Assembly: GCF_020532645.1 (NCBI RefSeq)
Contig: NZ_JAJAUZ010000011.1
Coordinates: 62,001 to 126,000, forward strand
Direction of reading: 5' to 3'
DNA: 64,000 nt
Source: Streptomyces bambusae
GTDB taxonomy: Bacteria; Actinomycetota; Actinomycetes; Streptomycetales; Streptomycetaceae
The first letter of the stretch is position 1, and each line of letters begins with the position of its first letter. The translations under genes were made by a program, and so were the position numbers. The notes under the pieces were generated by a model. That model did not search any database. It was not told where the DNA came from and was given only the letters and a program-made list of their open reading frames with translations. Shown one piece after another: positions 1-64,000 of this stretch.

Positions 1-1057
1 GATCGGGGCCGATGCGCACGGTCTCGGTGATGTCGAGGCGCAGGGCGTCGGCGATGGTGGTGATCCCGGCGTCGGCGAGGGCGGCGCGGCCCGCGCCGAG
101 CAGGACCGGGGCGAGGTAGCCGACGACCTTGTCGACTGCTCCCGCGGCGACGAAGGCGCCGGCCAGGGTGGGGCCGCCTTCGAGGAGGACGGAGCGGACG
201 CCCCGCGCGTGCAGCACGTGCAGCAGGGCGGTCACGGAGAGGCCGGGACCGTCGTACGGCAGCCGGGCGACGTCGAGGCCTTCGGTGCCGGCGAGGTGCC
301 GGACGTCGGCGTCCTCGGCGACGGCGAGCAGGGTGGGTGCGGCGGAGTCGAGGACGCGGGCGTCGCGGCGGATCCCGGCGTGCGTGTCGACGACGACCCG
401 CAGCGGCTGGACGGCGCCCTCGACGCCGCGGACCGCGAGGTGCGGGTCGTCGGCGCGCAGGGTGCCGGAGCCGACGACGACGGCGTCGGCCTCGGCGCGC
501 AGCCGGTGGACGTCGGCGCGGGACTCGGCCGAGCTGATCCAGCGGCTGGTGGTGTCGGCGGCGGCGATCCGGCCGTCGAGGGTGGCGGCGTACTTCCACA
601 GGACGTACGGGCGGCCCAGGCGGACGGCGGTCAGCCAGGCGGCGTTGCCCTCGGCGGCTTCGGCTTCCAGGAGTCCGCCGGAGGTCTCGACGCCGGCCGC
701 ACGCAGGGTGGCGGAACCGCCGCTGGCCTGCGGGTTCGGGTCGGAGACCGCGTAGTGGACGCGGCTGATGCCGGCGTCGATGAGGGCCTGCGCGCAGGGG
801 CCGGTGCGGCCGGTGTGGTTGCAGGGTTCGAGGGTGACGTAGGCGGTGCCGCCGCGGGCGGCGTCGCCGGCCGCGCGCAGGGCGTGGACCTCGGCGTGCG
901 GGCCGCCGGCCTGCCGGTGGAAGCCTTCACCCACGACGGTGCCGGCGGCGTCGGTGATGACGCAGCCCACGACGGGGTTGGGGCTCGTGGAGCCGAGGCC
1001 GCGGGCGGCGAGCGCGATGGCTCGTCGCATGGCGTCTGCGTCGGCGTGGTTGCCCAC
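1..1057 (-). CDS. ribD: RibD, bifunctional riboflavin deaminase/reductase (3' end outside window)
   Basis: Second and third steps of riboflavin synthesis: deamination of the pyrimidine intermediate, then NADPH-dependent ribosyl reduction, in the cytoplasm. The N-terminal cytidine-deaminase-like zinc domain shows HAEVHAL and the zinc cysteine motif EPCNHTGRTGPC. The reductase domain follows, with KYAATLDGRIA and VLLEGGPTLAGAF. The gene runs off the window edge, so the C-terminus is missing. I chose the GTG at 1057 because a GGAGG lies about five bases upstream; an in-frame ATG at 1075 is the alternative. An FMN riboswitch precedes it, as expected for a riboflavin gene. Identification is secure. 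Confidence 0.93.
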   Translation of the reverse strand, partial: MGNHADADAMRRAIALAARGLGSTSPNPVVGCVITDAAGTVVGEGFHRQAGGPHAEVHALRAAGDAARGGTAYVTLEPCNHTGRTGPCAQALIDAGISRVHYAVSDPNPQASGGSATLRAAGVETSGGLLEAEAAEGNAAWLTAVRLGRPYVLWKYAATLDGRIAAADTTSRWISSAESRADVHRLRAEADAVVVGSGTLRADDPHLAVRGVEGAVQPLRVVVDTHAGIRRDARVLDSAAPTLLAVAEDADVRHLAGTEGLDVARLPYDGPGLSVTALLHVLHARGVRSVLLEGGPTLAGAFVAAGAVDKVVGYLAPVLLGAGRAALADAGITTIADALRLDITETVRIGPD

Positions 1058-1212
1058 CGGGTCCTCCTGCCTCATCGGGCACGGACTCCGGGGCCTGTCG
1101 GGATACGACAGATGAAGCGGGAAAGCACACCGGGACGCCAAGGCCGAGGACCCGCCCCACCTGCGAAAACATGGTGGAACGACCTACAGCGGCGTACCTG
1201 TGACTGGCCCGC

Positions 1213-1345
1213 CGCGCACTGCCTCCCATCCGGACTTTAACCGTCGGTCCAGGAATTTCACCTGGTCAACCGGCCGCTGGCTGCGGACGGGTCGCGGACT
1301 ATAACCGCCGGTTCGGAATTACACCGACCCCGGAGTGCGCTGCTA
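1213..1345 (-). promoter_or_regulatory. FMN riboswitch (RFN element) of ribD
   Basis: Read on the minus strand, the segment contains the conserved RFN blocks: a GGTCGGTG start, ATTCCGAACCGGCGGTTA, AGTCCGCGACCC, then GGTGAAATTCCTGGACCGACGGT, TAAAGTCCGGATGGGAG and a closing GTGCGC that pairs with GCGCAC at the 5' end. It lies about 155 bases before ribD. FMN binding should lower ribD expression. The expression platform between 1058 and 1212 was not resolved. Confidence 0.93.
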
Positions 1346-1457
1346 CTGGTACTGAAGTCAGTGTGCCACGCCTGATCCGCCCCCATGCGGGTGACGGGCT
1401 GTGGCCTGGCTCACAACCGAGCGCACTTTGCCAGGTCGGGATCGGCCAATTCGGCTT

Positions 1458-1469
1458 TGGTCCAGACCT
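1458..1469 (+). promoter_or_regulatory. Candidate DasR operator (dre), upstream copy
   Basis: TGGTCCAGACCT matches the DasR core palindrome TGGTCTAGACCA at 10 of 12 positions. It lies just upstream of the likely -35 hexamer of the chitinase promoter. DasR is the GntR-family repressor of N-acetylglucosamine and chitin genes in Streptomyces. The assignment is inferred from sequence and context. Confidence 0.75.
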
Positions 1470-1470
1470 A

Positions 1471-1499
1471 TTGACGGGCTGGTCTAGTCCTCTTAATGT
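1471..1499 (+). promoter_or_regulatory. Chitinase promoter (-35 TTGACG, -10 TAATGT)
   Basis: TTGACG at 1471-1476 is followed by a 17-base spacer and TAATGT at 1494-1499, a plausible vegetative sigma promoter. The second DasR-like site fills the spacer between the two hexamers, so repressor binding would block polymerase directly. Confidence 0.65.
1480..1491 (+). promoter_or_regulatory. Candidate DasR operator (dre), promoter-overlapping copy
   Basis: TGGTCTAGTCCT matches the DasR core palindrome at 10 of 12 positions. It begins exactly 22 bases after the first copy, two helical turns, so both sites face the same side of the DNA. It sits between the -35 and -10 elements. Paired direct repeats of this kind are characteristic of Streptomyces chitinase promoters. 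Confidence 0.75.
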
Positions 1500-1528
1500 C
1501 TGCTTCACATTCCCGGGAGACAGCCCGT

Positions 1529-1546
1529 CAGATGTGCGCACATCTG
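1529..1546. promoter_or_regulatory. Perfect 18-bp palindrome in the chitinase leader
   Basis: CAGATGTGC is followed immediately by its reverse complement GCACATCTG with no spacer, about 65 bases before the chitinase start. A loop-less palindrome suits a dimeric DNA-binding protein better than an RNA hairpin. The binding protein is unknown; a two-component or catabolite regulator is possible. Confidence 0.4.
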
Positions 1547-1611
1547 GGGCGATAGCGCCACCTTTCAGTCCGTTGTGTCCTGCCAACCTCCCCTCCCCAG
1601 GAGGCACGATC

Positions 1612-4035
1612 GTGCTGTCCCCCACGCGCACGAGAGCCACGTTGACGGCAGCCGGAGCCGCAGTTGCCGGCCTGCTGTTCAGCTCGCTCTCGACCGGCGT
1701 CTCGCACGCCGCCGACAACGAGACCTGTCGTCCCGACGGGCTCTACAAGACCGCGGGCGTCGACGTCCCGTACTGCTCCGTCTACGACTCCGACGGCCGC
1801 GAGAAGATGGGCGCCGACCACAAGCGCCGCGTCATCGGCTACTTCACGGGCTGGCGCACCGGCAAGAACGGCGAGCCCGCCTACCTGGCCAACAACATCC
1901 CGTGGGACAAGATCACCCACATCAACTACGCCTTCGCCCACGTCGCGAGCGACAACAAGATCTCCGTGGGCGGGGACAGCGCGAACAATGCGGCCACCGG
2001 GATGACCTGGCCGGGCGTGGCCGGGGCCGAGATGGACCCGGCACTCCCCTACAAGGGCCACTTCAACCTGCTGACCAAGTACAAGAAGCTGCACCCTGAC
2101 GTGAAGACGCTGATCTCGGTCGGCGGCTGGGCCGAGACGGGCGGCTACTTCGACGACGGCGGCAACCGCGTCAACTCCGGCGGCTTCTACTCGATGGCCA
2201 CCAACGCGGACGGCTCGGTCAACACGGCCGGCATCAACACCTTCGCGGACTCCGCCGTCGCGTTCATCAAGAAGTACGGGTTCAACGGCGTCGACATCGA
2301 CTACGAGTACCCGACCACCATGAAGGACGCGGGCAACCCGCTGGACTGGCAGCTCGCCAACGCCCGTCGCGCCGGCCTGGTCAAGGGCTACGCGGTCCTG
2401 ATGAAGACCCTGCGGGAGAAGCTGGACGCGGCCGGCGCCGCCGACGGCAGGCACTACCTGCTGACCGTGGCCGCCCCGTCCTCCGGGTACCTGCTGCGCG
2501 GCATGGAGACGTTCCAGATGCAGCAGTACCTGGACTACGTCAACATCATGTCGTACGACCTGCACGGCGCCTGGAACGAGTACGTCGGCCCGAACGCCTC
2601 CCTCTTCGACGACGGCAAGGACGGCGAGCTCGCCGCCGCCGGCGTCTACGGCAGCCAGCAGTACGGCGGCATCGGCTACCTGAACACCGACTGGGCCTAC
2701 CACTACTTCCGCGGCTCCATGCCGGCCGGCCGCATCAACATCGGCCTGCCGTACTACACCCGCGGCTTCAAGAACGTGCAGGGCGGCACCGACGGCCTGT
2801 GGGGCAAGGCCGCGGCCACCAGCTGCCCGGCCGGCGCGGGTCTGACCAAGTGCGGCGACGGCGCGGTCGGCATCGACAACCTGTGGCACGACAAGGACAC
2901 CAACGGCGTCGAGTCCCCGGCGGGCTCCAACCCGATGTGGCACGCCAAGAACCTGGAGAAGGGCGTCGTCGGCGACTACGTCACCAAGTACGGCTTCCCT
3001 GCCAACACCTCGCTGACCGGCACCTACGCCCGCAAGTACGACTCCACCCTGGTGGCGCCGTGGCTGTGGAACGCGCAGAAGAAGGTCTTCCTCTCCACCG
3101 AGGACGAGCAGTCCGTCGCCGCCAAGTCCGACTACGTGGTGGACCGCGGCATCGGCGGCACGATGGTCTGGGAACTGGCCGGCGACTACGGCTACAACAC
3201 CGCCAAGGGCCAGTACGAAATGGGTGACACGCTCACCACCCTGATGTACGAGAAGTTCAAGAACGCGACCCCGTACGGCGCGAAGAAGGCGGGCGGCACC
3301 CTGCCGACCCAGGCCGTGGACGTGAAGGTCGAGTTCACCGACTTCAAGCTCGGCGACTCGAACTACCCGATCACCCCGAAGATCAAGATCACCAACAACA
3401 CCAAGGCCAGCCTGCCCGGCGGTACGGAGTTCCAGTTCGACTACTCGACGGCGGCTCCGAACAACGCCTCCGACCAGTCCGGCTTCGGCACCAAGGTGAT
3501 CAGCAGCGGCCACACCGGCAACAACGTCGGCGGCCTGAAGGGCGACTTCCACCGGGTCTCGCTGAAGCTCCCGGCCTGGCAGTCGCTGGCCCCCGGCGCC
3601 TCCGTCGACCTGGCCTTCAACTACTACCTCCCGGTGTCCACGCCCTCCAACTGGACGGTGAACGTCTCGGGTACGACGTACGCCCTCGCCGGCGACCTGG
3701 CGCGCGGTACCACGCTGGTGGACCTCGGCTCGGGTGGCACGACGGGCGGGACCACGGGCGGGACGACCGGCGGAACCACGGGCGGGACCACGGGCGGGAC
3801 GACCGGCGGAACCACGGGCGGCACGACGGGCGGAACCACCGGCGGCACGACCGGCGGCAGCACCGGCGGCGGGGGCACCTGCACCAACCCGCCGTACGTC
3901 GCGGGCAGCGTCAGCACCGGCGGCACGGTTGTGTCCCACAAGGGCCGCAACTGGAAGGCCAAGTGGTGGACGCAGAACGAGGAGCCCGGCACCACCGGCC
4001 AGTGGGGTGTCTGGGAGGATCTCGGCCCCTGCTGA
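1612..4035 (+). CDS. Secreted family 18 chitinase with C-terminal chitin-binding domain
   Basis: Extracellular hydrolysis of chitin. GTG at 1612 has AGGAGG upstream and gives 807 residues. A Sec signal peptide covers about residues 1-33, with a cleavage site after SHA. The GH18 barrel follows, with the catalytic motif GVDIDYEY; the acid/base Glu is residue 232, and both preceding Asp are present. Around residues 565-690 is a beta-sandwich-like module of uncertain type. Then comes a linker of about a dozen Gly-Gly-Thr-Thr repeats. The last 50 residues are a CBM5/12-type chitin-binding domain rich in Trp ([13 protein letters not shown]) and bounded by Cys. DasR-like sites in the promoter agree with a chitinase. 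A hairpin terminator follows. Confidence 0.95.
3736..3870 (+). repeat. 12-bp tandem repeat encoding a Gly-Gly-Thr-Thr linker
   Basis: A run of 12-base units, each encoding Gly-Gly-Thr-Thr with variable third positions, separates the beta-sandwich module from the chitin-binding domain. Unit number is likely to differ between strains through slippage. In the protein it is a flexible interdomain linker. Confidence 0.85.
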
Positions 4036-4070
4036 CCCGGTAGCGGGCGGCAGCAGCCGATGACGTGAGG

Positions 4071-4099
4071 ACCCGGTGGCCCGGCGGCCACCGGGTTTT
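4071..4099 (+). terminator. Chitinase terminator
   Basis: Perfect 11-bp stem (ACCCGGTGGCC with GGCCACCGGGT), a four-base loop, and a TTTT run at 4096-4099. It lies 35 bases after the chitinase stop. Confidence 0.9.
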
Positions 4100-4128
4100 C
4101 GCATGCCGCCGTCTGGCACCCTCGACCC

Positions 4129-5043
4129 GTGACCACACCCGACGCCACCACGCTCGCGTTCCAGTCGCACCGGCCCCGGCTGTTCGGCATCGCCTACCGG
4201 ATGCTCGGCTCCGCCGAGGAGGCCGAGGACACCGTGCAGGACGCGTACCTGAGGTGGCGGGCGGCCGACCGCTCCGACGTCGGGCACCCGGGAGCCTTCC
4301 TCGCCAGGACCGTCACCCGGCTGTGCCTGAACCGGCTGGACTCGGCCCGGGCCCGGCGCGAGGTGTACACCGGCCCCTGGCTTCCGGAGCCGGTGCTCAC
4401 CGGCTCCGGTGTGCTCGGCCCGCTGGAGTCGGCCGAGCAGCGCGACCAGGTGTCGATGGCGCTGCTGGTGCTGCTGGAGCAGCTGACGCCGGCCGAGCGC
4501 GCGGTGTACGTGCTGCGCGAGGCGTTCGGCTACGGGCACCGCGAGATCGCCGGGCTGCTGGAGCTCTCCGAGGCGAACTGCCGGCAGCTGTACCGGCGGG
4601 CCGGCACCCGGCTGGCGGGCCGCCGCCCGCGGTTCACCGCGGACGACGGGCGGTGGCACGAGCTGGTCGACCGCTTCCTCACCGCGGCCCGCGAGGGCGA
4701 CCTGGCCGGGCTGGAGCGGCTGCTCGCCACCGACGTGGTGTGCGTGTCCGACGGCGGGGACCAGGTGTCCGCGGCCCGGCGGCCGGTGGTCGGCCGGGAC
4801 AAGGCGGCCCGCTACCTGCTGGGCACACTGGAGCGGTTCGCGGCCGGCCTGGCGCTCACCCCGGTGGAGGTCAACGGCGGTCCGGGGGTGCTCGTCGGCC
4901 CCCCGGAGGCACCGCTGTGCGCGCTGGCCCTGGACTTCCGCGACGGGCTGCTGGAGGCGGTGCGGACGGTGGTCAATCCGGAGAAGCTGGTGTTCCTGCG
5001 CGGTCAGCTGTCACATTCCGGCGGGCCGTCCGGTCTGAGCTGA
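4129..5043 (+). CDS. ECF41-type RNA polymerase sigma factor with C-terminal SnoaL-like extension
   Basis: Extracytoplasmic-function sigma factor of 304 residues. Region 2 (FGIAYRMLGSAEEAEDTVQD) and region 4 (HREIAGLLELSEANCRQLYR) are clear. An approximately 120-residue NTF2/SnoaL-like tail follows. The ECF41 hallmarks are visible: WLPEP between regions 2 and 4, a DGG motif in the tail, and NPEKL near the C-terminus. In ECF41 the tail modulates activity in place of an anti-sigma factor. No Shine-Dalgarno precedes the GTG at 4129, so translation may be leaderless. The next gene is an NAD(P)H-binding oxidoreductase, one of the partner classes expected for this group and its likely target. Confidence 0.92.
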   Translation: MTTPDATTLAFQSHRPRLFGIAYRMLGSAEEAEDTVQDAYLRWRAADRSDVGHPGAFLARTVTRLCLNRLDSARARREVYTGPWLPEPVLTGSGVLGPLESAEQRDQVSMALLVLLEQLTPAERAVYVLREAFGYGHREIAGLLELSEANCRQLYRRAGTRLAGRRPRFTADDGRWHELVDRFLTAAREGDLAGLERLLATDVVCVSDGGDQVSAARRPVVGRDKAARYLLGTLERFAAGLALTPVEVNGGPGVLVGPPEAPLCALALDFRDGLLEAVRTVVNPEKLVFLRGQLSHSGGPSGLS

Positions 5044-5076
5044 GTACGCACTCCTCCGGCAAAGGCAGGCACAGCG

Positions 5077-5823
5077 ATGAGCACCATCCTCGTCACGGGC
5101 GGCACCGGCACCCTCGGCTCCCTCCTCGTCCCCCGGCTGCGGGCCGCGGGCCACGAGGTCCGGGTGCTCAGCCGCTCCTCCCCCGAGTACCCGGTCGACC
5201 TGCGGGACGGCACGGGCCTGGACGCGGCCCTGACGGGCGCGGACACCGTCGTGCACTGCGCCTCCTCGCCGTCCGGCGGGGACGAGGAGGCCGCCCGGCA
5301 CCTGATCGCGGCGGCGCGGCGGGCCGGCCTCGGCCACCTCGTGTACATCTCGATCGTCGGGGTGGACGCCGTCCCGCTGGGCTACTACCGGGCGAAGCAC
5401 GCGGTGGAGCGGCTGATCGAGCGGTCGGGGGTGCCGTACACGATCCTGCGGGCCACTCAGTTCCACGAGCTGCTGGTGCAGCTGTTCCGCACCGTGTCCC
5501 GGCTGCCGGTGCTCCTGGTCCCCGCGGTGCCGGACCAGCCGATCGCCGCCGAGGAGGTCGCCGACCGGCTGGCCGTGCTCGCCGCGGGTGCCCCGTCCGG
5601 CCGGGTCCCCGACCTGGGCGGCCCGGAGGTGGCCTCCCTCCCGGACCTGGCCCGCAGCTACCTCCGCACCCGCGGCACCCGTCGCCCGGTCCTCCCCGTC
5701 CGCCTCCCCGGCAAGACCTTCACCGCCTTCCGCCAAGGCGCCCACCTCACCCCCACCCGCCCCACAGGCACCACCACCTTCACCACCCACCTCACCGAAC
5801 CCACAACCAAGAGCGCCCTGTAA
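5077..5823 (+). CDS. NAD(P)H-binding SDR-type oxidoreductase, ECF41 partner
   Basis: An atypical SDR / NmrA-like cytoplasmic protein of 248 residues. The N-terminal Rossmann motif is VTGGTGTLGSLLVPRLRAAG. A YYRAKHAVERLIE segment holds the YxxxK pair. The substrate is unknown. It follows the sigma gene by 33 bases with the same orientation. ECF41 sigma factors are commonly encoded beside a carboxymuconolactone decarboxylase, an oxidoreductase or an epimerase, and this gene fits the oxidoreductase/epimerase class. It is probably transcribed from an ECF41-dependent promoter, which I could not pin down. Confidence 0.85.
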   Translation: MSTILVTGGTGTLGSLLVPRLRAAGHEVRVLSRSSPEYPVDLRDGTGLDAALTGADTVVHCASSPSGGDEEAARHLIAAARRAGLGHLVYISIVGVDAVPLGYYRAKHAVERLIERSGVPYTILRATQFHELLVQLFRTVSRLPVLLVPAVPDQPIAAEEVADRLAVLAAGAPSGRVPDLGGPEVASLPDLARSYLRTRGTRRPVLPVRLPGKTFTAFRQGAHLTPTRPTGTTTFTTHLTEPTTKSAL

Positions 5824-5895
5824 CGGGTGGTCCGGCGGGGCGAAACCGCTCCGGCCCCGCCCCGCCCGGGAAGGCCAAGATCCGGCAGGACCAAC

Positions 5896-5945
5896 TCCAG
5901 CCCCGCCGGCGGTTGAGGCGCGGGTCCGGGCAGCGCCCGGCAGGA
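5896..5945. repeat. 50-bp direct repeat, copy 1 (dispersed family)
   Basis: This block is identical over 50 bases to 5983-6032. It contains the core CCCCGCCGGCGGTTGAGGCG plus a small GGTCCGGGCAGCGCCCGG hairpin. Related cores (CTCAAACGCCGG or its reverse complement) occur near 46.3 kb and twice near 62.1 kb, so this looks like a dispersed non-coding family. Confidence 0.85.
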
Positions 5946-5982
5946 CGCCCCCGCCCGCCCTGCACGACCCGGCGGGGCAAGA

Positions 5983-6032
5983 TCCAGCCCCGCCGGCGGT
6001 TGAGGCGCGGGTCCGGGCAGCGCCCGGCAGGA
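5983..6032. repeat. 50-bp direct repeat, copy 2 (dispersed family)
   Basis: This is the second identical copy, 37 bases after the first, ending 14 bases before the stop of the ROK regulator gene. The region 5824-6046 between the convergent genes otherwise holds nothing recognisable. The hairpins may serve as terminators for both flanking genes. Confidence 0.85.
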
Positions 6033-6046
6033 GGCGGAGCCGCCTG

Positions 6047-7159
6047 CTACACCACGCCGAACACCGCGTCCTGCGCCGCATCCCGCGCAACCAGCCGCGC
6101 CCCCGCCAGCACCGCCGCCCCGCCCAGCGACGACCCCCGCACCACGGTCGGCACCGGCGTCAGCCCCCCCAGCCGAGCCGCAACCCGCCCGGCCAGATCC
6201 GCACCACCCGCGAGCCCCAGCTCCCCGCCCAGCACCACGCACCCCGGATCCAGCACGGCAGCCACCGCCGCCGCCCCCACTGCCAGCCGCCCGGCGAACG
6301 CATCGAGGAAGCCCTCCCCGGCCGCCCCCGCCACCGCCTCCTCCGCGGTCCCGGCGAAGCCGTGCTCCCGGGCCAGCGCCCCCACCGCCGCCCGCCCCAC
6401 CAGCGCGTGGAACCCCCCGTCGCACCCGGTCGCCGACGGCAGCCCGCCGGTACCCGGCACCGGCAGGAAGCCGATCTCCCCGGCCCCGCCGGAGGCCCCC
6501 CGCCGCAGCCGCCCGTCGAGCACGACGGCGGCGCCCACCCCCGCCCCCAGCCACAGCAGCACGAAGGAGTCGATGTCGCGCGCGGCCCCCAGCCGCTGCT
6601 CGGCGACGGCCGCCAGATTGGTCTCGTTCTCCACCCGCACCACGGCCGGCAGCCGGCTCTGCAGCAGCGCGTACAGCTCCCGGTGCCAGGCCGGCAGCCC
6701 CGCGGTGTCGCGCAGCTCGCCGGTGGCCGGCGAGACCAGCCCGGGCGCGCCCATCACCACGGTGTGCAGCGCCCGCTCCCCCGCCAGCCGCTCCAGCGCG
6801 GCCACCGCCTCCGTCGCGGTGCCGGTGGGCAGCTCGCCTTCGGCCAGCGGGTTGCCCAGCAGGTCGGTGACGACCGCACTGGCCCGGTCCGTACGCACGT
6901 CCAGCGCGGCCAGGTGGGCCCGCCCGGCGACGATCCCGTACAGCCGGGCGTTGGGGCCGCGCCGCTGCGCGCCGGACTCCCCCACGACCTCGATCAGCCC
7001 GGCCTCGGACAGCCGGTCCACGAGGTCGGCGACGGACGGCCGGGACAGCCCGGTCAGCGTCTTGAGCTGGGTCGCGGTCAGCGGCCCCTCCTCCTGGAGG
7101 AGTCGCAGCGCCAGCCGGTCGTTGATCGCCCGGGCCGTACTCGGGGAGGCAGGTGACAT
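6047..7159 (-). CDS. ROK-family transcriptional regulator / sugar kinase-like protein
   Basis: Approximately 370 residues. The N-terminal winged helix (LTATQLKTLTGLSRPSVADLV) is followed by a ROK kinase-fold domain. The zinc-binding cluster normally found in ROK proteins is poorly preserved. I chose the ATG at 7159 because GGAG lies about ten bases upstream; the GTG at 7168 is almost on top of that GGAG. It is divergent from an MFS exporter and shares a palindromic operator with it, so it probably represses that gene in response to a sugar or other ligand. The ligand cannot be read from the sequence. Confidence 0.85.
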   Translation of the reverse strand: MSPASPSTARAINDRLALRLLQEEGPLTATQLKTLTGLSRPSVADLVDRLSEAGLIEVVGESGAQRRGPNARLYGIVAGRAHLAALDVRTDRASAVVTDLLGNPLAEGELPTGTATEAVAALERLAGERALHTVVMGAPGLVSPATGELRDTAGLPAWHRELYALLQSRLPAVVRVENETNLAAVAEQRLGAARDIDSFVLLWLGAGVGAAVVLDGRLRRGASGGAGEIGFLPVPGTGGLPSATGCDGGFHALVGRAAVGALAREHGFAGTAEEAVAGAAGEGFLDAFAGRLAVGAAAVAAVLDPGCVVLGGELGLAGGADLAGRVAARLGGLTPVPTVVRGSSLGGAAVLAGARLVARDAAQDAVFGVV

Positions 7160-7216
7160 CGCGCGCACGCTCCAGAACCTATCGGTGCCCCCGGCGGCCC
7201 GTCCGGTCGGGGCCTT

Positions 7217-7243
7217 AATTATCAGGCAGGCTCCCTGATAGTT
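7217..7243. promoter_or_regulatory. Operator palindrome between ROK regulator and MFS gene
   Basis: Arms AATTATCAGG (7217-7226) and CCTGATAGTT (7234-7243) match at 9 of 10 positions with a 7-base spacer. AT-rich arms stand out in this GC-rich DNA. GATAGT (7237-7242) can act as the -10 of the MFS gene, whose ATG is at 7252, so a bound repressor would cover the promoter. The ROK protein is the obvious candidate binder. Confidence 0.65.
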
Positions 7244-7251
7244 TATGGCGC

Positions 7252-8469
7252 ATGACAGGGGAACCCGACCTCACCCCGCGGCGGCTGCGCCGCGCCCGCC
7301 TCGCGATCGCCGCCGTCTTCTGCGTGCACGGCACCGTCACCGGCAGCTTCGCCACCCGGATCCCGTGGATCCAGGAGCACGCCTCCCTCGACGCCGGTGC
7401 CCTCGGACTGGCCCTCGCCTGCCCCGCCGTCGGCGCGGCGCTCGCGATGCCGCTGGCCGGCAGGATCAACCACCGCTTCGGCGCCCGCACCGCCCTGACC
7501 GGCCTGCTCGCCCTGTGGACCCTCTCCCTCGCGCTCCCGAGCCTGGCCACCGGCCTGCCGGCGCTCTGCCTCGCCCTGTTCGGCTACGGCATCGCGGCCG
7601 GCATGTCCGACGTGGCCATGAACGCGCTCGGCGTCGAGACCGAGAACCGCCTGGGCCGCTCGATCATGTCCTCGCTGCACGGCATGTGGAGCGTCGGCGC
7701 CCTCCTCGGCTCGGCCGGCGGCACCCTCGCCGCGCACGCCGGCACCGACGCCCGGCTGCACCACCTGCTGGCCGCCCTGCTGCTCACGGCCATCGGCCTG
7801 GTCGCCTGCCGGGGGGTGCTGGACCTGCGCAGCGCGCCGGACGAGGAGCCGCCGCCGCACTTCGCGCTGCCGCCGCGGTCCGCCGTACTGATCGGGGCGG
7901 TCGGGTTCTGCGCGGTGTTCGCGGAGGGCGCCAGCCTCGACTGGTCCGGGGTGTACCTGAAGGACGTGCTGCACACCGACGCCGGTCTGGCCGCCGCCTC
8001 CACCACGGCCTTCGCCCTGACCATGGCGGTGGCCCGGCTCGCCGGCGACCGGGTGGTGGACCGGTTCGGCGCGGTCCGCACGGTCCGCACCGGCGGGCTG
8101 CTCGCCACCGCCGGCGGCCTGCTGGTCGTGACGGCCGGCCACCCGGCCGCGGCCCTCGCCGGCTTCGGCCTGATCGGGCTCGGCATCGCCGTCGTGGTCC
8201 CGCTCGCCTTCGCCGCCGCCGGGCGCAGCGGCCCGGCACCGGCGCAGGCTATCGCGGGCGTGGCCACGGTGACGTACACCTCCGGCCTGATCGCGCCCTC
8301 GGCGATCGGCGCGGTCGCCGACGCCAGCTCGCTGTTGGTGTCGTTCGGCCTGGTCACGGCGCTGGCCTTCGCCCTGGTCCCCGGCGCCGCCGTACTCGGT
8401 CCCAAGCGGCGCTCCGGCCCCCGGGCCACCGGGTCCGACCAGCAGGAACACACCGGAATCCGGCCGTAG
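7252..8469 (+). CDS. MFS transporter (YbjJ-like)
   Basis: A 405-residue inner-membrane protein with about twelve hydrophobic segments. The N-terminal half has FATRIPWIQEH and the MFS loop-2 motif AGRINHRFGARTA. The centre has GYGIAAGMSDVAMNALGVE and SIMSSLHGMWSVGALLGS, typical of YbjJ-like members. No Shine-Dalgarno precedes the ATG, and the probable -10 ends about ten bases upstream, so the mRNA is probably leaderless. Substrate is unknown. It is transcribed divergently from the ROK gene and is probably its target. Confidence 0.88.
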   Translation: MTGEPDLTPRRLRRARLAIAAVFCVHGTVTGSFATRIPWIQEHASLDAGALGLALACPAVGAALAMPLAGRINHRFGARTALTGLLALWTLSLALPSLATGLPALCLALFGYGIAAGMSDVAMNALGVETENRLGRSIMSSLHGMWSVGALLGSAGGTLAAHAGTDARLHHLLAALLLTAIGLVACRGVLDLRSAPDEEPPPHFALPPRSAVLIGAVGFCAVFAEGASLDWSGVYLKDVLHTDAGLAAASTTAFALTMAVARLAGDRVVDRFGAVRTVRTGGLLATAGGLLVVTAGHPAAALAGFGLIGLGIAVVVPLAFAAAGRSGPAPAQAIAGVATVTYTSGLIAPSAIGAVADASSLLVSFGLVTALAFALVPGAAVLGPKRRSGPRATGSDQQEHTGIRP

Positions 8470-8529
8470 GATACGGTCGGCCGCCCCGCGGCCCGTGATC
8501 TTCAGACGACCGGCGAAACGGAGTGGAAC

Positions 8530-9969
8530 ATGCGCCTCGGCGTGGGCTGGACCCTGCACGGAGACGGGCGGACCCCGGCCCCGGGGGCGGTGGTCCGCCC
8601 GGACGAGCGGCTGTCCTGGCCGCGGACCGCCGGTCTCGGCGCCCAGCACGTCGTGGCCATGTTCGGCGCCAGCTTCGTGGCCCCGGTCCTGATGGGCCTG
8701 GACCCCAATCTGGCGATCATGATGTCCGGCGTCGCGACGGTCATCTTCCTGCTGGCCACCCGCGGCCGGATCCCCTCGTACCTCGGCTGCTCGCTGTCGT
8801 TCGTCGGCGTGGCCGCGGCGATCCGGGCCTCCGGCGGGGACAGTGCGACCGTGACCGGCGCGGTGTTCGTGGTCGGGGGCGCGCTGCTGCTGGCCGGTCT
8901 GGCCGTCCAGCGGTTCGGCGCGCGGATCATCCACGCCGCGATGCCGCCGGTGGTCACCGGCGCCGTCGTGATGCTGATCGGCTTCAACCTGGCCCCGGTG
9001 ACCGCGTCCGTGTACTGGCCGCAGGACCAGTGGACGGCGCTGCTGGTGATGCTGTTCACCGGCCTCGCGGTGGTCTGCCTGCGCGGCTTCTGGTCCCGGA
9101 TCGCGATCTTCCTCGGCCTGCTCTTCGGGTACGGCATCTCCTGGCTGTTCGACCGGCTCTTCGGGAAGATCCACTCCACGGCGGGCGGGCCCGAGGCCGT
9201 GGACCACTGGCGGCTGGACCTGTCGGGCGTCGGCAAGGCGGACTGGATCGGGCTGCCGTCCTTCCACGCGCCGGCCTTCGAGTGGTCGGCGATCCTGGTC
9301 GCCCTGCCCGTGGTGATCGCGCTGATCGCGGAGAACGCCGGGCACGTGAAGGCCGTCGGCGAGATGACCGGCGACCCGCTCGACGACAAGCTGGGCACCG
9401 CGATCGCCGCCGACGGCGCGGCCTCGATGCTGTCCACGGCGCTGGGCGGCCCGCCGAACACCACGTACTCCGAGAACATCGGCGTGATGGCCGCGACCCG
9501 GGTGTACTCGACGGCCGCCTACTGGGCCGCCGCCGGCTTCGCCCTGCTCTTCGGCCTCTGCCCCAAGTTCGGGGCGGTCGTGGCCGCCATCCCCGGCGGC
9601 GTGCTCGGCGGCATCACCGTCATCCTGTACGGCATGATCGGCCTGCTCGGCGCCCAGATCTGGATCAACGGCCGGGTGGACCTGCGCAACCCGCTGAACC
9701 TGGTGCCGGCCGCGGCGGGCGTCATCATCGGCGTCGGCGGGGTCAAGCTCCAGATCACCGACAACTTCGAACTCGGCGGCATCGCCCTGGGCACCCTGGT
9801 GGTCATCACCGGCTACCACGCCCTGCGCGCCTTCGCCCCCGCCCACATGAAGCAGGCGGAGCCCCTGCTCGACTCGGGGACGTCGGCGTACGACGAGCAG
9901 CAGGACGCTCCGTACGAGGACCGGCCCGGCGGGAAGCCGGACGCGAAGCCCGGGCCCGCCGGCCGGTAG
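8530..9969 (+). CDS. NCS2 nucleobase:cation symporter (uracil/xanthine permease family)
   Basis: Uptake of uracil or a purine base coupled to cations at the cytoplasmic membrane; 479 residues with about twelve to fourteen hydrophobic segments. Family motifs are present: QHVVAMFGASFVAPVLMG near the start, ENAGHVKAVGEMTG with its transport glutamate, and NTTYSENIGVMAATRVYS. The last 50 residues are a charged cytoplasmic tail. GGAG lies upstream of the ATG at 8530. It stands 60 bases after the MFS gene, so co-transcription is possible. The UraA-like sequence favours uracil, but I do not claim specificity. Confidence 0.9.
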   Translation: MRLGVGWTLHGDGRTPAPGAVVRPDERLSWPRTAGLGAQHVVAMFGASFVAPVLMGLDPNLAIMMSGVATVIFLLATRGRIPSYLGCSLSFVGVAAAIRASGGDSATVTGAVFVVGGALLLAGLAVQRFGARIIHAAMPPVVTGAVVMLIGFNLAPVTASVYWPQDQWTALLVMLFTGLAVVCLRGFWSRIAIFLGLLFGYGISWLFDRLFGKIHSTAGGPEAVDHWRLDLSGVGKADWIGLPSFHAPAFEWSAILVALPVVIALIAENAGHVKAVGEMTGDPLDDKLGTAIAADGAASMLSTALGGPPNTTYSENIGVMAATRVYSTAAYWAAAGFALLFGLCPKFGAVVAAIPGGVLGGITVILYGMIGLLGAQIWINGRVDLRNPLNLVPAAAGVIIGVGGVKLQITDNFELGGIALGTLVVITGYHALRAFAPAHMKQAEPLLDSGTSAYDEQQDAPYEDRPGGKPDAKPGPAGR

Positions 9970-10079
9970 GACCGGCACCCGGCCCGGCCCGGTGCGGTGA
10001 CCGCCGCCGTTTCGCCCAAACCGGCGAAACACCCGGCGACGGCTCCCCTGCGCGGGCCGGGCCTGGGACGCTCTCCCGC

Positions 10080-10763
10080 ATGGCTCAGATGACGGTCGGG
10101 GTGTCGCTGGATCCGGTGGTGGCGCGGATGCGCGCGCTGGAGGAACGCCTGCACCCGCGCGACGGCGTGGCGGTGTTCAACCGCGTGTACCTGGCGGTCA
10201 CGGAGGAGCTACGGCGGCGCATCGACGACGGCGGCTTCCCCGTGCCGCACACGGCCGAGTCGCTGGCGGCGCGGTTCGCCGGCCTGTACCTGGCGGCCGT
10301 GGACGCGGCGGCCGCCGACCGGCCGGTACCGGCCTGCTGGCGGCCGCTGTTCCAGTACCGCCGGCACCCCGGCGTACGCCCCCTCCAGCACGCCCTCGCC
10401 GGGATCAACGCGCACATCGGCCACGACCTGCCGCTGGCGGTGGTGGCCGCCTGCCGCACCCTCGGGGTGCCGCCGGCCGCCCTGGAGGCCGACTTCGACC
10501 GGGTGGGCGACACCCTCGTGGCCCTGGAGGAGCGGATCCGCGAGGACCTGATGCCGGGCCCGGACCTGCTGGAGGTCGCCGATCCGCTCACCCACCTGCT
10601 GGGCTCTTGGAGCCTGGACCGGGCCCGGGACGCGGCCTGGTCCTCGGCCCGGCTGCTGTGGACGCTGCGCGGCCACCCGGCACTGGCCGACGAGGTCACC
10701 GGCTCGCTCTCGGCCGGGGTCGGTCTGGTCGGCCGCTGCCTGCTCACCCCGTCGGGACGCTGA
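10080..10763 (+). CDS. DUF5995-like conserved protein
   Basis: A 227-residue soluble protein of unknown biochemical function. It has HPRDGVAVFNRVYLAVTEEL near the start, a central HALAGINAHIGHDLPLAVV block with conserved Asn and His that could bind metal, and a LLGSWSLDRARDAAW segment. These are typical of the DUF5995 family. No signal peptide is seen. The start at 10080 gives MAQMTVGVSLD; an internal ATG follows closely. A strong hairpin terminator follows, so it ends its transcription unit. Confidence 0.75.
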   Translation: MAQMTVGVSLDPVVARMRALEERLHPRDGVAVFNRVYLAVTEELRRRIDDGGFPVPHTAESLAARFAGLYLAAVDAAAADRPVPACWRPLFQYRRHPGVRPLQHALAGINAHIGHDLPLAVVAACRTLGVPPAALEADFDRVGDTLVALEERIREDLMPGPDLLEVADPLTHLLGSWSLDRARDAAWSSARLLWTLRGHPALADEVTGSLSAGVGLVGRCLLTPSGR

Positions 10764-10782
10764 CGGCGCCCCGGACATGGGG

Positions 10783-10822
10783 ACGGGCCGCCCCCGGCGC
10801 TGCGTGCGCGGGGGCGGCCCGT
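10783..10822. terminator. Bidirectional terminator between convergent genes
   Basis: A 13-bp perfect GC stem (ACGGGCCGCCCCC with GGGGGCGGCCCGT) lies between the DUF5995 gene and the davB-like gene, which converge here. There is only a short T stretch, as is common in Streptomyces. Confidence 0.85.
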
Positions 10823-10845
10823 TGTCACGGGGGCGCGACCGGAGG

Positions 10846-12540
10846 TCAGTCCTCCGGCAGCTCGACCGGGGCGATCTCGTCGTAGCGGTCGCCCGGGCCC
10901 GGGTTGGTGCCGTCGGTGGCACCGCCGAAGTGGTGCATGACGCCCCAGACCGCGTTCAGCGCGGTCTGCACGGCACCCTCGGCCCAGCCGGCCGTCCAGG
11001 AGATGTCGTCACCGGCGAGGAAGATGCCGCGCTTGTCCTCGGGGAGGCGGTCCTGCATGAAGTGCGTGTACAGGCGGCGCTGGTAGCGGTAGTGGCCCGG
11101 CAGGTTGGCCTTGAACGCGCCCATGAAGTAGGGCTCGTCCTCCCAGGAGACGGTGACCGGGTTGCCGATGATGTGGCGGCGGATGTCGACCTTGGGGTAG
11201 ATCTCGCCCAGGGACTTCAGCATGACCTCCATCCGCTCGTTCGCGGACAGCGGCAGCCACTTCAGGCTGTCGTCGCACCAGGTGTACGACAGGCAGATCA
11301 CGGCAGGCTGGTCCGGGCCGTTGTCCAGCAGGTACGTACCGCGGGTCATCCGGTCGGTCAGCGTCATCGACATGACGTCGCGGCCCGTCTCCTCGTCCTT
11401 GTCCAGCCAGAACGGCCGGTCCACGGGGACGAAGAGCTTGGAGGACTCCATGTAGTGGGTGCGCTCGATCGCCGTCCAGTGGTCGATCGGGAAGAGCGAG
11501 TCGTCGCACTCGATCTTCGAGAGCAGCATCCACGACTGCGCGGTGAAGATCGCCGCGCGGTAGGTGCGGATGTCGCCGGCGGCGTCGGTGACGGTGATGC
11601 GGTTGCCGGCGGTGCGGTGCAGGCGGGTGACCGCCGGGCGCGGGGTGCCGCCGTGCAGGGAGGACAGCGAGGTGCCCTGCGCCCAGTGCACGATCTTCTC
11701 CGGCTCGCGCTCCCAGAGGCGCAGCGGCAGCTGCTGGGAGCCGCCGACGATGCCGCGGTGGTGGTCGTCGGCCTCGGTGTAGACGACGCGGAGGATCTCC
11801 AGGATGGAGTTCGGGAAGTCGGTGTCCCAGCCGCCGGTGCCGAAGCCGACCTGGCCGAAGATCTCGCGCTTGCGGAAGGACTTGAAGGCCTCGGACTTGC
11901 AGAGGAAGCCGTAGAAGGTCTCGTCGTCGAGCTTCTCGACGAGCTTGGCCCAGATCTCGCGGATGCGCGGGACGTCCCGCTCGCGCATCGCGGTGTTCAT
12001 GTCCGAGAAGTCGGCGCCCTCTTCGAGGCAGGCGTTCCAGGCCTCGGCGACGTCGCGGTAGATCTGCGGGAGGTCGGCGATGGTCTCGGCGTAGTGCGTC
12101 TCGCCCTTGAGGTCGACGACCGTGGAGGGCGTGGCCTCGGCCAGCGGGTTCGGGAAGGGCTCGGTGGTCAGGCCCACCAGGTCGATGTAGTGCTGGAGCG
12201 CGGTCGACGAGGGCGGGAAGCGCATGGCGCCCATCTCCGCCGTCAGGCCCTCGGTGCCCTGGCCCTCGAAGCCGACGGTCCGCAGCCGGCCGCCGATCTG
12301 GTCCGCCTCGTAGACGACGGGCTTGAGGCCCATCTTCATCAGCTCGTACGCCGAGATGATGCCGGACAGGCCGCCGCCGATGACCGCGACCTCCGCGCCG
12401 TGCTCGGTCGCCGGTATCTGGCCCAGGCCCGCGGGGTGCGCCAGGAAGTCGTCGTAGGCGTACGGGAAGTCCGGACCGAACATGGTGATCGGCGGCTGGC
12501 CGTCGGTGTGCGGGACGGCGGTGGGGACCGTGGACGTCAT
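10846..12540 (-). CDS. davB: FAD-dependent monooxygenase, lysine 2-monooxygenase (DavB)-like
   Basis: A 564-residue flavin monoamine oxidase-family protein. Its FAD Rossmann motif is VAVIGGGLSGIISAYELM, followed by PVVYEADQIGGRLRT. The N-terminal block GPDFPYAYDDFLAHPAGLG, the GFGTGGWDTDFPNS block and the C-terminal NPGPGDRYDEIAPVEL closely resemble, from memory, Pseudomonas DavB, which converts L-lysine to 5-aminovaleramide with O2. The preceding gene encodes a nitrilase-superfamily amidase of DavA size, which supports this reading. A tryptophan-2-monooxygenase-like or other amino-acid oxidase role is the alternative. It is 59 bases downstream of that amidase gene and probably shares its mRNA. 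Confidence 0.8.
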   Translation of the reverse strand: MTSTVPTAVPHTDGQPPITMFGPDFPYAYDDFLAHPAGLGQIPATEHGAEVAVIGGGLSGIISAYELMKMGLKPVVYEADQIGGRLRTVGFEGQGTEGLTAEMGAMRFPPSSTALQHYIDLVGLTTEPFPNPLAEATPSTVVDLKGETHYAETIADLPQIYRDVAEAWNACLEEGADFSDMNTAMRERDVPRIREIWAKLVEKLDDETFYGFLCKSEAFKSFRKREIFGQVGFGTGGWDTDFPNSILEILRVVYTEADDHHRGIVGGSQQLPLRLWEREPEKIVHWAQGTSLSSLHGGTPRPAVTRLHRTAGNRITVTDAAGDIRTYRAAIFTAQSWMLLSKIECDDSLFPIDHWTAIERTHYMESSKLFVPVDRPFWLDKDEETGRDVMSMTLTDRMTRGTYLLDNGPDQPAVICLSYTWCDDSLKWLPLSANERMEVMLKSLGEIYPKVDIRRHIIGNPVTVSWEDEPYFMGAFKANLPGHYRYQRRLYTHFMQDRLPEDKRGIFLAGDDISWTAGWAEGAVQTALNAVWGVMHHFGGATDGTNPGPGDRYDEIAPVELPED

Positions 12541-12599
12541 GGGGTACGGCTCCTTGCGGGCAGGGGGGTGCAGGGGGAGGGCGGGGAGGGCGGCGCGGG

Positions 12600-13397
12600 T
12601 CAGACGAGGGAGGCGTAGAGCCCGGGGCGGCGGTCGCGCAGGTACGGGTTGTTCTCCCGCGAGGCGGCCAGCAGCTCGGGGTCGACCTCGCCGAAGACGA
12701 TCTCCTCGCCGCGGCCGGCGCGGGTGCGGGTGACGCCGTCGGGGCTCGCCAGGCAGCTCAGGCCGACGAACTCGAACTCGCCCTCGGGGCCCGTCCGGTT
12801 GACGTACGCGACGTACATCTGGCTCTCGAAGGCCCGGACCGGCACCAGTTGTTCGGCGACGAACTGGAACGGGTGCATCTGCGCCGTGGGCACGACCAGG
12901 AAGTCGGTGCCCGCGAGGGCGTGGGCGCGGACGTTCTCCGGGAACTCGACGTCGTAGCAGATCAGGATCCCGACCGTGAGCCCGCCGAGCTCGGCCTGGA
13001 CCACCGGGACGTCGCCCGGCACGAAGCTGTCCTGCTCGAAGCAGCCGAACAGATGGGTCTTGCGGTAGTTCGCGAGCGAGGCGCCGTCGGGGCCGATGAG
13101 CTGCGCCGAGTTGTAGACGGCCTCGCCGTCGCGCTCGGGGTAGCCGTAGAGGACGGCGATCCCGTGGCGGCGGGCGATCTCCCCGATGGCCCGCGCGGAC
13201 ATGCCGTCGCTCGCCTCGGCCAGCCGCGGCACGTCCTCGCCGATCGCGTACCCGGTGAGGAACATCTCCGGGCTGATCAGGAGGCCGGCTCCGGCGCCCG
13301 CCGCACGCTCGGCCGCCTGTTCGAGGACCTTCAGGTTCTCGGCGACGTCACCGAGCCGTCCGGAGCTCTGAAGCAGTGCGGTGCGCAGCTGGGGCAT
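12600..13397 (-). CDS. davA: Nitrilase-superfamily C-N hydrolase, 5-aminovaleramidase (DavA)-like
   Basis: A 265-residue cytoplasmic amidase with the complete Glu-Lys-Cys triad: E44 in SPEMFLTGY, K113 in YRKTHLF and C147 in ICYDVEFPE. Length matches DavA-type aminovaleramide amidases, and the partner flavoenzyme is just downstream. The expected reaction is 5-aminovaleramide to 5-aminovalerate. The ATG at 13397 is chosen because AGAGG lies seven bases upstream; longer in-frame versions lack a ribosome-binding site. A different short-chain amide substrate is possible. Confidence 0.8.
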   Translation of the reverse strand: MPQLRTALLQSSGRLGDVAENLKVLEQAAERAAGAGAGLLISPEMFLTGYAIGEDVPRLAEASDGMSARAIGEIARRHGIAVLYGYPERDGEAVYNSAQLIGPDGASLANYRKTHLFGCFEQDSFVPGDVPVVQAELGGLTVGILICYDVEFPENVRAHALAGTDFLVVPTAQMHPFQFVAEQLVPVRAFESQMYVAYVNRTGPEGEFEFVGLSCLASPDGVTRTRAGRGEEIVFGEVDPELLAASRENNPYLRDRRPGLYASLV

Positions 13398-13587
13398 GAG
13401 CGACCTCTGAGACGTGAGGGGGTTTGTGGGGACCTTTAGACCGTACGGTGCGTCCTTCGGCCCGGACAAGGCGCGACCATTGCACGCTGCTGAACGATTC
13501 GTTGCGCGTTATGCGCGCGAAACGGCGATTCGTTGTGCGTGGGTCCCGTCCACGGGACAGTCCCGGCCCCCGCTCGTACGCAGCGGA
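13398..13587. promoter_or_regulatory. Upstream region of the davAB-like operon with repeated CGATTCGTTG sites
   Basis: Two near-identical 14-mers, CGATTCGTTGCGCG (13495-13508) and CGATTCGTTGTGCG (13526-13539), are 31 bases apart, three helical turns. ATTGCACG occurs nearby at 13479. Similar TTGCGC motifs recur at 15741-15753 and 15771-15786 upstream of the permease gene. This phased spacing suits an Lrp/AsnC protein, and one is encoded next door. Confidence 0.5.
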
Positions 13588-14043
13588 TCAGCCCGGGGCG
13601 CCCGAGGTGAAGCGCCTGAGCAGCGGAGACAGCACGAGGACGGACTTGGTGCGCTCCACGAACGGCTCGCCGGCGATTCGTTCCAGGACCCGTTCGAAGT
13701 GGCGCATGTCCGAGGCGAAGACCTGGACGAGGGCGTCCGCGTCGCCGGTGACGGTCGACGCGGACACCACCTCGGGGTACCGCTCCAGCCCCCGCCGGAT
13801 GTCGTCCGGCGAGGTGTTGTGGCGGCAGTAGATCTCGATGAAGCCCTCGGTCTCCCAGCCCATGGCGGCCGGGTCGACGCGGACGGTGAAGCCGGTGATG
13901 GCCCCTTCCGCCCGGAGCCTGTCCACGCGCCGCTTCACCGCGGGCGCGGACAGGCCGACCTCGGAGCCGATGTCCGCGTAGGAGCGGCGGGCGTCCTCGG
14001 CGAGGGCGTGGACGATGCGTTCGTCGAGATCGTTCAGGCGCAC
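13588..14043 (-). CDS. Lrp/AsnC-family transcriptional regulator
   Basis: A 151-residue regulator. The N-terminal AsnC-type helix-turn-helix reads DERIVHALAEDARRSYADIG and SAPAVKRRVDRL. The C-terminal RAM ligand-binding domain has VTGDADALVQVFASD. Members of this family sense amino acids and bind phased DNA sites as octamers. It begins ten bases after the permease stop, so the two are co-transcribed. Together with the amidase and flavoenzyme genes this implies amino-acid-responsive control of the whole cluster. Confidence 0.92.
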   Translation of the reverse strand: MRLNDLDERIVHALAEDARRSYADIGSEVGLSAPAVKRRVDRLRAEGAITGFTVRVDPAAMGWETEGFIEIYCRHNTSPDDIRRGLERYPEVVSASTVTGDADALVQVFASDMRHFERVLERIAGEPFVERTKSVLVLSPLLRRFTSGAPG

Positions 14044-14053
14044 GGGGCTTGGA

Positions 14054-15547
14054 TCACTTATCTGTCAGTTCCTCGGCCGCGGCCAGCGCGGTCAGACCCA
14101 GGCTGGAGCGGCGCATTCCGTAGAGGAAGTAGATCACGAGTCCGACGGCCATCCAGCCACCGAAGTACGCCCAGGTGAGCCAGGGCAGCTCGTACATCAG
14201 GTAGGCGCAGAAGACGAAGCCGAGGATCGGGGTGACCGGGAACAGGGCGACCTTGAACGTCCGGTTCATGTCCGGGCGGGTGAAGCGCAGGATCACGACG
14301 GCCGCATTGACCAGGGCGAACGCGAAGAGCGTGCCGATGCTGGTGGCGTTGGCCAGCTCGCCCAGCGGGATGAAGGCGGCGAGCACGGCGCAGAACAGGC
14401 AGACGATGATCGTGTTGATCCGGGGGGTGCCGGTCTTCTCGTCGACCTTGGCGAACGCCTTGGGAACCAGGCCGTCGCGGGACATCGCGAACAGGATGCG
14501 GGTCTGGCCGTAGAGGACGGCGAAGACGACGCTGGCGATGGCCACGACCGCGCCGGCGGCCAGCACGACGCTCCAGAAGGAGTGACCGGTGACGTCCTCC
14601 ATGATCTGGGCCAGGGCGGCCTCGCTGCCCTCGAAGTCCTGCCACGGCATGGCGCCGACGGCGACGAGCGCGACCAGGCAGTAGAGCACGGTGACGATCA
14701 GCAGCGAGAGCATGATCGCGCGGGGCAGGTCCTTCTTCGGGTTCTTGGCTTCCTCACCCGCGGTGGAGGCGGCGTCGAAGCCGATGTACGAGAAGAAGAG
14801 CATCGAGGCGGCGGTGCTGATGGCGGTGACGCCGAGCGGGGCGAGCGGGGTGTAGTTGCCGGCCTTGATGCCCATGAAGCCGATGACGCAGAAGAGCACC
14901 AGCGTGACGATCTTGACGCCGACCATGATCGAGTTGATCCGGGCGCTCTCCTTGGCACCGCGGAGCAGGAAGACCATGCAGAGCAGGACCACGACGAGGG
15001 CCGGCATGTTGATGTAGCCGCCCTCGCCCAGCGGGGCGGAGAACGTCTCGGGGATGGTGATCCCGACGGTGCCGTCGAGCAGCTCGTTGAGGTACTGGCC
15101 CCAGCCGACCGCCACGGCGGCGACGGAGACGCCGTACTCCAGGACCAGGCACCAGCCGCAGATCCAGGCGACCAGCTCGCCCATGGTGGCGTAGGCGTAC
15201 GAGTACGAGGAGCCGGAGACCGGTATGGAGCCCGCGAGCTCGGCGTAGGACAGCGCGGAGAACAGCGCGGTCAGGCCGGCCACGATGAACGCGATCCAGA
15301 CGGCGGGGCCCGCGATCGGGGTCGCCTCGCCCAGCACCACGAAGATGCCGGTGCCCAGGGTGGCGCCAATGCTGATCATGGTCAGCTGCCACATGGTCAG
15401 CGAGCGCCTGAGCGATCCGCCCTCGCCGTGGCCGCCCTCGGCGACCAGCTGCTCCACCGGCTTGCGGCGCAGCAGCGGGTTGCGGGGGCCGGCTGCCGCG
15501 GGGGACGAAGCGGGCGAAACGGGTGGCGCCTGGCCGTGGTCCAGCAC
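14054..15547 (-). CDS. APC-family amino acid permease
   Basis: A 497-residue cytoplasmic-membrane amino acid transporter of the cationic amino acid transporter type, with about twelve or more hydrophobic segments. TM1 carries the substrate-backbone motif IGATLGTGIFVVLG, and TM3 has SGSSYSYAYATMGEL. The GTG at 15547 has AAGGAG eight bases upstream. The family includes lysine/arginine carriers, which would fit the DavBA-like genes downstream, but specificity is inferred. It heads the minus-strand cluster and is divergent from the SGNH hydrolase gene. Confidence 0.9.
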   Translation of the reverse strand: MLDHGQAPPVSPASSPAAAGPRNPLLRRKPVEQLVAEGGHGEGGSLRRSLTMWQLTMISIGATLGTGIFVVLGEATPIAGPAVWIAFIVAGLTALFSALSYAELAGSIPVSGSSYSYAYATMGELVAWICGWCLVLEYGVSVAAVAVGWGQYLNELLDGTVGITIPETFSAPLGEGGYINMPALVVVLLCMVFLLRGAKESARINSIMVGVKIVTLVLFCVIGFMGIKAGNYTPLAPLGVTAISTAASMLFFSYIGFDAASTAGEEAKNPKKDLPRAIMLSLLIVTVLYCLVALVAVGAMPWQDFEGSEAALAQIMEDVTGHSFWSVVLAAGAVVAIASVVFAVLYGQTRILFAMSRDGLVPKAFAKVDEKTGTPRINTIIVCLFCAVLAAFIPLGELANATSIGTLFAFALVNAAVVILRFTRPDMNRTFKVALFPVTPILGFVFCAYLMYELPWLTWAYFGGWMAVGLVIYFLYGMRRSSLGLTALAAAEELTDK

Positions 15548-15946
15548 AGGGGTACTCCTTGTCACTGCGGGGAGAGGGGTTGGCATCGACCGCAGCGATC
15601 CGGAGCGGGGCCACCCTGAACGAGAGCAGGGTCGGGCCGGGGGACCGCGGGCAGGGCGGTCGCACCACTCCACGTACAGCGAGTGAGCCTACGAGCTGGG
15701 GGTTCCCGCCCGTAATGCACCATCCTTGCACGTTCGTGCACGATCATTGCGCGCATTGGACCGGAATGGCCCTTTGTTGCGCATGACCGTTCGATCGCTG
15801 CGTGGTCTGGACCACCAGCCGCTCTTGACAACCTGTCAGAAATTGGGCTCCGTTGCCTCTGCTCAGCCATGTCTCCCGGCGTCCCGGGCAGGCTCGCTGG
15901 GCAGGGATGGGTGTGTGTTTCCGCATCGGACGATCGGAGGGGCCCG
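15548..15946. promoter_or_regulatory. 399-bp divergent intergenic region (permease / SGNH hydrolase)
   Basis: No gene is supported here. It contains an inverted repeat TGCACG-TTCG-TGCA near 15727-15740, and TTGCGC-type motifs (15741-15753, 15771-15786) similar to those upstream of the davA-like gene. A TTGACA hexamer at 15825-15830 may belong to a plus-strand promoter, although its -10 is poor. The permease promoter must also lie here. Confidence 0.45.
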
Positions 15947-16987
15947 GTGAGCAGACCGGTGGGCGGTCAGGAGACCCGGGGGGCCGGGGAATGGCACGGG
16001 GAGTGGCTGGACCCGCTCGCCTTCCTGCGCGGGGTGGCCTGGCTGGAGGGCGGCCGGGTGGTACGGGCGGACCCCGCGGACTCGATGCGGCTGCCCTGGG
16101 ACACCGGGGAGCGGGCCACCCTGCCGATCGGGGTGCGGCTGGAGTTCCGGGCCGGGCCGGGCACCACGGCCGTGGAGATCCGCTACCGGGCCACCGTCCC
16201 GGGCCCCACGGACTCCCTGCGTGACCTTGCGCACGTCTTCTCGCTCTGGAACCGGCACGGGCTGCTGCGCGAACTGTTCACGGACCCCGCGGAGGAGTCC
16301 GTGGTCCGGATCACCCTGCCGGCGGGCCTCGGCCCGTACACCGTGTACCCGCCCGAGGCCCAGTCCCCGCTGGTCCTCGGCGTCCGGGGGATCGGCGGCC
16401 CGGTGCTGCCGGCCGAGCCGGCGCCGCGCTGGGTGGTGCACGGTGACTCGATCACCGAGGGCTGGTGGTCCACCCGCCCCGCGCACGGCTGGCCCGCCGT
16501 CGCCGGCCGCGCCCTCGGGGTCGACACGGTGAACCTCGGGTACGCGGGCGCCGCCCGCGGCGAACTGCCGACCGCGGAGCAGCTCGCCACCCTGCCCGCC
16601 GACCTGATCACCCTGGCGTTCGGCACGAACTGCTGGTCCCGGATCCCGTACTCGGTGCCCCTGCTGTACGAGACCACCCGGGCCTTCCTCGACCTGATCC
16701 GCCAGGGTCACCCCGAGACCCCGCTGCTGCTGGTCTCCCCCGTGCTGCGGCCCGAGGCCGAGCACACCCCCAACCGGCTCGGCGCCACCCTCGGCGAGCT
16801 GCGCGCTGCGATGGAGCGTGCGGTCCGGGACCGGATACTCGGCGGCGACCGCCGCCTCGCCCTGCTGCCGGGCCTGCCCCTGCTGCGCCCGGAGCACCTC
16901 GCCGACGGGCTGCACCCCAACGACGAGGGGCACGCCGTGCTGGGCGCCGCGGTGGCCGCCTCCCTGCACGAGGAGGGCTTCGCGTAG
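15947..16987 (+). CDS. SGNH/GDSL-type hydrolase
   Basis: A 346-residue predicted esterase or lipase. An N-terminal beta-rich domain (about residues 1-150) precedes the SGNH fold. Block I is VVHGDSITEGW with the nucleophilic Ser, block III is FGTNCWSR, and block V DGLHPNDEGH provides the catalytic Asp and His. No signal peptide is visible from the GTG at 15947, which has GGAGG eight bases upstream; a longer start would not add one. Two-domain SGNH proteins of this type often deacetylate carbohydrates, but no substrate can be assigned. A strong terminator separates it from convergent guaB1. Confidence 0.85.
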   Translation: MSRPVGGQETRGAGEWHGEWLDPLAFLRGVAWLEGGRVVRADPADSMRLPWDTGERATLPIGVRLEFRAGPGTTAVEIRYRATVPGPTDSLRDLAHVFSLWNRHGLLRELFTDPAEESVVRITLPAGLGPYTVYPPEAQSPLVLGVRGIGGPVLPAEPAPRWVVHGDSITEGWWSTRPAHGWPAVAGRALGVDTVNLGYAGAARGELPTAEQLATLPADLITLAFGTNCWSRIPYSVPLLYETTRAFLDLIRQGHPETPLLLVSPVLRPEAEHTPNRLGATLGELRAAMERAVRDRILGGDRRLALLPGLPLLRPEHLADGLHPNDEGHAVLGAAVAASLHEEGFA

Positions 16988-17045
16988 GCGGCGGCCGTAC
17001 GAGTACACCGGCCGGACGGGCGCATCGGCCGTACGGGCGCGGAAA

Positions 17046-17087
17046 GGTCCGTGGCCCCCGTCCGGAACGGATCGGGGGCCACGGACC
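17046..17087. terminator. Bidirectional terminator between SGNH hydrolase and guaB1
   Basis: A 15-bp perfect stem (GGTCCGTGGCCCCCG with CGGGGGCCACGGACC) with a 12-base loop lies between the two convergent genes. Confidence 0.9.
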
Positions 17088-17103
17088 TCTGTGCAGGCGG
17101 TGA

Positions 17104-18612
<1,509 letters not shown>

Positions 18613-19935
18613 TCATTCTCCCATGTCCGGACCATTGCGACTCCCGGGACAATCGTCCAGGACATACCGGGCCGGTTGGTCTCTTCCTACGGGTCTTTCT
18701 GCCCGGACGGCCGCCACGGCGGCCGGAATCCGGTGGTGCGGCGGAGCCGGAGGCAGGTCCGGGGCGGCCCGGCGGCCGCCGCCGAGCACCGCGGCCGCGT
18801 GGGCGACGCTGGCGAGGGTGGCGTGGTGGTGCCAGCCGCGGAAGGAGCGGCCCTCGAAGTCGCGGATGCCGACCCGCTCGCACACCTCGGCGCAGTCGAG
18901 GTCCACCCGGTCGGCGAGCTTGGCGAGCAGGAACAGCTGGGCGGGCGTCCGGTCGGCCACGTTGGTGATCCAGAACTCACCGGGCTGCGGCTCGTCCCCG
19001 GCCCAGGCCCCGAGCAGCAGCAGCGGAGCGGGCACCGGGACCGCCGGGCCGGACCCGCGGTCCGCGGCGGGGGCGGCGGTCACGGCGGTTGCGGCCAGCC
19101 GGGTGACCGCTCCCCCGGCCCCGCCGGGCCGGGTCCACTCGACGGTCCGCCGGCGGCCCCGCAGCGCGGCGGCGACCTCGCGGGCCGGTGCGGCGGGCGG
19201 GCCGCCCCGGGCGCGGCCCGAGCCGCAGCCGGCGACCGGCAGGTCGCCGTCCACCTTGAGGACGAAGGGAATGCCCCGGAGGGCGAACGCCGCGGCGCAC
19301 GGCAGGAATTCGGTGCGGCCGACCTCCATCACCACGGGTCTGCGCCGCAGTTCCCAGCCGGACGCCATCCGCAGCACGGCCAGTACGGCGTCCTGCGCGG
19401 GGCTGAGGGCGCGTGCGGTGTCGGGGATGCCGGCCCGGCGGCGCAGCCGTTCGCTGGTCCACGGCACGGGGAGGGTCAGGCTCCACTCGACCGGGAAGCC
19501 GGCCTCGCCGCTGGCCAGCCAGATCCCGTTCGCCTGCTGGCAGTTGGCGGTGCGGCCGAGCTGCGGGACGAACTGCCGGCCGACCCCGACGGAGCGGTCC
19601 CCCGCCTTCTCGATGACCAGCGGCCGGACCACCCAGGCCAGCGGCGCCGGCACGGTCCCTTCGAGGTACCGGGCGAGCGAGCGGCGGACCGGTGTCCAGT
19701 CCCAGGGCGACTTGCTGATGAACTGCTGGAGGCTCTGCTCGACGGAGCCCGCGTCGGCCCCGGCGATGTTGCGGATGGTCTTCTTCCCCGTGGTGGAGAG
19801 GAGGCCGTTCAGGTAGACGCGGGCCCAGTTGCGCTGGTCCCGCCGGGGTAAGGACTCGTAGAACAGCGGTACGAGGGCGTCGAGCGATCCGGCGGCCGCC
19901 TCCGACGGCTCCTCCGGCAGGACTCTGCAAGCCAC
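18613..19935 (-). CDS. IS701-family transposase-like protein with altered catalytic residues
   Basis: A 440-residue protein related to IS701/DDE_5 transposases. Family blocks are RNWARVYLNGLLSTTGKKTI, FISKSPWDWTPVRRSLARYL, SVGVGRQFVPQLGRTANCQQ and VPWTSERLRRRAGIPD. The usual first Asp pair (DDTG) is replaced by a shortened IEKAGD (E109), and the second catalytic Asp by Glu in VVMEVGRTE (E184). No terminal inverted repeats or target duplications were seen. The reading frame is intact, with GTG at 19935 preceded by GGGAGG. An intact but catalytically altered single gene suggests a domesticated protein, possibly DNA-binding. It lies 66 bases upstream of guaB1. Confidence 0.75.
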   Translation of the reverse strand: MACRVLPEEPSEAAAGSLDALVPLFYESLPRRDQRNWARVYLNGLLSTTGKKTIRNIAGADAGSVEQSLQQFISKSPWDWTPVRRSLARYLEGTVPAPLAWVVRPLVIEKAGDRSVGVGRQFVPQLGRTANCQQANGIWLASGEAGFPVEWSLTLPVPWTSERLRRRAGIPDTARALSPAQDAVLAVLRMASGWELRRRPVVMEVGRTEFLPCAAAFALRGIPFVLKVDGDLPVAGCGSGRARGGPPAAPAREVAAALRGRRRTVEWTRPGGAGGAVTRLAATAVTAAPAADRGSGPAVPVPAPLLLLGAWAGDEPQPGEFWITNVADRTPAQLFLLAKLADRVDLDCAEVCERVGIRDFEGRSFRGWHHHATLASVAHAAAVLGGGRRAAPDLPPAPPHHRIPAAVAAVRAERPVGRDQPARYVLDDCPGSRNGPDMGE

Positions 19936-20009
19936 GTGTGCCTCCCCTTCCCCGCTGTTCCCGTCGGTGCAACGGCAGAGAGCGGGCGCGCCGCGCCCTC
20001 CCCGTGACG

Positions 20010-20414
20010 CTACCCGGATGCGAGGAGGACCACGAGCCCCGGGCCGCCGTCTTCGTCCGCCGCCGCAGACCCGGCGCCGGCGCCGGCCCCTTCCGCCCAG
20101 TAGTCGGAGGCCCCCTCCAGCACCTCGCGGAACACCTCCCAGTCGTGCGGCCGGGTCTTCGCGTACTCCTGCCAGGCGGTGACGGCGAGCAGCACCCGAA
20201 CCCCCTCCTCCGGATGCCAGACGGGGTCGGTGAGCACGTCGGCGAGCGCGTCCCAGTTCCGCCCGAACCACTCCGGCAGCTCCAGGGTCCGCGCGCACCG
20301 CTCCATGAGCGCCGCCTTGGTCCGTACGCCGTCCAGGTCGAGCACGACCACGGCCCGCCCGGACTGCCGGGCGGCCGCCACGGCGGGGGCGAGCGGCTGG
20401 GGGTCCAGAGTCAT
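20010..20414 (-). CDS. Barstar-family ribonuclease inhibitor
   Basis: A 134-residue cytoplasmic inhibitor. The barstar signature LELPEWFGRNWDALADVL is complete, and an internal VVVLDLDGVRTKAALM strand-helix precedes it. The C-terminus carries an extra Ala/Gly-rich segment. Its ATG overlaps the stop of the ribonuclease gene by four bases (ATGA at 20411-20414), so the two are translationally coupled. It should neutralise that ribonuclease before export. Confidence 0.92.
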   Translation of the reverse strand: MTLDPQPLAPAVAAARQSGRAVVVLDLDGVRTKAALMERCARTLELPEWFGRNWDALADVLTDPVWHPEEGVRVLLAVTAWQEYAKTRPHDWEVFREVLEGASDYWAEGAGAGAGSAAADEDGGPGLVVLLASG

Positions 20415-20863
20415 CGGAGCACCGCCTTGAACGTCTTGTAGTGGTCGTCCGTGTAGTAGAACTCCACCTGGCCACCGGTCACGATGCGGCGCGCCCCGCG
20501 GGTCGGCGAGCCGGGGGTCTTCACCGTGTACTCGTGGTAGTAGCCGCGCTTCTGACGGGGCAGCACCCGCTCGAAGTTCCCGAAGACGGTGCCGTCCTGG
20601 CGGTACGGGTAGGGGCCGCCGCGGTCGATGAGGCGCAGGGTGTCACGGGCCTGCGACGGCAGGTCCGCCTCCCGGACCGTCTTCATCCCCCGCGCCCAGC
20701 CCGGGACGGCCGTGGCCGTCCCGGAGCGGCCGGGGGTGGCCTTGGCGCCGGGTGATGCCGGTTTCCCGGCCGTGCACCCGGCCGCGGCGGCCACCAGCGC
20801 GGCACAGAGGAACACGGCCCCGAGGGCGCGCAGCACCGGCGGCAGGACGTTCCGGAAGATCAT
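20411..20863 (-). CDS. Secreted guanyl-specific ribonuclease (RNase Sa type), predicted lipoprotein
   Basis: A 150-residue exported RNase of the barnase/RNase Sa (N1/T1) family. Signal segment LRALGAVFLCAALVAAAAGC ends in a lipobox-like AAGC with Cys30, so the protein may be lipid-anchored. Catalytic residues align with RNase Sa: E111 in YYHEYTV, R126 in RGARRIV and H141 in DDHYKTF. The two disulphide cysteines of RNase Sa are absent. The cognate barstar gene follows immediately. A role as an antibacterial toxin or an RNA scavenger is inferred; guanine specificity follows the family. Confidence 0.9.
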   Translation of the reverse strand: MIFRNVLPPVLRALGAVFLCAALVAAAAGCTAGKPASPGAKATPGRSGTATAVPGWARGMKTVREADLPSQARDTLRLIDRGGPYPYRQDGTVFGNFERVLPRQKRGYYHEYTVKTPGSPTRGARRIVTGGQVEFYYTDDHYKTFKAVLR

Positions 20864-20924
20864 GCTCCGATGCTGGCAGACGCACCGGCCGACCGCGAAC
20901 CGCCGACGCGCCGACGGCGCGCGG

Positions 20925-21956
20925 TCACGCGGTCAGCGTGTCCGGGTCCGCCCGGTCCAGGGCCGGGCGCAGGCCGGGCGCCGACTCGGTCAGCAGGTAG
21001 TCCGCGGCGGCGGTGTCCGTCACCAGGCTGGTGACCAGCCCGGAGCGCAGCACGGCGCCGATCGCCGCGGCCTTGCGCAGCCCGCCGGCGATGGCGACGA
21101 CCTCGGGGATCCGGCGCAGCCGGTCCGCCTCGACGGTGATGCAGCGCTCGCCGAGGTCCCGGCCGACCCGGCGGCCGTCCTTGTCGAAGAGGTGCGCGGA
21201 CATCTCGGCGGCCACGCCCAGCGAGGCGTAGTGGGCGCGCTCCTCGTCGGTCAGCATGTCGTGCACGGTCGAGATGCCCGGCTCCCAGGAGCCGATGGAG
21301 ACGGCGGCGACCGTCACCTTGTCGAAGTACTCGAAGGCGCGCGCGATACCGGTCTGGTTGCGCAGCGCGGCCGCGGTCGCCGGGTCGGGCAGCAGCATCG
21401 GTGCGTAGATGGGGTGCGCATCGCCGCCGGACACCTGGGCGGCCCGGCGTACGGCCTCCACGGAGCCGCGCTCGGCGGTGCCCGCGTCGTACACGCCGGT
21501 CAGCTGGACCACGGTGCACGGGGGCAGCCGGTGCAGGGCCGCCGCCATGTGGATGGTGGAACGGCCCCAGGCCAGGCCCAGCACGTCGCCCTCGTTGACC
21601 AGCTCGCCGAGCAGGTCGGCGGCGACGGCGCCCAGGTTCTCCGGGTCCGGGGCGTCCTCGGCGGCGTCCGCCGGGGACTCCACGACGACCGCGTGCCGCA
21701 GCCCGTACCGGGCGCGCAGCGCGTCGGAGCGCTCCGCGTCCAGCTCGGCGGGCACCCGGATCTCGATCCGGACGAGATCGCGCTCCAGGGCGGTCTCCAG
21801 GACCCGGGCCACCTTGAAGCGGCTCACGCCGAACTCCTCGGCGATCTGGATCTTGGACTTGCCCTCCAGGTAGAAGCGGCGGGCCATGGCCGCCGCCTGC
21901 ACCAGCTCCGCGGGTCCCATCCGCAGGGCTGACCGACCCGCCGACACACCAGACAC
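20925..21956 (-). CDS. SorC/DeoR-family sugar-binding transcriptional regulator
   Basis: A 343-residue regulator. The N-terminal helix-turn-helix (YLEGKSKIQIAEEFGVSRFKV) is followed by a SorC-type phosphosugar-binding domain with GLAWGRSTIHMAAAL and IAGGLRKAAAIGAVL. The GTG at 21956 is chosen because AAGGAG lies six bases upstream; a GTG at 21980 would have the same AAGGAG inside the coding region. It is 125 bases downstream of rpe, a pentose-phosphate enzyme gene, consistent with a sugar-phosphate effector. Targets are unknown. Confidence 0.88.
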   Translation of the reverse strand: MSGVSAGRSALRMGPAELVQAAAMARRFYLEGKSKIQIAEEFGVSRFKVARVLETALERDLVRIEIRVPAELDAERSDALRARYGLRHAVVVESPADAAEDAPDPENLGAVAADLLGELVNEGDVLGLAWGRSTIHMAAALHRLPPCTVVQLTGVYDAGTAERGSVEAVRRAAQVSGGDAHPIYAPMLLPDPATAAALRNQTGIARAFEYFDKVTVAAVSIGSWEPGISTVHDMLTDEERAHYASLGVAAEMSAHLFDKDGRRVGRDLGERCITVEADRLRRIPEVVAIAGGLRKAAAIGAVLRSGLVTSLVTDTAAADYLLTESAPGLRPALDRADPDTLTA

Positions 21957-22081
21957 CGCGATCTCCTTAGCTTTGTTCACACTCTCGACTCGCCGTTCAT
22001 CCTGTCAGATCCGGCGGCCGTTGATCAGCCCGGACAGCTCCCGTTCACCGAGCCGTCCGCCGGGGCTTCTCCCGCGGCCGC

Positions 22082-22768
22082 TCAGTGGTCGCAGGCCCAG
22101 GGGGCCGCGGCGATCGCAGCGCCCGCCTGCTCGCGCAGGGTGCGCACCGCCGCGGCCGGGTCCACGGCCCCGTAGACCGCGCTGCCGGCCACGAAGACGT
22201 CGGCGCCGGCCTCCGCGCACCGCTCGATGGTGGTGGCCGAGACCCCGCCGTCGACCTGGAGCCACAGCTCCAGCCCGTGCTTGCTGATCAGCTCGCGGGT
22301 GCGGCGGATCTTGGGGAGCATCACGTCCAGGAACGGCTGGCCGCCGAAGCCCGGCTCCACCGTCATGATCAGCAGCATGTCCAGCTCGGGGAGGATGTCC
22401 TCGAACTGCTCGATCGGCGTCGCCGGCTTGAGGGCCATCGAGGCGCGGGCGCCCTTGGCCCGGATCTCCCGGGCCAGCCGCACCGGCGCGGCGGCCGCCT
22501 CCGCGTGGAAGGTGACCGATCCGGCGCCGGCCTCCACGTACTGCGGGGCCCAGCGGTCCGGGTCCTCGATCATCAGATGCAGGTCCAGCGGGGTGTCCGT
22601 GGCCCGGCTCAGCGACTCGACGACGGGCACGCCGAGGGTCAGGTTCGGGACGAAGTGGTTGTCCATGACGTCGACGTGCAGCCAGTCGGCGCCCTCCACG
22701 GCCTTCGCCTCCTCGGCGAGTCGGGAGAAGTCCGCGGACAGGATGCTGGGATTGATCTGAACGGCCAT
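22082..22768 (-). CDS. rpe: Ribulose-phosphate 3-epimerase
   Basis: Interconverts D-ribulose 5-phosphate and D-xylulose 5-phosphate in the pentose phosphate pathway. The 228-residue TIM barrel starts with [13 protein letters not shown]. It has the metal/catalytic motif [12 protein letters not shown], the [12 protein letters not shown] phosphate loop, and DGGVSATTI with GSAVYG at the end. Length is normal. It follows rsmB by 79 bases on the same strand, a common actinobacterial order (fmt-rsmB-rpe). Confidence 0.97.
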
Positions 22769-22847
22769 GCCCCCAAGCGTGCCATGCCCGTTGCGGCTTC
22801 CGGCCCCGGCCCCTCGCTTCCGGGGGGCCGGACCGGTACCGGATTCG

Positions 22848-24311
22848 CTACGCCGTCCGCCGCAGCAGCGCCAGGTACATCGCGTCGGTGCCGTGCAGGT
22901 GCGGCCACAGCTGGACGTCCGGCCCGTCGCCGAGGCCCGGTACGCCCTCCATCAGCGGGCGGGCGTCGATCCACTCGGCCGCGACCGGGCGGGCGCCGCC
23001 GCGTCCCTTGAGGACGTCCTCGACGACCACCCGGGTCTCGGCCAGGTGCGGGGAGCAGGTGGCGTAGCCGACCACGCCGCCGACGCGGACCGCGGACAGC
23101 GCCTCGCGCAGCAGGCCGCGCTGGAGCGGCGCGAAGCCGTCCATGTCCTCGGGGCGGCGCCGCCAGCGGGCCTCAGGACGGCGGCGCAGCGCGCCCAGCC
23201 CCGAACAGGGCACGTCCATGAGGACGCGGTCGAAGGAGCCGGGCCGCCACGGCGGGCGGGTGCCGTCGGCGGCGATCACCTGGTACGGGCCGGGGTTCCC
23301 GGCGAGGGCGCGCTCGACCAGGCGGGCCCGGTGCGGCTGCTTCTCGGAGGCGAGCAGGGCGGCCCCGCGCCCGGCGGCGAGCGCGGCGAGCAGGGCTGCC
23401 TTGCCGCCGGGGCCGGCGCAGCCGTCGAGCCAGCGCTCGTCGCGGCCTTCCAGCGGGGCGTTGGCCAGGGCCATGGCGACCAGCTGGCTGCCTTCGTCCT
23501 GGACGCCGGCGCGGCCCTCGCGGACGGCATCGATGGCGCCGGGCTCGCCGCCCTCGGCGAGCCGCACCGCGTACGGGGACCAGCGGCCGGGCAGCGCCGA
23601 GTCCTCGCCGACGGCGGTCAGCAGCTCCTCGCGGGTGGCCCGGCCGGGACGGGCGACCAGGGTGACCTCGGGCCGCTCGTTGTCGGCTTCGAGGAGGTCC
23701 TCGATGCCGGCGCGGCCGCCGCCGAGGGCGTCCCAGAGGGCGGAGACCACCCAGCGCGGGTGCGAGTGGACGACGGCGAGGTGGTCCTCGGCGTCCTTCT
23801 CGTACGGCGGGGCGACCTGCTCCAGCCAGCCGTCGAGGTCGTGGGCGGCGATCCGGCGCAGCACGGCGTTGACGAACTTGGCCCGGCCGTCGCCGAGCAC
23901 CACGCGGGCCAGCTCCACGCTCGCGGAGACCGCGGCGTGGGTGGGGATGCGGGTGCCGAGCAGCTGGTGGGCGCCGAGCGAGAGGACGTCGAGGACCGGC
24001 GGGTCGACCTCGCGCAGCGGCCGGTCGATGCAGGCGGCGATGACCGCGTCGTACGTGCCCTGGCGGCGCAGGGTGCCGTAGACCAGCTCGGTGGCGAGGG
24101 CCGCGTCCCGGGCCTCGAACCGGCCGCCCTTGGCCGCCGCGTCCTCCCGCGCCTTGCGCAGCAGCGGGGGCAGCACGAGGTTCGCGTACGCGTCCCGCTC
24201 GTCCACCGCCCGCAGGGCCTCGAAGGCGAGGATCCGCACGGGGTCCTTCTGGGGGCGGCGGTACGGCTTGCCCTGCTTGGCGGCGGGACGGCGACGAGGC
24301 TGTTCGGTCAC
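22848..24311 (-). CDS. rsmB: 16S rRNA (cytosine-967-C5)-methyltransferase RsmB
   Basis: Uses SAM to methylate C967 of 16S rRNA. The N-terminal NusB-like RNA-binding domain ([20 protein letters not shown]) is followed by the NOL1/NOP2/Sun methyltransferase fold. The SAM loop is [14 protein letters not shown], motif IV is [18 protein letters not shown], and motif VI is YATCSPH; the last two carry the two catalytic cysteines. The GTG at 24311 begins VTEQPRRRP and has GGAG ten bases upstream. 487 residues. It follows fmt by 77 bases. Confidence 0.95.
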
Positions 24312-24388
24312 GTGGAAGGTGCTCCGCAGAAAAGTGGTGAGAAGAGAAGAAGAGAGGGCCGGTCCGGCCCTTCTCAGCGTACGTCGGC

Positions 24389-25318
24389 TCAGCCGAGGCG
24401 CTCGCCCGGGGCGATGCGGACGCCGCGGGCCCAGTCGGCGCCCTTCATGGGCTTCTTGCCCTGCGGCTGCACCCACAGCAGCTCGACGGCGTGCGAGCCG
24501 GTGCCGACGTGGACGCTGTTCTTGGCGGGGGCCAGGTCGCCGGGCGCCAGGTCGGTGCGCTCGGGGGCCAGGCCGAGCTGGATCAGCTTGAGGCGCTCGC
24601 CGCGGAACACGGTCCAGGCGCCGGGGGCCGGGGTGCAGCCGCGGACCACGCGGTCGGCGCGCAGTGCCGGGGCGGTCCAGTCCACGCAGGCGTCGTCGAC
24701 GGTGATCTTGGGGGCCATGGTGACGCCGTCGGCGGGCTGCGGCTCGGCGCGCAGGGTGCCGTCCTCGATGCCGTCCATGGTGGCGGCGAGCAGCCCGGCG
24801 CCCGCGAACGCGAGCCGGGTGAGGAGGTCGCCGCTGGTGTCGGTGGGCCGGACCTGCTCGGTGAGCACGCCGAACACCGGTCCGGTGTCGAGGCCTTCCT
24901 CGATCCGGAAGGTGGAGGCGCCGGTCATCTCGTCGCCCGCCATCACGGCGTGCTGGACGGGCGCGGCCCCGCGCCAGGCGGGCAGCAGGGAGAAGTGCAG
25001 GTTGACCCAGCCGTGCGCGGGGATGTCGAGCGCGGCCTTGGGCAGCAGCGCGCCGTACGCGACGACCGGGCAGCAGTCTGGGGCGATCTCGGCGAGCCGG
25101 GCGAGGAACTCCGGGTCGCGCGGCCGGGCGGGCTTGAGGACCTCGATGCCGGCTTCGGCGGCGCGCTCGGCGACGGGGCTGGCGACCAGCCGGCGGCCGC
25201 GGCCCGCGGGGGCGTCGGGGCGGGTGACCACGGCGGCGACCTCGTGCCTGCCGGAGGCGATCAGGGCGTCCAGGGCGGGGACAGCCACCTCGGGGGTGCC
25301 TGCGAAGACGAGCTTCAC
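24389..25318 (-). CDS. fmt: Methionyl-tRNA formyltransferase
   Basis: Formylates initiator Met-tRNA using 10-formyl-THF. It has 309 residues. The N-terminal domain reads [19 protein letters not shown], with catalytic [16 protein letters not shown] (Asn-His) and [10 protein letters not shown] (Asp). The C-terminal OB-like domain binds tRNA. The start is GTG. It heads the fmt-rsmB-rpe group. Confidence 0.97.
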
Positions 25319-25370
25319 GGGTGGGTTACCTCACTATCTCGGGCGGCCGCGGTAAGCAGCCTCCCAGTCT

Positions 25371-25535
25371 AGGGGGTGTTGCGAAGGTCCTGTGCGGTGC
25401 CCGCGGTGTCCGGTGCGTGCTCTCGGCGTGCCGGGCGAAGGCCCTCGTACTGGGCGTACTCGGGGCTTCGGCCGGTGCGGCGAGAGTGCGTGCCGGGCGC
25501 CGTGGGCGCCGTGCAGGACTTTCGCAACACCCCCT
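25371..25535. repeat. 165-bp imperfect palindromic element with 15-bp perfect ends
   Basis: The ends AGGGGGTGTTGCGAA (25371-25385) and TTCGCAACACCCCCT (25521-25535) are perfect inverted repeats. The interior is also a long imperfect palindrome: CGTGCTCTCGGCGTGCC pairs with GGTGCGGCGAGAGTGCG-type sequence, and CTCGTACTGGGCGTACTCGGGG lies at the centre. No coding potential fits. From memory, very similar elements occur between genes in other Streptomyces. It may be a MITE-like element or a cruciform. The rest of 25319-25720 holds the promoter of the following gene and no other recognised feature. Confidence 0.8.
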
Positions 25536-25720
25536 GGGGGCCATGCGGTCTCCGCTCACCCGGGGGGCGTACGGGGTTGCGTGCGCTCCTCGCATATGCC
25601 GGTACGCCCCCGGGGCGTGACCACTCGCCGGATCGAGCGTTGGTCAAGAGAGATTGACCGAATCGGGCCGCATTTGCGCCGCGGCCCGTCCGTTTCGACG
25701 CCGGTTCGAGAGGCTTGTAA

Positions 25721-26257
25721 ATGGCCGACCACGCCACCCACGACGCCCAAGCGCGGGCCAGCCTGCATCTACTGGTGCGGGACATCGAGCGGGTCCGCCG
25801 GCAGGTGGATGCGCTGAGGACGCTCACCGCCCAGCTCGGCAACGTGTACCGCCCACGCCGCTCCGGCCCGTCCACGGGCTTCGTCGTCTACGGCCGGGCG
25901 CCCGCGCCCACCGTCCGTCTCGCCCAGGAACTGCGCGACAGCGTCGAGACGCTGGTGACCGCCGCCGTGGACTTCGACCGGTCGCTCGGCTTCTCCTGGG
26001 ACGCGGTGGGTTCCGCCCTCGGCGTGACCAAGCAGGCCGTGCACCGGCGGTACGGGGCCCGGCGGGCCGGGGCCGCGGGCGCCGCGACGGCAGAGGTGGA
26101 GCCGCCGGCGGAGGGCACGACGACCCGGACCATCGGGATGCCGTCGGTGCCGGCGGCGCGTGCGATGCCGCCGCAGCCGACCTCGGGCAGCCAGACGCTG
26201 CGCGAGGAGGCCGCGGCCGCCCGCACCGGCGCGTTCCCGGGCCCCCGCACGGGCTGA
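25721..26257 (+). CDS. Conserved actinobacterial protein with HTH-like segment
   Basis: A 178-residue soluble protein of unknown role. The N-terminal part is helical ([21 protein letters not shown]). A central [20 protein letters not shown] segment leads to [18 protein letters not shown], which looks like a sigma-4/AsnC-type helix-turn-helix. The C-terminal 65 residues are low-complexity Ala/Pro-rich. It is alone on the plus strand between fmt and priA and has its own promoter and terminator. DNA binding is plausible but unproven. No clear Shine-Dalgarno precedes the ATG. Confidence 0.7.
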
Positions 26258-26286
26258 CCCCGTCCCCGCCGGGACGGGCCCCCGAC

Positions 26287-26323
26287 ACTGCCCTGCAGGG
26301 CCTTCCCCTCCCTGCAGGGCAGT
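26287..26323. terminator. Terminator between the HTH-like gene and priA
   Basis: A perfect 14-bp stem (ACTGCCCTGCAGGG with CCCTGCAGGGCAGT) and a 9-base loop lie between the two convergent genes, so it can serve both. Confidence 0.88.
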
Positions 26324-26376
26324 TCCGCGTCCGGCCACCGGTGCGCGCCGCGCCGGGCGGCTGCCGAGGCCGGGTG

Positions 26377-28509
26377 TCAGCCGATGTCGAGCGGGTCGAT
26401 CCGCACCCGCAGCGGTTCGGCCGGACCGCGGGCCAGCCGGGCCGCCTGGGCCGTCTTGAGGGCCGCGGCCAGGGCCGCGCCGCTGCCGGGCGGGACCCGG
26501 ATCAGCGCGCGCTCTCCCGCGTCCGGTGCGCCCCGCCGGGCGGGCAGCGGCACCGGGCCCAGCACCTCGGCGTCCTCGGGCAGCCGGACGGAGGCCAGGA
26601 AGGCGGCGAGCGGTTCGGCCGCGCCGGCCACCGAGGCCATCCGGGACACCGGCGGGAAGCCCAGTTCGGCCCGCTCGGCCAGCTCGCGCAGGGCGTGCCC
26701 GACCGGGTCCCAGCGCACCAGCGCCTGCACCGGCCGCAGGGTGGCTTCGGCCACGATCACCACGGTGCCGCCCGCGTCCTGCCCCCGGACCAGCGAGGCC
26801 GCGCCGATCCAGCGGCGCAGCGCCTCCTCGGCGGCCCGCAGGTCGGGCCGGCCCAGCATGGCCCAGCCGTCGAGCAGCAGCGCGGCCGCGTACCCGGCGC
26901 CCTCGGCGACCGGTTCGGCGCCCGGGGTGCTGACCACCAGGGCCGGCCGGTCCGGCACGGTGTCGAGGACGTGGTCGCGGCCCGAGGTCCGCACCGGCAC
27001 CGCGGGGAACGCCCGGCCCAGTTCCTCGGCGGTTCGCCGGGCGCCCACCACCTGGGCGCGCAGCCTCACCGACCCGCAGGTCTCGCAGTGCCAGGAGGCT
27101 TCCGGCCGCCCGCACCAGCCGCAGTGCAGCTCCCGTTCGTCGGGGGCCTCCAGCGGGCCGGCGCAGTGCCGGCAGCGGGCGGGGGTGCGGCAGCGCTCGC
27201 AGGCCAGCCGGGGCACGTACCCCCGCCGCGGCACCTGGACCAGCACCGGCCCGGTCTTCAGGCCCTCGCGCACGGCTTCCCAGGCGAGGCTGGGCAGCCG
27301 GGCGGCACGGGCGGCCTCGTCCCGGCCGAGGTCGTCGTCGCCGACGGTCCGGATCCGCGGGGCGGCGGCCCGTACCTGCGTGCGGTCGGCGGCGAGCGGC
27401 CGTGCCCAGCCGGACTCGACCAGCTGGGCCGCCTCCACGGTGCAGGAGGTGGAGCCGAGGAGGAAGGCGCACCCGTCGTGGGCGGCCCGCAGTTCGAGCA
27501 CCTCGCGCACGTGCGGGAACGGTGCGTTGTCGTCGCCGTGGCTGGAGTCCCCGTCGTCCCAGATCGCCACCAGTCCCAGGTCGCGTACGGGGGCGAACAT
27601 GGCGGCGCGGGTGCCGATGACGGCCCGGACCGAGCCGCGGTGCACGGACAGCCACTGCCGGTACCGGGCCTCGGGCCCGGAGCCGGCGGTGAGGACGGCG
27701 TGCCGGCCGGCGCCGAGCACCTCGGTGAGTGCGGCGTCCAGGCGGGCGGTGGTCCGCCCGTCGGGCAGCACGGCCAGCGCGCCCCGCCCGGAGGCCAGGG
27801 TGGCGGCCACGGCCCGGGCCAGTTCCCCGGCCCAGTCCGGCCCGGGCAGTGCGGTCCACACCGCCCGCGGGTTGGCGCCGGCCGCCAGGGCGTGCAGGAA
27901 CGCGGGCCCGGAGCCGTACCGCTGCCAGCTGCCGGGGGCGGGTGCGGGCGGCGGCGGCAGCGGCGCCGGGGACGGCTTGGCCTCGGCGCGGGCGTTGCGG
28001 GGCGGCACGGCGAGCTGGAGCACGTCGGCGAGGCTGCCCGCGTACCGGTCGGCGACGGCGCGGGTGAGGGCCAGCATCCGGGGGGTGAGCACCGGCTCGG
28101 GGGACACGACGTGCGCGAGCGCGGCGAGCGGCCCGGTGTAGTCGGTCTCGGCGCGGCGCTCGACGATGAAGCCGTCGATCAGGCCGCCGCCCTCGCGGCG
28201 GCCCTCGCGGACGTGGTGGGCGCCGGCCCCGAACCGGACCCGGACCCGGACGCCGGGCTGCGCGGCCTCGTCGAGGTCGGCGGGCACGGCGTAGTCCCAC
28301 AGCTGGTCGAGGTGGAGCACGCCCTTGTTGACGAGGATGCGGGCGACCGGCAGCTCCTTGGCGAGCGCGGCGCCGCGCCAGGTCCGCGGCTTGGCCTTGG
28401 GGACGGCCTTCGCCTTGCGGACGGTCTCCCGGATGAGCGCGAGCTGTTCGGGCGGGCCCCCCGGGCCGTGCTCCCCGGGGCGCTGTGCGGACTCGTTCGC
28501 GCTGCTCAC
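26377..28509 (-). CDS. priA: Primosomal protein N' (PriA), actinobacterial form lacking helicase motifs
   Basis: Replication-restart protein of 710 residues. The N-terminal 3'-DNA-binding domain (VARILVNKGVLHLDQLWDY) and the zinc-binding region (CERCRTPARCRHC and CGWCGRPEASWHCETC) are clear. However, the Walker A lysine motif is missing and the DEAH box position reads WDDGDSSHG, so ATP-driven unwinding is not expected. This degeneration is known for actinobacterial PriA. It may act only in protein recruitment. It is downstream of metK on the same strand, separated by a hairpin. Confidence 0.9.
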   Translation of the reverse strand: MSSANESAQRPGEHGPGGPPEQLALIRETVRKAKAVPKAKPRTWRGAALAKELPVARILVNKGVLHLDQLWDYAVPADLDEAAQPGVRVRVRFGAGAHHVREGRREGGGLIDGFIVERRAETDYTGPLAALAHVVSPEPVLTPRMLALTRAVADRYAGSLADVLQLAVPPRNARAEAKPSPAPLPPPPAPAPGSWQRYGSGPAFLHALAAGANPRAVWTALPGPDWAGELARAVAATLASGRGALAVLPDGRTTARLDAALTEVLGAGRHAVLTAGSGPEARYRQWLSVHRGSVRAVIGTRAAMFAPVRDLGLVAIWDDGDSSHGDDNAPFPHVREVLELRAAHDGCAFLLGSTSCTVEAAQLVESGWARPLAADRTQVRAAAPRIRTVGDDDLGRDEAARAARLPSLAWEAVREGLKTGPVLVQVPRRGYVPRLACERCRTPARCRHCAGPLEAPDERELHCGWCGRPEASWHCETCGSVRLRAQVVGARRTAEELGRAFPAVPVRTSGRDHVLDTVPDRPALVVSTPGAEPVAEGAGYAAALLLDGWAMLGRPDLRAAEEALRRWIGAASLVRGQDAGGTVVIVAEATLRPVQALVRWDPVGHALRELAERAELGFPPVSRMASVAGAAEPLAAFLASVRLPEDAEVLGPVPLPARRGAPDAGERALIRVPPGSGAALAAALKTAQAARLARGPAEPLRVRIDPLDIG

Positions 28510-28540
28510 CCCGCATTCTTACCAAACGGCACCGACAACG

Positions 28541-28577
28541 CCGTACGGCCCCGGACCAGTGGTCCGGGGCCGTACGG
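28541..28577 (-). terminator. Terminator downstream of metK
   Basis: A perfect 17-bp stem (CCGTACGGCCCCGGACC with its complement) and a 3-base loop lie 27 bases after the metK stop and before priA. No T-run is present, as is usual in this genus. Confidence 0.85.
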
Positions 28578-28603
28578 GGTGGTTGCCGGGAAGCCGGTGC
28601 GGC

Positions 28604-29812
<1,209 letters not shown>

Positions 29813-30065
29813 ATCGCTCCCTGGGGTTGCAGCGGCTGCTGGCTGATCATTTGACGGCACCGTACCGGAGGCTGCTCCCGGCTTGGTCCCACGTTCAGTT
29901 TATCGGTCACTGCCGTGCTGCAGACCACGTGTCTCGCCCAGTGGGAGGCCTGTGACCTGCGGCACTTCATTCTTGCCTACGCCCGATGCGGCGAACAAGG
30001 TCCGCCGGGCAGGGCGCGCCGCGCGGCCGGAGCCACGCGGCGACTTGGCCAACTGCCTGTTCGAA

Positions 30066-31271
30066 TCAGGCAAGTCGGGGTGCTACGAGGTCCCAGAGGA
30101 GGTCGGCGAGGTCTTCCTTGGGGCCGTGCGGCACAGACACCTCGGCACCATCGGAACCAAGGATCACCGCTTCGTTCTCCTCGGATCCGAAGGTCTTGGT
30201 TTCGCCCACCTCGTTGACGACCAGGAGGTCGCAGCCCTTGCGGCGGAGCTTGGCCCGGCCGTTGGCGAGGACGTCGTCGGTCTCGGCGGCGAAGCCGACG
30301 ACGAGCAGGCCGGGCCGGGCCCGGTCGGCCGACACCTCGGCCAGGATGTCCGGATTCCGCACCAGCGCGACCGGTGCGGGCTCCTGCCCGTCCTTCTTCT
30401 TGATCTTCCCGGAGGCGTACTCGGCGGGCCGGAAGTCCGCGACGGCGGCGGCCATCACCACGGCGTCGGCGTCCGCGGCGGCTTTGAGCACGGCCTCCCG
30501 CATCTGCACGGCGGTGCCCACGCGGACCACGTCGGCGCCGGCCGGGTCGGGCAGCGCGGTGTTGGCCGAGACCAGGGTCACCCGGGCGCCGCGGGCCACG
30601 GCCGTACGGGCCAGCGCGTAGCCCTGCTTGCCGGAGGAGCGGTTGCCGAGGAAGCGGACCGGGTCCAGGGGTTCGCGGGTGCCGCCGGCGCTGATCACCA
30701 CGTGCCGGCCGGCCAGGTCGCGGCCGGACTGCGGGCCGCGGGCCAGCACCCGGCGGCAGACCTCGAAGATCTCCTCCGGGTCGGGCAGCCGGCCCTTGCC
30801 GGTGTCCACGCCGGTGAGCCTGCCGACGGCGGGCTCGATGACGACCGCGCCGCGGCGGCGCAGGGTGGCCACGTTCTCCTGGGTGGCCGGGTGCTCCCAC
30901 ATCTCCGTGTGCATGGCCGGGGCGAAGACCACCGGACAGCGGGCGGTGAGGAGGGTGTTGGTCAGCAGGTCGTCGGCGAGCCCGTGGGCGGCCTTCGCCA
31001 GCATGTCGGCGGTGGCGGGGGCGACCACGACCAGGTCGGCCGCCTGCCCGATCCGCACGTGCGGCACCTCGTGCACGGTCTCCCACACCTCGGTGGCGGC
31101 CGGGTGGCCGGACAGCGCCGACCAGGTCGCCTCGCCGACGAAGTGGAGGGCGGAGGCGGTGGGCACCACCCGGACGTCGTGTCCCGACTCAGTCAGCCGC
31201 CGCAGCAGCTCACAGGCCTTGTACGCGGCGATCCCGCCGCTGACGCCCAGCACGACCTTCGGCTTGTCCAC
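30066..31271 (-). CDS. coaBC: Phosphopantothenoylcysteine synthetase/decarboxylase
   Basis: Bifunctional step of coenzyme A synthesis. The N-terminal flavoprotein decarboxylase (CoaC) has VVLGVSGGIAAYKACELLRRL, PATADMLAKAAHGLADDLL and HTEMWEHPAT. The C-terminal CTP-dependent ligase (CoaB) has ISAGGTREPLDPVRFLGNRSS and the KLRRKGCDLLVVNEV region. 401 residues from the GTG at 31271, with GGGAG upstream. It follows rpoZ with a hairpin between, part of the conserved gmk-rpoZ-coaBC-metK-priA order. Confidence 0.96.
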   Translation of the reverse strand: MDKPKVVLGVSGGIAAYKACELLRRLTESGHDVRVVPTASALHFVGEATWSALSGHPAATEVWETVHEVPHVRIGQAADLVVVAPATADMLAKAAHGLADDLLTNTLLTARCPVVFAPAMHTEMWEHPATQENVATLRRRGAVVIEPAVGRLTGVDTGKGRLPDPEEIFEVCRRVLARGPQSGRDLAGRHVVISAGGTREPLDPVRFLGNRSSGKQGYALARTAVARGARVTLVSANTALPDPAGADVVRVGTAVQMREAVLKAAADADAVVMAAAVADFRPAEYASGKIKKKDGQEPAPVALVRNPDILAEVSADRARPGLLVVGFAAETDDVLANGRAKLRRKGCDLLVVNEVGETKTFGSEENEAVILGSDGAEVSVPHGPKEDLADLLWDLVAPRLA

Positions 31272-31306
31272 TGCTTCTCCCGGACTCGACTCATGCCTGT
31301 GACACA

Positions 31307-31341
31307 CCACAGGCCCGGCAGTGTCGCTGCCGGGCCTGTGG
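31307..31341 (-). terminator. Hairpin between rpoZ and coaBC
   Basis: A perfect 15-bp stem (CCACAGGCCCGGCAG with CTGCCGGGCCTGTGG) and a 5-base loop lie 31 bases after the rpoZ stop. It may end the gmk-rpoZ mRNA or attenuate into coaBC. Confidence 0.85.
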
Positions 31342-31372
31342 TGAAAAAGGAATCTCTGCTCGCCTGCCGGCC

Positions 31373-31645
31373 TTACTGGGCCGGGGCCTCGATGGCCTCG
31401 GAGGTCAGCAGACCCGCGTTGATCTCGCGCAGCGCGATCGACAGCGGCTTCTCGTGGACGTGGGTGTCCACGAGCGGGCCGACGTACTCCAGCAGCCCCT
31501 CACCGAGCTGCGAGTAGTACGCGTTGATCTGACGCGCCCGCTTGGCCGCGTAGATCACGAGGCTGTACTTCGAGTCCGTGGCCTCAAGCAGCTCGTCGAT
31601 CGGCGGGTTGATGATGCCCTCGGGCGCGGTGATGGAAGAGGACAC
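31373..31645 (-). CDS. rpoZ: RNA polymerase omega subunit
   Basis: A 90-residue RNA polymerase subunit that aids assembly and, in Streptomyces, affects morphology. It has the motifs [40 protein letters not shown] and [14 protein letters not shown]. It lies 28 bases downstream of gmk, a near-universal actinobacterial arrangement, and is probably transcribed with it. Confidence 0.97.
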
Positions 31646-31673
31646 GCTCTACCTTCCGAAGATGGGTAAAAGA

Positions 31674-32237
31674 TCAGACAACTTCCATCAAGGCTAGCAG
31701 CTCACGCGCCACGTCCTCGACGGAGGTGTTGACCAGGGTGGTGTCGAACTCGGATTCGGCGGCGAGTTCGATCTTGGCGGCCGCCAGCCGGCGCTCGATG
31801 ACCTCGGGCGCCTCGGTGCCGCGGCCGGTGAGGCGGCGGACCAGCTCGTCCCAGCTCGGCGGGGCGAGGAAGACCAGCTGCGCCTCCGGCATGGACTCCC
31901 GGACCAGGCGGGCGCCCTGGAGATCGATCTCCAGGAGCACCGGCTCGCCGTTGTCCAGGCGTTCCAGGACGGCGCTCCGGGGGGTGCCGTAGCGGTTGCC
32001 AGCGAACTCGGCCCACTCCAGCAGCTCGCCGTTGGCGATCAGCTTGTCGAACTCGTCGTCGTTGACGAAGAAGTAGTGGACTCCGTGTCGCTCACCGGGC
32101 CGCGGCTTGCGGGTGGTGGCCGACACCGAGAGCCACACCTCGGGGTGAACCTTGCGCATATGCGCGACGACCGTGCTCTTGCCCACCCCGGAGGGGCCGG
32201 AGAGCACGGTCAGCCGCGGACGAACCTCTGCTGCCAT
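31674..32237 (-). CDS. gmk: Guanylate kinase
   Basis: Phosphorylates GMP to GDP. The 187-residue protein has the P-loop GPSGVGKST, the GMP-binding [20 protein letters not shown] and the lid region. The ATG at 32237 is chosen because it gives the standard N-terminus ([12 protein letters not shown]) just after the IHF gene; the upstream ribosome-binding site is weak. It sits between the IHF gene and rpoZ. Confidence 0.96.
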
Positions 32238-32298
32238 GAAGCGATTATCCCGGTTCTCGGGACTGCCCGAGAACACCGGACCGGCTTCGGGCGGCGCG

Positions 32299-32622
32299 TC
32301 AGGCGCCGCCACCGCCGAACTCGCGCTCCAGAGAGGCGATCTGGTTGGAACCGAGACCCCGGACACGGCGGGACTCGGAGATGCCGAGACGTTCCATGAT
32401 CTGCTTGGCGCGGACCTTGCCCACGCCCGGCAGGGACTCCAGGAGCGCGGAGACCTTCATCTTGCCGATGACGTCGTTCTCCTGCCCCTGCTTGATGACC
32501 TCGTGCAGGGAGGCGCCGGAGTGCTTGAGTCGATTCTTCACCTCGGCCCGCTCCCGGCGAGCCGCGGCGGCCTTTTCGAGCGCGGCTGCGCGCTGTTCAG
32601 GGGTAAGGGGCGGAAGAGCCAC
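32299..32622 (-). CDS. ihf: Actinobacterial integration host factor (sIHF/mIHF)
   Basis: A 107-residue nucleoid-associated protein. It starts [20 protein letters not shown], followed by a long basic helix and a helix-two-turn-helix ([20 protein letters not shown]). The length and sequence match Streptomyces sIHF, which binds duplex DNA non-specifically and influences supercoiling and sporulation. The GTG at 32622 has GAGG upstream. It lies 61 bases upstream of gmk. Confidence 0.95.
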
Positions 32623-33007
32623 GCCTACGTCACCTCGGATGTCGAACTGTCGGATGTGGACCGGTGGGGTCCTTCGCCGCACCTGTCGGCACGTTCGGGC
32701 ACCACACCGGGCGAGCGAAGAACAGCGGATGCGTCGTTCGCTCTGGGTCGGAGACTAGCGGCCAAGGCCGCTCCAGTCAGCGAGAACGGACGAAAAGTCC
32801 TGGTCAGCCTCCACTGAACCGTACATCACAGACAAAACACCACGGTTTTTTGACGGGAATTCGTCATGCGGGACGCAGGGCGGCACCCGTGGTGTCCACC
32901 ACGTGGGCAATCCGACGCGCCGAACGGGCATTGCGCAGGTCGCCGGGGTGCCGGCCGGGGCCGCTGAGGTGATCGACCTCACACCTGCGGCCCCGGCGCC
33001 GGCTCCG
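32623..33007. other. 385-bp intergenic region between pyrF and the IHF gene
   Basis: No gene is supported. The pyrF end carries the hairpin at 32954-32997, and the rest presumably holds the promoter of the IHF-gmk-rpoZ group. An AT-rich stretch around 32820-32850 (ACAAAACACCACGGTTTTTTGACGG) is the likeliest promoter region, but I could not define hexamers with confidence. Confidence 0.5.
32954..32997 (-). terminator. pyr operon terminator
   Basis: Outer stem GCCGGGGCCGC with GCGGCCCCGGC (11 bp), and inner stem TGAGGT with ACCTCA, separated by a bulge. It lies directly after the pyrF stop at 33008. Confidence 0.85.
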
Positions 33008-33846
33008 TCAGGCGCCGGCCTCCTGCGCCGCGCGGATCTCGTCGGCGAACCGGGCCGCGGCGGAGCGCAGCGCCTCCGGGTCGGGTCCGTGGCGCAGGAC
33101 GCCCCGGGAGACGTTGGGGACCACGTTGCGGACCGCGGCGCCGAACACCGCGGGCAGGTCCGCGGCGGTGGCGCCCTGGGCGCCGATGCCGGGGGCGAGC
33201 AGCGGGCCGTTGATGTCCAGGTCGAAGGAGGACAGGTCGCCGAGGGTGGCGCCGACCACCGCGCCGAAGGAGCCCATGGGCTCGGCGCCGGCGTTCTCCG
33301 CGGCCAGGTGCGCCAGCATGGTCGCGCCGATCGTCCGGCCGTCCTCGCGGACCGCGCGCTGGACCTCGGCCCCCTCCGGGTTGGAGGTCAGGGCCAGCAC
33401 GAACAGGCCGGCGCCGGATTCCCGGGCCAGGTCGACGGCCGGCTTCAGCGAGCCGTAGCCCAGGTACGGGGAGACCGTCAGCGCGTCGGAGAAGAGGGGC
33501 GAGTCCGGGCGCAGGAAGGCTTCCGCGTAGGCGGCCATGGTGGAGCCGATGTCGCCGCGCTTGGCGTCCATGAGGACCAGCGTGCCGGCGGCCCGGGCGT
33601 CGGCCACGGTCCGCTCCAGCACGGCGACGCCCTTCGAGCCGAACCGCTCGAAGAAGGCGGCCTGCGGCTTGAAGACGGCGACCTGGCCGGCGAGTGCCTC
33701 GACGACGGTGCGGGAGAACCGCTCCAGCCCGGCGATGTCGTCGTTCAGGCCCCAGGAGGACAGCAGGGCCGCGTGCGGGTCGATGCCGACGCACAGCGGG
33801 CCGCGCTCGTCCATGGCGGTGCGGAGGCGGGCTCCGAAGGAGGGGG

Positions 33847-33850
<4 letters not shown>
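33008..33850 (-). CDS. pyrF: Orotidine 5'-phosphate decarboxylase (type 2)
   Basis: Final step of UMP synthesis. The 280-residue protein is of the longer type-2 family. It has CVGIDPHAALLSSWGL at the start and the catalytic VLMDAKRGDIGSTM (Lys and Asp). The GTG overlaps the pyrD stop by four bases (33847-33850), so translation is coupled. It is the last gene of the pyr operon. Confidence 0.96.
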
Positions 33851-34956
<1,106 letters not shown>

Positions 34957-34987
34957 CGTCCGAAATATCCCTTGTGCGGTCATGAAG

Positions 34988-35019
34988 AGGGGGACACCCG
35001 TTGTCACCGGTGTCCCCCT
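34988..35019 (-). terminator. Strong hairpin between carB and pyrD
   Basis: A perfect 11-bp stem (AGGGGGACACC with GGTGTCCCCCT) and a 10-base loop lie 15 bases after the carB stop. It can act as a partial terminator or as a processing/stability site inside the pyr operon. It lacks a T-run. Confidence 0.75.
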
Positions 35020-35034
35020 GCTTCGGACGGGCTC

Positions 35035-38335
<3,301 letters not shown>

Positions 38336-38343
<8 letters not shown>

Positions 38344-39481
38344 GATCGGCCTCCATCAGGGAAACGAAGCGGTCGAAGAGGTACGCGGCGTCGTGCGGGC
38401 CCGCGGCGGCCTCCGGGTGGTACTGGACGCTGAAGGCGGGCTGGTCGAGCAGCTGGAGGCCTTCCACCACGTTGTCGTTGAGGCAGACGTGGGAGACCTC
38501 GGCGCGGCCGTAGGGGGTCTCGGAGACCTTGTCCAGCGGAGCGTCGACGGCGAAGCCGTGGTTGTGCGCGGTGACCTCGACCTTGCCGGTCGTGCGGTCC
38601 TGCACGGGCTGGTTGATGCCGCGGTGGCCGTACTTCAGCTTGTACGTGCCGAAGCCGAGCGCGCGGCCGAGGATCTGGTTGCCGAAGCAGATGCCGAAGA
38701 GCGGGGTCTTGCGCTCCAGGACGCCCTGCATGACGGCGACCGGGTGGTCGGCGGTGGACGGGTCGCCGGGGCCGTTCGAGAAGAACACGCCGTCCGGGGA
38801 GACCGCGTAGACGTCCTCGACGGTGGCGGTGGCCGGCAGGACGTGCACCTCGATGCCGCGCTCGGCCATCCGGTGCGGGGTCATGCCCTTGATGCCGAGG
38901 TCGACCGCGGCGACGGTGAACTTCTTCTCGCCGATCGCGGGGACGACGTACGGCTCCTTGGTGGCGACCTCTGCGGACAGGTCGGCGCCCTTCATCTGCG
39001 GGCTGGCCTGCACCTTGGCGAGCAGGGTCTCCTCGCGGACGCCGGTCCACACGTCGCCGGAGAAGATGCCGACGCGCATGGCGCCGCGCTCACGCAGGTG
39101 GCGGGTGAGCGCGCGGGTGTCGATGCCGGAGATGCCGACGACGCCCTGGGCGGCGAGCTCCTCGTCGAGCGAGCGCCGAGAGCGCCAGTTCGACGGGATG
39201 CGGGCGGGGTCGCGGACGACGTAGCCGCTCACCCAGATGCGGGAGGACTCGGGGTCCTCGTCGTTGACGCCGGTGTTGCCCACGTGCGGGGCGGTCATCA
39301 CGACGACCTGGCGGTGGTACGACGGGTCGGTGAGGGTCTCCTGGTAGCCGGTCATGCCGGTGGAGAACACGGCCTCGCCGAAGGTCTCCCCCACGGCCCC
39401 GTAGGCGCGTCCGCGGAAGATGCGCCCGTCCTCCAGGACGAGTACGGCGGGAGCTTGCGCTCCCCTGGTGGAGGTCGTCAT
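38336..39481 (-). CDS. carA: Carbamoyl phosphate synthase small subunit (glutaminase)
   Basis: Glutamine amidotransferase that supplies ammonia to CarB. The 381-residue protein has an N-terminal domain with [15 protein letters not shown]. The class I GATase triad is Cys in [17 protein letters not shown], plus His and Glu in [13 protein letters not shown]. It overlaps both neighbours (four bases with the upstream membrane-protein gene, eight with carB), so the operon is tightly coupled. Confidence 0.97.
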
Positions 39482-40059
39482 CGTTCGGCGCCTTCCGTCG
39501 TGGTGGTTTGGTTCATGAGAGTGAGGGCTTCGACCCAGGCGGCGTGCTCGGCCGCGCGGTCGGAGCGGAATCCGGAGTCGATCAGCTTGTCGCCGTGCGC
39601 CCAGGTGACGACGAGAAGACCGCCCTCGGTGAGCACCTTGCCCGCGATTCCCTTGTCGAGGCGGGCGCCACGCAGCTGCGCGGCCGGTACGAAGAAGTCG
39701 GTGGCCCCCGGTCGGACCACGTCGAGGCCCGCGTCGGTGAGCGTGAGCTCGACCCGGCTGCGGACGCCGAGGCCGTGCGCCACGATCCGGTCGAGCCACT
39801 GCCCGGCCGTCGTGGACCCGTGGTACCGGCCGGTGAGGGCCAGCCGGTGCTCGGGGAGTCCGTCGGGCGCGACGGGCAGCTCGGGCAGGTCGACCTGGAG
39901 GGCGCCCCGCCACTTCCAGCCCTGCCGCATCAGCCAGTAGACGAAGGCGATGAAGAGGACCAGGCCGATCACCCACGCGATCCGCGGGCCCCAGTCGGTC
40001 ACCTCCGCCGAGCGCCGTTCGGCGGCCTGTGCGGCCAGATGGATTGCTGCTGGTGTCAC
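39478..40059 (-). CDS. Conserved single-span membrane protein in the pyr operon (PH-like domain)
   Basis: A 193-residue protein of unknown function. One transmembrane segment ([18 protein letters not shown], about residues 27-44) follows a short extracytoplasmic or N-terminal tail. A cytoplasmic beta-rich region with [20 protein letters not shown] and a C-terminal helix resembles a pleckstrin-homology-like fold, which is a low-confidence resemblance. It overlaps pyrC (GTGA, 40056-40059) and carA (ATGA, 39478-39481), so it is part of the operon. It is not a pyrimidine enzyme. It may tether or regulate the enzymes at the membrane. Confidence 0.75.
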
Positions 40060-41342
40060 GCGAGTTTCCCGTCCACGACCGTTGCCCGGCCCCGCAGGAA
40101 GGTGTGAGTGACGCGACCCGGCAGCTCACGGCCCTCGTAGGGCGTGTTGCGGCTGCGGGAGGCGAAATGTGCGGGGTCCACGACACCACGGTACGAGGTG
40201 TCGACCAGCGTGAGGTTCGCGGGTTCACCTGCCGAGACGGGGCGTCCGTGGTGGTCGAGGCTGCCGATGCGGGCCGGCGCGGAGGACATCCGGTCCGCGA
40301 CGCCGGCCCAGTCGAGCAGGCCGGTCTCGACCATCGTCTGCTGGACCACGGACAGCGCGGTCTCCAGGCCGACCATGCCCATGGCGGCCGCGGCCCACTC
40401 GCAGTCCTTGTCCTCGTGCGGGTGCGGGGCGTGGTCGGTGGCGACGATGTCGATCGTGCCGTCGGCCAGGGCCTCGCGCAGCGCCATGACGTCGCGCTCG
40501 GTGCGCAGCGGCGGGTTGACCTTGTAGACGGGGTTGTAGCTGCGGACCATCTCGTCGGTGAGGAGGAGGTGGTGCGGGGTGACCTCGGCGGTCACGTCGA
40601 TGCCGCGGGACTTGGCCCAGCGGACGATCTCGACGGAGCCGGCGGTCGAGAGGTGGCAGATGTGCACGCGGGAGCCGACGTGCTCGGCGAGGAGCACGTC
40701 GCGGGCGATGATCGACTCCTCGGCGACGGCGGGCCAGCCGCCGAGGCCCAGCTCGGCGGAGACGATGCCCTCGTTCATCTGGGCGCCCTCGGTGAGGCGG
40801 GGCTCCTGGGCGTGCTGGGCGACGACGCCGCCGAAGGCCTTCACGTACTCCAGGGCGCGGCGCATGATCACGGCGTCGTCGACGCACTTGCCGTCGTCGG
40901 AGAAGACCTTCACCTGGGCGGCGGACTCGTGCATGGCGCCGAGCTCGGCCAGCTGCTTGCCCTCCAGGCCGACGGTGACGGCGCCGATCGGCTGCACGTC
41001 GCAGTAGCCGTGCTCCCGGCCGAGGCGGTAGACCTGCTCGACCACGCCGGCGGTGTCGGCGACCGGGAAGGTGTTGGCCATGGCGAAGACGGCGGTGTAG
41101 CCGCCGGTGGCCGCGGCGCGGGTGCCGGTGAGGACGGTCTCGGAGTCCTCGCGGCCCGGCTCGCGCAGGTGGGTGTGGAGGTCCACCAGGCCGGGCAGCA
41201 GGACCTGGCCGGCCGCCTCGATCACCTGGGCGCCGTCGGCCGGCAGGCCGGTGCCGACGGCCGCGATGGTCTCGCCGTCGATCAGGACGTCCTGGGGCTC
41301 GCCGCCGAGGATCTTCGCACCGCGGATCAGGATCTTGCTCAT
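40056..41342 (-). CDS. pyrC: Dihydroorotase
   Basis: Cyclises carbamoyl aspartate to dihydroorotate. The 428-residue class I enzyme has the zinc motif [48 protein letters not shown], and [16 protein letters not shown] with the catalytic Asp. The start is ATG two bases after the pyrB stop. Membership in the operon is clear. Confidence 0.97.
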
Positions 41343-41344
41343 GG

Positions 41345-42331
41345 TTACTTCGTCTCCTCGGTGCGGGGGGTCGTGCTGGTGGTGACGGCGGGCTCGGAGC
41401 CGCCCAGGAGCAGGTAGAGGACGGCCATCCGGATGGACACGCCGTTGGCGACCTGCTCGACGACCGTGCAGCGGTCGGAGTCGGCGACCTCGGCGGTGAT
41501 CTCCATGCCGCGGACCATCGGGCCGGGGTGCATCACGATGGCGTGCTCGGGCATCTTGGCCATGCGCTCGCCGTCGAGGCCGTACCGGCGCGAGTACTCG
41601 CGCTCGGTCGGGAAGAAGGCGGCGTTCATGCGTTCCCGCTGCACACGCAGCATCATCACCGCGTCGGACTTCGGCAGCACCTCGTCGAGGCCGTACGAGA
41701 TCTCGCAGGGCCAGGTCTCGACGCCGACCGGGACCAGGGTGGGCGGGGCCACCAGGGTGACCTCGGCGCCGAGGGTGTGCAGCAGGTCCACGTTGGAGCG
41801 GGCGACCCGGCTGTGCAGCACGTCGCCGACGATGGTGATGCGCTTGCCTTCGAGGTCCTGGCCGAGTGCGTCCTTGCCGACGAGCCGGCGGCGCATCGTG
41901 AAGGCGTCCAGCAGGGCCTGGGTGGGGTGCTGGTGGGTGCCGTCGCCCGCGTTGATGACCGGGGCGTCGATCCAGCCGGAGGTCGCCAGCCGGTACGGGG
42001 CCCCCGAGGCGCCGTGCCGGATGACCACGGCGTCGACGCCCATGGCCTCCAGGGTCTGCGCGGTGTCCTTCAGGGACTCGCCCTTGGAGACGCTGGAGCC
42101 CTTGGCGGCGAAGTTGATGACGTCGGCGGACAGCCTCTTCTCGGCGGCCTCGAACGAGATCCGGGTTCGGGTGGAGTCCTCGAAGAAGAGGTTGCAGATC
42201 GTGCGGCCGCGCAGGGTGGGCAGCTTCTTGATCGGCCGGTCGGCGATCCGGGCCATCTCCTCGGCGGTGTCGAGGATGAGGACGGCGTCGTCGCGCGTGA
42301 GGTCGGCGGCCGAGATGAGGTGGCGCTTCAT
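41345..42331 (-). CDS. pyrB: Aspartate carbamoyltransferase catalytic subunit
   Basis: Condenses carbamoyl phosphate and aspartate. The 328-residue protein has the carbamoyl-phosphate motif [15 protein letters not shown] and the [19 protein letters not shown] signature. No regulatory subunit gene (pyrI) follows, as in most actinobacteria. It lies 102 bases after pyrR; that gap contains only low-complexity GC-rich DNA. Confidence 0.97.
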
Positions 42332-42433
42332 CTGGGTGCTCCGGGGGTGAGGGAGGGCAGCTGGGTTGCGGGCAGGGCAGGCTGCGGCGCGGGCCCGGCC
42401 TCCGGTCGGAGGACGGTCCCGTGCGGGTACGGG

Positions 42434-43006
42434 CTACTGCGCTTCGGCGGGTGCGGTCCGCTGCCCGAGCAGCACGGCGTCGCGGCCGTCCTCCTCCTGG
42501 AGCTGGACCTTGACCGTCTCCCGCAGCGACGTGGGGAGGTTCTTGCCGACGTAGTCGGCGCGGATCGGGAGTTCGCGGTGGCCGCGGTCCACGAGGACGG
42601 CGAGCTGCACCGCGCGCGGGCGGCCGATGTCGCCGAGGGCGTCGAGGGCGGCGCGGATGGTCCGGCCGGAGAACAGGACGTCGTCGACGAGGACGACGAG
42701 ACGGCCGTCGAGGTCGTCACCCGGGATCTCGGTGCGGCCGATGGCCCGCGCCGGCTTCATCCGCAGGTCGTCCCGGTACATGGTGATGTCCAGGGAGCCG
42801 ACGGGGATGGTGGAGCCGGTGATCTCTTCGAGCTTGGCGGCGATCCGGCGGGCGAGGTGGACGCCGCGCGTCGGGATGCCGAGGAGCACCACGTCGTCGG
42901 CGCCCTTGGCGCGTTCGACGATCTCGTGGGCGATGCGGGTCAGCACCCGCGCGATGTCGGAGGCCTCGAGCACGGGCCGGGCCGCATCGGAAGTCTGCGT
43001 GTCCAT
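42434..43006 (-). CDS. pyrR: PyrR, pyrimidine operon regulator / uracil phosphoribosyltransferase
   Basis: A 190-residue UMP-sensing RNA-binding regulator with weak UPRT activity. The PRPP site is [21 protein letters not shown], and [16 protein letters not shown] and [11 protein letters not shown] match PyrR. It heads the pyr operon. A sequence like the PyrR RNA-binding loop sits over its own ribosome-binding site, so it probably represses translation of its own transcript, as reported for mycobacteria. Confidence 0.96.
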
Positions 43007-43050
43007 GAAAAACGGACCCCCTTCTCCGCCTCACGGGACGGACCTTAAAG
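43007..43050 (-). promoter_or_regulatory. PyrR-binding RNA element in the pyr leader
   Basis: On the minus strand, GTCCCGTGAGGCGGAGAAGG (43020-43039) resembles the conserved PyrR-binding loop of Bacillus pyr leaders (a UCC-G-GAGG core followed by a GAGAAGG-type tail). The AAGGGGG in the same element is the likely pyrR ribosome-binding site, followed by TTTTT and the ATG at 43006. PyrR-UMP bound here would block translation initiation of pyrR and, by coupling, of the operon. Confidence 0.65.
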
Positions 43051-43167
43051 GACGTCTGATGTACGCCGAACACAGTAGCAGGAACGATCGGCTCCGCGCG
43101 CCACGGGGCCGCCGGCGCACCCCGGGGCGGGGGTCCGCTCGTACGGGGGCGATGAAGACCATTCGGC

Positions 43168-43210
43168 TTGACGCATCCACGTAACGCTGCGTAACCTCAC
43201 AGTGAGTTAC
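43168..43210 (+). promoter_or_regulatory. bldD promoter with autoregulatory palindrome
   Basis: TTGACG (43168-43173) and TAACCT (43192-43197), spaced by 18 bases, form a plausible promoter. The near-perfect palindrome GTAACCTCACAGTGAGTTAC (43191-43210) covers the -10 and contains TCAC/GTGA half-sites typical of BldD boxes. BldD is known to repress its own gene from such a site. Confidence 0.75.
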
Positions 43211-43256
43211 CAGCCGCGCGGCGGAGCCGCACGTCGACACAGCGTCCGGGAGCCTT

Positions 43257-43757
43257 ATGTCCAGCGAATACGCCAAACAGCTCGGGGCCAAGCTCCGCGC
43301 CATCCGCACCCAGCAGGGCCTTTCCCTCCACGGTGTCGAGGAGAAGTCCCAGGGCCGCTGGAAGGCGGTCGTGGTCGGGTCGTACGAGCGCGGCGACCGC
43401 GCCGTCACGGTCCAGCGCCTGGCCGAGCTGGCGGACTTCTACGGGGTGCCGGTGCAGGAGCTGCTGCCGGGCACGACTCCCGGCGGGGCGGCCGAGCCGC
43501 CGCCGAAGCTGCGCCTGGACCTGGAGCGCCTGGCCCACGTCCCCGCGGAGAAGGCCGGCCCGCTGCAGCGCTACGCGGCGACCATCCAGAGCCAGCGCGG
43601 TGACTACAACGGCAAGGTGCTCTCGATCCGCCAGGACGACCTGCGCACCCTCGCGGTCATCTACGACCAGTCCCCCTCGGTCCTCACCGAGCAGCTGATC
43701 AGCTGGGGCGTGCTGGACGCGGACGCCCGCCGTGCGGTCGCCCACGAGGAGATCTGA
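43257..43757 (+). CDS. bldD: BldD, developmental master repressor (c-di-GMP effector)
   Basis: A 166-residue regulator of Streptomyces development. The N-terminal XRE-type helix-turn-helix (LGAKLRAIRTQQGLSLHGVE) binds DNA. The C-terminal domain holds the c-di-GMP signature: RQDDLRTLAVIYDQSPS corresponds to the RXD-X8-RXXD region (R-Q-D, then D in YDQSP). GGGAG lies upstream of the ATG at 43257. It is divergent from pyrR and is probably autorepressed. Its presence is strong evidence for a Streptomyces or a close relative. Confidence 0.97.
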   Translation: MSSEYAKQLGAKLRAIRTQQGLSLHGVEEKSQGRWKAVVVGSYERGDRAVTVQRLAELADFYGVPVQELLPGTTPGGAAEPPPKLRLDLERLAHVPAEKAGPLQRYAATIQSQRGDYNGKVLSIRQDDLRTLAVIYDQSPSVLTEQLISWGVLDADARRAVAHEEI

Positions 43758-43807
43758 GGCAGGGACCGCGCGACCCGGCACCACCGGGGAGAACCCTGCA
43801 GAAACGT

Positions 43808-43859
43808 GCCGCCGGGGGCGGTGGGACCGTACCGGTCCTGCCGTCCCCGGCGGTGTTTT
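43808..43859 (+). terminator. bldD terminator
   Basis: A long GC hairpin (GCCGCCGGGG with CCCCGGCGGT as outer arms, inner GGACC/GGTCC, wobbles between) is followed by TTTT at 43856-43859. It lies 50 bases after the bldD stop. Confidence 0.9.
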
Positions 43860-43932
43860 CGTGCGTCTCGTGTGTCTGCGCCCCCGAGGGGGCGCGGCCG
43901 TCGGCAGCTGCCCGGCGTCGTGCGGAGACGCC

Positions 43933-43969
43933 GAAGGGGCCGCGGCGCGTCGTGCGCCGCGGCCCCTTC
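43933..43969 (-). terminator. nusB-operon terminator
   Basis: A perfect 16-bp stem (GAAGGGGCCGCGGCGC with GCGCCGCGGCCCCTTC) and a 5-base loop lie 25 bases after the nusB stop on the minus strand. Confidence 0.88.
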
Positions 43970-43994
43970 CGCATGCCGCCTTCACTCGTTCGGG

Positions 43995-44426
43995 CTATTC
44001 GCCCCGTCGGAGGCTCGGCTTGAGGTCCTTGAAGCGGGCCAGCAGCCCGTTCACGAACGCCGGGGAGTCGTCGGTGGAGAACTCCTTGGCCAGCTGGACC
44101 GCCTCGTCGATCGCCACGGCGTCCGGGGTCTCGTCGACCCAGATCAGCTCGTAGGCGCTCAGGCGCAGGATGTTCCGGTCCGCGACCGGCATCCGGTCGA
44201 GGTCCCAGTCCACCGCGTACGTGGCGATCAGCTCGTCGATGCGGGTCACCTTGTCGGCGTAGCCCTCGACGAGGTCCATGGTGAACGCGTTCACCGGCGG
44301 CTGCCGGTCGTCCGACCGGTGGTGGCGGACCCAGTCCGCGAGGACCTCCCGCACGGGGACCCCGCGCTGGTCGGCCTCGAAGAGGATCTGGAAGGCGCGC
44401 TTGCGCGCGTTGCTCCGGGCAGCCAC
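43995..44426 (-). CDS. nusB: Transcription antitermination factor NusB
   Basis: Binds boxA RNA with S10 in rRNA antitermination. The 143-residue all-helical protein has RKRAFQILFEADQRG, LIATYAVDWDLDRMPVADRN, AYELIWVDETPDAVAIDEAV and FVNGLLARF. It follows efp by two bases. Length is typical. The start is GTG. Confidence 0.96.
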   Translation of the reverse strand: MAARSNARKRAFQILFEADQRGVPVREVLADWVRHHRSDDRQPPVNAFTMDLVEGYADKVTRIDELIATYAVDWDLDRMPVADRNILRLSAYELIWVDETPDAVAIDEAVQLAKEFSTDDSPAFVNGLLARFKDLKPSLRRGE

Positions 44427-44428
44427 GG

Positions 44429-44995
44429 TTAGCTGTTCACCCGGCCGAGGTAGTCGCTGGTGCGGGTGTCGACCTTGATCTTCTCACCGGTGGTGATGAA
44501 GAGGGGGACCTGGATCTCGTGGCCGGTCTCCAGGGTGGCGGGCTTGGTGCCACCGGTGGAGCGGTCGCCCTGGACGCCCGGGTCGGTGTGCTGGATGGTC
44601 AGCTCGACGGCGGCCGGGAGCTCGACGTAGAGCACCTCGCCCTCGTGCTGGGCGACGGAGGCGGTGAAGCCCTCGATCAGGAAGTTGGCGGCGTTGCCGA
44701 CCGCGGCCTTCGAGACCATCAGCTGGTCGTAGGTCTCCATGTCCATGAAGACGAAGTACTCGCCGTCCATGTAGGAGAACTGCATGTCGCGGCGGTCGAT
44801 GTTGGCCGTTTCGACCTTCACGCCCGCGTTGAAGGTCTTGTCGACGACCTTGCCGGACAGCACGTTCTTGAGCTTGGTGCGCACGAAGGCCGGGCCCTTG
44901 CCGGGCTTGACGTGCTGGAACTCGACGACGGACCAGAGCTGGCCCCCGTCGAGCTTGAGCACCATGCCGTTCTTGAGGTCGTTCGTGGAAGCCAC
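44429..44995 (-). CDS. efp: Elongation factor P
   Basis: Relieves ribosome stalling at proline-rich sequences. The 188-residue protein has three domains. Domain I carries [18 protein letters not shown], with the usual modification-loop lysine. The C-terminal OB domain has [20 protein letters not shown]. The GTG at 44995 has AGGAG eleven bases upstream. The gene follows a peptidase-like gene by 52 bases. Confidence 0.97.
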
Positions 44996-45047
44996 GGTTG
45001 CCAAATCTCCTGGACTGAAAGACCGCGGGTGCGCGCTCAGCCGAAAG

Positions 45048-46154
45048 CTAGAGCGCGAGCAGCTCCTTGGTCGTAATGGTGAGTAGCTCGGGTCCGCCGT
45101 CCGCCTCGGGGCGTACGACGAGCGTGTCAACAATCCGGACGCCGCCCCGGCCCGGGAGGTGGACTCCCGGTTCGACGGTGACCGGCACGCAAGCGTCCAG
45201 TTTACCCATTGCGGCAGGTGCCAGCTGCGGGTCCTCGTGGATTTCGAGTCCGACCCCGTGTCCCACCGAGCCCGGGAGGGCTTCGCCGTGCCCTCCGGTG
45301 TCCACGACCTGGCGCGCAGCGCGGTCCACGTCGCGGTACGCGGCGCCCGGCAGGAGCGCCTCCCGGCCGGCCCGCTGGGCGGCGAACACCAGGTCGTACA
45401 GCTCGATCTGCCAGTCGGCGGGGCTGGTGCCGATGACGAAGGTGCGGCCGATCTCGCAGCGGTAGCCGCGGTAGTTGGCCCCCAGGCAGACGGAGAGGAA
45501 GTCGCCCTCCTCGACCCGCCGGTCGGTGGGGCGGTGGCCGCCGCGGCCGGAGTGCGGGCCGGTGCCGACGGAGGTGGGGAAGGCCGGGCCGTCTGCGCCG
45601 TGGTCGACCAGGCGGCGTTCCAGTTCCAGTGCCAGATGGCGTTCGGTACGGCCGACCAGGATGGACTCCAGCAGTTCACCGAGGGCCTGGTCGGCGATCT
45701 CCGCGGCGATCCGCAGGCACGCGATCTCCTCCTCGTCCTTCACCAGCCGCTGCTGCTCGACGGCGGGGCCGAGATCGGCCAGGCGGAGCCGGGGTGCCAC
45801 CGAGCCCATGGCGCGGTGCCGGGCGACGGTGAGGTGGTGCTCCTCCACCGCCAGCGCGTCGGCGCGGGCGCCGGCCGCGGCATCGGCGGCCGCGACGGCC
45901 GGGTCGCCCTCGGTGGCGTGCAGGACGGTGCAGCGGAGCAGTTCGTCGAGCCGGCCCTCGTCGGGCTCGCCGGTCGGGGCGCCGGCGCAGAAGAGGACGT
46001 CCTCGGCGGGGCCGACGAGCAGGACCGCGCCGCGGGGGGCGGCGCCGGTCAGGTAACGGACGTTCGCGGGGCGCGAGATGAGGGCGGCCGCGTTGCCGGC
46101 GGCGTTGCAGCGGTCTCTGAGCCGGCCACGGCGGGCCGCGTACACCTCTGACAT
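45048..46154 (-). CDS. M24-family aminopeptidase-like protein with missing metal ligands
   Basis: A 368-residue homologue of Xaa-Pro aminopeptidase/dipeptidase. The creatinase-like N-terminal domain and the pita-bread fold are clear ([29 protein letters not shown]). Of the five metal ligands, His299 and Glu328 are kept. The first Asp is Cys223 (SVCLG in place of the usual DFG), the second is Glu234 (CEIGRTF), and the last Glu is Val342 (GVRIVD in place of GVRIED). Normal two-metal catalysis therefore looks unlikely. It lies directly upstream of efp, a conserved arrangement usually annotated pepQ. Confidence 0.8.
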
Positions 46155-46280
46155 GTCACGAGCGTACGAGTGTGCCCGGTGCGGGGCCTGTTGAGCGCGT
46201 CCGGATGGGGCGGGCCCCCGGGACGGCCTCCGTTTGGCTTCCGGTCACGGTGCGGGGACCTTGCGGGGCTGCGCCCGGTA

Positions 46281-46310
46281 CCCCGGTCCTCAAACGCCGG
46301 ACGGGCTGGA
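46281..46310. repeat. Dispersed repeat core (CTCAAACGCCGG family)
   Basis: CCCCGGTCCTCAAACGCCGG plus ACGGGCTGGA here match 28 of 30 bases of 62065-62094, and the reverse complement is related to the 5.9 kb and 62.2 kb copies. It lies between the convergently spaced ends of the P-loop gene and the peptidase-like gene promoter; no gene is supported in 46155-46328. Confidence 0.75.
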
Positions 46311-46328
46311 TTTCGGGCCCTCGGGGGG

Positions 46329-47090
46329 TCACCAGCGGGGTGGGGTCGATATCGCTCGGGCCAGGGTTTCGTCGAGGGCTCGGGCGGTGGCTTCCACGTC
46401 GTGGTGGGAGTTGTCGATGATCGGGAGGCCCGAGCCGTACCAGCCGGCCATGCGGCCGTGGATGCGGGCGACCTCCTCGTCGGACAGGCGGCGGTTGCCG
46501 CTGCGCTCGGCGTTGCGCTCCAGGACGATCTCCAGGCCGGGCAGCAGGACCACCGGGAGCAGCCCGGGGCCCACGTGCCGCTTCCAGCCGCCGAGGCCGA
46601 CCACCGGCCGGTCGGGGAAGACCGCGTCGTCGAGGATGCAGGAGATCCCGTTGGCGAGGAAGTTGCGGGCGGCGAAGCCGCAGGTCCGGCGGGCCAGCCG
46701 GTACTGGGCCTCGGAGTGGTCGTTCCAGCCGGACTGCGGGTCGGCGAAGCCGGAGACGACCCATTCGCGGACGTCGTCGAGGCTGATGTGGGCGGTGGGC
46801 ACCGGGCGGGTGCTCGCCCAGTGCCGGGCGACGGTGGTCTTCCCCGCGCCCGCCGGGCCGATCAGCAGGACCGCGAGGGTGGCGCCGCGGGTGCCGGGCA
46901 CGGCCGGGGGGAGCGTCACGTGGCCGGTCGGGTCCGGCACCGGCTGCGGCATCGGCGGCAGCATGGCCGGCGGCGGCACCGGCGGGGCCGTCCAGCCGCC
47001 CGCGGACGGACCGGCCGGCGGTACCGGAACGCCGGGGTGCGGTCCAGGATGATGTCCCGGCTGACCCCACCCGCCCACTGCATGCTGCAT
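46329..47090 (-). CDS. P-loop ATPase/kinase-like protein with proline-rich N-terminus
   Basis: A 253-residue protein. The first 65 residues are rich in Pro, Gly and His and probably disordered. The Walker A GPAGAGKTT (residues 78-86) follows. Later segments ISLDDVREWVVSGFADPQSG and VVLLPGLEIVLERNAERSGN resemble AAA_33 / polynucleotide-kinase-like proteins. Substrate is unknown. The ATG at 47090 has GGAG nine bases upstream; a longer GTG start at 47129 lacks one. It lies between aroQ and the peptidase-like gene and is likely conserved in Streptomyces. Confidence 0.75.
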   Translation of the reverse strand: MQHAVGGWGQPGHHPGPHPGVPVPPAGPSAGGWTAPPVPPPAMLPPMPQPVPDPTGHVTLPPAVPGTRGATLAVLLIGPAGAGKTTVARHWASTRPVPTAHISLDDVREWVVSGFADPQSGWNDHSEAQYRLARRTCGFAARNFLANGISCILDDAVFPDRPVVGLGGWKRHVGPGLLPVVLLPGLEIVLERNAERSGNRRLSDEEVARIHGRMAGWYGSGLPIIDNSHHDVEATARALDETLARAISTPPRW

Positions 47091-47253
47091 TCGGTGCCAC
47101 TCCGTCTCGCGCGCCCGCTGGTTCTTCACAACCGATGCAGGAACGTTATCGCCCCCGGCCGTCTCGCAGTGAACGGGCGGGGGCGGTCCGAAGTGCCCGG
47201 GGTCCGGCGATGGCCGGAAGGACCCGGCCCGGGCGGGTGCCCGGGCCGGTCCG

Positions 47254-49293
<2,040 letters not shown>

Positions 49294-49297
<4 letters not shown>

Positions 49298-50478
49298 CGG
49301 ATCTGCAGGTTGTCGAGGTAGGACCGGACGTTGCGGCGGGTCTCGGCGACCGAGTCGCCGCCGAACTTCTCGACGACGGCGTCGGCGAGGACCAGCGCCA
49401 CCATCGCCTCGGCGACGATGCCGGCCGCGGGCACGGCGCACACGTCGGAGCGCTGGTGGTGGGCGGCGGCCGCCTCGCCGGTGGCGACGTCGACGGTGGC
49501 CAGGGCGCGCGGGACGGTCGCGATCGGCTTCATGGCGGCGCGGACGCGCAGCAGCTCGCCGGTGGTCAGGCCGCCCTCGGTGCCGCCGGAGCGGCCGGTG
49601 GTGCGCTTGATGCCCTCGGGGGTGGACACGATCTCGTCGTGCGCCTTCGAGCCGGGCACGCGGGCCAGTTCGAAGCCGTCGCCGACCTCGACGCCCTTGA
49701 TCGCCTGGATGCCCATGAGGGCGGCGGCGAGGCGGGCGTCCAGCCGGCGGTCCCAGTGCACGTGCGAGCCGAGGCCGACGGGCACGCCGTAGGCGAGGAC
49801 CTCGACGACGCCGCCGAGGGTGTCGCCGTCCTTGTGGGCCTGGTCGATCTCCGCGACCATCGCCTTCGACGCGTCGGCGTCGAGGCAGCGCACCGGGTCG
49901 GCGTCGAGCTTCTCGACGTCGGCGGGGGTCGGGTAGACGCCGTACGGGGCCTTGGCCGCGGCCAGTTCGACGACGTGCGAGACGATCTCGATGCCCGCGG
50001 CCTCCTTGAGGAAGGACCGGGCGACGGCGCCGAGGGCGACCCGGGCGGCGGTCTCGCGGGCGCTGGCGCGCTCCAGGATCGGCCGGGCCTCGTCGAAGCC
50101 GTACTTCTGCATGCCCGCGAGGTCGGCGTGGCCGGGGCGGGGGCGGGTCAGGGGGGCGTTGCGGCCCGTCTCCTTGAGTTCGGCCGGGTCGACCGGGTCG
50201 GCCGACATGACCTTCTCCCACTTGGGCCACTCGGTGTTGCCGACCATGACGGCCACCGGGGAGCCGAGGGAGAGCCCGTGGCGGACGCCGCCGAGGAAGG
50301 TCACCTCGTCCTGCTCGAACTTCATGCGGGCACCGCGGCCATAGCCCAGCCGCCGCCGGGCCAGGTGGTCGGCCACCAGCTCAGTGGTGACCGGGACGCC
50401 GGCGGGAAGACCCTCCAGCGTCGCGACCAGTGCGGGCCCGTGGGACTCCCCTGCGGTCAGCCAACGCAACCTGCTCAA
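49294..50478 (-). CDS. aroC: Chorismate synthase
   Basis: Final step of chorismate synthesis, using reduced FMN. The 394-residue protein has [37 protein letters not shown]-type N-terminal sequence, and the FMN motif [17 protein letters not shown]. The start is a rare TTG at 50478, supported by AGGAG six bases upstream. aroC, aroK, aroB and aroQ form a chain of four-base overlaps. Confidence 0.97.
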
Positions 50479-50627
50479 CGATGCTCCTCATGCTCGCGCC
50501 GGAACTACTGTGGCGCGACCGGGTGCGCGGCCTGGCCCGCCTGGTCCGATCCTCCCACGTCCGGGCGGGTGAACCGATCTCCGGTCCAGCTATCGGACGC
50601 CGCCGTCCTGCGGGCCGGTCGTACGGG

Positions 50628-51452
50628 CTAGCGGGAGGCGAGGGCGGCCTCGCCCGCGGCGCGCATCGCGGCCAGCGGGGCGGGGGTCCGGCCGGTCATC
50701 TGCTCGACCTGGAGCACGGCCTGGTGGACCAGGAGGTCGAGGCCGCCGACGAGGGCTCCGCCGCGGGCGGACCAGGCCGCGGCGAGGGCGGTCGGCCAGG
50801 GCTCGTAGAGCACGTCGAACAGGGTGCCGGGGCGCTCGGGCACGGCGGCGGCCAGCGCGTCGGTGGCGCCGGCGGGGGTGGTGGCGATCACCAGGGGGGC
50901 GTTCAGGGCCTCGGCGGCGTCGGCCCAGCCGGCGGTGCGGACGGATATGCCGAGCCGCTCGCCCCACTGCTTCATCTCGGCGGCGCGCGCGGCACTGCGG
51001 ACGTACGTGGTGATCTCGCCGGTGCATATCCGGGCGAGGGCGGCCAGCGCGGAGGAGGCGGTGGCCCCGGCGCCGAGGACGGCGGCGGAGTCCACCTCGG
51101 TCACGCCCCGCTCGGCGAGGGCGGCGACGATGCCGGGGATGTCGGTGTTGTCGCCGAGGCGGCGGCCGTCGGCCGTGAGCACGACGGTGTTCACGGCTTC
51201 GACGGAGGCCGCGGTGTCGGTGACGCCGTCCAGCAGCGGCATGACCACCCGCTTGAGCGGCATGGTCAGCGAGAGCCCGGCCCACTCGGGGCCGAGTCCC
51301 GCCACGAACTCCGGCAGCGCGGCCTCGTCGATCTCGAACCGGTCGTACGACCAGTCGTCGAGGCCCAGCTCCCGGTAGGCCGCCCGGTGCAGCACCGGCG
51401 AGAGGGAGTGCTCGATGGGTGATCCGAGCACTGCGGCCCGTCGTACCGACAT
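50628..51452 (-). CDS. aroE: Shikimate dehydrogenase
   Basis: NADPH-dependent reduction of dehydroshikimate. The 274-residue protein has VLGSPIEHSLSPVLHRAAY, SLTMPLKRVVMPLLD (catalytic Lys), AVNTVV, GDNTDIPGI (Asp) and the glycine loop VLGAGATASSALAAL. The ATG at 51452 lies eight bases after mltG, so the genes are co-transcribed. It precedes aroC with 149 bases of spacing. Confidence 0.95.
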   Translation of the reverse strand: MSVRRAAVLGSPIEHSLSPVLHRAAYRELGLDDWSYDRFEIDEAALPEFVAGLGPEWAGLSLTMPLKRVVMPLLDGVTDTAASVEAVNTVVLTADGRRLGDNTDIPGIVAALAERGVTEVDSAAVLGAGATASSALAALARICTGEITTYVRSAARAAEMKQWGERLGISVRTAGWADAAEALNAPLVIATTPAGATDALAAAVPERPGTLFDVLYEPWPTALAAAWSARGGALVGGLDLLVHQAVLQVEQMTGRTPAPLAAMRAAGEAALASR

Positions 51453-51459
51453 GGTGTTG

Positions 51460-53325
51460 CTACCCGCCGCTCTGTCGCTTCTTGTTGAACTCCGCCACGA
51501 GCTTGTTGTGCTCGGCGAACGTCTTCGTGAACTTGGTGGTCTCGTTGTCGAGGGTGATGAAGAACATCCAACCACCCTTGTCCGGCGAGAAGGCAGCCCG
51601 GACGGCGTCGTCGCCGGGGTTGCCGATCGGGCCGGGCGGCAGGCCCTCGACCACGTACGTGTTGTACGGGTCCTTGAGGGCCTGGGCCTCTGCGCTGGTG
51701 ATGTCGACCGTGCTCTCGTCCTTGATGTAGTTGATCGTGGAGTCGAACTGGAGCTTGCGGTTCGTCTGGTCGTTGGTGCGCTTGAGGCGGTTGTAGACGA
51801 CCTCGGACATCTTCTTGTAGTCCTCGGCGGTCTTGCCCTCGGCGGCCACCAGGCTCGCGACGGTGAGCAGTTCCAGCGGCGACTTCAGACCCATCGCGCG
51901 GGCCTTCGGCTCCAGGTCGAGGCTGTTGTAGTGCGAGGAGGCGCGGGAGACCATCTGCTTGAGCAGCTTCTCGGGCGTGACGTCCTTGCCCAGGTCGTAG
52001 CGTCCCGGGTAGAGGAAGCCTTCCAGCGGGTCCTTCGCGTCGGCGGCGGGGGTCGCCCAGGCCGGCAGCCCGAGGGTCTTCCACTGCTTCTTCGCGATCT
52101 CGCGGGTGGTGCCTTCGGGCTTCTTGAGCTTCTTGTCGATGTTCTCGTAGACGCGGACATTGCGTTGCGCCGGATTGACGTCCAGCGCATTGATGTTCGA
52201 CGGGTTGACCATCAGCTCCACCGCTGCGGCCGCCGACATCTCCTTCTTCAGGACGTACAGGCCGGGCTGGATGCCGAGGCCCTTCGTGGAGTGCTGCTGG
52301 GCGGCGGCGGTGAAGGCATCGGTGCTCTTGACCACGCCGGCTTCCTTGAGGATGCCGCCCATCTGGGCCAGGCTCGCGCCCTTGGGGATCTCGACCTCGA
52401 CCGTGCCGGTGCCGGCGCCGGTGTAGTCCTCGGGGGCGCCGAACCGCTCCTGCACGAAGCTGTAGCCGTAGTAGCCGATGCCGCCGATGCCGCCCACGAG
52501 GACCAGGGAGACGAAGAGGCAGGCCACACCGTTGCGGCCCTTCTTCTTCGGTTTTCCTTTCGTGCGGCCGCTGCCGCCGCGGCGGCCGGAGTCGCCGCGT
52601 CCGCGGTCGTCCGGCGCGTCGCCGTCGTCGTCACCGCCGTCGGAGCCGTCGCCGCCGCCCGCGAAGAAGGCGTGCTCGGGCTCGTCGGCCGCGGGGTCGT
52701 CGTCCTGCCACTCGGGGGCCGGCTCGGGCGCCGGGACGCGCCGGTTCGGCGGCTGCGGCGGCGGGTAGGCCTCGGAGGTCCCGTACAGGTCGGGTGCCTC
52801 GCCGGGGTAGCCGGACGCGGGCTGCTGCCCGTAGGCGTCGGGCACCCCGCCGTCCCAGCCGCCGGTGCCGCCCCCGTAGTGGGGGGCGGCGGGCACGGCG
52901 GCTTCCCGGGGCCGGTTCCCGTAGCCGTGCGGGTCGGCGTACTGCTGCGGGGGCAGTTGCTGGTGCTGCTGCCCGTACTGGTCGGGGTACTGGTCGGGAT
53001 ACTGGTCGGCGTACTGCCCGGGGTACTGCTGGTCCGGGTAGCCGCCGGGCTGCTGCGGGTGGTGACCTGGGTACTGCGCCGGGTACTGCCCGGTGTCGAA
53101 CTGCTGGCCGGCGTACTGCTGCTGCCCGCCGTACGTCCCGTCCGCCTGCGCGTAGGGGGCGGTCAGCGGGTCGTGGTGGAACTGCTCCTGCGGGTACCCA
53201 TGCTGCTGCATGCCGTAAGGCTGCTGGCCGGGACGCTCCTGATGGCCGTGCCACGCCTGGTCCCCGTAGAGCGGGTCGTCCGGGTGCCACGGTTCGGGGC
53301 CTGAACCCCGGCCATACTCAGTCAT
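51460..53325 (-). CDS. mltG: Endolytic murein transglycosylase MltG with long disordered N-terminus
   Basis: Cleaves nascent peptidoglycan glycan strands. The 621-residue protein has a cytoplasmic N-terminus of about 270 residues, rich in Gln, Tyr, Pro and Gly with repeated PDQY/QYP units, then a KPKKK basic cluster. One transmembrane helix follows (ACLFVSLVLVGGIGGIGYYG). The extracellular MltG (YceG) domain has EIPKGASLAQMGGIL (LysM-like), GFLYPGRYDLG and the catalytic region LTVASLVAAEGKTAEDY. It lies between ruvX and aroE, a conserved actinobacterial order. Confidence 0.94.
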   Translation of the reverse strand: MTEYGRGSGPEPWHPDDPLYGDQAWHGHQERPGQQPYGMQQHGYPQEQFHHDPLTAPYAQADGTYGGQQQYAGQQFDTGQYPAQYPGHHPQQPGGYPDQQYPGQYADQYPDQYPDQYGQQHQQLPPQQYADPHGYGNRPREAAVPAAPHYGGGTGGWDGGVPDAYGQQPASGYPGEAPDLYGTSEAYPPPQPPNRRVPAPEPAPEWQDDDPAADEPEHAFFAGGGDGSDGGDDDGDAPDDRGRGDSGRRGGSGRTKGKPKKKGRNGVACLFVSLVLVGGIGGIGYYGYSFVQERFGAPEDYTGAGTGTVEVEIPKGASLAQMGGILKEAGVVKSTDAFTAAAQQHSTKGLGIQPGLYVLKKEMSAAAAVELMVNPSNINALDVNPAQRNVRVYENIDKKLKKPEGTTREIAKKQWKTLGLPAWATPAADAKDPLEGFLYPGRYDLGKDVTPEKLLKQMVSRASSHYNSLDLEPKARAMGLKSPLELLTVASLVAAEGKTAEDYKKMSEVVYNRLKRTNDQTNRKLQFDSTINYIKDESTVDITSAEAQALKDPYNTYVVEGLPPGPIGNPGDDAVRAAFSPDKGGWMFFITLDNETTKFTKTFAEHNKLVAEFNKKRQSGG

Positions 53326-53450
53326 CGGTCCCCTAGAGCTGCGAGACGACGGCCGCGGCTCCGAACGCCGCGGCTACTCGGTCCGCCTCTTTCGTGGGCG
53401 ACGGCTGTTCGAAATGCCGCCACATTGCGCGGAACGTTACCGTATCGCGA

Positions 53451-53921
53451 TCAGATGACCACTTCGACGCACTCGCCAGGCGGATTACCCGATACCCGTT
53501 CGGTCTCAAGAGCGTTCTGAAGGATGATCACAGCGGCGGCCTGGTCGATCACCGAGCGCCCCTTCTTGGCGTTCTTGCCGGAGGCCCGCAGCCCCTGGGC
53601 CGCGGTCACCGTGGTCATCCGCTCGTCCACCAGGCGGACCGGAACCGGCTTGACGCCCTTGGCGAGTTCACCGGCGAAGGCACGCACCTTGGCCGCGGCC
53701 GGACCCTCCCGCCCGCTGAGCGAGCGGGGCAGTCCGACCACGACCTCCAGGGGCTCGTATTCCTCGACGAGCTGCCGCAGCCGCCGGTGGGCGGCCGGGA
53801 CGTCACGTCCCGGCACGGTCTCCACCGGTGTGGCGAGCACCCCGTCGGGGTCGCACGAGGCGACCCCGATCCGGGCGTCTCCGACGTCGATCGCGAGCCG
53901 GCGGCCGCGGCGCAGGCTCAT
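53451..53921 (-). CDS. ruvX: RuvX (YqgF), Holliday-junction resolvase-like nuclease
   Basis: A 156-residue RNase H-fold protein thought to process pre-16S rRNA 5' ends and possibly junctions. It has LAIDVGDARIGVASCDPDG, VVVGLPRSLSGREGPAA and VRLVDERMTTVTAAQGL, and a C-terminal VIDQAAAVIILQNAL with the catalytic Asp. The ATG shares one base with the alaS stop (TGATG), so translation is coupled. Confidence 0.93.
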   Translation of the reverse strand: MSLRRGRRLAIDVGDARIGVASCDPDGVLATPVETVPGRDVPAAHRRLRQLVEEYEPLEVVVGLPRSLSGREGPAAAKVRAFAGELAKGVKPVPVRLVDERMTTVTAAQGLRASGKNAKKGRSVIDQAAAVIILQNALETERVSGNPPGECVEVVI

Positions 53922-56590
53922 CAGACCGTCTCGACGACGAGGCGCTCGACGGCGGCGATGGCCTCGGGGACGGCGGCCGCGTTCTGGCCGCCGCCCTGGG
54001 CGACGTCGGGCTTGCCGCCACCGCCGCCGCCGAGGGTCTTGGCGGCGGTGCGGACCAGGTCGCCGGCCTTGAGGCCGAGCTCGCGGGCCGCCTCGTTGGT
54101 GGCGATGACGGTCAGCGGACGGTCGTTCGCCACGGTGAAGAGGGCGACGACGGCCGGCCGGCCGCTCTGGATCCGGCCTCGGACGTCGAGGACCAGCTTG
54201 CGCAGGTCGTCGGCGCCGACGCCGTCGGCCACCCGGCCCACCACGAGGGCGGTGCCGCGGATGTCCTGGGCGTTGTCGGCGAGTCCGGCGGCGGCCTGGA
54301 GGACCTTCTCCGCACGGAACTTCTCGATCTCCTTCTCGGCGTCCTTCAGCTTGCCGAGCATCGAGGCGATCTTCTCCGGCAGCTCCTCCGGGCGGCCCTT
54401 GACCAGCTCCTGGAGCTGGGCGACGACCGTGTGCTCCTTGGCGAGGAAGTTGTACGCGTCCACGCCGACGAGGGCCTCGACACGGCGCACGCCGGAGCCG
54501 ATGGAGGACTCGCCGAGCAGCTTCACCAGGCCGAGCTGGCTGGTGTTGCCGACGTGCGTGCCGCCGCACAGCTCCTTGGAGAAGTCGCCGATGGTGACGA
54601 CGCGGACCTGCTCGCCGTACTTCTCGCCGAACTCGGCGATGGCGCCCTGCTTCTTCGCCTCGTCGATGCTCATGATCTCGGCGGTGACGTCCAGCTCGCG
54701 GGAGAGCACGTCGTTGATCTTCTGCTCGACGTCGGTGAGCACCGAACCGGGGACGGCGTTCGGGGAGCCGAAGTCGAAGCGGAAGCGGCCCGGCGAGTTC
54801 TCGGAGCCGGCCTGGGCGGCCGTCGGGCCGAGGGCGTCGCGCAGCGCCTGGTGGGTGAGGTGGGTGGCCGAGTGGGCGCGGGCGATGGCCCGGCGGCGCG
54901 TGACGTCGATGGCGGCGTACGCGGAGGCGCCGACGGTCACCTCGCCGACCTGGACGGAGCCCTTGTGCACGGAGACGCCCGGGACCGGCTGCTGGACGTC
55001 GCGGACCTCGATGACGGCGCCGGAGTCGAGCTTGATGCGGCCCTGGTCGGCGAGCTGGCCGCCGCCTTCGGCGTAGAACGGGGTGCGGTCGAGGACGACC
55101 TCGACCTCGTCGCCCTCGGAGGCGGCGGGCGAGGAGACGCCGTTGACCAGCAGGCCGACGACGGTGGACTCGCCCTGGGTGGTGGCGTAGCCGGTGAACT
55201 CGGTGGCGCCGGCGCCGTCCGCGATCTCGCGGTAGGCGGACATGTCGGCGTGCCCGGTCTTCTTGGCCTTGGCGTCGGCCTTGGCGCGGTCGCGCTGCTC
55301 CTGCATCAGGCGGCGGAAGCCGGTCTCGTCCACGGTCAGGCCCTGCTCGGCGGCCATCTCGAGGGTGAGGTCGATCGGGAAGCCCCAGGTGTCGTGGAGC
55401 AGGAACGCCTTGTCGCCGGCGAGGACCGTGCCGCCGGCGGCCTTGGTCTCGGTGACGGCGGTGTCGAGGATGTTGGTGCCGCCCTTGATGGCCTTGAGGA
55501 ACGCGGCCTCCTCGGCGAGGGCGACGGTCTCGATGCGCTTGCGGTCGGTGACGAGCTCCGGGTACTGGAGGCCCATGGTGTCGATGACGACGCCGATGAG
55601 GTCCTGGACGACCGACCCGGTGGCACCCATGAGGCGCATGTTGCGGATGGCGCGGCGCATGATGCGGCGCAGCACGTAGCCGCGGCCCTCGTTGCCGGGC
55701 GTGACGCCGTCACCGATGAGCATCGTGGAGGTGCGGATGTGGTCGGCGACCACGCGCAGGGAGACGTCCGTGCCCGGGGCGGCGCCGTAGCGGACGCCGG
55801 TCAGCTCGGTGGCCTTGTCCATGACGACGCGCAGGGTGTCGGTCTCGTACATGTTCTGCACGCCCTGCAGGATCATCGCGAGGCGCTCGAGGCCGAGACC
55901 GGTGTCGATGTTCTTGGACGGCAGGTCGCCGAGGATCGGGAAGTCCTCCTTGCCGTCGCCGGCGCCCCGCTCGTACTGCATGAAGACGAGGTTCCAGATC
56001 TCGACGTACCGCTCGTCGTTGACGGCCGGGCCGCCCTCGACGCCGAACTCGGGGCCGCGGTCGTAGTTGATCTCGGAGCAGGGGCCGCAGGGGCCGGGGA
56101 CGCCCATGGACCAGAAGTTGTCCTTCTTGCCCAGTCGCTGGATGCGCTCGGCGGGGACGCCGATGACGTCGCGCCAGATCGTCTCGGCCTCGTCGTCGTC
56201 GAGGTAGACGGTGATCCAGAGCTTCTCCGGCTCCAGGCCGTAGCCGCCGTCCGCCACGGAGCTGGTGAGCAGCTCCCAGGCGAGCTTGATGGCGCCTTCC
56301 TTGAAGTAGTCGCCGAAGGAGAAGTTGCCGCACATCTGGAAGAAGGTGCCGTGGCGCGTGGTCTTGCCGACCTCTTCGATGTCCGGGGTGCGGACGCACT
56401 TCTGCACGCTGGTCAGGCGCGGCGCCGGCGGCTTGGTCTCACCCAGGAAGTAGGGCTTGAACGGGACCATGCCCGCGGGCACCAGCAGCAGAGTCGGGTC
56501 GTCCGCGATGAGCGACGCCGAAGGGACAACGGCGTGACCGCGCTCCTCGAAGAAGCTCAGCCAGCGGCGGCGAATTTCGGCCGACTCCAT
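53921..56590 (-). CDS. alaS: Alanyl-tRNA synthetase
   Basis: Charges tRNA-Ala. The 889-residue protein has the class II catalytic core ([20 protein letters not shown]), an editing domain with [13 protein letters not shown], and [13 protein letters not shown] as zinc ligands. The C-terminal domain ([17 protein letters not shown] and a DHHA1 region) is complete. It shares one base with both its neighbours (TGATG at each end), forming a four-gene coupled run with ruvX. Confidence 0.98.
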
Positions 56591-56940
56591 CAGTGGTCCT
56601 CATTCCGGTTGTACGAGTGCTTCGGTCGGTGGTGGTTCTGGTTCTCGATGGCCCGCAGCCGGCGCGGCCCGGGCAGGGCGCGCACGTTGCCGGCGGGGTC
56701 GAGGGCGTCCGGGTCCTGGTGCAGGCCCAGTGCGTCGTTCAGCTCGTCCTCGCGCTGGACCATGCCGGCCTTGACGTCGAGAGCGAAGTCCTTGAGCCGG
56801 TGCCCGGCCTCGACGGCCTTCCCGGCCGCCTGCGCCGCGAGGCTCTCCGGGGTCAGCTGCTTGAGCTTGCGGTTGACCTTGGTGGTGGCCCACACACCGG
56901 CGGCGGCGCCCGCGGTGAACCAGAAGGTACGGCGGAACAT
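56590..56940 (-). CDS. Small membrane-associated protein (DUF6167-like)
   Basis: A 116-residue protein of unknown function. The N-terminus has one hydrophobic segment ([17 protein letters not shown]), then a charged helix ([20 protein letters not shown]) and a Pro/His-rich tail. It is translationally coupled to alaS (stop and start share one base) and lies 7 bases after the DUF948 gene. Family naming is from memory. Conservation beside alaS is known for actinobacteria, but its role is not. Confidence 0.7.
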
Positions 56941-56947
56941 CCGGGTC

Positions 56948-57394
56948 TCAGTCCTTCTGCTTGCGGCGCCGCGCGGGGGGCACGGTGCGACCGATGATCA
57001 CGGTACGACGGGATGCCCGGGGCGGCACACCGCCGGCGGGGGCCCCGCCCTCGGTGCGGCCGAGCGCCCGCCGGACGCCGTACCCGAAGGCGGCGACCTT
57101 CACCAGCGGCCCGCCGAAGGCGGTGGCCACGGTGGAGGAGAGCGCCGATGCGTTGGAGGTGACCTCCTGGACGTCGCTCGCGATGGCGTCGACGCGGTCC
57201 AGCTGGGTGCGTGCGGAGCGGACCGTGGTGGAGGCGTCGGCCAGGAGCGGCACGGCCTGCTCGGTCACTTCCGCCACCAGTCGCGTGGTCGCCTTGAGCG
57301 TCTGGGCGAGCCTCGCCAGCGCCACTGCGAGGAACGAGACCAGGATCGCCCAGAAGACGGCCACGAGGATCCCGGCCACCTCTCCACCGGACAC
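56948..57394 (-). CDS. DUF948 membrane protein
   Basis: A 148-residue protein with an N-terminal transmembrane helix (VAGILVAVFWAILVSFLAVAL) and a long amphipathic/coiled-coil stretch (about residues 28-90, LKATTRLVAEVTEQAVPLL and RTQLDRVDAIASDVQEVTS). The tail is basic. This is typical of DUF948 proteins, which lie near cell-envelope and alaS genes. The GTG at 57394 has GGGAG nine bases upstream; an ATG at 57415 is the alternative. It begins the alaS operon. Confidence 0.8.
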   Translation of the reverse strand: MSGGEVAGILVAVFWAILVSFLAVALARLAQTLKATTRLVAEVTEQAVPLLADASTTVRSARTQLDRVDAIASDVQEVTSNASALSSTVATAFGGPLVKVAAFGYGVRRALGRTEGGAPAGGVPPRASRRTVIIGRTVPPARRRKQKD

Positions 57395-57455
57395 GTTGCA
57401 CCGCTCCCTGAACATCGAAAAGTCGTCCCCCGACCCTATCGCGCCGGGGGTGCCC

Positions 57456-57486
57456 GGCCGTACCGGATTCCCGGGCCGGTACGGCC
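57456..57486. promoter_or_regulatory. Perfect 11-bp inverted repeat between divergent genes
   Basis: GGCCGTACCGG (57456-57466) and CCGGTACGGCC (57476-57486) have a 9-base spacer and sit between the DUF948 gene and the STAND-ATPase gene, 44 bases before the ATG of the latter. This could be an operator for either gene or a hairpin in a leader. Confidence 0.5.
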
Positions 57487-57529
57487 CGCCTTGTACGCAG
57501 TGCATCCGGAGCAGTACCCTCCGTGTCCC

Positions 57530-59698
57530 ATGCGACCAAGGACGTACGGCAATCTTCCCTCGGAGCTCAGCGGGCTGGTCGGGCGGGGTCGCGAACTCGC
57601 CGCGCTGGAGCGGCTGCTGGAGCGGTCCCGGCTGGTGACGGTCACCGGGGTGGGCGGGGTCGGGAAGTCCCGGCTGGCCCTGCGGGCCGCGGCCGAGGTG
57701 CAGGAACGCTACTGCGACGGCGCCTGGCTGGCCGAGCTGTCGGCGGTGCGTGACCCGGACCTGCTGGCACACGCCCTGAGCGAGGCCCTCGGGCTGACGG
57801 ACCACACCACCCGGCCGCCGCGCGCGGTGCTGGCCGAGTACGTGGCCGGCCGCGAGCTGCTGCTGGTCCTGGACGGCTGCGAGCAGCTGGTGGAGCCGTG
57901 TGCGGAGCTGGTGCGCGAGCTGCTGCGGCGGGCGCCGGGGCTGCGGGTGCTGGCCGCGGCCCGGCGGCCGCTGTCGGTGGACGGCGAGCAGGTGTTCCCG
58001 CTGGCCCCGCTGGAGCCGGCCGCGGCGGCGGAGCTGCTGGAGGTGCGGGCGGCGGCGGCCGCACCCGGTTTCCGGGTGGCCGATGCCGACCGGGCGGCGG
58101 TGGCCGAGCTGTGCGTACGGCTGGAGGGGCTGCCGCTGGCGCTGGAGCTGGCGGCGGGCCGGCTGCGCTCGCTGTCCGCAACGCAGGTGCTGGCCCGGCT
58201 GGAGGACCGGTTCCGGCTGCTGACGGGCGGGGCCCGGGGTGCGCTCCCCCGCCATCGGGCGCTGCGGACGGCGATCGGCTGGAGCCACGAGCTGTGCACG
58301 GCGGCGGAGCGGCTGCTGTGGGCGCGGCTGTCGGTGTTCGCGGGCCGGTTCGACCTGGAGGCGGCGGAGTACGTGTGCAGCGGCCCGGACCTGCCGGCGG
58401 AGGAGGTCCTCGACGTGCTGGGCGAGCTGCTGGCGCAGTCGCTGCTGGTCCGCGAGGACGGCCCGGCCGGGGCGCGCTACCGGATGCTGGACACCGTACG
58501 GGAGTACGGCGCGCAGTGGCTGGCGGCGCAGGGCGAGGCGGGCCGGGTGCGGCGGCGGCACCGGGACTGGTACATGGGGCTGGCGACCTGGTGCGAGCTG
58601 GACTGGTTCAGTCCGCGGCAGCAGGAGGTGGCGGCGCTGGTGGATGCGGAGCTGCCGAACCTGCGGCTGGCGCTGGAGACCTGCCTGGACGATCCGGCGG
58701 AGGCGCACCTGGGCCAGTACCTGGCGGGCACGCTGTGGTTCTGCTGGGCGGGCTGCGGCCGGCTGGCGGAGGGCCGGCACTGGCTGGACCGGGCGCTGGA
58801 GGCGGCCGCCCGGGAGACCGCGCACGACGGCTCGCGCCTGAAGGCACTGTGGGTGCTGGGGTACGTGGCCTGCCTGCAGGGCGATGCGGTGGCGGCGCTG
58901 GGTGCGCTGCACGAGTGCCGGGAGGGCGCGGAGCAGGCGGACAGTCCGCTGGCGGCGGCGTACGCGGTGCACCGGCTGGGCTGCCTGGCCCTGGTGTCGG
59001 ACGACATGGAGCGGGCCGGCGAGCTGCTGGGCGATGCGCTGGAGCGGTACCGGCAGGCCGGGGAGCTCAACAGCAACGTGCTGATGTGCCAGGTGGAGCT
59101 GGCGATGGCGCTGGCGTTCCAGGGGGACCTGCCGGGGGCGCTGGAGCTGTGCCACGAGGTGCGGGAGATCTGCGAGGACCGCGGGGAGCAGTGGAGCCGG
59201 GCGTACGCGCTGTACGTCCTGGCGTACGCGGCGCTGGGGGCCGGGGACTGCGGGCAGGCCCGGCGGCTGCTGGTGGAGTGCGTGACGATCAACCACACGT
59301 TCCACGACCTGCTGGGGCTGGTGCTGGCGCTGGAGCTGCTGGCGCTGGTGACGGTGAGCGAGGGGGACGCCGGGGAGGCGGCGGTGCTCCAGGGGGCGGC
59401 CGAGGAGATGTGGCGGTCGGTGGGGTTGCAGCTGTTCGGCTCGGGGTACTTCAACGGCCCGCGGCTGGCCTGCCGGCAGCAGGCGTCCGAGCTGCTGGGG
59501 GCGGCCGGTTACGCCGAGCGGGTGGCGGAGGGGCGGCTGCTGCCGCTGGATCCGCTGGTGGAGCGGGCGGTGCGGTTCCGGGTCCGGCGGCTGCCGCAGG
59601 CCGGCGGCACCGGCGGCGGGCGGGCGGCGGCCCGGCGCGGGCAGGTCCCGGACAGCAGGAAGCCCGCCGGCTCCCCTTCCGGGGAACCGACGGGCTGA
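57530..59698 (+). CDS. STAND-type NTPase with TPR-like C-terminus, no DNA-binding domain
   Basis: A 722-residue signal-transduction ATPase. The N-terminal P-loop is VTGVGGVGKSRLALR (about residues 37-51), and Walker B is LLLVLDGCEQL. Next come the winged-helix linker (RHRALRTAIGWSHELCTAAE) and then helical repeats likely to be TPR-like (residues about 410-690). Proteins of this type usually carry an N- or C-terminal LuxR or SARP DNA-binding domain, as in AfsR or MalT. None is visible here, and the tail is low-complexity. It may act as a partner or sensor. No Shine-Dalgarno is obvious. Confidence 0.82.
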   Translation: MRPRTYGNLPSELSGLVGRGRELAALERLLERSRLVTVTGVGGVGKSRLALRAAAEVQERYCDGAWLAELSAVRDPDLLAHALSEALGLTDHTTRPPRAVLAEYVAGRELLLVLDGCEQLVEPCAELVRELLRRAPGLRVLAAARRPLSVDGEQVFPLAPLEPAAAAELLEVRAAAAAPGFRVADADRAAVAELCVRLEGLPLALELAAGRLRSLSATQVLARLEDRFRLLTGGARGALPRHRALRTAIGWSHELCTAAERLLWARLSVFAGRFDLEAAEYVCSGPDLPAEEVLDVLGELLAQSLLVREDGPAGARYRMLDTVREYGAQWLAAQGEAGRVRRRHRDWYMGLATWCELDWFSPRQQEVAALVDAELPNLRLALETCLDDPAEAHLGQYLAGTLWFCWAGCGRLAEGRHWLDRALEAAARETAHDGSRLKALWVLGYVACLQGDAVAALGALHECREGAEQADSPLAAAYAVHRLGCLALVSDDMERAGELLGDALERYRQAGELNSNVLMCQVELAMALAFQGDLPGALELCHEVREICEDRGEQWSRAYALYVLAYAALGAGDCGQARRLLVECVTINHTFHDLLGLVLALELLALVTVSEGDAGEAAVLQGAAEEMWRSVGLQLFGSGYFNGPRLACRQQASELLGAAGYAERVAEGRLLPLDPLVERAVRFRVRRLPQAGGTGGGRAAARRGQVPDSRKPAGSPSGEPTG
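59661..59696. terminator. Terminator hairpin at the 3' end of the STAND gene, shared with rpsD
   Basis: Arms of 16 bases pair at 14 positions (AGCCCGCCGG with CCGACGGGCT, CTCCCC with GGGGAA-type inner pairs). It lies inside the last codons of the STAND gene and 29 bases after the convergent rpsD stop, so it can end rpsD transcription. Confidence 0.75.
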
Positions 59699-59724
59699 CC
59701 AGCCTGTGAGTGGCTACTCCCGCA

Positions 59725-60336
59725 TCAGCGGGCGTAGTACTCGACGACCAGCTGCTCGTCGCAGATGACCGGGATTTCCTTGCGGTTCGGCTCGCGGTCC
59801 AGGCGGAAGGCCAGGGCCTTCAGGTTGACCTGCAGGTAGCGCGGGGTCTCGCCCTCACCGGCGTAGCCACCCTCGCGGGCAACCTGGAAGGGGTGCTTCT
59901 CGCGGCTGCGCTCGCGGACCGTGATGACGTCGTCGGGACGCACGCGGAACGACGGCTTGTCGACCTTGCCGCCGTTGACCTCGATGTGACCGTGGACGAC
60001 CATCTGGCGGGCCTGGTAGATGGTGCGGGCGATGCCGGCACGCAGGACCAGGGCGTCCAGACGACGCTCGAGCTCGACCACCAGGGCCTCGCCGGTCTTG
60101 CCGGAGACCTTCTTGGCGCGGTCGTAGGCGCGGGCCATCTGCTTCTCGGAGATGTCGTACTGCGCGCGCAGACGCTGCTTCTCCAGCAGACGGACCTTGT
60201 AGTCCGAGTTCTGCTTGCGGCCACGGCCGTGCTCGCCCGGCGGGTAGGGGCGGGCCTCAAAGTACTTGACGGCCTTCGGGGTCAGCGCAATGCCGAGGGC
60301 ACGCGACTTCTTGACCTTGGGTCGCTTCTGGTTCAC
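59725..60336 (-). CDS. rpsD: 30S ribosomal protein S4
   Basis: Primary 16S rRNA-binding protein that initiates small-subunit assembly. The 203-residue protein has [46 protein letters not shown] and the S4 RNA-binding core ([34 protein letters not shown]). It has no zinc-finger cysteines, so it is the zinc-independent type. In contrast to many bacteria, it stands outside the alpha operon, as is usual for Streptomyces. Confidence 0.97.
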
Positions 60337-60358
60337 GGGGAACCTACCTCCATGTAAG

Positions 60359-60377
60359 TTAGGTGAGGCTTACCTTA
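60359..60377 (+). promoter_or_regulatory. Iron box (DmdR1/DtxR-family operator)
   Basis: TTAGGTGAGGCTTACCTTA closely matches the 19-bp iron-box consensus TTAGGTTAGGCTAACCTAA (16 of 19 positions). It ends 14 bases before the ATG of the DUF2470 gene. In Streptomyces this is the target of the iron-dependent repressor DmdR1, which represses in iron-rich conditions. It also lies just upstream of rpsD on the other strand. Confidence 0.85.
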
Positions 60378-60391
60378 GCGAGGAGGACGTA

Positions 60392-61312
60392 ATGTCTCGA
60401 CCACATGGGATCCCCCTGCCCAGTGCGCATCGCAGTTCGGATTCCAGTGCAACGGAATCCGCTTTCGACGACGTTAAGCAAGGTCAGCCGCGTCCCAGGG
60501 AAGGCGTTCGGCAGCTCACCGGAGCCGAACGCGTACGAACCCTCGTAGAGTCCAACGCCTCAGTATCCCTCACGCTTCAGGGTGCTCACGACACGCGTGA
60601 GTCCGAGGAGTTCGGGACAGGGGTGCCGGTCGCACGGACCGTCACCCCGGACGGGGACGTGATTCTCCTTGTTTCCGGGGAATCCGCGGCTGCCAGGGCG
60701 GCCGCTCACGCCCAGGACGACGACCTCCCGGCCGTGATCGAGATCACGGACGTGGCGCCGGTGTCCGTGCCCCATCGTATCCGGGCCCGCGTGCAGCTGG
60801 CCGGGTGGCTGACGCCGGTCCGCAACGACGAGCGGGCGGCCTGCGCGATGCTGCTGGCCGAACGCCATCCGGTGGGCGAGATCCTCGGCATGGCCGAGGC
60901 GCTGTCCGAGGACCCGGAGTCCGGCCGGTTCGGGCGGCCCGCCTGGATGCTGCTCCGGCTGGAGGTCGGCGAGATCGCCCTCGACGACCTGTGGGGCGCC
61001 GAGCCGGTGGATCCCGCGGAGCTGGGCGAGGCCCGGCCGGACCCGCTGGTGGACCACGAGAGCGAGCTGCTCCAGCACCTGCACGCGGCGCACGGCGACC
61101 AGGTGCAGCAGCTGGCTGCGCTGGCGGGGGTCCGGGCGGCGGACGCGGCGGCCGGACGGGCGGTACCGGTGGCGCTGGACCGGTTCGGGCTGCGGATCCG
61201 GTTCACGGGCGAGCGGCCGTTCGACGCGCGGTTCGACTTCGTGGAGCCGGTGCGGGACGTGTGCGGGCTCCGGCGGGCGATGCACCACCTGTTCGAGGCG
61301 GCCGGTCACTGA
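60392..61312 (+). CDS. DUF2470-domain protein, iron-regulated
   Basis: A 306-residue soluble protein. AGGAGG lies six bases before the ATG at 60392. The N-terminal region includes VRTLVESNASVSLTLQG and a pyridoxamine-oxidase-like split barrel (VARTVTPDGDVILLVSGESAAARA, DLPAVIEITDVAPVSVPHRI). The C-terminal DUF2470 domain has LLQHLHAAHGDQVQQLAALA and DRFGLRIRFTG. DUF2470 occurs in HugZ-type haem-utilisation proteins, so haem binding or degradation is plausible, and the iron box supports a role in iron supply. Catalysis is not proven. Confidence 0.85.
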   Translation: MSRPHGIPLPSAHRSSDSSATESAFDDVKQGQPRPREGVRQLTGAERVRTLVESNASVSLTLQGAHDTRESEEFGTGVPVARTVTPDGDVILLVSGESAAARAAAHAQDDDLPAVIEITDVAPVSVPHRIRARVQLAGWLTPVRNDERAACAMLLAERHPVGEILGMAEALSEDPESGRFGRPAWMLLRLEVGEIALDDLWGAEPVDPAELGEARPDPLVDHESELLQHLHAAHGDQVQQLAALAGVRAADAAAGRAVPVALDRFGLRIRFTGERPFDARFDFVEPVRDVCGLRRAMHHLFEAAGH

Positions 61313-62010
61313 GGGCAGCCGGCCAGCATCCCGGAGAGGGCCTGCCGCTCCTCCGGGGTGACGGTCAGCCCGTACTTGGCCTTGATGCCGGTCCAGCGGC
61401 GGGCGTACTCGCACCAGAAGGCCCGGCGCGGCGGCCGCCACTTGTCCGGGGTCCGGCTGCCCTTGTCCTGGTTGGCCTGCTTGTCCACGGCGAGCAGCAC
61501 GTCGAGGTCGTTCGCGTACGTGAGGCGGCGCTGCGGGGTCCACGCGTACGCGCCCGCCCGCCAGGCCGCCGCCAGCGCCACGACGTGGTCGGTCTCGATC
61601 TGCGAGGCGCGGCGGTACGAGTAGGGGTGCGTGGCTCCGGTGTACGGGTCGTGCAGGGTTCCGGCGAGCACGACGCACGGGTTGCGGTCGCCGGTCCGGG
61701 CCGCCGTCAGGTCCCTGCGGAGGACGTCGTCCCGGGTGTCGCACCCGTTGCGCCCGCCGGGGGCGTCCGTCTCGTCGGACCAGGTCCGGCCGAACTCCTC
61801 GCGGCGGTAGCTCTCCCAGTTCCTGCCGCGGGCGGTCGTGAGCTGCGCGAGGCGGGCCGTTGCCTCGGCGGCGGTCGGGGGGAAACCGGGGCTTGTGAGC
61901 CGGGCCGCGATCGGGGGGCCGGCGGCTTCCGGGCCGGGGGCGCAGCCGGAGCCCAGTGCGGCCAGGGCGGCCGTGGCCGCGGCGACGAAGGAGTTCCGGG
62001 CGCTGCGCAT
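61306..62010 (-). CDS. Secreted HNH/DUF1524 nuclease-like lipoprotein
   Basis: A 234-residue exported protein. The N-terminus has a signal with a lipobox-like LGSGC (AAATAALAALGSGCAPG). The mature part is a GmrSD-type DUF1524/HNH domain (IETDHVVALAAAWRAGAYAW, TYANDLDVLLAVDKQANQDK, FWCEYARRW). The His in ETDHVV is the predicted catalytic residue. Secreted members are common in Streptomyces and may degrade extracellular DNA. The 3' end overlaps the convergent DUF2470 gene by 7 bases. Confidence 0.85.
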   Translation of the reverse strand: MRSARNSFVAAATAALAALGSGCAPGPEAAGPPIAARLTSPGFPPTAAEATARLAQLTTARGRNWESYRREEFGRTWSDETDAPGGRNGCDTRDDVLRRDLTAARTGDRNPCVVLAGTLHDPYTGATHPYSYRRASQIETDHVVALAAAWRAGAYAWTPQRRLTYANDLDVLLAVDKQANQDKGSRTPDKWRPPRRAFWCEYARRWTGIKAKYGLTVTPEERQALSGMLAGCPQ

Positions 62011-62048
62011 GCGCTGAGCTGTTCCCCTCCCCGCCCCTCCCCGAAACC

Positions 62049-62228
62049 GGGGCTCCGCCCCGGACCCCGGTCCTCAAACGCCGGACGGGCTCGATGATGC
62101 CCCGCTCGTACTTCGCCTGCGGGCCGAACGTTGTCCGCAGGCTGAGGTCCGCCCGTCGGCCGGATGCCGCGGGGCAAAAACCAGCCTCGCCGGCGTTTGA
62201 GGCGCGGGGTGCGGGGCGGAGCCCCGGA
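62049..62228. repeat. Nested palindromic element with dispersed-repeat core
   Basis: The outer arms are GGGGCTCCGCCCCGG-type left and GGGGCGGAGCCCCGG right. The left arm continues into TCCTCAAACGCCGGACGGGC (62071-62090), and the right contains GCCTCGCCGGCGTTTGAGGC. Inner perfect arms are TGCCCCGC (62098-62105) with GCGGGGCA (62169-62176), and GCCTGCGG (62115-62122) with CCGCAGGC (62135-62142). It fills most of the gap 62011-62246. No gene is supported there. Confidence 0.78.
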
Positions 62229-62246
62229 GCGCCGGCAGGCGCAGGG

Positions 62247-63602
62247 TCAGGGCTGGTCGCCGCGGAGGCGGGCGCGGACCCGTTCGACCACGTCGGCATA
62301 GCGCGCCTCGGCCCCGTACCGCGTCGGCTCGTAGTAGCGACGCCCATGGATCTTGTCCGGCGCGTACTGCTGCGCGGCGATCCCGCCCGGCACGTCGTGC
62401 GGGTACACGTACCCCTGCGCATGCCCCAGCTTCGCCGCCCCCTTGTAGTGCCCGTCCCGCAGATGCGCCGGCACCGGCCCCGCCAGCCCCGCCCGTACGT
62501 CCGCCAGGGCCGCCCCGATCGCGGTGGTCGCGGTGTTGGACTTCGGCGCCAGGGCCAGCGCGATCGTCGCGTGCGAGAGGGTCAGCGCCGCCTCGGGGAA
62601 CCCGATCATCGCCACGGCCTGCGCCGCCGCCACCGCGGTCGGCAGGGCGGTGGGATCGGCCAGCCCGATGTCCTCGCTCGCCGAGATCATCAGCCGCCGT
62701 GCGATGAACCGCGGGTCCTCCCCCGCCTCGATCATCCGAGCCAGGTAGTGCAGCGCCGCGTCGACGTCCGACCCGCGGATCGACTTGATCAGCGCGCTGG
62801 CCACGTCGTAGTGCTGGTCACCGTCGCGGTCGTACTTCACCGCCGCCCGGTCCACCGCCTCCTCGACCGTCTGCAGCGTGATCTCCGGCTCGCCCTTGGC
62901 GATCGCCGACCCGGCCCCGGCCTCCAGCGCGGTCAGCGCCCGCCGCGCGTCGCCGCCGGCGATCCGCAGCAGGTGCGCCTCCGCGTCGGCCGGCAGCGTC
63001 ACCGCCCCGCCGAGCCCGCGCTCCTCGGTGAGCGCCCGGTGCAGCAGCCCGCTGAGGTCCTCGTCGGTGAGCGGTTCGAGGGTGAGCAGCAGCGACCGGG
63101 ACAGCAGCGGGGAGATCACCGAGAAGTACGGGTTCTCCGTCGTCGCGGCGATCAGTGTGACCCAGCGGTTCTCGACCGCCGGCAGCAGCGAGTCCTGCTG
63201 CGCCTTGCTGAAGCGGTGGATCTCGTCGAGGAAGAGCACGGTCTCCTTGCCGTACCCGCCGGCCGCCCGGCGCGCGCCCTCGATGACGGCGCGCACCTCC
63301 TTGACCCCGGCCGTGATCGCGGACAGCTCCACGAACCGCTTCTGCGTCGCCTGGCTGACCACGTACGCGAGGGTGGTCTTGCCGATGCCCGGCGGCCCCC
63401 AGAGGATCACCGAGGAGGCGCCCGCCGGGCCGCCGCTCCCGTCGCCGACCAGCCGCCGCAGCGGCGAGCCGGGCTTCAGCAGGTGCTGCTGGCCGACCAC
63501 CTCGTCGAGGGTGCGCGGCCGCATCCGGACGGCGAGCGGCGAGCTCGCGGGGTCCTTCTCCTGGCGGTCCTCGGCGGCGGCGGTGAACAGATCGGGTTCC
63601 AC
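62247..63602 (-). CDS. rarA: Replication-associated recombination protein A (RarA/MgsA)
   Basis: AAA+ ATPase that acts at stalled replication forks. The 451-residue protein has [16 protein letters not shown], Walker [15 protein letters not shown], Walker [12 protein letters not shown] and sensor [12 protein letters not shown]. The C-terminal part ([20 protein letters not shown]) is typical of the family. The start is GTG. It is monocistronic or co-transcribed after the VKOR-type gene, 53 bases upstream. Confidence 0.95.
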
Positions 63603-63655
63603 CCCTGAAGCCTATGACAGGGCTCGGACACTCCGGCCGCGGCCGCCGGTGCGGC

Positions 63656-64000
63656 TCAGGAGGTCCAGAAGTCCCACCAGCGGGTGAGGATCAGCATGCC
63701 GATGATCCCGATGTGCAGCACCGGGAGCACCCAGGTGAACTCCTCCAGGAACCCCTTGAGCCAGCCCGGCGCGGGCAGCAGTCCGGCGCGCACGTTGTGG
63801 GAGGTGAGGTACCAGAACAGCAGGATGGTGGCGACCCAGGCCAGGCAGCACCACAGGCACAGCGAGTTGATGCGGTACAGCGACTGGAACATCAGCCACA
63901 TGCAGAAGCCGACGCCGAACAGCGCGCCCGCGTTGAAGGTGAGCCAGTACCAGCGGCCGAACCGGGCCCCGGCCAGCAGGCTCATGCCCACGCAGATCAC
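63656..64000 (-). CDS. Vitamin K epoxide reductase-family membrane protein (5' end outside window)
   Basis: The last 114 or so residues are present, with four hydrophobic segments. The redox motif SLCLWCCLAW (CxxC) and the LYRINSLC loop are typical of bacterial VKOR proteins, which reoxidise disulphide-forming partners using quinones. The upstream half, which would carry the loop cysteines, is outside the window. A substrate partner cannot be read here. Confidence 0.88.
   Translation of the reverse strand: MICVGMSLLAGARFGRWYWLTFNAGALFGVGFCMWLMFQSLYRINSLCLWCCLAWVATILLFWYLTSHNVRAGLLPAPGWLKGFLEEFTWVLPVLHIGIIGMLILTRWWDFWTS

Follow-up and report, generated by a model that had tools for sequence, protein, structure and literature searches.

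Why is a prolidase-like gene that has lost its metal site kept directly upstream of efp, the gene for EF-P, in Streptomyces? The gene lies in a 64,000-nucleotide stretch of Streptomyces bambusae DNA (termed the window below), and its product carries a Creatinase_N domain (E 1.5e-15) and a Peptidase_M24 domain (E 2.5e-51). A first-pass annotation, made from the sequence alone, had noted three changed metal ligands (Cys223, Glu234, Val342) in a preserved fold and had offered two readings, a non-catalytic partner role or a novel chemistry at Cys223. Features of the locus are collected in Table 1.

The claim that an M24 peptidase-like fold survives the ligand changes was borne out by the Pfam domains and by structure prediction. 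Creatinase_N and the pita-bread M24 fold of an active M24B Xaa-Pro peptidase are both present in our AlphaFold2 model (mean pLDDT 80.6, pTM 0.76), whose best structural match, nearly full length, is the Xaa-Pro dipeptidase 3q6d_A (Z 36.5, rmsd 3.2, 346 aligned residues); at the level of the model, the predicted prolidase fold is supported. Behind it stands an alignment of 23 sequences, in which the window protein was joined by 21 orthologues from a named set with 79 usable members (see below) and by one M24 protein from a viral contig. The latter came from two viral-contig scans, run for wider alignment diversity, of which one gave no locus and the other two. Residues 296-318 and 362-368 have pLDDT below 50; an earlier model, built on a different alignment, was of low quality (mean pLDDT 65.1, about 30 at the C-terminus).

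Alignment with solved prolidases confirmed the three ligand changes: the set D-D-H-E-E reads C-E-H-E-V in the window protein, with Cys223 and Glu234 at the two Asp positions, Val342 at the last Glu, and His299 and Glu328 retained. The ligand set of E. coli PepQ is given as Asp246, Asp257, His339, Glu384 and Glu423 in PMC4213023. The loss extends beyond what was first noticed, since second-shell His206 and His295 are also gone; the window protein has Gly206, Gly295 and His306. Judged by ligand spacing, residues 206, 295 and 306 should correspond to H243, H350 and H361 of E. coli APP, Ala mutants of which occur among the titles of structure entries.

Table 1. Features of the pseudo-prolidase locus, in positions of the window
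Feature	Codons	Positions	Strand	Basis
Pseudo-prolidase gene, M24B fold, 368 aa		45048..46154	-	domain search, alignment, structure model
P-loop (AAA_33) kinase-like gene, Pro-rich N-terminal tail, start codon uncertain		46329..47129	-	AAA_33 E 5.2e-10
efp (EF-P), three Pfam EF-P domains		44429..44995	-	domain search
nusB		43995..44426	-	domain search
bldD, divergent		43257..43757	+	domain search
Protein-level frozen segment, two helix ends and the turn between	157-184	45603..45686	-	tree changes, synonymous rates, model
Gly where canonical orthologues (65/65) carry His	206	45537..45539	-	orthologue alignment
Cys for first ligand Asp	223	45486..45488	-	prolidase and orthologue alignments
Glu for second ligand Asp	234	45453..45455	-	prolidase and orthologue alignments
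His ligand retained	299	45258..45260	-	prolidase and orthologue alignments
His, shared by only 3/183 degenerate loci	306	45237..45239	-	orthologue alignment
Glu ligand retained	328	45171..45173	-	prolidase and orthologue alignments
Val private to window genome; Asp in 154/157 genus loci, Glu in canonical	342	45129..45131	-	orthologue alignment
Segment frozen at nucleotide level	313-368	45051..45218	-	synonymous rates
TAAACT, -10-like hexamer, putative efp promoter element	317-319	45199..45204	-	conservation at codons 317-319

Relatives were sampled non-randomly, best matches first and then the remaining genus matches together with more divergent rows. The genus sample comprised 121 genomes, 118 of which have an orthologue (two of them fragments). 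In the three others, and in a fourth genome from a second genus search, efp is also absent from the assembly, which indicates assembly gaps; every genome of the genus sample in which efp was found has also kept the prolidase-like gene. For the wider Streptomycetaceae, 41 genomes of 17 genera were searched and 35 loci fetched: the full ligand set is present in two genera, g86 and g89 (7 loci), and lost in 14 others (28 loci). In what follows, degenerate loci are the 155 full genus loci plus these 28 (183 in all), and canonical loci are the 7 of g86 and g89, 9 from the same order and 49 from other families of the class (65 in all). Three partial loci were excluded from both sets (L223, L224, and L103, in which both Asp are present). 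A separate set of 80 named loci, most of them from Streptomyces plus a single record each from Streptantibioticus and Kitasatospora, overlaps in part with species of the main set and was not added to its counts; one of its loci (L268) gave no row, and all 79 usable orthologues are degenerate.

Both ligand Asp are absent from 183/183 degenerate loci and from 15 of the 17 sampled genera, and neither occurs in any of 157 genus loci examined, whereas His206, Asp223, Asp234, His299, His306, Glu328 and Glu342 stand in 65/65 canonical efp-adjacent orthologues. A mutation peculiar to the strain, which the first-pass annotation had named as what would undo its reading, is therefore rejected for the site overall and accepted for Val342 only: the losses of Asp223 and Asp234 are clade-wide and Val342 is private, position 342 in the genus being Asp in all but three loci (one each of Val, Glu and Gly). 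Orthologues with all five ligands do exist in other lineages, but they represent the ancestral state and not the background of a strain-specific loss. At position 234 the genus has Glu (133), Gln (16), Arg (4) or Ala (3), with one locus unread. The second shell went the same way; His is found at position 206 in 2/183 degenerate loci, and the degenerate clade also lacks His295 as well as four N-domain residues (S41, T56, D57, R59) that canonical loci conserve. The most divergent degenerate orthologue (L335 of genome G406, genus g99; 444 aa by ORF extension) has E223, A234 and Q342, and a kinase gene is adjacent to it. The change from GAT to GTT at codon 342 of the window gene also makes TTGACA from ATGACA on the minus strand.

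The prolidase site was lost once, in Streptomycetaceae, after the two earliest sampled genera had split off. In a tree of 73 rows with the active-site columns left out, the degenerate loci are monophyletic (support 100, stem length 0.53), with canonical g86 and g89 as their sister group, so that one loss explains the distribution of the two states. Two subclades followed the loss, one with Ala or Ser at 223 and 234, Gly328 and a kept Glu342, the other, which contains Streptomyces, with Arg or Cys223, Gln or Glu234 and Asp342. The seven active-site columns, without a single change on the canonical tree (65 rows, length 20.2), changed repeatedly on the degenerate tree (183 rows, length 21.5): 25 times at 206, 19 at 223, 15 at 234, 6 at 299, 23 at 306, 5 at 328 and 5 at 342.

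The protein is under purifying selection and is not decaying. Over rising dS bins, median pairwise omega within the genus is 0.12 (93 pairs), 0.21 (2036), 0.24 (9450) and 0.25 (356), where EF-P, computed for identical pairs, gives 0.15, 0.27, 0.34 and 0.36; these are NG86 values, crude at high GC, from pairs that are not independent. No internal stop was reported among the orthologue matches listed.

Constraint has shifted from the active site to other segments. Residues 157-184, which in the AlphaFold2 model are the end of helix 141-162 plus helix 171-184, changed 330 times on the canonical tree and 25 times on the degenerate one, and none of 5000 site shuffles (which ignore correlation between neighbouring residues) gave a 28-residue stretch as extreme. 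Within the genus this segment shows 0.4 residue changes per site while its synonymous sites change freely (32.0 changes per 4/6-fold codon), so the constraint acts on the protein; the same pattern of protein-level constraint with free synonymous change holds for residues 101-264. Relative to the canonical loci, segments 101-116, 209-224 and 313-324 have also slowed, and 33-104 and 281-308 have sped up, with S41, D57 and R59 of the N-domain motif (65/65 canonical) among the fastest-changing positions of the degenerate clade. The freeze is not wholly due to the loss and partly predates it, since the rate of residues 157-184 relative to the mean is already 0.41 in the 16 closest canonical loci, against 1.06 in 17 farther ones, and falls to 0.15, 0.07 and 0.04 in three degenerate subsets; residues 353-368 do not change at all in the 16 closest canonical loci. 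A non-catalytic duty may thus be older than the loss of the site, and the freeze of 157-184 may also reflect stability or a dimer interface.

On this evidence we consider it likely that the pseudo-prolidase is a non-catalytic binding protein descended from an EF-P-linked M24B Xaa-Pro peptidase. The dinuclear metal site and the second-shell His were lost once, after which the protein was kept as a core protein whose function would be non-catalytic. Most likely it works by contacting another protein with the face around residues 153-188 (two helix ends and the intervening turn), while the former active-site cleft and the substrate loop of the N-domain are free to drift. Since cleft and loop drift and the helix-turn-helix face does not, contact with the partner is more probable there than in the cleft, and the frozen segment is our predicted binding surface. 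Partner candidates would be the co-gained P-loop kinase described below and, as for Ebp1, EF-P, the ribosome or nascent chains. The non-catalytic half of the first-pass proposal is in this way supported by the single loss, the retention with efp, the purifying selection and the moved constraint.

The cleft could instead retain a role of its own, in substrate binding or around a single metal, with His299, Glu328 and Asp342 forming the core of a sensor for Xaa-Pro peptides. Of 157 genus loci, 154 retain His299, 148 Glu328 and 154 Asp342, and the three residues change little in Streptomyces, so some ligand binding in the cleft may remain; His207 and Glu307 are moreover invariant (183/183). We nevertheless think this reading distinctly unlikely, because the other subclade has Gly328 (Gly in 11/183 degenerate loci overall), with Glu342 kept instead, and because the cleft-facing residues 289-306 and the N-domain loop have sped up, not slowed.

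A second layer of constraint acts on the DNA. Synonymous changes average 8.4 in the last 41 4/6-fold codons and 23.6 over the gene (0/20000 permutations), and 97-100% of genus loci share the unusual codons GGT-AAA-CTG (317-319) and CTA (357). The former spell TAAACT, and 183/183 degenerate and 57/64 canonical loci (one of the 65 was not registered) have a TAnnnT hexamer at codons 317-319, compared with about 0.0035 per in-frame site elsewhere; in degenerate loci it lies 195-315 nt from the efp start. A consensus promoter scan of positions 44300-46400 gave no match, and no RNA family was found there at E<=1. There is no -35 element at the usual spacing, 4-of-6 matches occurring only at a spacer of 14 (88/183 degenerate, 0/60 canonical). 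In S. venezuelae a WhiA ChIP-seq peak is reported 191 bp upstream of the efp start (PMC3781837), and in S. coelicolor SCO1491 (EF-P) is placed in the modelled HrdB regulon (PMC6344877). The conserved hexamer, the synonymous freeze and the published ChIP data, with no full consensus, make this a predicted promoter: the TAnnnT hexamer is probably that of efp, lying within the upstream ORF and older than the family. Because it apparently holds the efp promoter, the 3' part of the ORF would double as a DNA element, and full deletion of the pseudo-prolidase gene would probably harm efp expression and be misread. Two further observations concern the same region. A WhiA motif, GACAC, lies at 45124-45128 (minus strand, codons 343-344) and may be incidental, because the encoded Asp-Thr is conserved anyway. 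The first efp codons (44950-44995, minus strand) are nearly without synonymous change in the genus, with 2.0 and 6.0 changes in the first two twelfths of the gene against an average of about 13.

That the ORF is kept for nothing but an efp promoter or leader in its 3' end is very unlikely. The synonymous drop, the TAnnnT hexamer and the WhiA peak would all agree with it, but a DNA-level layer accounts only for the frozen C-terminal codons, from about 304 onward, and not for residues 101-264, whose constraint is on the protein, nor for the absence of internal stops among the scored loci.

About equally improbable is a role in mixed dimers, with the pseudo-prolidase regulating an active M24 paralogue. 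Prolidases are described as head-to-tail dimers (PMC4213023), and many genus genomes have a paralogue of roughly 35% identity, canonical in 9/9 fetched; but a second match at E<=1e-30 is found in 100/121 genus genomes and is lacking in the window genome. The eight M24 matches of the window genome do include proteins with an intact ligand set (L002-L006), beside one without the His (L007) and a partial one (L008), so peptidase capacity remains in the cell.

We see hardly any room for an enzyme with a new chemistry, in which Cys223 would be a nucleophile or a new metal ligand. Cys is the commonest state at this position (132/183 degenerate loci), and the usual Streptomyces set, C-E-H-E-D, consists of possible metal ligands. 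The position is variable, however: the other degenerate loci have Arg (27), Ala (9), Ser (6), Gly (5), Asn (2), or else Val or Glu, and within the 157 genus loci the counts are C 121, R 24, G 5, S 3, N 2 and A 1, with one unread. The earliest Streptomyces lineages bear Arg223, so that Cys223 looks like a later state, and the other subclade has Ala or Ser. With 19 changes at this position on the degenerate tree, Val342 private, Glu328 replaced by Gly in some loci and the His at 206, 295 and 306 largely gone, chemistry at Cys223 was rejected. As for a slowly decaying pseudogene, the drift of the active-site residues is what one would expect of it, but omega well below 1, the near invariance of residues 157-184 and the lack of internal stops already contradict it, and we give it practically no chance.

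If the pseudo-prolidase is a binding protein, as we prefer, which neighbour could be its partner? The efp start lies 52 nt downstream on the same strand. As efp is also downstream on the same strand in 65/65 canonical orthologues, this neighbourhood is ancestral, and adjacency by itself says little about partnership with EF-P; Saccharopolyspora has a pepQ-efp-nusB-bldD region (PMC3359211). In Firmicutes, gene order has led to the proposal that Xaa-Pro aminopeptidase is linked to EF-P, clearing stalled polyproline products (PMC7327921). We found no EF-P position that met our thresholds for a fixed difference where the prolidase site was lost, and in an EF-P tree of the same taxa the stem is 0.07 (0.56 for the prolidase) and the degenerate clade is not monophyletic. 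This lack of co-change speaks against a reading centred on EF-P.

A kinase gene lies directly upstream of the pseudo-prolidase gene. It is adjacent to 172/183 degenerate loci (149/155 in the genus, 23/28 in other degenerate genera) and to none of the 65 canonical ones (0/7 in the same family, 0/9 in the order, 0/49 in the class), always on the prolidase strand (172/172) and with a median gap of 127 nt. It is missing beside 11 degenerate loci; the upstream flank is short in 4 of these, and 8 of the 11 genomes carry the kinase elsewhere; at E<=1e-10 it was not found in three of the 183 degenerate genomes (G032, G099, G048). Genome-wide it was found in 0/20 canonical genomes, and in 0/137 class genomes outside the genus in a limited first look that scored 17 candidates in most genomes. 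Its P-loop domain is strongly conserved (167-row alignment) and its Pro-rich tail evolves fast; all 159 tails scored contain PP, 121 contain PPP and 119 the motif TGHxx[LM]PP, with a mean proline fraction of 0.29.

The kinase is at least as good a partner candidate as EF-P. Gain of the kinase and loss of the site co-occur on one branch, which is a single event of small statistical weight, and we treat it as a lead only. In the fullest form of this lead, the loss and the gain would be one event, the dead prolidase would be the dedicated non-catalytic subunit or receptor of the kinase through helices 153-188 (perhaps binding the TGHxxLPP motif of the tail), and EF-P would serve translation of the Pro-Pro runs of the kinase; we put this forward tentatively, as a possibility we think rather improbable. 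Were it true, Streptomycetaceae would have a new module of their own, made of a pseudoenzyme and a kinase and tied to the translation of proline-rich proteins.

Streptomycetaceae thus offer a natural experiment, in which the peptidase site is gone while the gene, its place and much of the protein stayed; catalysis is therefore not what keeps this gene beside efp. Automatic names such as aminopeptidase P would mislead for the degenerate clade. A non-catalytic role can be put to direct test in a model antibiotic producer. Among open-licence full texts we found no literature on the window protein or on loss of the ligand site in Streptomyces. In sum, this M24 pseudopeptidase is bacterial and linked to EF-P; its site was lost once, at a datable point, its constraint has moved, its ORF embeds a putative efp promoter, and a kinase neighbour was gained with the loss.

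Creatinase, a metal-independent M24 relative and a structural match (1chm, Z 31.8), carries its catalytic His on the loop that leads to the first ligand, at a position that we take to be Gly206 of the window protein; a catalytic His is accordingly lacking here, as it is in nearly the whole degenerate clade. The N-terminal domain of Spt16, a subunit of FACT, is also a non-catalytic pita-bread fold (5ce6, Z 29.6), but it is part of a eukaryotic histone chaperone and is 17% identical in the structural alignment. The M24B enzymes PepQ and PepP share the full-length fold and two-domain layout, the PepQ region of Saccharopolyspora also the gene order with efp, nusB and bldD, and the tree has the window protein descend directly from such an enzyme; it differs from them in lacking three of the five ligands, His206, His295 and the N-domain motif, all or nearly all of which are missing throughout the clade.

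Closest in kind is the eukaryotic Ebp1 (PA2G4), an M24 fold without a working metal site and with a non-catalytic role. The window protein likewise combines an M24 fold and a lost metal site with retention under selection after the loss, and two of five ligands remain in it as they do in Ebp1 (PMC11266112). Ebp1 is reported to cover the ribosomal tunnel exit, docking on uL23/uL29 through its insert domain (PMC7005732), and in Leishmania an over-expressed Ebp1 homologue is reported to have raised eIF5A, the eukaryotic relative of EF-P, about six-fold (PMC3888471). An M24 fold that lacks its metal site can serve translation, as Ebp1 shows. For the window protein the likeness is one of analogy: its clade is bacterial and of independent origin, from M24B proteins with Creatinase_N, and docking at the tunnel exit is a feature of Ebp1.
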